The translations under genes and the position numbers were made by a program. From Candidatus Parcubacteria bacterium (GTDB lineage: Bacteria > Patescibacteriota > Minisyncoccia > Phycocordibacterales > JAACPR01), in assembly GCA_009995365.1 (NCBI GenBank), contig JAACPR010000009.1, positions 1 through 35,270 on the forward strand: a stretch of 35,270 bases of DNA. The letters are read 5' to 3'. Under the pieces are notes generated by a model. That model was given only the letters and a program-made list of their open reading frames with translations, was not told the origin of the DNA and did no database searches. Of the stretch, positions 1-35,270 are shown in pieces. How positions within the stretch are numbered: position 1 is the stretch's first letter; each line of letters starts with the position of its first letter.

Positions 1-85
1 TTCTTTTATTAATTGATTAATCTTAACAAAAGAAAACAGTATTTTGAGATTATCTGTGTCCACTTTTTGGGGTACAGATCATATG

Positions 86-157
86 CTCCGCGGACAGGAT
101 TCGAACCTGTAACCTAACGATTAACAGTCGTTTGCTCTACCATTGAGCTACCGCGGA
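86..157 (-). tRNA. tRNA-Asn (anticodon GUU), no encoded CCA
   Basis: Reverse complement TCCGCGGTAGCTCAATGGTAGAGCAAACGACTGTTAATCGTTAGGTTACAGGTTCGAATCCTGTCCGCGGAG: 7-bp acceptor stem, D arm, anticodon loop CTGTTAA, T arm GGTTCGAATCC, discriminator G. Confidence 0.96.
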
Positions 158-315
158 TTGTTGGGAATAATCTCTCAAAAACTTTTTAAAAACCTCCTCA
201 AAAAACACTACCGAGAGATAGCGAAAATCATATCAAAAAACTTTAAAAAATCAAAGCTTTTTCTACAATTAAATACTAAAACAGAATATGTTATAATTGG
301 GGCAGGTAAAGAAAT

Positions 316-543
316 ATGACTTATATAAGAGCTAAAGTTCATCCTAATTCTAAAAAAGAGGAAATAAAACAAATTTCAGATAATAGATTTGAAATTTGGT
401 TAAGAGAAAAACCAGAGAGAAATCAGGTTAACAAAAAACTTTGCCAAATTATAGGTCAGCGTTTCGACAATCCAAAAGGTGGTGTGAAGATCCTTAGCGG
501 ACATCACCAGCGGATTAAATTATTAAAAGTTGGTAATAATTAG
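316..543 (+). CDS. DUF167 / YggU-family protein
   Basis: 75 aa ORF with YIRAKVHPNSKKEEI...NKKLCQIIGQRF...VKILSGHHQRIKLLKV pattern typical of DUF167; TATAAT 18 nt upstream. Confidence 0.8.
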   Translation: MTYIRAKVHPNSKKEEIKQISDNRFEIWLREKPERNQVNKKLCQIIGQRFDNPKGGVKILSGHHQRIKLLKVGNN

Positions 544-547
544 ACTT

Positions 548-925
548 ATGCAAATCAAAATAAATATAAAAAGTACAGACTTAGAATTAACTGCTGAACT
601 TAGAGATCATGTTGATGAAAAGATATTAGCAATTGAAAAATTTATGAGTCTGCAAGCCGACGAAACTCCTATCGCTGATGTAGAACTTGAAAAGAAATAT
701 GGCGATCAAAAAACTGGTCAAATTTATAGAGCAGAAATTAATCTCCAATACAAAGGAAAAGTTTATAGAACTGAATCAAAGCGCGAAGATATAAAAGTTG
801 CTTTCAATGAGGCACAAGATGAAATGATTCGTCGCGTTAGAAAATCTAGAGAGAAAAGAAAAGATTTGTTCAAGCGTGGAGGAAGTGCTATCAAAAATAT
901 GTTGCGTTTTGGCAAAAGCGAATAG
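548..925 (+). CDS. hpf: ribosome hibernation promoting factor / sigma-54 modulation family (HPF/RaiA)
   Basis: MQIKINIKSTDLELTAELRDHVDEKI...; RAEINLQYKGKVYRTESKREDIKVAFNEAQDEMIRRVRKSREK; start moved from 530 to ATG at 548. Confidence 0.85.
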   Translation: MQIKINIKSTDLELTAELRDHVDEKILAIEKFMSLQADETPIADVELEKKYGDQKTGQIYRAEINLQYKGKVYRTESKREDIKVAFNEAQDEMIRRVRKSREKRKDLFKRGGSAIKNMLRFGKSE

Positions 926-968
926 AGATAGCGCGACTGTAATTCTAAAAATAGAATCCAATAAAAAT

Positions 969-1004
969 AAAAAGCGTCCCGATTTATCAAAGGGCGTTTT
1001 TTAT
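969..1004. terminator. candidate bidirectional terminator between hpf and fmt (convergent)
   Basis: AAAAAGCGTCCC gatttatcaaa GGGCGTTTTTT hairpin with one bulge, flanked by A and T tracts. Confidence 0.5.
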
Positions 1005-1981
1005 TTTAAGTAGCCTCTCACAAAATCCACAAAACTCATTTCTTTCTTGCCTTCTGGTAGGACAGTTTCTATTTCTAATTTACCAAAATTATCTTCTGAT
1101 TTATCTGGGTGGGTTAGCCACTTTGCAGTTTTTATTTTGATTCTGATTTCACGCTCATCTCTATTGATGAAAAAGAAAACTCCTGGCCATGGGTTCAGAG
1201 CTTGCACTTTCAAGAAAATTTCGCGGGCGATTTTTTGATCTCCGTTTATACTATCCATATTTTTTCCGAGTGACTTTTCTAAATCACTAAATTTAATTTC
1301 ACCCATTTCTTTGGTGATTTTTTTGGTAAAAGTTGCCATTTCGTGATCTTGTTCCTGTTCTTCAATTTCACCATTTAAAAAAGGTCTAATAGTTTCAACC
1401 AATAATAGTCCGCCAATCTCTGCCAAGCGACTCTCCACCTCAATTTTCGTTGGCCATTGTGAAAAATAAACTACTTCCTGATTCAAGATTGGGCCATGAT
1501 CCATTTTCTCATCCATCAACATTATCGTTACACCAGTTTCTTTTTGGTCGTCTAATATCGTCGACTCGATAGGCGAAGCTCCTCGATAGAGAGGAAGTAG
1601 GGAAGGATGAACATTAAAAGCGCCTCTTTCTGCAATATCTAAAACTTCTTTAGAAATAATTTTTCCATATGAAGCAACCACAAAGAAATCCCATTTTGTC
1701 TTGTTCATTTCTTCGGCAAATTCAGAATCCAGTTTTTCTGGCTGGGTAATTCTTATTTCTTTAAATTCACCAGTCTCGTTCGCACCTCTTTTTTGCTGGT
1801 TAAAATTTTTAACCCAAGTTTTGATTTCAGGTTCGCTCATTTTCTGCCCACGACCAGCTGGACGATCTGGCGCGGTGATAATTAGAGAGGGGATAAAACC
1901 TCCCTCGATTAATATTTCCAATACTTTAATACTAAAAGCATCAGTTCCGAAAAATGCAAAATTGTGTTCTTTGTTGTTCAT
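1001..1981 (-). CDS. fmt: methionyl-tRNA formyltransferase
   Basis: FFGTDAFSIKVLEIL..., FNVHPSLLPLYRGASPIESTILDDQKETGVTIMLMDEKMDHGPIL. Confidence 0.93.
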   Translation of the reverse strand: MNNKEHNFAFFGTDAFSIKVLEILIEGGFIPSLIITAPDRPAGRGQKMSEPEIKTWVKNFNQQKRGANETGEFKEIRITQPEKLDSEFAEEMNKTKWDFFVVASYGKIISKEVLDIAERGAFNVHPSLLPLYRGASPIESTILDDQKETGVTIMLMDEKMDHGPILNQEVVYFSQWPTKIEVESRLAEIGGLLLVETIRPFLNGEIEEQEQDHEMATFTKKITKEMGEIKFSDLEKSLGKNMDSINGDQKIAREIFLKVQALNPWPGVFFFINRDEREIRIKIKTAKWLTHPDKSEDNFGKLEIETVLPEGKKEMSFVDFVRGYLK

Positions 1982-1991
1982 CTTGATTTTA

Positions 1992-2522
1992 TTATTCTAA
2001 ATTAATTTCTTTCAGATTTTTTGCCTTATCAATAAAAAGTATTCCCTCTAAATGATCAATTTCATGTTGAAAAATTTGAGCAACCAAACCGCGACCTTCC
2101 ATTTCAAATTTCTTCCCATTTTCATCGTATGCTTCTACGGTGGCACGGCTAGATCTTTTGACTTTTCCATACCATGGGCGAACTGACAGGCATCCTTCGT
2201 CCATTTTTTTAGAATCGTTGGATTTCCAAATAATTTTTGGGTTTATAAAAACTAATTTTCTTTCTCTAGAAATTTCTTTCGGGTCAATTTTTTCAGCGCC
2301 ATCTCTCTCTTCATAATTATAGGCTAGTGGGGAAATCACAAAAATTCTCAAGGACACAGCAATCTGAGGAGCAGCAAGAGCAACGCCGTCTCTTTCTCCA
2401 GCTAGAGATTCATGCATATCTTTAATAATGTTTTGGATTTTTTCGCTGGTAATTTCATCGACAGGAACTTCGCTAGCGATTTCTCTCAAAACTTTGTTAT
2501 CTTTTTGGACAATTTTTTTCAT
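1992..2522 (-). CDS. def: peptide deformylase
   Basis: Motifs GVALAAPQ, EGCLS, HEIDHLEG. Confidence 0.95.
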   Translation of the reverse strand: MKKIVQKDNKVLREIASEVPVDEITSEKIQNIIKDMHESLAGERDGVALAAPQIAVSLRIFVISPLAYNYEERDGAEKIDPKEISRERKLVFINPKIIWKSNDSKKMDEGCLSVRPWYGKVKRSSRATVEAYDENGKKFEMEGRGLVAQIFQHEIDHLEGILFIDKAKNLKEINLE

Positions 2523-2617
2523 TCCATTAATAATGCTTCATTTAAGTTCTTTTTTCAAGTCCTACAAACTTGTTAATAATTATTGCTTCAAAGTAAAGAT
2601 AGAGTTAATATTTAAAT

Positions 2618-2971
2618 ATGAATCAAGAAAAACCACATAATGATGAAGAATTTATAGAGCATGAAAAAGATGTTGCTAGTGGAGAAGTCACTCCAAAAGG
2701 TCGTCTCGAAAATCAGATTCGCCTAGCGACTATACTCTTTGCCAAAAAACACGAAAGGAATTTTGATATTGAAACTCACGAAGGAAGAAATAAAATAATG
2801 GAATTTTGGACACAAGCATCGGATGGTCAAAAAACTTATTCTGAAATTTATAGAGAAATAGAAGAAGATTCAGGTTTCAAAAGTCATCCGCGCTTTCAAG
2901 GAGACATCTATAAAATTACTGTCGAAGATATTCAATATTATAAAGAAAATGGCATTTTGCCTCTAGAATAA
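2618..2971 (+). CDS. hypothetical protein (117 aa)
   Basis: Intact ORF in an otherwise unoccupied interval; converges on and overlaps the 3' end of priA by 9 bp. Confidence 0.6.
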   Translation: MNQEKPHNDEEFIEHEKDVASGEVTPKGRLENQIRLATILFAKKHERNFDIETHEGRNKIMEFWTQASDGQKTYSEIYREIEEDSGFKSHPRFQGDIYKITVEDIQYYKENGILPLE

Positions 2972-4873
2972 ACTCTCCGCATCAATCTCCAGTTTAAATT
3001 TTGCAGGAAGCATTTTGAATTTTTCTACCAAATCTTTGTTTGGCCACTCTTCTTTTTCCAAAATTAATATTCCAACAGCAGTTTTCATTCCGCGATTTCT
3101 AACCAGCTGCGATTCAAAAATAATCATATTTTCTAAACCAAAACTTTCTTTTACCTTTTGGATTTCTTTTTCTGCAGTTTTGTAAATTTTCGCTGAGGTT
3201 GAAATTTTTATAATCAAACTGAAAGGAGGAAAATTATATTTCTTTCTTTCTATAAATTCATTACGATAAAAATTCGTCAAGTTTCCAGCTTTCAAGTTAT
3301 TAAAAATATCGTTCTCACTGTTGCGAGTCTGGATTAGAAAATTCTGGTTAGCTTTACTACGCGCTTTTAATAGTATATTCAAAATTCTTTCTTTGACTCT
3401 AAAATCAGGAGAAGAAAACATTGAATCGATCGAACTGACAGCGACATTTTCAATCGGTTCGTGCAGGTAAAGTAGTGCCATTTCTGTTCCAATTAATACT
3501 GCACTCGGTGATTCATAAAAATCTCTAATTATTTTTTTGGCTTGAGTTGTGGTTGTTGCATGATCCTTGTCTAAAACCAAAACTTTTATCTTAGGGAATT
3601 GTTTTGAAATTTCTCTTTTTATTCTGTCGGTCCCAAATCCGATAGTCTGCAATTTCCAACTTTCGCAATTCACGCATTTTTCACCAGAGCTTCTCTTTGC
3701 ACCGCAAAAATTACAATTGAAATAATTATCTTTTTCTTGAGCATCCTTTCCATACAAAACAATTGGCGACTCGCATTCCTCACATTTAACGACAGTCCCA
3801 CAATCACCACAGACCACTAGGGGCGATAATCCTTTTCTATTATTTAAAATAAACAGATGATCGTTTTGTTCGTGATTTTGCTCGATTAACTTATATAAGC
3901 TTTTAGAAATCGGATTTTCATATTGTTCAACCTCTTCCTCGTCTTTCATATCAATAATTTTTTGATCTGCGTCAGAAATAGAACGAAATTTAATAGGGGA
4001 GAATTCAAAAAAGACATGGTCATCGTATCTTTTCAAAGTTTCAGTTCGCAACATTTGATCACCATATAAAAATGGAACATTAATTTTTTCTGCAAACTTT
4101 TCAGCAAAAAATCGCAAATCTATATAAGGCATTTTCTGAGTTCTATAAGCTGAAGAATTTTCTCTTTCAATAATAATCATCCCAATATTAGAAATTGGAA
4201 GACTGATAAATTTTGTTGTCGCAATCAAAAGAACCGGCTTTTTTGATTCATTAATTTTTGCCCATGTCTCTAGTAGTTGTTTTTTAGTATTCTTACTGCT
4301 TAAAACATAAGTATCTTTTTCAATTCCGCGACTAAGCTTTTCTTTGGCCACATTACAATCTTCTATAGTAGGCACGATAAAAATTACGGATTCTTTCTTG
4401 GCGAATTTTTCTCTGATGATGCTCTTGTATTCTGAATATCTATCTGCATCTTCGGTTTGTAAAACATACTTCTGGCTTTTAGTGTCGGTCTTTTTTACCT
4501 TTTCAGTGGAAACATCGTTGATTTTTTTGAACTTATCAATTTCATCAAAAACTATTTTAGGCACTAAAGATTCAATAACCGCTCCAACAGAGGTTGCAAA
4601 ATAATCTGCAGTTTCTTCGACCGCTTTGATAAATTCCTTTCGCAAGAAAATATCTTTTGAAACACCTTTAATTTTTTTTATGGCAAAATCAGATGAGCGC
4701 AATTCGCTTTTCAAATTTTTTCCACTCTTACAATCAACCACTAATCCCTTAACATTTCGATTTCGAAGAGGAACGGTAACAATAGATCCTACATCAATAG
4801 GTTTCGATGAAAAGTATGAATAAGAATCATTTCTGATTGACTTACTAAATGGTGTTACTTCGACTATATACAT
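2963..4873 (-). CDS. priA: PriA-like primosomal protein N', helicase motifs degenerate
   Basis: N-terminal PriA 3'BD-like domain; NRKGLSPLVVCGDCG..CEEC...CNFC...CVNC..WKLQTIGFGTDRIKREISKQFP; DFRVKER; C-terminal FPPFSLIIKIS. Confidence 0.85.
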   Translation of the reverse strand: MYIVEVTPFSKSIRNDSYSYFSSKPIDVGSIVTVPLRNRNVKGLVVDCKSGKNLKSELRSSDFAIKKIKGVSKDIFLRKEFIKAVEETADYFATSVGAVIESLVPKIVFDEIDKFKKINDVSTEKVKKTDTKSQKYVLQTEDADRYSEYKSIIREKFAKKESVIFIVPTIEDCNVAKEKLSRGIEKDTYVLSSKNTKKQLLETWAKINESKKPVLLIATTKFISLPISNIGMIIIERENSSAYRTQKMPYIDLRFFAEKFAEKINVPFLYGDQMLRTETLKRYDDHVFFEFSPIKFRSISDADQKIIDMKDEEEVEQYENPISKSLYKLIEQNHEQNDHLFILNNRKGLSPLVVCGDCGTVVKCEECESPIVLYGKDAQEKDNYFNCNFCGAKRSSGEKCVNCESWKLQTIGFGTDRIKREISKQFPKIKVLVLDKDHATTTTQAKKIIRDFYESPSAVLIGTEMALLYLHEPIENVAVSSIDSMFSSPDFRVKERILNILLKARSKANQNFLIQTRNSENDIFNNLKAGNLTNFYRNEFIERKKYNFPPFSLIIKISTSAKIYKTAEKEIQKVKESFGLENMIIFESQLVRNRGMKTAVGILILEKEEWPNKDLVEKFKMLPAKFKLEIDAESLF

Positions 4874-4997
4874 AAGTATCTTAATCTTAGTATTTTTAAG
4901 GGAATTGTAAAATGGATTTGGACAAGAGCTTTAAAAAGTGTCAGTAAATTTGTCGAGATTGTAAATTATCTAAAAAAGGATTAATATAGATTCAACT

Positions 4998-6011
4998 ATG
5001 GGATTTTTCACACCAAAATTAGGGATTGATTTAGGAACTGCAAATACACTGGTTTATGTGCCAGGTCGCGGTATCGTTTTAAATGAACCTTCTGTCGTTG
5101 CTATTTCAGAACAAGACAATAAAATTTTAGCGGTCGGTAATGAGGCCAAGCAGATGATTGGTCGAACGCCAGAAAGTATTATTGCTTATCGCCCAATGCA
5201 GGACGGAGTAATCGCTGATTATCGTGTAACCGAGGCGATGCTTTCTTATTATATTCAAAAGGCTCTGGGTAAATGGAATTTTTTCAAGCCTGAAGTCATG
5301 GTGTCTGTCCCTGCCGGAGTTACTTCAACCGAGCGTCGCGCTGTTATCGAGGCGGCTATCAAGGCTGGTGCCAAGAACGCTTATGTTGTAAAGGAACCGA
5401 TCCTTTCTGCTATTGGTGCCGGTATCCCAATTCACGAAGCGCAGGGAAGAATGATCGTCGACATTGGAGGAGGAACTACTGATGTTGCCGTTATCTCTCT
5501 TGGAGGAATTGTTTCTTGCACATCTGTTAAGTGTGCCGGTAATAGAATTGATTATGCAATCACCGACTACATCAAGAAAACTTTCAATCTAGCGATTGGT
5601 GATAAAACTGCCGAACAAATCAAAATTAAAATTGGTTCTGCTGTTTTGTTAGACGAAGAATTAGAGATGACAATCAAAGGTCGTGATTTTCTGACCGGAC
5701 TTCCTCGTTCAACTGAAATTAAAACTAATGAAATTGTAAAAGCGATTAATAAGGAGTTGCGTGATATTGTCAAAGCAATCAAAGACGTCTTGCAAGAGAC
5801 TCCACCAGAGTTATCTTCAGATATTATTGATAATGGAATTATGATGACAGGAGGAAGTTCTCAGTTGCGTAATTTACCTGAGTTGGTTTATCGAAGGACT
5901 GGTGTAAAAGCAAATCTCGCTAAAGATTCTCTTTATTGTGTTGTGAAGGGAACTGGGATTGCGCTTAATCACCTTGATACTTATAAGAAGTCTATTATTT
6001 CAAAGCGGTAA
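4998..6011 (+). CDS. mreB: rod shape-determining protein MreB (paralogue 1)
   Basis: GIDLGTANTLVYVPGRGIVLNEPSVVA, DIGGGTTDVAVISLGGIV, MMTGGSSQLRNLPE. Confidence 0.95.
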   Translation: MGFFTPKLGIDLGTANTLVYVPGRGIVLNEPSVVAISEQDNKILAVGNEAKQMIGRTPESIIAYRPMQDGVIADYRVTEAMLSYYIQKALGKWNFFKPEVMVSVPAGVTSTERRAVIEAAIKAGAKNAYVVKEPILSAIGAGIPIHEAQGRMIVDIGGGTTDVAVISLGGIVSCTSVKCAGNRIDYAITDYIKKTFNLAIGDKTAEQIKIKIGSAVLLDEELEMTIKGRDFLTGLPRSTEIKTNEIVKAINKELRDIVKAIKDVLQETPPELSSDIIDNGIMMTGGSSQLRNLPELVYRRTGVKANLAKDSLYCVVKGTGIALNHLDTYKKSIISKR

Positions 6012-6055
6012 TAATCAAAAAGCACCCCTAATATTATCTTTTCTAAAACACGAAT

Positions 6056-6077
6056 CAGCGACCTACTCGGGTCGCTG
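6056..6077 (+). terminator. hairpin downstream of mreB (candidate terminator)
   Basis: CAGCGACC tactcg GGTCGCTG followed by TTCTCGTTT (weak U tract). Confidence 0.5.
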
Positions 6078-6095
6078 TTCTCGTTTCAACACCAC

Positions 6096-6214
6096 AAACC
6101 ACTAACAACATTATCTCCCTCGTTCCCGTCCTCGACACTGCTTGCGTCAAGGCATAAAGCCATTGACACCGCAGGTCTGCGGAGGAACTCGATAGAAAAT
6201 GTTGTTAGTGGTTT
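6096..6214 (+). repeat. family-A structured repeat, copy A1
   Basis: 17-bp perfect inverted repeat AAACCACTAACAACATT (6096-6112) / AATGTTGTTAGTGGTTT (6198-6214) around an 85-bp core closely similar to 27182-27262. Confidence 0.88.
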
Positions 6215-6270
6215 TATAATTTATGTATATAAATTTAGGACAAAAAGACTTGTTACTACGCTTTAGTTTT

Positions 6271-6371
6271 ACCACCTAAAAATACTTCTTTTCGAGTTTC
6301 TTTGCAGGACTTCCTTTAAAAATATAATTGAGTCCGAAACCAAAACGAGAGAAGAAGTATTTTGGGGTGGT
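6271..6371 (-). repeat. family-B structured repeat, copy B1
   Basis: 21-nt arms ACCACCTAAAAATACTTCTTT / GAAGAAGTATTTTGGGGTGGT (18 Watson-Crick plus 2 G-U) around a core homologous, in reverse complement, to 9574-9636. Confidence 0.86.
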
Positions 6372-6423
6372 CGGCGGTTAGTGTGAACATAATCTTTCAA
6401 AAATCTGTTATAGTATAGAGCAA

Positions 6424-7131
6424 ATGCGAGAAATTGTTGAACAATTTAAAAACAAGGGTGATATCCATCATTTTCATTTGCTCGAAGGGAATCGACAGGA
6501 TATTGAGAGTGAGTTAATTGAATTTTTGTCGAATGAATTTGGGATTGATCCAAATGATAAATCCCTTTATTTCTTCCACGATTTTGATCAAGTTCAAGTC
6601 GGCGATTCTCGCGCTCTCTCAATGCAGGCGCAAATCAAAACTCCTGAAGGAAAGAAAATGGTCTTTTTAATTTTTGCTAACTCAATAAACCATCAAGCGC
6701 AAAACGCACTGTTGAAAATGTTAGAAGAACCATCAGCGCGCACTTATTTTTTCATGGTTTTACCAAGAGTTGATGGACTATTGCCAACTTTTAAATCTCG
6801 CGCTGTGGTCGTTCGCCACAGTTCAGTAGACGCTCAGACATCTTCAAACGCAGGACTCCCATCACTTTCAGACCTGCGAAAAAAAACAGTTGGTGATCGC
6901 CTAAAATTTGTCGAAGAACTTGTCAAAGAAATAAAAGATGAAAAAAGAAACAGGGTAGATGCTAGGCAATTAATTCAAAACCTAATTTTAGATTTTCAAA
7001 AAGAATTAGAAGAAAAACCTGATATTGAAAAAACTAAAGATATAAAAATATTGATGCAAATCGAGGATTATCTAGGCGACAGTGGCGCTTCGATTAAAAT
7101 TCTTTTGGAAAGAGCCGTCCTTCTGTTATAA
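6424..7131 (+). CDS. DNA polymerase III delta-prime-like clamp-loader subunit
   Basis: NHQAQNALLKMLEEPSARTYFFMVLPRVDGLLPTFKSRAVVVRH (clamp-loader sensor region); no P-loop, as is usual for delta-prime. Confidence 0.75.
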   Translation: MREIVEQFKNKGDIHHFHLLEGNRQDIESELIEFLSNEFGIDPNDKSLYFFHDFDQVQVGDSRALSMQAQIKTPEGKKMVFLIFANSINHQAQNALLKMLEEPSARTYFFMVLPRVDGLLPTFKSRAVVVRHSSVDAQTSSNAGLPSLSDLRKKTVGDRLKFVEELVKEIKDEKRNRVDARQLIQNLILDFQKELEEKPDIEKTKDIKILMQIEDYLGDSGASIKILLERAVLLL

Positions 7132-7141
7132 TAGTCGACAT

Positions 7142-7693
7142 ATGATGTATCAATTTAATGATTTAAAAAATAATTTATCAAAGGTAAAAGAATGGTTTAC
7201 AGGAGAGTTGGCAGGTATTAGAACTGGTCGTGCTACGGTTGCACTATTAGATTCTGTTCGTGTTGATTCATATGGTGCGCAAAGTCCACTTAACCAAGTC
7301 GCTGGTGTTGCCGTAGAAGATGCAAGAACAATTAGAATTAATCCTTATGACGCTAGTCAGGTCAAAGCAGTTGAAAAGTCTATATCAGATGCCGATTTAG
7401 GTGTTTCTATTTCAACAGATGAAAGAGGACTTCGGGTAATTTTCCCAGAACTTACTTCAGAGCGTCGTGAATTATTGGTAAAGCAGGTTGGAAAGAAATT
7501 AGAAGAAGCTAGAATTTCAGTTCGTAAAGATCGAGAAGAGGTTTGGAATGATATTCAAGAGAAAGAAAAAACAGGAGAAATGACTGAAGATGAAAAGTTC
7601 AAATCAAAAGAAGAGATGGAAAAAATAATTTCAGATTTTCAAAAGGAGCTAGAAGAATTAGCAGATAACAAAGAGAATGAAATAAAATCATAA
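7142..7693 (+). CDS. frr: ribosome recycling factor
   Basis: GELAGIRTGRATVALLDSVRVDSYGAQSPLNQVA...ERRELLVKQVGKKLEEARISVRKDREEV; start placed at ATG 7142 downstream of TGTTATAAT. Confidence 0.95.
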   Translation: MMYQFNDLKNNLSKVKEWFTGELAGIRTGRATVALLDSVRVDSYGAQSPLNQVAGVAVEDARTIRINPYDASQVKAVEKSISDADLGVSISTDERGLRVIFPELTSERRELLVKQVGKKLEEARISVRKDREEVWNDIQEKEKTGEMTEDEKFKSKEEMEKIISDFQKELEELADNKENEIKS

Positions 7694-8787
7694 TGTCAGT
7701 ATTAATTTTTATAATAATTTTAGGTGTACTTATCTTTGTCCACGAACTTGGGCATTTTTCTGTTGCGAAAAAATTCGGAATTAGAGTTGATGAATTTGCT
7801 GTTGGTTTTCCACCAAAACTATGGTCTTGGACAAAAAATGGAACAAAATATGCTCTTAACGCTATTCCGATTGGTGGATATGTAAAGATTTTTGGAGAAA
7901 CTGCCGACGATGAAGCACTCAATCCAGAAAATAAAGACAGTTTTTTGAATAAATCTCGCTGGATTCAGGCAGCGGTTCTAGTGGCCGGTGTGGCTTTCAA
8001 TATAATTTTCGCTTGGATTTTGTTCTCAATTTCTTTGATGGCAGGATTCCCAACAGTTGTTACAGATGAGAATAGGGCGAATATCCAAGAGTCATTTGTT
8101 GTTGTAACAAATGTTCGTGAAAACTCTCCAGCCTACGAAGTTGGGTTAAAATCAGGTGATCAAATCGTAGGTATTTCTCGTGACGAAGAAGTTTTAGGAC
8201 TTGATGATATAACAGTTAATTCCATAAAAGAATTTATTTCGGTAGATACTACAACTTTACAGTTAGAAGTCGTCCGCGGTGGTGATACTTTAGATTTGAG
8301 TGTTGATCCTGAAGTCGGTGCAATTGACGACAATAATCCCGCGATAGGAATTGCCATGGCAAGAATTGGTGAGTTACAATTCGGATTCTTTGAATCATTT
8401 TGGCAAGGCTTCTTGATGACTGGAACAGTTATTAAAGAAATCGGAGTTGGATTCTACGGATTATTATCAGAAGTTTTCTCCGGTAATGGTTCTCTTGATA
8501 ATGTTGCTGGTCCAGTTGGTATTGTTAACTTAGTTGATAGCGCTTCTAATTTTGGATTTGTTTATCTTCTAGGATTTACTGCATTCATTTCCATTAACTT
8601 GGCAATCCTAAATATATTTCCATTTCCTGCTCTTGATGGTGGTAGATTAATAATCGTTCTAATCGAAGGTGTAACTCGCCGCAGAATTAAACCATCAGTT
8701 GTAAATGCAATTAATGCTATTGGATTCATACTTCTACTACTCTTGATGTTGATCATTACCGTCAACGATGTCGTTAATTTGTTTTAA
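7693..8787 (+). CDS. rseP: RseP-like site-2 protease (membrane zinc metalloprotease with PDZ domain)
   Basis: HELGHFSVAKKFGIRVDEFAVGFPPKLW, PDZ region, LNIFPFPALDGGRL. Confidence 0.92.
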   Translation: MSVLIFIIILGVLIFVHELGHFSVAKKFGIRVDEFAVGFPPKLWSWTKNGTKYALNAIPIGGYVKIFGETADDEALNPENKDSFLNKSRWIQAAVLVAGVAFNIIFAWILFSISLMAGFPTVVTDENRANIQESFVVVTNVRENSPAYEVGLKSGDQIVGISRDEEVLGLDDITVNSIKEFISVDTTTLQLEVVRGGDTLDLSVDPEVGAIDDNNPAIGIAMARIGELQFGFFESFWQGFLMTGTVIKEIGVGFYGLLSEVFSGNGSLDNVAGPVGIVNLVDSASNFGFVYLLGFTAFISINLAILNIFPFPALDGGRLIIVLIEGVTRRRIKPSVVNAINAIGFILLLLLMLIITVNDVVNLF

Positions 8788-8818
8788 TTAGTAATCAAAA
8801 CTAAACATTATTTCAAAT

Positions 8819-8847
8819 CAAAGTCTGCATTAATTTGCGGGCTTTTT
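8819..8847 (+). terminator. intrinsic terminator of rseP
   Basis: AAAGTCTGCA ttaat TTGCGGGCTTTTT hairpin with U tract. Confidence 0.6.
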
Positions 8848-8848
8848 C

Positions 8849-8876
8849 TTTACAAAATTTAAAAAATTGTTATATT
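8849..8876 (+). promoter_or_regulatory. rplJ promoter
   Basis: TTTACA (8849-8854), 16-nt spacer, TATATT (8871-8876). Confidence 0.55.
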
Positions 8877-8882
8877 TATTTG

Positions 8883-9047
8883 CGTAAGACCAAAGACAAG
8901 GGGCTTCACCAAAAGGTGAACTAAGACCTCTCGAGGTCGGCAAAAGTGAATCTTTAAAAAAGTGAAAATAAAATTTCGCTGAAGATCACTAAATACCGAT
9001 ACTCAATTATATTTCGACCTTGGTCTTACGGGTCGATTTTTATTTTT
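8883..9047 (+). promoter_or_regulatory. structured rplJ (L10-L12) leader with candidate terminator
   Basis: CGTAAGACCAA (8883-8893) is perfectly complementary to TTGGTCTTACG (9020-9030); internal hairpins TTCACC/GGTGAA and GACCT/AGGTC; terminator-like CGACC(9015-9019)/GGTCG(9031-9035)+ATTTTTATTTTT. Confidence 0.75.
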
Positions 9048-9060
9048 AAACAAAAAAATT

Positions 9061-9555
9061 ATGGCTATTACCAAAGATAAAAAGAAAGAAATAGTTGAAA
9101 AGATCAAGACTATTACAGGAAAAGATTCTGTAGTCTTTATTAATTTCACAGGTCTTTCTGGAAATGAAACAGTGGATATGCGAAGCAAGCTTCGTGAAGC
9201 CGGTGTTTCTTATTATGTTGCAAAGAAAACTTTGGTGAAGAGAGCTTTTGACGAATCAGACGTAAAAGGTGATTTCCCAGAACTATCAGGAGAAATTGCT
9301 GTTGTCTACGCCGACGATTTGACTGCTCCAGCTCGTGAAATTTTTACTTTCCAAAAATCAACAGAAGGAAAAGTTGAAATTCAAGCAGGAGTTTTCGAAG
9401 GAAAATTCTTATCAAAAGTTGAGATGGAAGAGATTGCATTAATTCCTGGACATGACACATTGAAGGGAATGTTTGTAAATGTAATCAACTCTCCAATCCA
9501 AGGCTTTGTAATGTCACTTAAAGCAATTGCTGAAAAGCAAGAAGCAAAAGCTTAA
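9061..9555 (+). CDS. rplJ: 50S ribosomal protein L10
   Basis: MAITKDKKKEIVEKIKTITGKDSVVFINFTGLSGNETVDMRSKLREAGVSYYVAKKTLVKRAF. Confidence 0.95.
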   Translation: MAITKDKKKEIVEKIKTITGKDSVVFINFTGLSGNETVDMRSKLREAGVSYYVAKKTLVKRAFDESDVKGDFPELSGEIAVVYADDLTAPAREIFTFQKSTEGKVEIQAGVFEGKFLSKVEMEEIALIPGHDTLKGMFVNVINSPIQGFVMSLKAIAEKQEAKA

Positions 9556-9557
9556 CA

Positions 9558-9653
9558 AGTTTTTTGTATATTTCTCTCTCAAATTGGTTTCGGACTCCGT
9601 TATATTTAAAAGGAAGTCCTGCAAAGATTTTCGATAGAAAATACAAAAAAACT
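9558..9653 (+). repeat. family-B structured repeat, copy B2 (between rplJ and rplL)
   Basis: Arms AGTTTTTTGTATATTTC / GAAAATACAAAAAAACT around a core matching B1: TTGGTTTCGGACTC..TTATATTT..AAAGGAAGTCCTGCAAAGA. Confidence 0.86.
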
Positions 9654-9680
9654 AAATTAAAAGGTAACTAAAATAAAATT

Positions 9681-10196
9681 ATGTCAGACGAACAAAAAAA
9701 AGATGAAAATGTAGAAGCTGCTGAAGAACAAAAAGAAGAAGCTCAAGCTCCTGCAGAAGAATCAAAAGAGGAAACTAAAGAAGAGGCGCCAGCTGAAGAA
9801 GCAAAAGACGAAGGTGCTGATGTTGAAGTTCCAGAAAAATTCAAATCAATCGTTGAATCAATTGAAACAATGAGCGTTCTTGATTTAAACGAACTTGTTA
9901 AATTACTAGAAAAGAAATTCGGTGTTAGCGCTGTTGCTGCTGCCGCTCCAGCTGCAGGTGCTGATGCAGGTGCCGCTGAAGAGAAAAGCGATTTCATTAT
10001 CCACCTAGCTGATTTCGGTGCTCAAAAAATTGCCGTTATCAAGGTTGTTAAAGAAGTTGCAGGATTAGGTCTTAAAGAGGCTAAAGATCTTGTAGAATCT
10101 GCTCCAGCTGATATCAAATCAGGAGTAAAACCTGAAGAAGCTGAAGAGATTAAAGCAAAACTTGAAGAAGCAGGTGCTAAAGTTGAACTTAAATAA
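9681..10196 (+). CDS. rplL: 50S ribosomal protein L7/L12 with N-terminal acidic extension
   Basis: [30 protein letters not shown]...[34 protein letters not shown]. Confidence 0.95.
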
Positions 10197-10216
10197 GTTC
10201 TTTAATTCTATAATTA

Positions 10217-10252
10217 GCAACAAAAAACCACGTCATCGTGGTTTTTTGTTTA
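10217..10252 (+). terminator. rplL terminator
   Basis: AACAAAAAACCACG tcat CGTGGTTTTTTGTTT. Confidence 0.85.
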
Positions 10253-10342
10253 CCTCTAATAATAATCATCTAGAAGAGGTTGTCACTGATCTTGTGAATT
10301 TATTTGTTGTAATACTTTATAAAGCAGTTTATAATTCTATAT

Positions 10343-11977
10343 ATGTTTAATATGAAAATGCTTCATAAAATTTTTCTACTTTTATTTCTCTTTTCCATTA
10401 GTATTACAACACAAGTAGAAGCACAAATGGATACTCAATCAGAGTCTTTAGTAGATAGCGAATCAATCACCTCACCTTATTTAGATGTTACTGATCTAAC
10501 TGAAGAAGTTATTTATGCAATATCAAATAATGAATGGGAATTATTTAAAAAAAATTTAAGCACTGAAGAGATTGAATTTCTTAAAAAAGATATAAGATTT
10601 TCGGGTCTATTTTCAGAATTAACCACGGAAGAAGTTATCTTTTCGCAAGGTGTTAATCTGGATGATGCTTCTAGGCAAACAGGTTTAACTAAAAAAGAAT
10701 TACTTGACTTAGAACCTGAAGAAGTTAAAGAGATAAATTTTACTTATAATCCACCAGAAGCAGTTTCATGTTTTGACTATTACGAATTTGGGAGTGTGGA
10801 AGTCAACCTGTTCAATGAACTAGATACATTGGTTTACGGAAATGAATATAAATTTAAGGCTAGTGTGATAAATAAAAATTTTTATCCCGTTGTAGAAACT
10901 GATATATACGTTAGGCTATACAGAGAGCAACCGGATGAATATGATTCTCTACAAAATGGCGATCATATCATGGGTCAATTTTTGATAGCGGAAAATATTT
11001 CACTTGACTCGAATGAGATAAAAGAGATTGAATTTAATTTACTCCTGCCAGAAAAAATAAAAACGGGGCAATACTACATGGTTCCTTATGTTGTGTCGTC
11101 GGACCGATACAATATGTTAGGTTTAACCTTTACTGATGATATTAGTGGTCCAAAAATTCCACTAAAAATTAAAGGAGTATCTTCTGCAATTTATTTTGAT
11201 AAAAATTCTGTTAGAAAAAATGGCAAGCCACATAGTTTCATTTCATTTTTAGATACCATGGTTAGAAAACCTATTCTTGTTGAAGTTGATGTGGTCAATG
11301 AGACAACAGAAGATACTCTTGTAGAGGTTGATTGGCGTCTATATAATTGGGACTCTTCAGACGAAGCCAATAAATTAAGTTCAGAAAAACTGGAGTACGA
11401 AATACAAGCCAATTCTACTAAAACAATATCATATACAATAGATAACGTTGAAGAATCAGTCTATATGTTGTCACCTTTAATTTCTAATAAATATGGAGAT
11501 AATTTTTTAAATATTAGAATGCAAATTTATGATATTGATACACCTAGAGTTAATTATCCAGCAGTAACAGGTTATCCTTTGCAAAAAAATAAAGAAAACA
11601 CATTCTTTGTCTGTCTACATAATACAGGAACAAGTCAATTTGTTGACGATGTTTTATTTGAAGCAGTTATTGAAGATGAAGAGGGAAATATAATACATCA
11701 TTATTCTTACGATGGTAAAGTTCCTGTGGGAATGACGGGCTTCTCAGATTCTTTCATCCCCCAAGAAAATACAGAAAACTTTATAATAAAGACCAAGTTA
11801 TTTAAAGACAGTATGCTTATTAGTGAAGATGAATTATATTACTCATGTGATGATATTAATTCTAATTATTGTGAAAATAAAAAAGATTTCAAATCAGGCC
11901 TAATTTATTTATTTTCTTTAGTGGTCATAATAACTATTGTTATTTTAATAATTATTAATTTTAGAAAATATGAATAA
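10343..11977 (+). CDS. secreted/membrane-anchored surface protein, uncharacterised
   Basis: N-terminal signal peptide, C-terminal TM helix (FSLVVIITIVILIIINFRKYE), beta-rich CARDB/Ig-like segments; TATAAT 7 nt before ATG. Confidence 0.75.
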   Translation: MFNMKMLHKIFLLLFLFSISITTQVEAQMDTQSESLVDSESITSPYLDVTDLTEEVIYAISNNEWELFKKNLSTEEIEFLKKDIRFSGLFSELTTEEVIFSQGVNLDDASRQTGLTKKELLDLEPEEVKEINFTYNPPEAVSCFDYYEFGSVEVNLFNELDTLVYGNEYKFKASVINKNFYPVVETDIYVRLYREQPDEYDSLQNGDHIMGQFLIAENISLDSNEIKEIEFNLLLPEKIKTGQYYMVPYVVSSDRYNMLGLTFTDDISGPKIPLKIKGVSSAIYFDKNSVRKNGKPHSFISFLDTMVRKPILVEVDVVNETTEDTLVEVDWRLYNWDSSDEANKLSSEKLEYEIQANSTKTISYTIDNVEESVYMLSPLISNKYGDNFLNIRMQIYDIDTPRVNYPAVTGYPLQKNKENTFFVCLHNTGTSQFVDDVLFEAVIEDEEGNIIHHYSYDGKVPVGMTGFSDSFIPQENTENFIIKTKLFKDSMLISEDELYYSCDDINSNYCENKKDFKSGLIYLFSLVVIITIVILIIINFRKYE

Positions 11978-13997
11978 AGTTTTAAAAAATAAAAGAATTG
12001 TTCAGGTAATTTTAATGGTAATAGTTCTAGCTTTTTTTACTAATTACCAAAATAATACTTTAAAATCACTAGCAAATGTGGACATCACACAATATAAATT
12101 TTTCACCACAGGCAATTACGAAGATAATGACGGTATGATAGATCCTCTTACTAATGAGGTTGCGATACTGAATTTTCGTATGGATTGGGCATATTATGCA
12201 AGTTTGAAAAAAATTGATACCAATACCTATTTGGATAGTAGTTCAAGAGTTCAAGTAGGAGATACTATTGAAATAAGATTGAAAGACTTTGAAAATACAG
12301 ATTTTGAATGGTATGCAAGAGGCGGTGCGGTGGATACGCCTTACGCTAAATTGGTGGATGGTCCTACATCTCCGTCTTATTGTAGTGATGATCAAAATAA
12401 TGGATCTGCACACCTGAGAACTTTTAATGTTGATGGTGGTAATGTCTGGTTTACAAATTATGCAACAGTTCACGTAAAAAGACCTGACTTTTCTATCAAA
12501 AAAGTTTCTAGTGTTGGAAGTGCACAATTGGATTGTACAGATAGTGAGGATGGTAAAGTAAAGACATGCAAGGTTAATTCTGCTGGAGAAATTGCATTTA
12601 ATGTAGATATTAGTCGCACTTCGACAGATGTATATTATAGTCATTATTCAGATGTAAATGGGTGTATAGGTCGTTTTATAGACAGGTTTTATACAGACAG
12701 TGAAACTATTTCAGTGAAAACCAATGCTTACAACTCATCAGAAGAAGAAAAATTATATTCACCGATTATTTATGCACCTAATCACGCTTTTTTTGGGGAC
12801 AGTGTTGAATTTCGCATTGTTGCACTTGATGCTACTCCAGAAAATATCAATATAAGATTTGGAGCAACCAGTGGTTTATTATCAAAAGGTATACAAACTG
12901 ATACTGATATATTTATGTATATTCCTGATTATCCCACATTAGATCGCGAATACACTCACACTACCACCTATAATAGTTCAGATTTCGGGCATATTGACAA
13001 TTGGGACTCTGTTACAAATTACGTCAAGGTTTTGATTGAGGAAGAAGAAGGGCGTCGATCAGATTTCAAAGAACACAAAATAAATCTTTATGAAAAACCT
13101 GATCCTTATATTGAATTTGATGATGATGACAACACTGTTACGGTAGGAGATGATGTGAAAATGTTTTGGGGATGGGATATCAATAAAGGGAAGCCGGAAT
13201 CGTGTGAATTAATAATTGAAGATTGGGAACATTTACCAATTACCTCTTCCTCACCTGATAACACTACCAGTGCAAATGCTTTTAATGTAGGGGACAATTA
13301 TTATAGTGTCGAATGCGTACGTACTTTACCTAATGGAAATAGTTCTGTTGTTAAGACTACTTCTAGCCTTAAAGGTGTTGTCGAAGAACAGACAAAAGCA
13401 GAATGTAATACTGTAGTAAACAGAAAAATCGTAAATGGTAAAGATGATATCATTGATAATGAATGCGAGACTGGTAATCCAAAAGAATTCCAATCTTCAG
13501 GTAATGGTTGGTATTGGCAATGTGTTGTTAATGATGACTATGGTGTGTATGAAGATAATACTCCCAACGTTGAATGTAGTGCAAGTTGTGAAGATGATGA
13601 AATTATAGATATTAACGGTCAGTGTGTAGAAGATGATACGCCACCTCCACCAACACTTGAAAACCCAGTGATAAAAGAATTAGAATTTAAAGCAAACCCA
13701 AGAATAATTAACCCAAGGGAGTCTTGTAATTTGGATTGGGGTGTTGTAGCAGAGAACGCAGACTTAATCACTTGTACTATATCTTCAGATAATTCAAATG
13801 AAGCAGATTTAACATTATTTGATATAGGATATTATAATGGATATCAAACAATATCAGGAAAAACAAGAAATGAAGGAAGATTTAAAAATGTAGAAACTAC
13901 AACCCAATACACACTGACTTGCACAGATTCAATCGGAGATATCTTAGACTCAAAAACAGCAAGATGCTCTATTAATCCTAACTTTATTGAATTTTAG
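11970..13997 (+). CDS. secreted surface protein with Cys-rich module and C-terminal Ig-like domain, uncharacterised
   Basis: N-terminal hydrophobic signal; ATG overlaps end of upstream ORF; C-terminal NPRESCNLDWGV...TTQYTLTCTDS pattern. Confidence 0.75.
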   Translation: MNKVLKNKRIVQVILMVIVLAFFTNYQNNTLKSLANVDITQYKFFTTGNYEDNDGMIDPLTNEVAILNFRMDWAYYASLKKIDTNTYLDSSSRVQVGDTIEIRLKDFENTDFEWYARGGAVDTPYAKLVDGPTSPSYCSDDQNNGSAHLRTFNVDGGNVWFTNYATVHVKRPDFSIKKVSSVGSAQLDCTDSEDGKVKTCKVNSAGEIAFNVDISRTSTDVYYSHYSDVNGCIGRFIDRFYTDSETISVKTNAYNSSEEEKLYSPIIYAPNHAFFGDSVEFRIVALDATPENINIRFGATSGLLSKGIQTDTDIFMYIPDYPTLDREYTHTTTYNSSDFGHIDNWDSVTNYVKVLIEEEEGRRSDFKEHKINLYEKPDPYIEFDDDDNTVTVGDDVKMFWGWDINKGKPESCELIIEDWEHLPITSSSPDNTTSANAFNVGDNYYSVECVRTLPNGNSSVVKTTSSLKGVVEEQTKAECNTVVNRKIVNGKDDIIDNECETGNPKEFQSSGNGWYWQCVVNDDYGVYEDNTPNVECSASCEDDEIIDINGQCVEDDTPPPPTLENPVIKELEFKANPRIINPRESCNLDWGVVAENADLITCTISSDNSNEADLTLFDIGYYNGYQTISGKTRNEGRFKNVETTTQYTLTCTDSIGDILDSKTARCSINPNFIEF

Positions 13998-14031
13998 ACT
14001 CTTTTTTAAAAAAAAGTGATAAAATATAAAA

Positions 14032-14822
14032 ATGATATCTAAAAAATATTTTTATTAATCACTCTTACGCTCGTCGCTTTGGCGGGGTCTTATTTTTTCT
14101 TCAATTATGTATTTTTTGGAAAAGTTGAAGCACCGGCAAATACAGAAAATGTACCAAACGAATCTAGCGAAAATCAAACAGATGATTTTGCAGACGAAAA
14201 TAAAATAGACGATAAAAACTCAAACGAGCAACCTAAAGAAAGTAATCAAAATGGTGATAGTACACAGGATGATGAAAATTCCCAGAATACAACACCAGAC
14301 AATAATGAAAACAACATAGAACAAGTCAGTTGCGGAACTTTTAGTTTATCCGACAGAGAAAGTATTTTTGGAAAGGAGCTTTGTTCGGCTGGGGATTTAG
14401 TAAATCGACCGGAAATAACTAATGATTACTGGACTTGGGAATGTGGCAATGCTGACACTTCTAAAGTTTGTAATCACCGTTGTCCACAAAGACAAATAGC
14501 AGCTAACGACGGTTGTTACGATATAACACTTACTATAGAAAATTACAATATTGACCCATTTAGGGTTTTAGAAGGGCAGAGTTGTACTGTTAATTGGGAA
14601 ATTTATTTAGGTGATCCCGCCACCGTTGAAAATACAAAATGTTCATTGAGAACTTTGAAAGGAAATTCTGTTATCATAAATTCTTTTACTGAAGGACAGA
14701 ACTCACAATCTTTTGGTATTAGTCCAAATGATTCATATAGTCTATTTTGTAGCTATAAAGTTGAGGAAACAGGTGAATATGGTCAAATTAAAACAGATTA
14801 TTTTGAATGTCAGGAAAAATAA
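14032..14822 (+). pseudogene. secreted surface protein gene with an apparent 1-nt frameshift near the start codon
   Basis: ATG at 14032 gives MISKKYFY*; the -1 frame reads KIFLLITLTLVALAGSYFFFNYVFFGK (signal peptide) into the long ORF annotated from 14079; one extra A in the A6 tract restores MISKKIFLLITLTLVALAG... Confidence 0.6.
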
Positions 14823-14885
14823 CTAAAATATTTTTTTAAATAACTATTTCCCATATAGGCTTTATTTTGCTATATTAATAGCTAT

Positions 14886-16157
14886 ATGAGGCAATCAAAA
14901 CTGTTTACAAAAACTCGAAAAGAAGCACCAAAAGATGAAGTTTCAAAGAGTGCTCAATTACTAATCAAAGCTGGATATATCAAAAAAGAGATGGCTGGTG
15001 TCTACACTATGCTACCACTTGGTCTTAGAACTTTACAAAAAATCCAAGAAATCGTCCGAAAGAATATGAATAAAATCGGTGGGGTTGAGATGAATTTAAC
15101 CGCACTCCAAGACCCAAATCTCTGGGAAAAAACAGGTAGGTGGGACGACAAAGTTTTAGATGTTTGGTTTAAAACAAAATTGAAAAATGATACAGAAGTT
15201 GGCTTGGCGACAACACACGAAGAGCCGTTAACAAATTTAATGAAAGATCATATTTCTTCTTATAATGACTTGCCAGTTTACCCTTATCAATTTCAAACAA
15301 AGTTTCGAAACGAGTTGCGTGCAAAATCTGGAATTATGCGAGGTCGTGAATTTTTGATGAAGGATCTGTATTCGTTTTCTGAATCAAAAGAACAACATGA
15401 TGAATTTTATGAAAAAATAAAAAAAGCTTATTTTGATATTTATGAAGAGTGTGGAATCGGCGATAAAACTTTTCTAACATTTTCATCGGGTGGAAGTTTC
15501 TCAAAATATTCTCACGAATTTCAAACTGAAACGGATGCGGGTGAAGATATTATTTACTATAGTCCTTCAAAAAAAATCGCTGTTAACGACGAGGTTTATA
15601 ATGATGAGGTCTTGAAAGAACTCGGACTTGAAAAGAGTGAACTTGTCGAGAAAAAAACAGCTGAAACAGGTAATATATTTACCTTGGGAGAGCGTTTTTC
15701 TGAACCATTAGAATTAATTTTTGACACAAAAGAAGGGGAGAGGAAGCCTGTATTTATGGGTAGTTATGGAATTGGAATTGGGCGCTTGATGGGGGTTGTT
15801 GCTGAAATTTTATCCGACGACAAAGGACTTGCTTGGCCAGAATCGATTTCACCTTTTGATGTTCATTTGGTCAATGTATCTGGTGATAACGAGGATTCGG
15901 TAAAATTATCAGATGAAATTTACGAGCACTTAACTCAAAACGGTATTGATGTTTTGTATGATGACCGTAAAAAAGGTGTTGGAGAGAAATTGGGAGACGC
16001 TGACTTGATCGGTATTAGTAAAAGAATCGTCATCGGAGTTAAGGGTATAGAATCTGGTGAGTTTGATTTGTATAATCGTTTGAATGACAAAACTGAAAAA
16101 GTTTCAGAGTCGCAAATTATGAATTTGGAATTTATTAAAAAGAACGGCAATAACTAA
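14886..16157 (+). CDS. proS: prolyl-tRNA synthetase (short form)
   Basis: SAQLLIKAGYIKKEMAGVYTMLPLGLRTLQKI, RAKSGIMRGREFLMKDLYSF, GSYGIGIGRLMGVV. Confidence 0.94.
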   Translation: MRQSKLFTKTRKEAPKDEVSKSAQLLIKAGYIKKEMAGVYTMLPLGLRTLQKIQEIVRKNMNKIGGVEMNLTALQDPNLWEKTGRWDDKVLDVWFKTKLKNDTEVGLATTHEEPLTNLMKDHISSYNDLPVYPYQFQTKFRNELRAKSGIMRGREFLMKDLYSFSESKEQHDEFYEKIKKAYFDIYEECGIGDKTFLTFSSGGSFSKYSHEFQTETDAGEDIIYYSPSKKIAVNDEVYNDEVLKELGLEKSELVEKKTAETGNIFTLGERFSEPLELIFDTKEGERKPVFMGSYGIGIGRLMGVVAEILSDDKGLAWPESISPFDVHLVNVSGDNEDSVKLSDEIYEHLTQNGIDVLYDDRKKGVGEKLGDADLIGISKRIVIGVKGIESGEFDLYNRLNDKTEKVSESQIMNLEFIKKNGNN

Positions 16158-16163
16158 TATAAA

Positions 16164-17243
16164 ATGAAAGGAATAGAAGACATAAAAAAATATTTTAATA
16201 ATTTAACAAAAAAGTTTTCAAATGATATTGGTATCGATCTTGGGACTGCTAATACATTGGTTTATATTCCAGGTAAAGGTGTAATTATAAACGAACCTTC
16301 TGTTGTTGCTGTTAATCAAAAAACTGGGCAAGTAGTCGCTGTTGGGGCTGAGGCAAAACAGATGCTGGGTAGAACTCCTGCTCACTTAAAAGCTATTCGT
16401 CCGATGGTTGATGGTGTTATATCTGATTTTGAGGTTACAGAAGAGATGATTGCTTATCTACTTAATAAGGCACAAAAAGGTAACAAAAAATTACTAGGTC
16501 CTCGAGTTGTTGTCGGTGTTCCGTCTGGTATTACCAATGTTGAATCTCGTGCAGTGCGTGATGCAACCATTTCAGCAGGCGCTAGAGATGTCTTTATCGT
16601 TGAAGAGCCGATGGCAGCAGCAATCGGTGTTAGAATGCCGGTCCATGATCCAGTCGGTTCCATGATTATTGATATTGGGGGTGGAACAACCGATATCGCA
16701 GTTATCTCTCTTGGTGGAATCGTCCGCTCAAAAAACTTGAAAATTGCAGGTGATAAAATGAACGAAGATATTATAAATTATATTCGTGGAGAATTTAAAA
16801 TATTAATAGGTGAAAAAACTGCCGAAGATATCAAGATTGAAATTTGTAAAATTGTACCAGATGGTGATGTTTTAGAGTCTACAGTTCGTGGTCGTGATTT
16901 AGTCTCTGGATTGCCTCGAGAAGTTATAATTACAGAGTCAGACATCAGAGAAGCGGTCGCTCAATCAATAGATACAATCATCGAATCAACTAGGGAAGTA
17001 ATGGAAATAACACCTCCAGAAATTGTCTCTGACATTATGAAAAGAGGGATAAGTCTAACCGGAGGAGGTGCCTTAATCAAAGGGCTAGATGTTTTGTTGT
17101 CAGAAGAATTAGAATTGCCGGTTAGCGTATCTACAGATCCTTTAACTTCAGTTGCTAGAGGTACAGGAATTATTCTTGAAGACTTAAACAAATATAAAGA
17201 TGTTTTAATTGAAAAAGAAGATGACTTACCACCGAAGAAATAA
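16164..17243 (+). CDS. mreB: rod shape-determining protein MreB (paralogue 2)
   Basis: NDIGIDLGTANTLVYIPGKGVIINEPSVVAVN, DIGGGTTDIAVISLGGIV; upstream of mreC. Confidence 0.96.
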   Translation: MKGIEDIKKYFNNLTKKFSNDIGIDLGTANTLVYIPGKGVIINEPSVVAVNQKTGQVVAVGAEAKQMLGRTPAHLKAIRPMVDGVISDFEVTEEMIAYLLNKAQKGNKKLLGPRVVVGVPSGITNVESRAVRDATISAGARDVFIVEEPMAAAIGVRMPVHDPVGSMIIDIGGGTTDIAVISLGGIVRSKNLKIAGDKMNEDIINYIRGEFKILIGEKTAEDIKIEICKIVPDGDVLESTVRGRDLVSGLPREVIITESDIREAVAQSIDTIIESTREVMEITPPEIVSDIMKRGISLTGGGALIKGLDVLLSEELELPVSVSTDPLTSVARGTGIILEDLNKYKDVLIEKEDDLPPKK

Positions 17244-17976
17244 AAGAAAAATAAATAAAAAAGTTGTAGCAATAATTGTTATTTTACTACTTTTGTTTTT
17301 CTTCGGGTCAAGTATTAAAAGCTTGGTTCATATGGCTTCCGTACCAATCAATACAACAAAAAATATTTTAGTTACGCCTTTCAAGAGCTCTATTGAATAC
17401 TTTAAAACAAAAAAAAGCCTCATCGATGAAAACGAGGAACTAAAAAATCAAAATAGAAGGTTGAGCATCGAAAACCTTACAATCGAATCACTAAAAAGAG
17501 AAAATAGCTCATTGAAAGAAATAGTTGATTTTAATGATGAAACTCAAGATTTTTTTGTTGCCAAGGTTATAAATCAGCCACCTTTCTCACCTTATGATAC
17601 TTTTGTAGTTAATATTGGATCTAGTGATATATCTATAGGAGATAGAGTTGATAATTTCGGTGTAGCAATAGGTGAAATAGAAGAAGTTTATTCTAGAAGT
17701 GCTATTGTGCGATTATATTCTTCGCCGAATAAAAATATTTTTGTTAAATTGGCAGAACAGGAATTTGAAGCAGTCGGCATTGGCGGTGGTGGATTTTCAA
17801 TAACTATTCCAAAAGATGTACAGATCGAAACAGACGAACCGGTTTTCTTAAATGAAAATCCTATCGGAGTCGTCGATGCTATCGAAAATGATCAAACAGG
17901 CGCGTTCAAAAAAGTTTATTTTAGATACCCCTTCAATGTTAATGATGTTAACTTCGTGCAAATATATAAAATTTAA
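17221..17976 (+). CDS. mreC: rod shape-determining protein MreC
   Basis: TM helix, coiled coil ENEELKNQNRRLSIENLTIESLKRENSSLKEIVDF, then FVAKVINQPPFSPYDTFVVNIGSSDISIGDRV; overlaps 3' end of mreB2. Confidence 0.88.
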   Translation: MTYHRRNKRKINKKVVAIIVILLLLFFFGSSIKSLVHMASVPINTTKNILVTPFKSSIEYFKTKKSLIDENEELKNQNRRLSIENLTIESLKRENSSLKEIVDFNDETQDFFVAKVINQPPFSPYDTFVVNIGSSDISIGDRVDNFGVAIGEIEEVYSRSAIVRLYSSPNKNIFVKLAEQEFEAVGIGGGGFSITIPKDVQIETDEPVFLNENPIGVVDAIENDQTGAFKKVYFRYPFNVNDVNFVQIYKI

Positions 17977-17979
17977 TTT

Positions 17980-18243
17980 ATGTTAAATAGAATTTTATTT
18001 GGAATAGTGCTAATAGTATCCGCTTTTGTATTTCAATGGTGGATTACTTCGGTATTGGCTATTCTTGGTTTGTTTTATTTTAACAATTTATATGAAGTCA
18101 TTTTCGTCGGAATAATTATAGACTCTTTATATGTAGGCAGTCAAAAGTTTTTCTTCTTTGAAGATTTTAATTTTTTGTTTACTATGGTAATGGTGGTCAG
18201 TTTTTTGGTTATTGGTAATTTAAAAACTAAATTTTTAATCTAA
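17980..18243 (+). CDS. small integral membrane protein, MreD-like by position
   Basis: 87 aa, almost entirely hydrophobic, between mreC and mrdA. Confidence 0.55.
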   Translation: MLNRILFGIVLIVSAFVFQWWITSVLAILGLFYFNNLYEVIFVGIIIDSLYVGSQKFFFFEDFNFLFTMVMVVSFLVIGNLKTKFLI

Positions 18244-19985
18244 TGAGTTTATTAAGAAAAAAACACGGTAGAATTTCTGTTGGTGGAAACATTGATCCAG
18301 ATGAAATTTTTCTTGATTCAGAAAATTTGCCTGATTTCGATACTAATCAATTTGAAGGAAGAATTGAAAAGCCGATATCTAAAAAAACAATCATTGGTTT
18401 AGGTTTATTTTTTAGCCTTATCTTTGTTATTTTTGCTGGTCGAATTTGGAATCTACAAGTAGCTAATGGAGAATACTACAAAGAAAGAAGTGTTAAAAAC
18501 AGTCTTAGGTATAATCTTATTTTTGCAGATCGAGGTAATATATATGATAAAAATAATATTCCTCTTGCTTGGAATAATCCAAGGAACCATGAAGCTGAAT
18601 TTAGTACACGTGAATACAAAACTGATATCGGTCTGGCAACTCTTTTTGGTTATGTTTCGTATCCTAAAAAAGATTCCGCAGGGTTTTATTTTGAAGAAGA
18701 AATTTCGGGAGTTGATGGACTTGAATCAATTTATAATGATTATTTATCTGGAGAAAATGGATTGGAAATTGTTGAAATTAATGCTTTGAATGAAGTCGTT
18801 GACGACAGTACAACTGATAGTCCAGAAAATGGTGATGATTTATTTTTGACTGTAGATTATGATGTTCAAAAAGCATTTTATGATTCTATTAAAAAAACAG
18901 TTGATGAAAATGGATTCGAAGGTGGAGGCGGAGTTATTATTGATGTTCAAAACGGGGACTTGCTATCTTTGGTTAGTTATCCAGAATATAATTCTAATGC
19001 ATTAAATGACGGCGATAACGAATTGATTAATAGTTATATAAATGACAGCCGGAATCCTTTTTTGAATCGAACTACTGAAGGGCTTTATACTCCAGGATCT
19101 ATTATAAAACCATTTATTGCTCTAGCCGCATTACAAGAGGGTGTGATTAGTCCTAATAAAGAAATATTAAGTACAAAGCAAATGATTATTCCAAACCCTT
19201 ATAATCCAGATCTACCTTCCGTGTTTACTGATTGGAAAGCTCATGGGATGGTCGACGTTCGTCGTGCTTTGGCGATGTCTTCAAATATTTATTTTTATCA
19301 AGTCGGTGGCGGATATAGTTCGCTTTCTCCATCTGAGCCAGGCTATAGTCAACAGACTCATTTTGCTGATCAAGAAGGATTAGGTATCTCTAGGATAGAA
19401 GAGTATCTGAAAAAATTTGGTTTCGGACAAAGAGTCGACTTGGAAGGTTTTAATAATAAGAATGGTACCATCCCAAATCCTGATTGGAAGAAAAAAACTT
19501 TTGATGATGAGTGGCGTCTAGGGGATACCTACTTTACTGCAATTGGACAATATGGTTTCCAAGTTACTCCAATCCAAGTCGCTCGTGCAATAAGCGCTAT
19601 CGCCAATGGTGGAGAAATAATTGAACCAAGGATTGTTAAAAATTTCAAAGACTCTGGGGAAACCAAAAGAAAAATCGACATCAGCCAAGAAAATTTTGAA
19701 ATTATTCGCGAGGGGATGAGAGATGCGGTGGAGTATGGAACAGCTAGGGGGCTTTCTTATGAAGATTTTAGTATTGCAGCCAAGACCGGAACCGCCGAGT
19801 TGGGCTCAACTAAAGACAAGGTTAACTCTTGGGCGACTGGTTTCTTTCCGTATGAAAATCCTAAATACGCTTTCGTTATTTTCTTGGAGAAAGGTGATCG
19901 TAAAAATCTAATTGGTGGAGTTTCAGCAGCTAGGGGATTCTTTGATTGGGCCCGTTATAACAAGCCTGAATTATTAGATTATTGA
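18243..19985 (+). CDS. mrdA: penicillin-binding protein 2
   Basis: GSIIKPF (SxxK), SSN, KTGTAE; N-terminal TM and dimerisation domain; follows mreC/mreD-like. Confidence 0.92.
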   Translation: MSLLRKKHGRISVGGNIDPDEIFLDSENLPDFDTNQFEGRIEKPISKKTIIGLGLFFSLIFVIFAGRIWNLQVANGEYYKERSVKNSLRYNLIFADRGNIYDKNNIPLAWNNPRNHEAEFSTREYKTDIGLATLFGYVSYPKKDSAGFYFEEEISGVDGLESIYNDYLSGENGLEIVEINALNEVVDDSTTDSPENGDDLFLTVDYDVQKAFYDSIKKTVDENGFEGGGGVIIDVQNGDLLSLVSYPEYNSNALNDGDNELINSYINDSRNPFLNRTTEGLYTPGSIIKPFIALAALQEGVISPNKEILSTKQMIIPNPYNPDLPSVFTDWKAHGMVDVRRALAMSSNIYFYQVGGGYSSLSPSEPGYSQQTHFADQEGLGISRIEEYLKKFGFGQRVDLEGFNNKNGTIPNPDWKKKTFDDEWRLGDTYFTAIGQYGFQVTPIQVARAISAIANGGEIIEPRIVKNFKDSGETKRKIDISQENFEIIREGMRDAVEYGTARGLSYEDFSIAAKTGTAELGSTKDKVNSWATGFFPYENPKYAFVIFLEKGDRKNLIGGVSAARGFFDWARYNKPELLDY

Positions 19986-20001
19986 CTATAATTTCAAAAA
20001 G

Positions 20002-20090
20002 AGTATAATCTCTTAACAAATAAAAGCTCTAGTTTTTTGTATTTTTCTAAAAAAATACGTAAAACACCTAAAAATAAAGCTTTTTTAAAA
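20002..20090 (+). promoter_or_regulatory. greA promoter and structured leader with terminator-like 3' end
   Basis: TATAAT near 20004; AAAAGCT ... AGCTTTTTT outer stem and inner hairpin GTTTTTTGTATTTTT/AAAAAAATACGTAAAAC (20032-20065). Confidence 0.45.
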
Positions 20091-20097
20091 TATTATT

Positions 20098-20559
20098 ATG
20101 GATAAAGAATATTTATCAAAAGAAAAATACGAAGAATTAGGACGTGAACTTGATTATTTACGTCGTCAAAAACGTAAAGAAGTTGCGGAGCGTCTTGAAT
20201 CTGCACGTTCTTTGGGTGATTTATCTGAAAATGCTGAATACCACAGTGCGCGTGATGAGCAAGCCGAAACCGAGGCTCGTATTGAACAACTAAAAGACTT
20301 ATTAAAAAGAGCGGAAATCATCAAGCATGTAAACAAAGACAGCGCAGAAGTTGGCTCAACTGTTACTCTTCAAAAGAAAGGTGAAAAAGATAAAGTAGAA
20401 TACACTATCGTTGGTAGCGAAGAGTCTGATTTGTCAGCTGGAAAAATTTCATATCAATCTCCATTAGGCGCTGCAATTTTAGGCAAAAAGAAAAAAGATG
20501 AATTTTCTTTCGAGACTCCAAAAGGTGTTGTGGAATATGTCGTTGTTGATATTAAATAA
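20098..20559 (+). CDS. greA: transcription elongation factor GreA
   Basis: LSKEKYEELGRELDYLRRQKRKEVAERLESARSLGDLSENAEYHSARDEQ. Confidence 0.95.
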   Translation: MDKEYLSKEKYEELGRELDYLRRQKRKEVAERLESARSLGDLSENAEYHSARDEQAETEARIEQLKDLLKRAEIIKHVNKDSAEVGSTVTLQKKGEKDKVEYTIVGSEESDLSAGKISYQSPLGAAILGKKKKDEFSFETPKGVVEYVVVDIK

Positions 20560-20623
20560 ATAGCGACTTTTGTTAATTGCGTAATTGTTGAATCGAGACA
20601 AAAACGCTATAATCTATATTAAT

Positions 20624-22123
20624 ATGGCTTCAATAGAAGAACTAAAAAAAGTTCGAACAGAAAAACTTGAACAAATTAAAAAAGCTGGAATAAATCCTTA
20701 TCCATCAAGTGTTGAGAGAACACATACTATTTCTGATTTAGATACTGATTTTGAAGGTTTAGTAGAAGCAAGACAACCAATAACTATTGTTGGTAGAATT
20801 ATGTCTTTGCGTGGACAAGGGGCGATTTCGTTCGTTGACTTGTTTGATGGGACTGGTCGATTTCAAACACTTTTCAAAAAAGATAATAAGGTTGATTATA
20901 CAGGTTCAGAAAATTTAGATACTGACATTGATGGCTTCGAATTTTTCCGTGATGTTGTAGATGAAAGTGACTTTATCGAAGTCACAGGAAATCTTTTTGT
21001 TACCGATCGTGGCCAAAAAACCGTCGAAGTTTCTGATTGGAGAATGGTTGCTAAATCTCTTATTCCAATTCCTGATGAACATTATGGGTTGAAAGATGAA
21101 GATGAAAGATATCGTCGTCGTTATCTTGATATTTTGCTTAACCCAGAAGTACGAAAAATGATCGAGCAAAAATCACGATTTTGGAATTCAATCAAAAACT
21201 ATTTATTGGAGAGAAAATTTATAGAAGTGCAGACTCCTGTTTTGGAAAACACTACTGGTGGCGCCGACGCTCGTCCTTTTGTGACACACCACAATGCATT
21301 TGATATGGATGTTTATTTGCGAATTTCTGCAGGGGAATTATGGCAAAAGAAATTAATGGTTGCCGGATTACCTAAAACTTTTGAAATGGGTAGAATTTTT
21401 CGTAATGAAGGAATTTCATTTGAACACTTACAAGACTACACTCAGGTAGAATTTTATGAAGCTTATTCAGATTACAAAGCGGGAATGTTAATGGTAAAGG
21501 ATCTTTACCGAACTGTTGCGATTGATACTTTTGGTACTACGGAATTTGAAATTGATGACAAAAAAGTTGATTTAGCTTCTGATTGGGAGATTTATGATTT
21601 TTGTAAAATCTTGGAAGATCGCTTTGGAATCGATGTTTTGTCAGCAAATTTAGATCAACTGATAGAAAAACTTGAAGAAAATAAAATTGATTTTGATAAA
21701 AAAGAAATTAATCTGGAAAAAGCATCGGACATGTTATGGAAATCAATTCGTCGCGAATATGTAGGCCCAGGATTTTTAATAAATGTTCCTGTCTATTTAG
21801 AACCGCTTGCCAAAAAAACTGAGAATGGAAAAACAGTAGAGAGATTCCAAGTCATTTTAGGTGGATCAGAAATGGGTAAAGGATTTAGCGAGCTTAATGA
21901 TCCAATCGATCAAGCTGAACGCTTTGAACATCAAGAAAGTTTGCGTCAGGCAGGAGATGACGAGGCTCAAATGAAAGACACTAGTTTTGTTGAAGCACTA
22001 GAATATGGAATGCCACCAGCATTTGGTTTCGGTATTTCCGAGAGGCTTTTCTCAGTCCTAGCAGGAAAGTCAGTTCGCGAGACATCAGTTTTTCCATTGA
22101 TGCGTCCGAGAGATGGTGAATAA
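20624..22123 (+). CDS. lysS: lysyl-tRNA synthetase (class II)
   Basis: RYRRRYLDILLNPEVRKMIEQKSRFWNSIKNYL, GGADARPFVTHHNAFDMDVYLRIS, MPPAFGFGISERL; start at ATG 20624 because TATAAT lies at 20608-20613. Confidence 0.94.
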   Translation: MASIEELKKVRTEKLEQIKKAGINPYPSSVERTHTISDLDTDFEGLVEARQPITIVGRIMSLRGQGAISFVDLFDGTGRFQTLFKKDNKVDYTGSENLDTDIDGFEFFRDVVDESDFIEVTGNLFVTDRGQKTVEVSDWRMVAKSLIPIPDEHYGLKDEDERYRRRYLDILLNPEVRKMIEQKSRFWNSIKNYLLERKFIEVQTPVLENTTGGADARPFVTHHNAFDMDVYLRISAGELWQKKLMVAGLPKTFEMGRIFRNEGISFEHLQDYTQVEFYEAYSDYKAGMLMVKDLYRTVAIDTFGTTEFEIDDKKVDLASDWEIYDFCKILEDRFGIDVLSANLDQLIEKLEENKIDFDKKEINLEKASDMLWKSIRREYVGPGFLINVPVYLEPLAKKTENGKTVERFQVILGGSEMGKGFSELNDPIDQAERFEHQESLRQAGDDEAQMKDTSFVEALEYGMPPAFGFGISERLFSVLAGKSVRETSVFPLMRPRDGE

Positions 22124-22150
22124 ATCTTAAGATAACAAAAAAATCTAAAT

Positions 22151-22180
22151 AAAAAACCGCACATTTTTGTGCGGTTTTTT
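22151..22180 (+). terminator. lysS terminator
   Basis: AAAAAACCGCACATTTTTGTGCGGTTTTTT. Confidence 0.9.
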
Positions 22181-22240
22181 ATTTACTTTTAAAAAAATAG
22201 TGCCCTAAACCAATTATTGAGAGAAGGTGTATTTGGGTTT

Positions 22241-22316
22241 AGAAAAGTGGATAACTGTAGTAGAAAAATGGAGCAAAGTGGGGTAAAATGGTAGATAAGT
22301 GGGATAAGGTGGGAAA
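22241..22316 (+). promoter_or_regulatory. MraZ-box array upstream of mraZ
   Basis: Tandem ~10-bp repeats AAATGGAGCA AAGTGGGGTA AAATGGTAGA TAAGTGGGAT AAGGTGGGAA, plus an upstream AAAGTGG at 22244. Confidence 0.85.
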
Positions 22317-22360
22317 ATTATCAAACTTGAGAAATTAAGAAAATAACCAAACAAACCAGC

Positions 22361-22795
22361 ATGTTAATTGGTGAATACAAACACACAATAGATGATAAAA
22401 AACGAATTTCACTTCCGAGTAAATTTCGTAAACAAGTTGGTAAGAAAATGATTATCACTCGTGGTCTAGATAAATGTTTATTCGTTTATCCAATGGCGCA
22501 GTGGAATGAGATTTCTAAAAAGTTTGGTGATTTAGGGTTAGGACAAGCAAATCGTCGTGACTTGAACAGATTCATCCTATCTGGAGCAACCGAAGTATCA
22601 GTTGACTCAGTTGGAAGAATCTTGATCCCAGAATACTTGAAAAAATTCGCAAATATTAAATCAAAAGTAGTCTTTGCTGGAGTCTACAACAGAATTGAAA
22701 TTTGGGATGAAGCATCTTGGGATAAATACACTAACAAAGTTATGAAAGAAGCCGACGACATTGCTGAAAAACTTGGAGATATTGGCGCACTATAA
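22361..22795 (+). CDS. mraZ: transcriptional regulator MraZ
   Basis: MLIGEYKHTIDDKKRISLPSKFRKQVGKKMIITRGLDKCLFVYP; first gene of dcw cluster. Confidence 0.95.
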   Translation: MLIGEYKHTIDDKKRISLPSKFRKQVGKKMIITRGLDKCLFVYPMAQWNEISKKFGDLGLGQANRRDLNRFILSGATEVSVDSVGRILIPEYLKKFANIKSKVVFAGVYNRIEIWDEASWDKYTNKVMKEADDIAEKLGDIGAL

Positions 22796-22798
22796 GAC

Positions 22799-23740
22799 AT
22801 GCATAAATCAGTTCTTTTAAAAGAGGTTATAGAAAATTTACAAATCAAAGACAATAATATTTTTGTTGATGCAACTTTGGGTAATGCTGGGCACACCAAA
22901 GCAATCCTAGAATCGGGCGTAACTAATTTAACGGTAATAGGAATTGATGCAGACGAGATTGCAATTGAAAAGTCGAGGGAAGTGCTGGAACCTTGGCAAA
23001 CAAACAATCAAATTCTGCTTGAAACGACATACTTTGACTCTCTAGATAAAATTCTAGAAAAATATCAACTTAATTACATCGACAGAATATTATTTGATCT
23101 TGGGTTTCGTAGCGATCAGGTTGATGATCCGACGAGAGGTTTCTCATTTTTAAATGAAGGACCACTTGATATGAGCTTTCAAAGTTCAGTTGGTTCTGTT
23201 TCTGATCTGAGTAAGAGAGAAAATAAGTTAACTGCTTCTGAAATTGTTAATGAATGGCAAGAAGAATCATTGGCTGACATTATTTACGGTTTTGGAGGAG
23301 AAGGATTTTCTAGGAGAATTGCAAAAGCAATCGTCGAAGCCAGAGAGAAAAAGGCCAGAGAGGAAAAGGGAGGCAAAATTGAAACAACTACTGAATTGGC
23401 AGAAATTATTAAATCTGCCGTTCCAGTTTTTTATCGAAGAGCGAAAATTCATCCTGCAACTAAAACTTTCCAAGCTCTTAGAATCGCCGTCAATTCTGAA
23501 CTAGAAAGATTCAAGACAGCTCTAAACATTGCTTATGAAAAGTTGTCGCCGACTGGCAGGATTGCCGTCATTAGCTTTCACTCTCTAGAAGACAGAATCA
23601 CCAAAAGATTCTTCAAGGAAAAAGCCAAAGCAGGCGAAGCGAAACTTATCATAAAAAAACCTATAACCGCCACTAAAAAAGAAATCACTGAAAATCCTCG
23701 CGCCAGAAGTGCCAAACTCCGAATAATTGAGAAACTTTAA
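22799..23740 (+). CDS. rsmH: 16S rRNA (cytosine1402-N4)-methyltransferase
   Basis: HKSVLLKEVIENL, DATLGNAGHTKAIL, RILFDLGFRSDQVDDPTRGFSF, FQALRIAVNSELERF, ISFHSLEDRITKRFFK. Confidence 0.95.
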   Translation: MHKSVLLKEVIENLQIKDNNIFVDATLGNAGHTKAILESGVTNLTVIGIDADEIAIEKSREVLEPWQTNNQILLETTYFDSLDKILEKYQLNYIDRILFDLGFRSDQVDDPTRGFSFLNEGPLDMSFQSSVGSVSDLSKRENKLTASEIVNEWQEESLADIIYGFGGEGFSRRIAKAIVEAREKKAREEKGGKIETTTELAEIIKSAVPVFYRRAKIHPATKTFQALRIAVNSELERFKTALNIAYEKLSPTGRIAVISFHSLEDRITKRFFKEKAKAGEAKLIIKKPITATKKEITENPRARSAKLRIIEKL

Positions 23741-23779
23741 AACTAACTTTAAAACCTAAATAATAACCCACTCAATCAA

Positions 23780-24097
23780 ATGAAAACTCGCAAATTAAAA
23801 ATAAAATTAAATCAAATTAGATTAGTTCAAATGACTTTCTTGGCTATTATCTTCTGTATTTTAAGCTATATCTATATGGTTAATGCAATTACTTTTGGAA
23901 TAGCCCAAAAATCAAAAGTTGTTGATCAGATAGCTATCACTAATTCAGAAATTAGCGACTTGGAGCTTGAAATAATTGAAACCAAGGAAAGTATCAATCG
24001 AGAACTTGCTCTGGAATACGGACTAACTCAACAAATTGAAAACGAAACAATCTTTGTGTTACGTGGAGAAAATACAAGATTGACATTCAATGACTAG
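23780..24097 (+). CDS. FtsL-like bitopic membrane protein
   Basis: 105 aa, one TM plus coiled coil, between rsmH and ftsI. Confidence 0.6.
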   Translation: MKTRKLKIKLNQIRLVQMTFLAIIFCILSYIYMVNAITFGIAQKSKVVDQIAITNSEISDLELEIIETKESINRELALEYGLTQQIENETIFVLRGENTRLTFND

Positions 24098-25856
24098 TGT
24101 AATGAATAAAAGAACTACAAAAAACGCTATTGTTAAATGGAGAGTTTATTCATCTTTAGCAGTCTTTTTGCTAGTGTCTGTGGCGATCGTTTCTCAGCTT
24201 TATAGAATTCAAATTGTTCAAGGTGAGAGTTATTCTATTAGAGCAGAAAATCAGCACATTAGACCTAATACGAATGTTTTTGATCGTGGGTCTATTTTTT
24301 TTACAAACAAAAATGGTGACAAAATAAATGCGGCAACTTTGAAAACTGGATATACAATCGCCATTAACCCAAGTTCATTAAGGAATCCAGAAGATGTTTT
24401 CAATAATTTAAATTTTTATCTAGATTTGGATATAGAGTCATATCTTGATATGGCAGGAAAAGTAGATGACCCATATGAAGAGATTGCTACCAAAGTTCCT
24501 TATGATGTTGGACAAGAGATAAGAAAACTTGAAATGAGAGGAGTTTTGCCATTGCGTGAAAATTGGCGCTTTTACCCTGGTGGTGATTTAGCATCTCATG
24601 TAGTTGGGTTTATGTCTTATATGGATAATGAATTATCAGGTCGTTATGGATTGGAAAAACAATACAATCAAATCTTATCTAAGGATAATAACAATATGTT
24701 TAGTAACTTTTTTGTAGAAATATTTTCAAGTGCTAAAAATGTTGTAGAAAGGGAAAATGATAAAAGTGGTTCGTTGATAACAACAATCAACCCAGAGGTT
24801 CAATCTTTTGTTCAAAAAGAAATGATTGAACTTAATGAGAAGTGGGATTCAAAAAAGACAGGTGCAATCGTTATGAATCCTCAAAATGGTGAAATTTACT
24901 CGATGGCACTTTACCCGACTTTTGATTTGAATAGTTTTGGAGAAGTAGAAAATGCCTCTGTATACAGAAATGATTTGGTCGAAAATGTTTATGAGATGGG
25001 TTCTATTGTAAAGCCATTAACGGTAGCTATTGGACTAGACACTAAATCTATTACAGCGCAGACAACTTATAATGATAAGGGTTCAGAAACTATGGATGGC
25101 TATACGTTTTATAATTATGACAAGAAAGCGCGCGGAGTTGTCGATATGCAACAAGTTTTAAATAAATCTTTGAATACAGGTGTTTCTTTTATCGTCCAAC
25201 AAGTTGGTAATGAAAAATTTGGTGATTACATGAAAAAACTTTTCAAAAACAAAACTGAAATTGATTTGCCTAATGAATCATCTTCTCTAATTGCGAACCT
25301 AAATAGCAACAGAGATATCGAAAATGCCACCGCATCATTTGGACAAGGAATTGCCATGAGCCCCGTTTCGATCACTCGCGCCCTGGCAAGTTTAGGAAAT
25401 GGTGGTAAGCTAGTTCATCCGCACCTAGTAAAAAAGATTGAATATAATTTAGGTTTTTCAAAAAATATTCAGCAAAACGATCCAGTTCAAATTTTCGAGC
25501 AGGAGACTTCTGAAGAAATTACAAGGATGTTGGTTAATGTTGTCGATGAGGCACTGCGAGGTGGGGAAGTTGCATTGAACAATTATAGTATTGCAGCCAA
25601 GACGGGGACTGCTCAGATTCCTAGCCCTGATGGCGGTTATTATGATGACAAGTTCCTACACTCATTTTTCGGATATTTTCCTGCCTATGACCCGCAATTT
25701 ATAGTATTCTTGTATCATATAGAACCACAAGGTGCAGAATACGCATCCGAGACATTAACAGAGCCATTTATGGATATAACAAAGTTTCTAATAAATCATT
25801 ACGATGTCGAGCCAGATCGTGATTTAACACAAATAAGAGATGAACAACTAGAATAA
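24090..25856 (+). CDS. ftsI: FtsI/PBP3-type peptidoglycan transpeptidase
   Basis: GSIVKPL (SxxK), SLN, KTGTAQ; dcw context. Confidence 0.88.
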   Translation: MTSVMNKRTTKNAIVKWRVYSSLAVFLLVSVAIVSQLYRIQIVQGESYSIRAENQHIRPNTNVFDRGSIFFTNKNGDKINAATLKTGYTIAINPSSLRNPEDVFNNLNFYLDLDIESYLDMAGKVDDPYEEIATKVPYDVGQEIRKLEMRGVLPLRENWRFYPGGDLASHVVGFMSYMDNELSGRYGLEKQYNQILSKDNNNMFSNFFVEIFSSAKNVVERENDKSGSLITTINPEVQSFVQKEMIELNEKWDSKKTGAIVMNPQNGEIYSMALYPTFDLNSFGEVENASVYRNDLVENVYEMGSIVKPLTVAIGLDTKSITAQTTYNDKGSETMDGYTFYNYDKKARGVVDMQQVLNKSLNTGVSFIVQQVGNEKFGDYMKKLFKNKTEIDLPNESSSLIANLNSNRDIENATASFGQGIAMSPVSITRALASLGNGGKLVHPHLVKKIEYNLGFSKNIQQNDPVQIFEQETSEEITRMLVNVVDEALRGGEVALNNYSIAAKTGTAQIPSPDGGYYDDKFLHSFFGYFPAYDPQFIVFLYHIEPQGAEYASETLTEPFMDITKFLINHYDVEPDRDLTQIRDEQLE

Positions 25857-25857
25857 T

Positions 25858-27162
25858 ATGAAAACAATTTTCAAAAACATTATATTTTTTATTTTAAAGA
25901 TTGAAGCGCAATTGGTGCTTTTGCGATATCGACCAAAAATTGTGGCGGTGACTGGAACCGTAGGAAAAACGGCGACCAAGGACGCTATTTTCCACGGGCT
26001 ATCATCTAATCTGCATGTGCGCAAAAACAATAAAAGTTTGAATAGTGAAATCGGGGTTCCACTAACGATTCTGGGATTGGAGAGTGGTTGGAATAATCCA
26101 ATGCACTGGCTTAAAAATATTTTTATTGGTTTTGGGCAGATTATTTATGTTTCGAAATATCCAAAATGGCTGGTTCTAGAAACTGGCGTTGATAATCCAG
26201 GGGATATGAAAAAAACGGCTAGTTGGCTAAAGCCTGATGTTGCTGTCGTCACTAATTTCGCCAAAGTCCCAAGTCATGTCGAGAATTTTGATTCACCCGA
26301 AGATGTGATGGAGGAAGAGGGAAGTTTGATGAATTATCTGCGTCCTGATGGAATTTTGATTTTGAATGCTGATGATGAAGATGTTATGAAACTTAAGAGT
26401 AAGTCTAAAAACAAAGTCTATACTTTTGGGACTGATGATGCCGATTTGATAGCTACTAATTATTCAATAAATTACACAGGTTACGATGAAAATAATCCCG
26501 TCGCCGAAGGAATTTCATTCAAGATAAATTACAAAGGAAATTCGATTCCAATAAATATTAACGGAGTGGTTGGCGATCAATTTATGTATCCAGTTCTAGC
26601 CTCTGTCACAACCGGAGTTGCTTTGGGGATTTCTGCGGTTGATATCTCTACTGCTTTTTCATCTATCAAATTTGCCCCTGGTAGGATGAATTTATTAAAA
26701 GGCAAGAATGACACTTTGATTATTGATGATACTTATAATTCTTCTCCAATTGCTGCCAAGAAAGCATTAGAGACACTGGCGCAAATCGAGACACACGGAG
26801 CGAGGGTGGCAATTCTGGGGGATATGTTAGAGATTGGTCATTTCTCTGCTAGCGAGCATAGAAAGATAGGGCAATTGGTGGCAAAGCTTGGGATTGATAT
26901 TTTGATAACGGTCGGATTCAGGAGCGAGCACACAATGGAAGAGGCGATCGAAAGCAGAATGGCAAAGAGTAGGGTTTTCCATTTTGAAAAGTCCGAAGAC
27001 GCGATTGATAAAGCTAAAGAATTTTTGCACGCTGGCAATGTTATTTTGGTAAAGGGTTCACAGGGAATTAGGATGGAGAAGGTTTCAAAAAGCATGTTGC
27101 ACGATGAGGAGAATGCTAAAAAAATGCTTGTCAGGCAAGAGAAAATTTGGGAGATGAAATAG
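25858..27162 (+). CDS. murF: UDP-N-acetylmuramoyl-tripeptide--D-alanyl-D-alanine ligase (MurF-like)
   Basis: AVTGTVGKTATKDAI, NKSLNSEIGVPLTIL, LETGVDNPGDMK, IDDTYNSSPIAAKKALETL, ILGDMLEIG. Confidence 0.88.
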   Translation: MKTIFKNIIFFILKIEAQLVLLRYRPKIVAVTGTVGKTATKDAIFHGLSSNLHVRKNNKSLNSEIGVPLTILGLESGWNNPMHWLKNIFIGFGQIIYVSKYPKWLVLETGVDNPGDMKKTASWLKPDVAVVTNFAKVPSHVENFDSPEDVMEEEGSLMNYLRPDGILILNADDEDVMKLKSKSKNKVYTFGTDDADLIATNYSINYTGYDENNPVAEGISFKINYKGNSIPININGVVGDQFMYPVLASVTTGVALGISAVDISTAFSSIKFAPGRMNLLKGKNDTLIIDDTYNSSPIAAKKALETLAQIETHGARVAILGDMLEIGHFSASEHRKIGQLVAKLGIDILITVGFRSEHTMEEAIESRMAKSRVFHFEKSEDAIDKAKEFLHAGNVILVKGSQGIRMEKVSKSMLHDEENAKKMLVRQEKIWEMK

Positions 27163-27163
27163 C

Positions 27164-27278
27164 GCATCAAAAAATATTATCTCTCTCGTTCCCGTCCTCG
27201 ACCTGCTTTTGTAAAGGTCTAAAGACCTATGACAACGCAGGTCTGCGGAGGAATTCGATAGATAATATTTTTTGATGC
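27164..27278 (+). repeat. family-A structured repeat, copy A2
   Basis: 18-bp perfect inverted repeat GCATCAAAAAATATTATC / GATAATATTTTTTGATGC around a core homologous to A1; left arm begins 2 nt after the murF stop codon. Confidence 0.88.
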
Positions 27279-27373
27279 TATACTGACCCCCCCAACTATT
27301 TTTACAATAAAATCGGTAGAAAATGTTATAAAATGTGGTAGTATTTTTCTAAGTTAAAAATGATAAATGAAAT

Positions 27374-27445
27374 GGCCCTATCGTCTAACGGCTAGGACGC
27401 AGCCTTCTCAAGGCTGAAATCGGAGTTCGATTCTCCGTAGGGTCA
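27374..27445 (+). tRNA. tRNA-Glu (anticodon CUC), no encoded CCA
   Basis: GGCCCTATCGTCTAACGGCTAGGACGCAGCCTTCTCAAGGCTGAAATCGGAGTTCGATTCTCCGTAGGGTCA; anticodon stem CAGCC/GGCTG, loop TTCTCAA. Confidence 0.95.
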
Positions 27446-27657
27446 CAAAAATAATGAGGCGGACACGAATGTGTTCGCCGATTATATTTTTGTAGACACT
27501 ACGGAGAGATCGAAAGGCGGAGACGAAAAGTTTGGAGCAAGCAATAGCGAAGCGAAAACTTTTTGTCGAGCCGGGGTCGCGAGCACTTAGTAGAATTCGA
27601 GCCGAAACATATTATTTTTAAAGATGAGGCGAAGAATTATACTTAGTGACTTGTGAC

Positions 27658-27676
27658 CGATTCTCCGTAGGGTCAC
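27658..27676 (+). repeat. direct repeat of the tRNA-Glu 3' end
   Basis: CGATTCTCCGTAGGGTCAC identical to 27428-27446; followed by CA, giving ...TCACCA. Confidence 0.9.
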
Positions 27677-27725
27677 CATGTCGAGATATCTCTCGAAAAG
27701 GTTTAATTTTTGCTATAATAAAAAC

Positions 27726-28103
27726 ATGAAAGAAAATATACCAATGCCTTCAGGAGAATCTGAAGAAGAAATTAAGTTAAAGAGAGTTAAAGAATTAGCA
27801 ATCGAATTATCTGAATCTATGGAAACTTTTCCTTTTCCAGGTATAAATCAAGAAAGTTATGACAGACTTAAGACTGAAGAAGAAGAGTTTCCAGGTTTTG
27901 CAACTCCTATTGATGAGTTAAATGAAAAATTTAATCAAAACGGAATAAAGATTGTCTTAGGTAAGACTATATCGTCAGGAAACATAATGGTGCTTCCTTC
28001 AAATAGCGATGATCTTGATGATAATTTAAGATTGAAGCATTTAAATAAAAACAATATATCAGATACAAAATTACTTGAATTACTTGAGCTATGCGGTTTT
28101 TAA
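27726..28103 (+). CDS. hypothetical protein (~126 aa)
   Basis: ATG at 27726 lies 6 nt after extended -10 TGCTATAAT (27711-27719); the upstream ATG at 27678 lies upstream of that promoter. Confidence 0.65.
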   Translation: MKENIPMPSGESEEEIKLKRVKELAIELSESMETFPFPGINQESYDRLKTEEEEFPGFATPIDELNEKFNQNGIKIVLGKTISSGNIMVLPSNSDDLDDNLRLKHLNKNNISDTKLLELLELCGF

Positions 28104-28275
28104 TTTTTAATTCGAACTCGAGACGGCTCACACGTCAAAATAACATTACCCTAAGCTGTTTTAGTTTTGAGATAGTGTCTAACCTCAGAAACATATTGCA
28201 GTCATTAACAGATTTGCAAGACGAGAATATTTAATAAATATAGAGTAGATTACTCATGTCTGCTATAATCAGTTT

Positions 28276-28875
28276 ATGAAAAAAACCAAAAAATTTCTTA
28301 TCATTTTAATAGTGTTTGTAGTTACTTATTTAATTATAAGTACTATTCTTTTCTTTAAGGATGAGGGAATTGTTTTTAATTTGGATCAAACATCTGTTGT
28401 TAAAGAAATAAGATCATTAAATCGTATTGAGACAGCTTCTTTTAATATCGAAAAGATAATTGAAGCAAGTACCGAGTCTAACGCATTCAAAGATCTATTG
28501 TTTGGAGACAAAATATTACTTATTGCACATGCAGAAGTAATAGCGGGTTTTGACTTTGCACAATTAGATCAAGATGATGTAAGAATAAGAGGAAAAAAAT
28601 TAAGAATAACTCTACCTGAGCCAGAAATTTTAACTACAAGATTAGATAACGAAAAAACTCGTGTCTATGATAGGCAGATGGGAATCTTAACAAAAGGGGA
28701 TTCACAATTGGAATCAGAGGCTAGATTAGCAGCAGAAGATTCAATTAAAGAAGCAGCATGTCAAAGTGACATTTTAGAAATTGCTTCTATTAATGCGGAA
28801 AAACAATTGAAGTTATTGTTTAGATCAGTTGGGTTTGAAGAAGTAACTATAATAATTCCTGAAGGAGATTGTTGA
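28276..28875 (+). CDS. DUF4230-like membrane-anchored protein
   Basis: N-terminal TM, then EKIIEASTESNAFKDLLFGDKILLIAHAEVIAGFDFAQLDQDDVRIRGKKLRITLPEPEILTTRLDNEKTRVYDRQMG, typical of DUF4230. Confidence 0.75.
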   Translation: MKKTKKFLIILIVFVVTYLIISTILFFKDEGIVFNLDQTSVVKEIRSLNRIETASFNIEKIIEASTESNAFKDLLFGDKILLIAHAEVIAGFDFAQLDQDDVRIRGKKLRITLPEPEILTTRLDNEKTRVYDRQMGILTKGDSQLESEARLAAEDSIKEAACQSDILEIASINAEKQLKLLFRSVGFEEVTIIIPEGDC

Positions 28876-28975
28876 TAACGAAAAAGTTTAAAATTAGTCA
28901 GGGTTCGAACTCGATTCGATTCACCATGTCGTGTGAACGCTCGAGAAGAGGTTAATGTTTTGATATAATCAAAAA

Positions 28976-30946
28976 ATGGAAAAAATACCTAATTTAAATA
29001 ATCGACAAGATAGAAAAAAAGAATTAATCGAAACAATTGATCAAAAAGTTGATTTCATCGAACAAGGTTTAAGTGACATAAAAGAAAAATCAATTTCATT
29101 AAACTCTAAAGATTTTAGTAATTTTTGTGATGATTTTTTGGATAGAATTTACAGTCAAATGCCAGAGACTTATCAAAAATTTCAGGAAAAAAATGATTTT
29201 GAAAAAGAAAGATTAGATTTAGAACGAAAGATAGACACACTGAGATTAGAATTAAAAAAATTATTACCTACAGATTATATTGATTCAAATGACTGGTTAG
29301 AGGATGAAGACGAAGATGTTTTAGAAGAAATTGAATTGAATAATGTTATGCACGATTTGATGTATATAATAGAGCCTGAAAGTAATGTGTGGGATAAATT
29401 TGGTGAGAATAAGAATAAGATAAAATCAATTGTTGAAGAATACAAGAATTTTAGTGAAGTTTCTGATGAAATGAGTGATATTTATATAAGCAAATATATA
29501 GATAAGAAAAATGACGATGTTGATTTTTTGGAAGCATTTACAAAGACTATAGATATGCTTAAAAATAAAAAAATTATCGTTGAAAATGAGTTAGAGGTAT
29601 TTAATCAAGATTCTCATGAGTATAAAAAAAATCTAGTACATCGTTATCTTGATTTTGAGCTTGATAACGAATCACTTGATCAAATTGAGATAAAATTTGA
29701 AGGTACAGACATCATTATTTATGTAGATGAAAAAATATGGAGTAATTATAGAAAAACTGAAGGCGGGATTCATGTCAGTAGGACTCCGTATTCTTTTATT
29801 TGTCTTGATGAAAAAAATTCAGATATTGTAGATTTAGTTGAAGAACATGAAAAAAATCACAATTATTTTGAGGAAGTAAAAGGTAGTATTTCCGTATATT
29901 CAGATTCTTTTATAGGAGCAATAAATAATAAAATTGATAGAATTTTATCTTTAGAAAAAAACAATACCCCTGATGTTATTATTGAAAATGAATCTAGGGT
30001 ATTATTGAATACAATAAAAGAGTATCCTAAAATGTTAGCTTCTGAAATTTTAGCTGATAGTAGCTTGGTAGCATCAGGTGATTTTGAGGGGTTTTGTAAT
30101 CACTTTAAAAACACTTACCGTGATTTTAATAAGTATTTAAAAAATCTAAATTTAGAAGAAGGAAAATATAAAGAAATAAAAAAAACTATTGTTGAGCTAG
30201 ATATAAATTTTAAAAAGATTTTAACTAATTTTAGTAGATCAGCTTTTATTTCTGAAAGGTTGGATATGAATAATAAATTTCAATCATTAATTATTCTTTT
30301 CCCTAATAATTCAGAAAAAATATTACGATATTTTAAAGATAAACATCCAGATGAAACTGATTTTTTGAAGATGGTTCACGATTCTATTCATGGTGAAAAT
30401 CTTTTTGAGAAGAAGTCAAAGGAAGAAAAGCAATTAATGGAAATTTTCGGCATGAATAAGCATATAACAAAAATCTTCAAGGCTGACAACATAGACAAAT
30501 TTTTAGATTATTATAAAAGACCTGAAATAGAAAATTTATTAACAGAAGAAGATAGAGTAAAAATTAAAGAGGGGTTTATTTTATTAAGAGAAGAACTTTG
30601 GGCTGATTGTGACCTTATTTTTAATGGGACTTTCTCAGACACTAATTACGAAGAGGTAGATAAATATGTTCCTAAATTTAGAGCGCTTGTTGAATATTTA
30701 GATATAGAAGACAAAGATGAGGCTGTAAATACACTTATCAGAAATTATATTCTAAGACAATTTATATCTGCTGTAGATAAAAATGATTTAATAGATCTAA
30801 AAAATATCTTAGAAAAATCTGAGTTAAAAGACCTCTATGCGAAAATCATTAAGTCTGATGAATTTATAAAGGATGTTGAAGATAATTTACCTGATAATAA
30901 AACGCTCGATAGTTTGCCAAAAGAATTTATTGGGTTAATGAGATAA
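28976..30946 (+). CDS. uncharacterised 656-aa protein with HEKNH and EILAD motifs (candidate gluzincin-type metallopeptidase)
   Basis: HExxH at residues 291-295 (29846-29860) and E-x-x-A-D at residues 357-361; TGATATAAT 6 nt before ATG. Confidence 0.6.
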   Translation: MEKIPNLNNRQDRKKELIETIDQKVDFIEQGLSDIKEKSISLNSKDFSNFCDDFLDRIYSQMPETYQKFQEKNDFEKERLDLERKIDTLRLELKKLLPTDYIDSNDWLEDEDEDVLEEIELNNVMHDLMYIIEPESNVWDKFGENKNKIKSIVEEYKNFSEVSDEMSDIYISKYIDKKNDDVDFLEAFTKTIDMLKNKKIIVENELEVFNQDSHEYKKNLVHRYLDFELDNESLDQIEIKFEGTDIIIYVDEKIWSNYRKTEGGIHVSRTPYSFICLDEKNSDIVDLVEEHEKNHNYFEEVKGSISVYSDSFIGAINNKIDRILSLEKNNTPDVIIENESRVLLNTIKEYPKMLASEILADSSLVASGDFEGFCNHFKNTYRDFNKYLKNLNLEEGKYKEIKKTIVELDINFKKILTNFSRSAFISERLDMNNKFQSLIILFPNNSEKILRYFKDKHPDETDFLKMVHDSIHGENLFEKKSKEEKQLMEIFGMNKHITKIFKADNIDKFLDYYKRPEIENLLTEEDRVKIKEGFILLREELWADCDLIFNGTFSDTNYEEVDKYVPKFRALVEYLDIEDKDEAVNTLIRNYILRQFISAVDKNDLIDLKNILEKSELKDLYAKIIKSDEFIKDVEDNLPDNKTLDSLPKEFIGLMR

Positions 30947-30957
30947 TAAATTAATAG

Positions 30958-31626
30958 ATGGAAAAGACCAATACTATATCAAAAATAATTTCATCTCTGT
31001 TCGTTATTTTATTCATTGTTTTTTTAGTGTGGGTTTTTAAAAATATTGATTCTTTGTCTGTTTCTCAAGTACGTGAATATATCGAGTCATATGGAGTCTT
31101 GGGGCCAATTGTTTTTATGTTGTTTTATGTTCTAGTGATCGTCTTGATTATACCAAACACTCCATTCACTTTGCTTGCCGGGATTATGTTCGGTTTGTTA
31201 CATGGCTTTATTTATACATTGGTTGCAGCAACGGTGGGTGCAATAATAGCTTTTTACATAGCAAAGTATATTGGACTAAATTGGGTGAGAAAGCTTATTA
31301 AATATAGATCAAAAAAAATAGAAATATACAATGAAAAAATAAGAGCAAACGGATTTCTGACTGTTTTTTTAACCCGAATCACCCCCTTTATGCCTTTTAA
31401 GATGGCTAATTACATGTTCGGTCTATCAAAAATAAGAACAAAAGACTACATTCTAGGAACCTTTTTAGGAAAAATGCCAGAATTTTTTATTTTTGCATAT
31501 TTAGGCGCCTCTCTCGAATCATTTTCTGTTTGGCGAGCGCTCGGTGCTATTGGGGGATTCCTGATACTTTTTGCTATTGGTTGGTATTGGAATAATTTTT
31601 ATGGCGATAAAAAAATAATAGATTAA
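30958..31626 (+). CDS. TVP38/TMEM64 (VTT/SNARE-associated, DedA-like) membrane protein
   Basis: GPIVFMLFYVLVIVLIIPNTPFTLLAGIMFGLLHGFIYTLVAATVGAIIAFYIAKYIG...RITPFMPFKMANYMFGLSKI. Confidence 0.85.
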   Translation: MEKTNTISKIISSLFVILFIVFLVWVFKNIDSLSVSQVREYIESYGVLGPIVFMLFYVLVIVLIIPNTPFTLLAGIMFGLLHGFIYTLVAATVGAIIAFYIAKYIGLNWVRKLIKYRSKKIEIYNEKIRANGFLTVFLTRITPFMPFKMANYMFGLSKIRTKDYILGTFLGKMPEFFIFAYLGASLESFSVWRALGAIGGFLILFAIGWYWNNFYGDKKIID

Positions 31627-31636
31627 ATTAAATAAA

Positions 31637-31664
31637 AACCCTCGAACCATATGGTTCGAGGGTT
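31637..31664. terminator. bidirectional terminator, 28-bp perfect palindrome
   Basis: AACCCTCGAACCATATGGTTCGAGGGTT between convergent genes with flanking A/T tracts. Confidence 0.8.
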
Positions 31665-31691
31665 GAGTTTTTTATCTTACGAATTTTGTGC

Positions 31692-32186
31692 TTACCAATT
31701 AATTCTTGGTAGGCTAACCGGGGGTGTCTTTACGACAAATTCGTCTTTTGCAATCGCTTTGAAGACAATTTCTTCATTGCGTTTGCAATGGGCTTCTGCC
31801 AACTCCCAAATATTTCGCGGGATTTGGTTTTCCCTTAGGTCAACCATAGTGTAACCTTCAGGAATGAGATGTCTACCACCACGGGAATTGCGGATGTATC
31901 CCCAAAACCACTGGTCTCCGATATTTCTACCGTTGAGTCCAACCAACATATTGTCAGTGTCTTTTTGGTAGGCAAACATGAGACCGTAGTCAGACTCTCT
32001 CCACTCGATATTTGGAAGATATCCATTATGATGAGTAACTTCACCTGTATTGGTGTTGAGATATGAGTGAAAAGTCTCTGAGTGTATTGGATTGATGATA
32101 TCATTTTTGATGACACCTTCAGTTTTGAATTCGTAGAAACTTGCGGTTGCAAGTATGGTAACGATTATAGTTATAATGTGCTTCAT
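31692..32186 (-). CDS. secreted hypothetical protein (164 aa)
   Basis: N-terminal hydrophobic signal MKHIITIIVTILATASF; consensus promoter upstream on the minus strand. Confidence 0.7.
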   Translation of the reverse strand: MKHIITIIVTILATASFYEFKTEGVIKNDIINPIHSETFHSYLNTNTGEVTHHNGYLPNIEWRESDYGLMFAYQKDTDNMLVGLNGRNIGDQWFWGYIRNSRGGRHLIPEGYTMVDLRENQIPRNIWELAEAHCKRNEEIVFKAIAKDEFVVKTPPVSLPRINW

Positions 32187-32206
32187 TTTAATCTTGGGTT
32201 GAGTTT

Positions 32207-32262
32207 ATACTTTTAGGCTTAGAAAGCTCTATTAAAATAAAGCACTTTAAGCCAAAAAGTAT
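32207..32262 (-). repeat. 15-bp inverted repeat in the 5' UTR of the 31692-32186 gene
   Basis: ATACTTTTAGGCTTA (32207-32221) / TAAGCCAAAAAGTAT (32248-32262), 14 of 15 paired. Confidence 0.75.
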
Positions 32263-32279
32263 CCCCAATTTCTATTCTT

Positions 32280-32308
32280 ATTATACTAGTAAAAATAGAT
32301 TTTGTCAA
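32280..32308 (-). promoter_or_regulatory. consensus sigma70-type promoter
   Basis: Minus strand TTGACA - 17 nt - TATAAT. Confidence 0.85.
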
Positions 32309-32311
32309 ACA

Positions 32312-32338
32312 AAAAGCACCACTAAAAATGGTGCTTTT
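32312..32338. terminator. intrinsic terminator (probably of the 32367-32594 minus-strand gene)
   Basis: AAAAGCACCA ctaaaaa TGGTGCTTTT. Confidence 0.75.
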
Positions 32339-32366
32339 GAAAATCTACTAAAGTATGTCCTCCGCA

Positions 32367-32594
32367 CTACACCTGCTCCTCAAGCGCTTGCTTTGCCTTT
32401 TCAACAGCTGCTTCGGCGTGTTCGATTCTAGTTTCAGCTAATGCTATAGCATCTGCGTCGTTATTTTCTTCGGCGACTTCTTTATTTTCGTTCGCTACTC
32501 TTAGTAACTCTTCTGCTTGTTTTAATCTTTCTTCTGCTAATGCTTTTAGGTCTTCTGGTGATTGACCAAGTGTATTTATTTTTTCCATATTCAT
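32367..32594 (-). CDS. small Ala/Glu-rich coiled-coil protein (75 aa)
   Basis: ORF with heptad-like composition; TATAAT 7 nt upstream of ATG on the minus strand; terminator downstream. Confidence 0.65.
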   Translation of the reverse strand: MNMEKINTLGQSPEDLKALAEERLKQAEELLRVANENKEVAEENNDADAIALAETRIEHAEAAVEKAKQALEEQV

Positions 32595-32692
32595 AATAAT
32601 AATTATACACTCTGTTTGGAAAAAATTCTATAAATCTGTGCAAATTATTTCGTAAACTATTTCACAATCTATGTGATAGAATTTGATTAATT

Positions 32693-33733
32693 GTGACTGA
32701 TAAAGAAAATCTAAAACTTAAATTAGCATATGTTCCTGGGCTAAGAGGAGTAGTTTTGAGTGAAATAAAAAATAAAACTAATTTTGAAATTGTTGGTGAA
32801 GACAAGGACGCTTTTTATATTGAATACATGGATAATTTTGAAGAGGTCAAGATATTAAAAACAGTTTCTAGAGCTTATTTAGTTGATAGAAGTGCAAACT
32901 ACAATCCATTTTATATATCAAATCATAAATCAATTTTGAGCGACTTGATAAAAATTGTGAAAAGCCATAACGAAGCGAACTCATTTAAAAGCTTTAAAAT
33001 TAATTGTGCCGGTTCTGATTCTAAAGAAATTTTAGAAATCAAAGAATATATTCGTCACGAATTCGCCGTCGGAGAAAAAGATGAAGCTGACTTGAAAATA
33101 TACATAGCAAAAAAAGATGAGGCTTGGGAAGTTGGAATTCAGATAACATCGAGACCGCTCTCTTTGCGAGAGTATAAGGTTAGAAATATGAGCGGGGCTA
33201 TGGATCCTACAATTGCTTATTCATTGAATTATTTGTGTGAGTTGGAAAAATACGAGACATATTTAAATGTTTTCTCTGGAAGCGCTACTTTGATGATTGA
33301 GGCAGGGTTAAACTATGATAATTTAGAAAAAATAATTGGTTTTGACAACAATAAAGAGCACTTGTCTTTATCGGTTCAAAATATCAAAAAGGCAGGACTT
33401 ATCAAAAAAGCCAATGTCAAAGAATTTGATGTTAAGGATCAGCCGGATTTGGGAAGTTTTGATGTTATAACTTCAGATCTACCTTTCGGGATGTCTATTT
33501 CTAAAGGTGAAGATTTGGAATCGCTATATAAAACTTTTATTGAATATTGTGAAAAGCATTTAAATGAGGGTGGTAGATTAGGTGTGTATACTAGCCAATT
33601 CAAAATATTCGAAAGTTTAATTTCTCGCTCAAATTTTAAATTAGAAAAAGAAGTTAAGATTGATTTAATCACTAATGAAAATGAATATTTGCCGGTAAAG
33701 ATTATGGTGTTTGGTTTGGGAAATTTAAAATAG
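32693..33733 (+). CDS. THUMP-type RNA N2-guanine methyltransferase (Trm14/THUMPD-like)
   Basis: PGLRGVVLSEIK N-terminus, RPLSLREYKVRNMSGAMDPTIAYSL, LNVFSGSATLMIEA, SDLPFG catalytic motif; GTG start. Confidence 0.75.
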   Translation: MTDKENLKLKLAYVPGLRGVVLSEIKNKTNFEIVGEDKDAFYIEYMDNFEEVKILKTVSRAYLVDRSANYNPFYISNHKSILSDLIKIVKSHNEANSFKSFKINCAGSDSKEILEIKEYIRHEFAVGEKDEADLKIYIAKKDEAWEVGIQITSRPLSLREYKVRNMSGAMDPTIAYSLNYLCELEKYETYLNVFSGSATLMIEAGLNYDNLEKIIGFDNNKEHLSLSVQNIKKAGLIKKANVKEFDVKDQPDLGSFDVITSDLPFGMSISKGEDLESLYKTFIEYCEKHLNEGGRLGVYTSQFKIFESLISRSNFKLEKEVKIDLITNENEYLPVKIMVFGLGNLK

Positions 33734-33767
33734 TGAATTAAATATTTTTTGTTATAATTTGAGGGAT

Positions 33768-34349
33768 ATGAATTTTTCTAATGCTTCTAAAAATAAACTA
33801 AAAAAGGATTTAGGTTTTACATTGATAGAATTGTTGGTGGTTATTTCAATAATTTCTTTGTTATCTACTATTATCCTTTCTTCAATTAATGATGTAAGGG
33901 CAAAAGCGCGTGATACTCAACGAATACAAGAATTAAAAGAGGTTCAAAAAGCTTTGGAGTTGTATTATTTTAAATATGGCTGTTATCCAAAATCATCTAG
34001 TAATGCATCAGGCGCAAGTAGTCTTTCCAATCCTTGCCCCACTGGAAATTCCGCTTTGGTAGCTACTACTTGTTCTTCAAATAATACTTATTTTAATAAT
34101 TCATTAAAAGTATTAGTAGATGCTGGGTATTTAAGTAAATTACCCGTAGACCCTATAAATGAAAATCGTGGTAGTAAAGAATATTGTTATAATTACACAA
34201 GACATGAGCCGGCAACATCCGCTTATTATTGTGGTGATCTTAGTAGAACAGATTATAATTATTCAATCAGTTTTTCTGTAGAAAATTCTAATTTTGATTT
34301 GTTGGAAAGTAGTGTCTATGATTATTGTATGGTTGGTGACATATATTAA
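33768..34349 (+). CDS. type IV pilin-like / pseudopilin
   Basis: LGFTLIELLVVISIISLLSTIILSSI prepilin motif, then RAKARDTQRIQELKEVQKALELYYFKYGCYP. Confidence 0.9.
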   Translation: MNFSNASKNKLKKDLGFTLIELLVVISIISLLSTIILSSINDVRAKARDTQRIQELKEVQKALELYYFKYGCYPKSSSNASGASSLSNPCPTGNSALVATTCSSNNTYFNNSLKVLVDAGYLSKLPVDPINENRGSKEYCYNYTRHEPATSAYYCGDLSRTDYNYSISFSVENSNFDLLESSVYDYCMVGDIY

Positions 34350-34422
34350 TAATAAAAAACCTAAAATCTTTCTAAATTTTTTTCTTTCCATTTCTTAAAA
34401 ATCTCATACAATCACCAATGTT

Positions 34423-34770
34423 ATGAGAAAATTTTTAAGATCAAAAATACATAAAGCAACTGTGACCGATGCTAATGTCGAATACATTGGCTCAATCACA
34501 ATTGACGAAAATTTATTAGATAAGGCAGACATGCTACCAGGCGAAAAAGTTTTAGTCGTTAGTAATACATCTGGCGCGAGGCTTGAAACTTATATTTTAA
34601 AAGGGGAGAGAGGTTCGGGTGAAATATGTGTAAACGGAGCAGCGGCACATTTAATCAAAAAAGGTGAAGAAGTCATCATTATAACTTTTGAAAGCGCTGA
34701 GACTCCACCAAAACAAAATTGTATTTTAGTCGATAGAGATAATCGATTTGTAGAATATTTGGTCAAATAA
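34423..34770 (+). CDS. panD: aspartate 1-decarboxylase
   Basis: SKIHKATVTDANVEYIGSITIDENLLDKADMLPGEKVLVVSNTSGARLETYILKGERGSGEICVNGAAAHLIKKGEEVIII; Y-I-GS self-processing site. Confidence 0.92.
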   Translation: MRKFLRSKIHKATVTDANVEYIGSITIDENLLDKADMLPGEKVLVVSNTSGARLETYILKGERGSGEICVNGAAAHLIKKGEEVIIITFESAETPPKQNCILVDRDNRFVEYLVK

Positions 34771-34772
34771 AA

Positions 34773-34801
34773 ATACCTGCTCAGTGATACTGAGCAGGTA
34801 T
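34773..34801. terminator. hairpin terminator between convergent genes
   Basis: ATACCTGCTCAG tgata CTGAGCAGGTAT; on the minus strand followed by TTTTTATTT. Confidence 0.85.
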
Positions 34802-35194
34802 GACACCAGGAAACTCTGCTTGGAAAAGTTTGACCGCTTGTTTGCGCTCGCGCTCTTCCTGTAGATCTCTCCTCAGGGCCTCCCGAGTTCTTTCGTTGCC
34901 GATGTTCTCGAGAGTTAGAGGTTTGGAGGCAGGTTTTGCCTTTGGGTGAGTTCGTCGTCCACCTTTACGAGGGCGACGATTCAACTCTTTGCCGATCTCA
35001 GAGAAAAGTTCTCGTCTGAAATCATCATAATGAGAGTTCAAAACCCATTGCCCAAAGACTTTGATGATAGCTTTTCGTCTTTCTTGACGGAAAACTACAT
35101 CTCTCTGGTTCGACGATAATTTGTGGTAATCATCTCTTGAGCGCATTTCGTCCATGAGAATGTTACCAACTCGTTTAACTTTTTCTTGGTCCAA
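34781..35194 (-). CDS. hypothetical basic protein (137 aa), TTG start
   Basis: ORF preceded on the minus strand by AAAGGAAAT (SD-like) and promoter TTGACT-16-TATAAT (35241-35268). Confidence 0.7.
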   Translation of the reverse strand: MDQEKVKRVGNILMDEMRSRDDYHKLSSNQRDVVFRQERRKAIIKVFGQWVLNSHYDDFRRELFSEIGKELNRRPRKGGRRTHPKAKPASKPLTLENIGNERTREALRRDLQEERERKQAVKLFQAEFPGVIPAQYH

Positions 35195-35270
35195 AATTAT
35201 TTCCTTTCTTTTTGAATGTTGTGTGCAGGTTCAGTTATATATTATACAACTTAAATATATAAAGTCAATA

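Follow-up and report, generated by a model that had tools for sequence, protein, structure and literature searches.

What kind of element keeps a conserved, covarying core and yet a different perfect stem at every site? The question is raised by two hairpins, A1 and A2, in the window, i.e. the whole stretch of 35,270 nucleotides analysed here, from contig JAACPR010000009.1 of a Candidatus Parcubacteria bacterium (Table 1).

A conserved core within private arms

The first-pass annotation had described a conserved core enclosed by unrelated, perfectly self-complementary arms, and this is what we find at both A1 and A2, with 17 bp of perfect pairing in each; at A2 the pairing runs on for one or two pairs into the edge of the core. 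The conservation of the core was confirmed as described, but its true ends in the window's own genome (G000, 758 kb), CTCYCTCG... and ...CTCGATAG, lie slightly inside the limits first given. Compared with dinucleotide shuffles, the RNA folds of A1 and A2 reach z = -8.7 to -10.1, and 0 of 200 shuffles were equally stable. Long-armed hairpins of this size occur four times in the window, including A1, A2 and one family C copy, versus 0 or 1 in order-1 Markov versions. Another inverted repeat at 32174-32249, with arms of about 19 nt and a loop of 38 nt, is close to the start of a minus-strand ORF and by eye is unlike families A, B and C.

Table 1. Positions of the hairpin features in the window
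Feature	Position	Strand	Remarks
A1 5' arm, locus-specific	6096..6112	+	AAACCACTAACAACATT; perfect reverse complement of 6198-6214
A1 family A conserved core	6115..6195	+	81 nt, common to 5 other full genome copies; model R1 111 bits
A1 3' arm	6198..6214	+	pairs with 5' arm, 17 bp perfect
A2 5' arm	27164..27180	+	GCATCAAAAAATATTAT; begins 1 nt past the murF stop codon
A2 family A conserved core	27181..27261	+	compensatory apical stem
A2 3' arm	27262..27278	+	17 bp perfect with 5' arm
Family C copy	6271..6371	-	arms ACCACCTAAAAATACTT.. / ..AAGTATTTTGGGGTGGT; family A end motifs in core; inverted repeat, fold, hairpin scan
Decayed family C copy	9558..9653	+	inverted repeats with C copy at 6283-6352; fold

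A search of the window's own genome revealed six full copies of the family A core (~81 nt), all with private arms of 14-20 bp, and five truncated ones, reduced to the 5' portion of the core (CTCTCTCGTTCCCGTCC...) and without the second arm. Three of the truncated copies are duplicates of a single composite made up of half a family A core followed by a family B hairpin, and the five represent only about three independent events. The search with a covariance model proposed in the first-pass annotation recovered further copies in two genomes of the same family, G002 and G003, and all the full ones have complementary arms. With a first model of the core, the counts were 5 for G002 and 14 for G003; a second, built from 24 copies, brought them to 6 and about 17, respectively (about 23 together). 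Strong matches to the core among 249 genomes of the order are confined to G000, G002 and G003, and a further genome of the same family, G001, has no copies. In G003 the core ends are TTTTTTCG and CTCAAAAA. Exact searches of viral contigs with the A core and with the D core described below gave no match.

Over 24 copies the core is a bulged hairpin with covariation: 97.6% of cells are paired, double-change cells number 31 versus 10 expected from shuffling, and sliding the partner by one column abolishes the signal. The compensatory difference in the apical hairpin between A1 and A2, pointed out at first sight of the sequence, is thus real and is one among several such changes. Outside the core, self-complementarity of the flanks is above all 60 shuffles in each of the 30 A- and C-type copies (nine of them in G000) from the three genomes. 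In the 16 nt next to the core (n=26), arms match at 81% within one copy versus 42% between copies, and the mean pairwise identity of 5' arms is 35% versus 80% for cores within a genome. Copies without complementary arms, or arms of fixed sequence, had been named as the findings that would speak against the pattern; all 30 full copies have arms that pair, and with a mean pairwise identity of 35% the arms are of no fixed sequence. Moreover, arm complementarity in G003 drops with rising divergence of the core (rho -0.58, p 0.03), as expected if the arms were perfect at birth.

The few copies that do share arms stem from duplication of a larger unit, namely, the composite of half-A and B, and L035/L036. 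The composite is ~250 nt long and includes the whole family B hairpin; it has at least three copies (L069, L070 and L073, on G000 C19, C23 and C18), its family B arms recur in a fourth copy, L071, and its upstream sequence is A/C-rich (AACACCCAACACCACCAC). L035 and L036 (G003 C23), which are 1.6 kb apart, are identical including their arms and about 25 nt of flank, implying that some spread occurs by duplication or conversion of the whole hairpin. At L014 (G003 C4:94-170), an A-type copy is apparently nested in an older, decayed A-type copy, the outer arms of which (CCACCACCTTGC..) are still visible.

Related cores and their distribution

The impression that the pattern recurs proved correct: it is found in every full copy in the three genomes, in a second family, C, that shares its ends with A, and in an independent core type elsewhere. 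Besides A, G000 carries families B and C. Family C has the end motifs of A (CTCTCTCGTT... / ...AACTCGATAG) and a different middle; one copy is found 57 nt from A1, and a decayed one separates the two ribosomal stalk genes, ORFs 9061-9555 and 9681-10196. In family B, whose ends are different, private arms are seen in one of five copies, and the remaining four have common arms as components of the composite. Further cores with private arms are present among the fetched loci, e.g. a 54-nt core that occurs twice in G267 with different arms.

Core D (CTGCGGAACTCGCTNCGCTCAGACAGTCCTCGG, 33 nt) was first found beside a diversity-generating-type (DGR) reverse transcriptase (RT) in G222 and contains the family A boxes TCCTCG and CTGCGGA with their order exchanged. 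Across GTDB species genomes, exact matches to it were located in 18 stretches, from Nomurabacteria, Taylorbacteria, Kaiserbacteria, Saccharibacteria and other Patescibacteria and, beyond these, from Lachnospiraceae, Spirochaetes, Pseudomonas, Halopseudomonas, Cellvibrionaceae and a Rhodobacteraceae MAG; searches of plasmids, phages and E. coli gave no match. Most of the D copies from Patescibacteria, Lachnospiraceae and Spirochaetes again have private, complementary flanks (e.g. 26 bp in Kaiserbacteria), and in gammaproteobacteria the flanks resemble a fixed larger palindrome. At the Pseudomonas-like loci L111, L113, L114, L118, L119, L123 and L125, the D core lies within a larger conserved palindrome (CCCTTCGGGTTCGCTGCGTTGCTC...) that looks like a fixed-arm repeat family.

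Insertion sites and the origin of the arms

With a probability of about one half, A1 and A2 are copies of a non-coding, non-autonomous miniature element, the private arms of which were made by fold-back template switching that copies the flank in inverted form. According to this model, the ~81-nt bulged hairpin core would be copied to new places, where DNA synthesis, having copied the core, would fold back on the hairpin and copy 15-35 nt of adjacent native DNA inverted. Each copy would end up capped within its own private, initially perfect stem, and later template switching between the arms could re-perfect them and might flip the core. We infer the fold-back copying step itself from arms that are complementary within and not between copies, with 30 of 30 exceeding shuffles, from their decay with core divergence, from truncated copies that are unable to form the hairpin and also lack the second arm, and from the insertion sites considered below.

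Orthologous sites indicate which arm is native, although the two can be told apart at only a few loci because the relatives are just ~70-78% identical. At the G003 copy next to rpsG, the 5' arm extends into the native end of rpsG, stop codon included, and the 3' arm holds an inverted copy of the rpsG end (TTTGYTTGGTAA); the rpsG ortholog in G002 has no element and no hairpin. At L019, a copy in G002, the gene end GCAAATAAAAACAC occurs three times, two of them direct and one inverted; in the flanks, which were aligned for inverted repeats, the direct repeat is on one side only. The orthologous site in G003 is empty and without a hairpin. Both loci support inverted duplication of the 5' flank, and the gene ends copied inverted into the 3' arm argue for fold-back copying.

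A further line of evidence comes from D hairpins inserted in frame within recJ (two copies, in G222, Nomurabacteria), dnaE (Taylorbacteria) and recG (Kaiserbacteria). The two recJ sites are 22 and 21 codons longer than in relatives (66 and 63 nt), with cores of 47 and ~45 nt and arms of 20 and ~23 nt, and dnaE is ~30 codons (90 nt) longer than in three of four same-genus relatives, with a core of 60 nt and an arm of 22-24 nt. These net lengths of 66, 63 and 90 nt compare with 67, ~68 and 82-84 nt for the core plus one arm, and the core plus two arms (87, ~91 and 104-108 nt) would be a poorer fit. By contrast, recG is 32 codons (96 nt) longer, with a core of 34 nt and an arm of 26 nt, and is nearer to the core plus two arms (86 nt) than to the core plus one (60 nt), which counts against fold-back copying. 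So does recJ site 1, where neither arm resembles the conserved native peptide of the relatives. Net insertions near the core plus one arm at three of the four sites within genes support fold-back copying, yet linkers tolerate indels, and the lengths are suggestive and not conclusive. The DnaE linker of the Taylorbacteria family (L159-L188) carries many different palindromic insertions across species and appears to be a tolerant hot spot.

The same sites bear on a different explanation, according to which the core inserts into the loop of an existing palindrome, typically an intrinsic terminator; the arms would then be the former terminator stem, and their private sequences would reflect the differences among terminators. 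Indeed, seven of the nine G000 copies have G-rich arms and a T-run closing the 3' arm, an A-tract/T-tract arrangement that could function as a terminator and that insertion into a terminator loop would likewise explain, which weighs against fold-back copying. Furthermore, a gene in the sense orientation has its stop codon 13-46 nt upstream of 13 of 28 copies, versus 3 copies with the opposite layout, in which a convergent gene ends on the other side, and similar terminators exist in G000 (e.g. AAAAAACCGCACA-TTTT-TGTGCGGTTTTTT at 22148). However, many G003 arms consist of A/T only and are not terminators, A1 lies past a separate terminator at 6056-6077, and arms of 17-36 bp are longer than typical terminator stems. 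Moreover, the rpsG and L019 orthologs have no hairpin, copies are found within coding genes where relatives have no palindrome, and the net insertion exceeds the core alone. We consider insertion into a pre-existing stem unlikely.

One orthologous site is filled in both G002 and G003 (L066/L068). Its outer flanks are conserved, the core is in opposite orientation, and the inner arms differ between the species while being complementary within each; the site has no match to a known RNA. Template switching between the arms of an inverted repeat reportedly homogenises the arms and inverts the spacer (PMC8604942), and it reportedly creates and maintains hairpins (PMC8794818). By analogy, L066/L068 may represent such arm homogenisation with spacer inversion, and a core inverted between orthologous sites is in line with fold-back copying; alternatively, two independent insertions may have occurred at one site. 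Differing arms that still pair would also be expected if the hairpin were a structured RNA gene or a regulatory element of 3' ends, its long closing stem of variable sequence being kept by selection rather than by copying. The covarying core and the frequency of sense-oriented copies after stop codons agree with such a role, but the compared copy positions in G002 and G003 are mostly not shared, decayed copies exist, an RNA role would not predict inverted copies of gene ends, D cores are in frame within proteins, and Rfam, searched with the gathering and with an E-value threshold, yields no family, only tRNA scoring above the gathering threshold in the window, with weak sub-threshold hits at A1. 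Selection on an RNA is the least probable of the explanations weighed here. For family A, no copy was found inside an undisturbed gene.

Collectively, a dispersed hairpin core combined with fold-back template switching that writes and repairs the private arms is the most economical account. More tentatively, and with less confidence than for A1 and A2 themselves, the copies may belong to a group of mobile hairpins, common throughout Patescibacteria and found also in other phyla, that multiplies through copying of a capped core and writes an inverted copy of the host flank at each landing, possibly by means of a DGR-related RT or by replication template switching alone. If so, inverted target duplication would be a transposition outcome undescribed for known elements; only the cap would be conserved and the stem written from local sequence each time, as opposed to the same inverted repeats in known small palindromic repeats. 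If fold-back copying is right, these elements would be natural reporters of template switching in bacteria, the origin of long, perfectly paired, locus-specific stems would be explained, and proteins of replication and repair in very small genomes would have gained new in-frame peptides. With its private arms, each insertion would carry a built-in mark of its age.

Known systems and candidate machinery

The first-pass annotation had judged the pattern to be unlike an ordinary IS, MITE or REP sequence, and we concur, since the arms are private and no Y1/RAYT transposase is present in the three element-carrying genomes. MITEs have the same terminal inverted repeats in all copies, together with a direct target duplication. 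Like MITEs and IS ends, the hairpins are short non-coding repeats with inverted repeats, but these differ at every locus (35% mean identity between copies), and assignment to MITEs by shared terminal inverted repeats was rejected. Rickettsia palindromic elements (RPEs) form ~150-bp families with a conserved peptide and are not known to have private arms. RPEs are in-frame palindromic insertions in protein genes without a known transposase (PMC10969869), comparable to core type D in recJ, dnaE and recG.

REPs are palindromes of 20-40 bp with an unpaired GTAG/CGTC tag, and GTAG REPs are associated with a Y1 transposase (PMC3733652). As in REP/RAYT systems (PMC3733652), small conserved hairpins lie mostly close downstream of genes and sometimes in frame in DNA replication and repair genes, including dnaE. 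Unlike REPs, they are lengthened by locus-specific arms of 15-35 bp and are not accompanied by a Y1 gene, and no conserved GTAG or CGTC is found at the core ends in G000 and G003. A Y1 transposase as the mover was likewise rejected, PF01797 being absent from G000, G002 and G003 and present, among same-family genomes, only in the copy-free G001. An intrinsic terminator (GC-rich stem, short loop and T-tract) is not a match, because the loop is an 81-nt folded core and several G003 arms are A/T only, notwithstanding the T-run in seven of nine G000 copies. The homogenised arms and inverted spacer of L066/L068 resemble quasipalindrome template switching, which is presented as a source of mutations in existing hairpins and not as part of a dispersed element family (PMC8604942, PMC8794818). 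Thus, the pattern is real and recurrent and is not a MITE or REP as defined in PMC3733652 and PMC10969869; REPs, MITEs and RPEs are analogues, not matches. In the open-licence PMC literature on CPR palindromes, DGR hairpins, Parcubacteria MITEs and inverted flank duplication, we found no description of such an element.

The target hairpin of DGRs has a GC-rich stem of 7-10 bp and a 4-nt GRNA loop, 4-34 bp after the VR (PMC3240598). It resembles the present elements in being a structure-dependent hairpin/cruciform with a stem of free sequence and a conserved cap, and DGR RT genes adjoin some copies; by contrast, the 33-81-nt cores occur genome-wide, away from VRs, and core and arms are far longer. 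DGRs were assigned by reading the sequence for TR, VR and an Avd-like ORF. At three DGR-type RT loci (G000 C6, G000 C19 and G003 C1), a hairpin copy is found about 0.2-0.7 kb downstream, always in the same orientation to the RT, whose transcript includes the core's minus strand, and both D copies of G222 are within ~2 kb of an RT. This neighbourhood is a lead towards retrotransposition, in which an RT, perhaps DGR-type with its transcript reading into the minus-strand copy, would prime on target DNA and copy the hairpin RNA, and the cDNA would self-prime and copy the flank into an inverted arm. Consistent with this scheme, RT and copies are both missing from G001, the only RT hit in G002 is weak and riddled with stops, and the truncated copies retain the end that would be copied first, although they amount to about three events. 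On the other hand, the core keeps its A- and T-runs from copy to copy and no signature of adenine mutagenesis is apparent, so that the mutation signature does not support a DGR RT as the copier. Furthermore, the third DGR of G000 has no family A or B hairpin downstream, and a scan of further RT loci across the order found a long-armed hairpin near only two or three of them, implying that such a hairpin is not a general part of DGRs. Retrotransposition is improbable as the source of the arms. By eye, L054:2700-5400 (G000 C6), L032 (G000 C19) and L048:1-2200 (G003 C1) show the same order, namely, a DGR cassette, directly after it either a RelB/RelE-like pair of toxin-antitoxin-like ORFs or a HicB-like ORF, and finally the hairpin.

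Follow-up and report, generated by a model that had tools for sequence, protein, structure and literature searches.

In the genome of a Candidatus Parcubacteria bacterium, hairpins at gene ends combine a constant, structured tip with a stem that is, with few exceptions, particular to its site. A possible reading, and the one we tentatively prefer, is that tip modules of 65-82 bp move among gene-end hairpins, with the whole hairpin being kept for a role at the 3' end. To our knowledge, the bacterial palindromic repeats known so far spread together with their stems, and we judge the elements described here to be a variant of dispersed palindromic elements that has not been described before. A constant tip on stems renewed at every site would point to structure targeting, to repeated stem renewal, or to an unrecognised class of 3'-end RNA in Patescibacteria-type genomes, and these alternatives can be put to a direct test with the set of copies, the loop they have in common and the sites available in both empty and occupied form.

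The stretch of DNA analysed (35,270 nucleotides, hereafter the window) is contig 21 of the 758-kb draft assembly of the source genome, G000, which is small, AT-rich (33.7% GC), of the Patescibacteria type and about 96% complete. Comparisons were made with its relatives G002 and G003 and with a genus of another family in the same order (G253, G299 and G300), using G154 as the outgroup. The spacer that separates mreB from a DNA polymerase III delta-prime-like gene contains A1, a complete family A hairpin on the forward strand (6096-6214, with arms at 6096-6116 and 6194-6214), identified from its inverted repeat, fold and family copies, and B1, a complete family B hairpin on the reverse strand (6271-6371), identified from its inverted repeat, fold and covariance model. 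Both are long inverted-repeat hairpins, and they lie 56 bp apart in opposite orientation, as a preliminary description of the window had stated. The core units, whose ends were set where pairs of near-identical copies stop matching, comprise 82 bp in A1 (6114-6195, forward strand; also supported by core identity) and about 65 bp in B1 (6289-6353, reverse strand). The internal loop of the A1 core consists of UC at 6132-6133 and UGC at 6178-6180. Upstream of A1, a family D element with only the 5' half motif present (6023-6087, forward strand; 88% identity to C6:6754-6818) is cut off where the A1 flank begins; the complete D copy is at C6:6761-6893. Further along the forward strand, B2 (9562-9648) is a covariance-model match between rplJ and rplL, and A2 (27164-27278, core unit about 27180-27261) starts 1 nt after a Mur ligase gene, upstream of tRNA-Glu (genes assigned by Pfam). 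All four hairpins fold far better than shuffled sequence (z-scores of -8.7 for A1, -5.2 for B1, -3.1 for B2 and -9.2 for A2). A search of the window against Rfam 15 returned only two tRNAs at the gathering threshold, and the elements gave weak, microRNA-like chance matches.

A genome-wide census of G000 detected 32 long inverted repeats with loops of 40-119 nt, against 4 in a shuffled genome, and most of the 32 are elements of families A, B, C or D. A second class in the census, inverted repeats with short loops, looks like intrinsic terminators. Searching the genome with its own elements yielded six complete copies of A, five copies of A reduced to the 5' half and 16 copies of B, together with family C (three copies) and family D (one complete copy and the 5' half in the window). 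Every complete A and B copy is located at a hairpin tip. The shared start and end first attributed to both families hold for A, which runs from CTCTCGTTCC to GGAACTCGATAG, and, among the four B copies that have a GTTTT helix, for three; they are only approximate for the B copies in the window, where B1 ends in CTCGAAAAG and B2 runs from CTCTCAAATT to ATTTTCGATAG. The CTCTCG/CGATAG segment is swapped for other paired sequence in three other B copies, and the only constant ends in G000 are the short CTCTCTCG/CTCGATAG. Truncated A and D copies always retain the 5' half and never the 3' half (C4:11694, C9:3516, C19:100539, C18:37473, C23:6195, and window positions 6023-6087), and in G000 three truncated copies are joined with a C element in a composite that is itself repeated.

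A 2x3 internal loop near the tip, formed by YC (5' side) and UGY (3' side), is common to families A, B, C and D and to two additional families found in G003. The asymmetric loop bearing TGCR on its 3' side that had been noted in families A and B is borne out, and generalises to the YC/UGY form, which shuffled sequences of matching composition produce in no more than 0.8% of cases. A2, one A copy in G002, families C and D and the two additional G003 families satisfy the strict loop pattern, which requires three outer and four inner pairs. In A1 and the B copies, which fall short of the pattern by one or two pairs, the loop was read by eye. As inner pairs, C, D and the additional G003 families have GGAC..GUCC or GGUC..GACC, and B has GGACUC..GAGUCC. 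Within family B, 21 of 26 pairs have changed on both sides with pairing kept, and the loop GGUUUC/UGCAAA is nearly fixed. The earlier proposal that A and B belong to one superfamily is thus supported, both by the loop common to six families and by the family A model, which scores B copies at E values of about 1e-8 to 1e-10. The two further families lie at G003 C1:309800-309947 and 544855-545001, and one of them is directly behind the orthologue of the window gene that carries A2.

The A1 and C23 cores, which are identical over 66 nt and differ at one position over the 82-nt unit, sit on unrelated arms. In a further A copy the core differs by one base and the arms are different again, and family B likewise has alike cores on differing arms. 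The unit ends are fixed. Since identical A cores are found with unrelated arms, the arms do not travel with the cores, and we infer that the core is a separable module. Around paralogous flanks in G000 that were considered as candidate empty sites (C2 versus C14, and C24 versus C8), homology begins outside the hairpin. Site-unique arms, as originally proposed, are the rule for most copies; the exceptions are three B copies with a common stem, two C24 copies duplicated along with their flanks, and B1 and C19:16794, whose stems are related. Drift of the arms after insertion was considered as the sole cause of their diversity and rejected, as the cores are identical yet the arms unrelated.

The elements are concentrated behind genes, with 20 of 26 beginning at most 28 nt from a stop codon, compared with 15% for random intergenic placement (P=5e-12). 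Together, their 5' arms contain 179 A, 85 C, 84 T and 11 G (C versus G, P=2.5e-15), whereas the flanks and intergenic DNA are balanced. In their post-stop position, A/C-rich 5' arm and G/T-rich 3' arm they resemble the intrinsic bidirectional terminators of G000, in which the 5' arm is also nearly G-free, if less extremely so. They differ from these terminators in having longer stems (median 17.5 versus 11), an AT-rich inner stem over the 8 bp adjoining the core, and a conserved structured tip in place of a short loop. The AT-rich inner stem and long stems indicate that present-day terminators should not simply be equated with the targets. T runs end many of the 3' arms but not all, exceptions being A2 and the B copy at C6:2115. 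Comparison of ordinary terminators of G000 with those of G002 and G003 revealed conservation little above background, which leaves terminator conservation without power as a test of insertion into existing hairpins.

Covariance models of A and B were run over 299 genomes of the order. Beyond G000, the A model matched 12 times in G002, five times in G003 and twice in G253, and the B model had no match outside G000 among these genomes; copy number among relatives thus ranges from none to over ten. A wide DNA-pattern search found element-like folds only in G002 and G003, its other matches looking like chance, and viral contigs gave no B match and two A-pattern matches, neither folding like an element. 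Copies in G002 and G003 have the same architecture, with mostly site-unique arms. In G002, one pair has common arms plus a few flanking bases, one element is nested inside the tip of another, and one decayed copy has mismatched arms. Ten G002 sites were compared with G003, where no A core was present in the aligned spacers, several of which are too short for one arm. At three gene ends, an element follows the gene in G000 as well as its orthologue in G002 or G003, but the family or the stem differs. Among G253, G299 and G300, most sites are unshared; in G253, four element sites, located via protein searches, were compared.

The 3' site of dnaJ, compared in detail, has an element in both G300 and G253; between the two, both partners have changed in four of the five inner pairs and in three of the ten apical pairs. 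These seven compensated pairs indicate that the dnaJ element was inherited and kept paired, and compensatory helix change at an orthologous site, as used to recognise functional structured RNAs, is found here. The arms at this site have changed no faster than the core helices. The dnaJ spacer lacks the element in G299, where it is 13 nt long with neither arm and no hairpin, and in the outgroup G154, where it is 8 nt long. At the 3' site of rodA, the element is present in G253 and G299 and absent in G300. Upstream of a dehydrogenase-like gene (the 'dh' site), the G299 sequence is AAATTTATTTAT-core-ATAAATAAATTT; in G253 these arms form a short hairpin that lacks the core, AAATTTATTTACT-CAATAA-AGTAAATAAATTT; and G300 has nothing.

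The 'dh' site bears on the first of two models put forward in the preliminary description, insertion of the element into the tip of an existing hairpin, since one orthologous site there is a short-loop hairpin with both arms, as this model predicts. The G253 loop region also contains ACTCA, which is the 3' end of the element; as a possible remnant it makes core loss as possible as tip insertion, so that either the core was lost in G253 or the target already held ACTCA. Orthologous sites, which had been expected to distinguish a mobile element from a vertically inherited RNA, gave a mixed picture, with vertical inheritance at dnaJ and arms with and without a core at 'dh'. Mobility stands in the sense of dispersal, with identical cores at unrelated loci and the relatives' copies mostly elsewhere, but the pattern that had been set against it, shared structures with covarying arms, also occurs, at dnaJ with its seven compensated pairs and in the sharing of the rodA site. 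The choice between mobile and inherited therefore does not hold: the elements are dispersed, gained and lost, and are also inherited with covarying helices.

The movement of tip modules among gene-end hairpins would be consistent with the identical cores on unrelated arms, the fixed unit ends, the post-stop position and terminator-like arms, and likewise with the six-family loop, the 'dh' arms with and without a core, the persistence at dnaJ and the nested G002 element. Against it stand the ACTCA in the 'dh' loop, the long, AT-rich stems, the stems shared by some copies, the hairpin-free empty dnaJ site and the lack of a candidate enzyme in our searches. In the pathway we propose, a gene-end hairpin would gain a copy of the core at its tip, exchange it there or lose it, and a putative enzyme acting in trans may recognise the loop in its folded state, either in single-stranded DNA or in a cruciform. 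The whole hairpin would then be kept paired because it gives the transcript a 3' end that is terminator-like or protective, with template switching possibly repairing the arms, in addition to this role or in its place. A more specific proposal, that the module picks its target by shape alone, entering gene-end hairpin tips of any sequence while a putative enzyme reads the YC/UGY loop in folded single-stranded DNA or RNA, appears rather unlikely.

A close alternative to the tip module, itself somewhat unlikely in our assessment, is a vertically inherited class of functional 3'-untranslated RNA, such as a terminator cap or protein-binding 3' end, with cores homogenised by gene conversion or template switching and with old arms that diverged under pairing constraint. 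The compensated pairs at dnaJ and the shared rodA site, the strong covariation in B, the post-stop position, the conserved internal loops between variable helices, and the three gene ends with elements in several species all argue for such an RNA. However, most sites are unshared between G002 and G003, or among G253, G299 and G300, the copy number is highly variable among relatives, and the decayed G002 copy has mismatched arms. We consider it improbable that fold-back copying (template switching), coupled to core insertion or coming after it, made the arms from one flank at each site, although the perfect arms unique to each site fit this and template switching makes perfect stems in one event and repairs them (PMC8794818). 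A fold-back copy of an arbitrary flank should be balanced, and the 5' arms, in which C outnumbers G by 85 to 11 and A outnumbers T by 179 to 84, are not; simple snap-back, the second model of the preliminary description, is accordingly disfavoured, both by this composition and by the empty G299 dnaJ spacer with neither arm, even if selection for terminator-like arms could add the base bias. Least credible is an ordinary non-autonomous repeat of the MITE or REP type, moving as a complete hairpin whose arms drifted apart afterwards, as the three B copies and the one G002 pair with common arms plus a few flanking bases, and the entire hairpins present or absent at orthologous sites, might suggest, because it needs complete arm turnover while the 82-nt core gains about one change, and it is further opposed by the dnaJ arms, which changed no faster than the core helices, and by the lack of a Y1 transposase match in G000, G002 and G003.

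Among known systems, REP/BIME palindromes, mobilised by RAYT (TnpA-REP) transposases (PMC3733652, PMC6006769), are likewise small, dispersed intergenic hairpins, some bulged, tied to termination and mRNA stability and without a gene of their own. The elements differ from them in consisting of a 65-82 bp core on stems that differ at each site, in residing in genomes (G000, G002 and G003) without a Y1 transposase match, and in lacking a recognised foot: inspection by eye found no constant tetranucleotide, be it GTAG, CGTC or another, at the foot of the hairpins, whose arms vary by site. MITEs have constant terminal inverted repeats in every copy, whereas the arms here are unrelated between copies with identical cores. 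As places to look for a target-site duplication, the dnaJ and 'dh' sites proved too diverged. The palindrome-targeting insertion sequences IS1397, ISKpn1, IS621 and ISPsy8 (PMC1525189) offer a precedent for tip insertion, as ISPsy8 enters the symmetry axis of a predicted REP hairpin (PMC1525189); they encode their own transposase and target one repeated REP sequence, in contrast to a non-coding insert in stems without common sequence. Mitochondrial repetitive or double hairpin elements are also dispersed hairpins of compact genomes, and an RNA route has been proposed for those of Allomyces; their stems are conserved and their loops vary, the reverse of what is seen here (PMC2800124). RNA hairpins made by template switching share the perfect stems and multi-base compensatory changes, but leave the dispersed identical cores and the shared internal loop unexplained (PMC8794818).

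An HUH/Y1 enzyme of the TnpA-REP type had been suggested as the mobilising activity; no match to the PF01797 family was found in G000, G002 or G003 (assemblies 95-97% complete); the controls matched. Three reverse transcriptases are encoded in G000 (C6:8624-9673, C19:15590-16594 and C13:8156-9253), and the small and variable proteins adjoining them, read by eye, point to diversity-generating retroelements; another, in G002 (C1:731-1327), also sits in what resembles such a cassette. Elements border two of the presumed G000 cassettes; the one on C6, located between the EF-G and EF-Tu genes, is flanked by a D element and, at its opposite end, by an A element. In G000, C19:13964-14033 and C6:7020-7089 are near-identical hairpins whose arms measure 24 nt (ATTAGTCACAGTTTCAGGTAGCTA), just upstream of the variable-protein genes of two cassettes. 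The retroelement reverse transcriptase is an unlikely mobiliser, judging from the cores of sister copies, which are free of scattered changes at A.

A separate structure, in which a conserved TTTGCTTAGAGATTTAT stem encloses a loop of 113-115 nt, is present once in each of three genomes (G000 C4:47609-47777, G003 C1:55281-55436 and G002 C22:15904-16070). The G000 copy has no Rfam match, and the structure looks like a vertically inherited RNA gene.

Follow-up and report, generated by a model that had tools for sequence, protein, structure and literature searches.

How do both arms of a hairpin change together? The question arises where near-identical cores sit on paired stems of entirely different sequence, and it was raised here by two hairpins of the window, that is, of the whole 35,270-nucleotide stretch analyzed (contig C21 of the host genome G000, 758 kb in 24 contigs, about 91% covered by open reading frames in crude calls). 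The first-pass annotation described them as oppositely oriented copies of one structured repeat, each with its own arms. Both look-alike hairpins, B1 and B2, were found again, with their cores on opposite strands; the places given for the cores were right, but their ends were 1-2 bases off and are corrected in Table 1. Pairing of each arm with its partner is near-complete in B1 (18 of 20 stem positions), while the B2 stem pairs imperfectly and is interrupted by two one-base bulges. Compared with dinucleotide shuffles, the folding z-scores on the two strands are -5.0 and -5.7 for B1 and -3.2 and -3.6 for B2.

Table 1. Hairpin elements of the window. The strand is that of the TCG..CTGC motif.
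Feature	Positions	Strand	Details
B1, whole element	6271-6371	-	stem 6271-6290/6352-6371, core 6292-6351
B1, TCG..CTGC head motif	6304-6337	-	
B2, whole element	9560-9650	+	rplJ/rplL gap; stem ~9560-9575/9635-9650, core 9576-9634
B2, TCG..CTGC head motif	9590-9622	+	
A1, family A	6096-6214	+	same gap as B1; motif model match 6127-6185
A2, family A	27164-27278	+	motif model match 27193-27251
Family C, left half	6050-6087	+	truncated, joined to A1

The B core has 16 copies in G000 (nhmmer E-values from 2e-13 to 5e-5), and this number rules out the chance similarity of two AT-rich hairpins, to which the absence of further copies in the genome or its relatives would have pointed; for the relatives that absence did hold, as the exact core was found in none of the other genomes searched. 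Sixteen single matches to it in unrelated GTDB taxa are provisionally taken as chance, and IMG/VR has no match to the exact core. All B copies are intergenic, their flanks vary, and the B-type elements are ~90-105 nt long. G000 also contains six full copies and one partial copy of family A. Family C is represented by one full and one half element, family D by four elements and a contig-end fragment. When inverted repeats with loops of 30-170 nt were scanned for blindly, nearly all of those with arms of at least 17 bp proved to be these elements. The sole non-intergenic case is an A element close to the end of a contig, overlapped by a called 61-aa reading frame that is taken for an artefact. 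From translations read by eye and the earlier annotation, we take the neighbours of the elements to include mreB, holB, rplJ/rplL, ftsZ, tuf, fusA, thrS and rpsA. In all half elements seen (at C4:11685, among A-left/D composites and in the window) the side retained is the left one of the TCG strand, but so small a number carries little weight.

The stems of the B copies are mostly unrelated to each other and are nearly perfectly paired in most copies. In one pair, C12_11105 and C21_9576, core identity is 0.96 and arm identity 0.10-0.20, with 0.28 expected by chance, so the stems seem to change wholesale and together. The arms are not private throughout, as had been proposed: three B copies carry identical arms and two further pairs have homologous ones. 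Since the three identical-arm copies sit within unrelated flanks, the unit includes the arms. A source of the arms elsewhere in G000 was sought and rejected; leaving aside arms common to several elements, the longest matches elsewhere measure 11-17 nt, roughly the length expected by chance for A+T-rich DNA. With moderate confidence, we consider B1 and B2 to be copies of a miniature intergenic hairpin element that multiplied in the genome and enters gene junctions whole, stem included.

Families A and B were first annotated as separate families, and this division has been amended. In A, B, C and D a common inner motif, 5'-TCG-[stem]-CTGC-3', is enclosed by complementary flanks (X-TCG-[P3]-CTGC-X', with CTGT in C); the flank pairs are TCC/GGA in A, TT/AA in B, GTC/GAC in C and TGC/GCA in D. 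An outer internal loop, CTCTCG/CTCGATAG, is common to A and B. Judged by these shared sequences, the four families are variants of one class. A scan of G000 for the motif with long flanking stems returned elements only; the plain TCCTCG..CTGCGGA pattern alone proved too noisy for a census. We built a covariance model of the motif region, R2, with the outer stems outside the model. Its 21 training sequences were chosen for carrying the motif and their invariance is partly by construction, so that independent matches are the real test. In G000, R2 gave 27 matches with E < 0.005, all of them elements (one counted twice in overlapping stretches), and nothing further before E = 0.49. This model could serve as a working tool for locating such elements.

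Among sampled genomes of the phylum and order, R2 matched 13 times in G002, five times in G062 and once each in G353, G374, G571 and G176; this distribution is a lower bound, as 20 candidates were scored per genome and G020, G035 and G100 were missed. Long flanking stems are present at all four single matches, and at most 0.3% of letter shuffles equal them. Multi-copy versions were found by pattern search in G002, G035, G062, G020 and G100. R2 locates private-stem hairpins in other genera and families, many of them three-way junctions. In G001 and G002, which belong to the same family as G000, private-stem hairpins carry other heads and the TCG/CTGC motif. A three-way junction with a second hairpin characterizes the elements of G035, G062, G020 and G100 as well as families C and D of G000; in several of these genomes the stem of the second hairpin varies between copies, and in G035 and G062 variable stems bear conserved apical loops (CCAGCG and ACCAWGC).

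The proposed B structure was evaluated on 15 copies that can be aligned nearly without gaps. Paired cells make up 94%, and 25 of the 29 pairs have changes on both sides. The covariation score is 0.716, as against 0.178 in shuffles and 0.13-0.23 with the partners slid. This strong covariation, together with the copy number, bears out the earlier description of B as a structured-repeat family with private arms. The inner pairs of the core also covary: AAT/ATT alternates with TTT/AAA, G-C with A-U, and GGACTC/GAGTCC with GGCTTC/GAAGCC. Two-sided changes occupy 117 cells of the alignment compared with two cells of one-sided, G-U-type changes, an excess that would be unusual if the stem were drifting as RNA. 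G-U pairs account for ~4% in element arms on either strand in minimum-energy folds, compared with 9.5% in 34 tRNAs and, among terminator-like hairpins, 10.6% of pairs in tandem gaps and 4.2% in convergent gaps. Scarcity of G-U on both strands fits a DNA-level or two-strand function: the hairpin probably acts as DNA or in both transcripts, given that its pairing is maintained with hardly any G-U on either.

The same data bear on whether the elements could be a cis-regulatory or trans-acting structured RNA, with a head that binds a ligand or protein and stems that evolve by compensatory change. The conserved internal loop, the three-way junction and the apical loops of G035 and G062 would suit such an RNA, and so would the covariation; however, its orientation to tandem neighbours should not be as mixed as the ~10:5 observed, and the dearth of G-U pairs, the near-identical cores with unrelated arms and the lineage-specific heads all speak against it. 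We consider a structured RNA of this kind improbable.

Entry of the miniature element as a whole unit is suggested by gene junctions. The mreB-holB gap is 2 bp in G002 versus 412 bp in G000, where it holds the C half, A1 and B1. At C19:28531 the gap is 2 bp in G001 versus 156 bp in G000, and the rplJ-rplL gap is 46 bp in G002 and 37 bp in G001, without a hairpin, versus 125 bp in G000. Because the filled junctions of G000 hold whole elements and are tight or hairpin-free in relatives, the stems probably came in with the element. The comparison is one of gap sizes with relatives of different genera rather than of aligned empty sites, and element loss in the relatives may be an alternative source of the difference. 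Inspection by eye of the flanks of the three identical-arm copies revealed no target-site duplication.

These junctions also weigh against insertion of the core into the loop of pre-existing hairpins, mainly terminators, with the private stem being the target. We had favoured this scheme at first on account of C19:28507, which resembles an ordinary G000 terminator with a core in its loop (compare C18:12914); one element of G002 is moreover apparently nested in the head of another (L108:33-222, outer arms of 23 bp). It was ranked low after the gaps of 2, 2 and 37-46 bp were found in same-family genomes, which have no hairpin at these three sites to serve as a target. Ordinary hairpins with stems of at least 17 bp are also rare, several element stems are not terminator-like, and target capture cannot account for second-hairpin stems that vary between copies. 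We now regard it as quite unlikely.

Some further features were observed at or near these loci. Two mreB-like genes of the window (4998-6011 and 16164-17243) share stretches with a DNA identity of up to 79%. G000 carries one D and one B element at the 3' end of its rpsA homologue; G001 has a different long-armed hairpin with 26-bp arms at that place (L090:3129-3263). The rplJ-rplL gap of G018, another relative (L196), contains an unrelated palindromic repeat of the GGATCCCCGC..GCGGGGATCC type near the rplJ end, and part of the 3' end of rplJ is apparently duplicated there.

Alternatively, the elements could be the two-way intrinsic terminators of this lineage, with long stems under selection and a head of little consequence. 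Like bidirectional terminators, they pair well on both strands, often lie 3' of genes, and in about half of the copies the stem is followed by T-tracts: 14 of 26 elements have one on at least one side, against a background of ~10% per end. An ordinary terminator was found in only one of 24 element gaps, compared with 25 of 52 element-free convergent and 36 of 262 element-free tandem gaps. Convergent gaps are over-represented among element sites, though the six B cases include three duplicates of one another and one with a doubtful neighbouring reading frame, and the G-U content of the elements resembles that of convergent terminators. On the other hand, T-tracts are missing from 12 of the 26 elements, B1 and B2 among them. 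Elements occupy junctions at which relatives have only 2 bp between the genes, and the rplJ/rplL gap, where a strong terminator would be costly. Terminators would not explain the conserved 50-80 nt head, whose motif is shared across families of the phylum, or the stems of G002, which are A+T-rich throughout. The terminator features hint that some copies are under selection for function, a point against the mobile-element reading. We consider termination unlikely as the primary role. Because T-tracts are partial and absent at B1 and B2, because B2 lies in rplJ/rplL and because orientation is mixed, the best reading puts a miniature, apparently mobile hairpin class in first place and gives termination a secondary part; the roughly half of copies with T-tracts may double as two-way terminators.

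Among known repeats, the REP type is the nearest kind. REP/REPIN and CGTC-tagged repeats (PMC2817692, PMC3116915, PMC3733652) are likewise small, intergenic, multi-copy, non-coding palindromes, and the CGTC-tagged ones also lack a dedicated transposase (PMC3733652). Members of a REP family, however, have a common stem with a tag at one of its ends, whereas here the outer stem is private and the conserved part internal. Inspection of the 16 B copies revealed no GTAG or CGTC end tag and no shared palindrome ends; family A has CGTC internally only. Y1 tyrosine transposases (PF01797), which move repeats of the REP or IS200/IS605 type, are encoded in G001 and G035 but absent from most element-bearing genomes (G000, G002, G020, G062, G100, G353 and G374), and so were rejected as the mover; the absence from G000 could reflect loss. 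With shared stem, tag and transposase all lacking, a repeat of this type moved by a Y1 transposase is very improbable.

The elements are similar to MITEs in being short, non-coding, repeated and apparently inserted as a unit. MITEs differ in having shared terminal inverted repeats and target-site duplications; here the terminal repeats vary by copy, with arms at chance similarity in several pairs with near-identical cores and shared in three small groups only. Variable complementary arms around conserved hairpins are also known from retron non-coding RNAs, which differ in coming with a partner reverse transcriptase; for the ~26 elements of G000 there are three reverse transcriptase genes. Reverse transcriptase as the mover was likewise rejected, as it is encoded in five of nine element-bearing genomes but in 83 of 197 genomes (42%) of the order anyway, and in none of the element-bearing G001, G353 and G374. 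No mobilizing enzyme was identified among Y1 transposases and reverse transcriptases; this, like the lack of a visible target-site duplication, counts against the mobile-element reading.

Two paralogous loci of G000 (C6:7020-9673 and C19:13964-16594, in L010 and L023) each combine a reverse transcriptase with a 68-nt hairpin (family E), repeat-like sequence and a reading frame of ~197 aa, an arrangement resembling diversity-generating retroelements. Downstream of each reverse transcriptase, at 0.2-0.6 kb, lies an A or B element.

We propose that the miniature hairpin element works as follows. Some protein would recognize the conserved TCG/CTGC internal loop of the head in the folded strand. 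The outer stem would need only to be complementary, so that its sequence could vary freely; in most copies the whole stem would have been exchanged at once instead of changing pair by pair through compensatory steps. If stems are re-made while remaining paired, both arms would have to be copied from one template, e.g. by snap-back or template-switch synthesis; we know of no copying mechanism that renews both arms together. More tentatively, we propose as a possibility that the elements represent an undescribed mobile nucleic-acid hairpin class of one phylum (probably Patescibacteria), defined by the TCG/CTGC internal loop, often with a three-way junction, whose long stems are re-made, still paired, at or soon after insertion. 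If this is right, these streamlined genomes harbour unrecognised structured insertion elements between housekeeping genes, perhaps altering transcript ends.

At the gathering score, Rfam release 15 has matches in the window to two tRNAs only, and the host elements and six loci from relatives gave only sub-threshold matches. The open-licence PMC literature, represented mostly by titles and abstracts, yielded no description of such repeats in Patescibacteria. This points to an element class that is apparently undescribed.

Directly 3' of the 3' arm and just upstream of a start codon, three elements of G000 (C12:11082-11186, C24:19192-19301 and C24:27353-27454) and the one in G571 (L223) have promoter boxes resembling TATAAT, several of them in the form TGnTATAAT.
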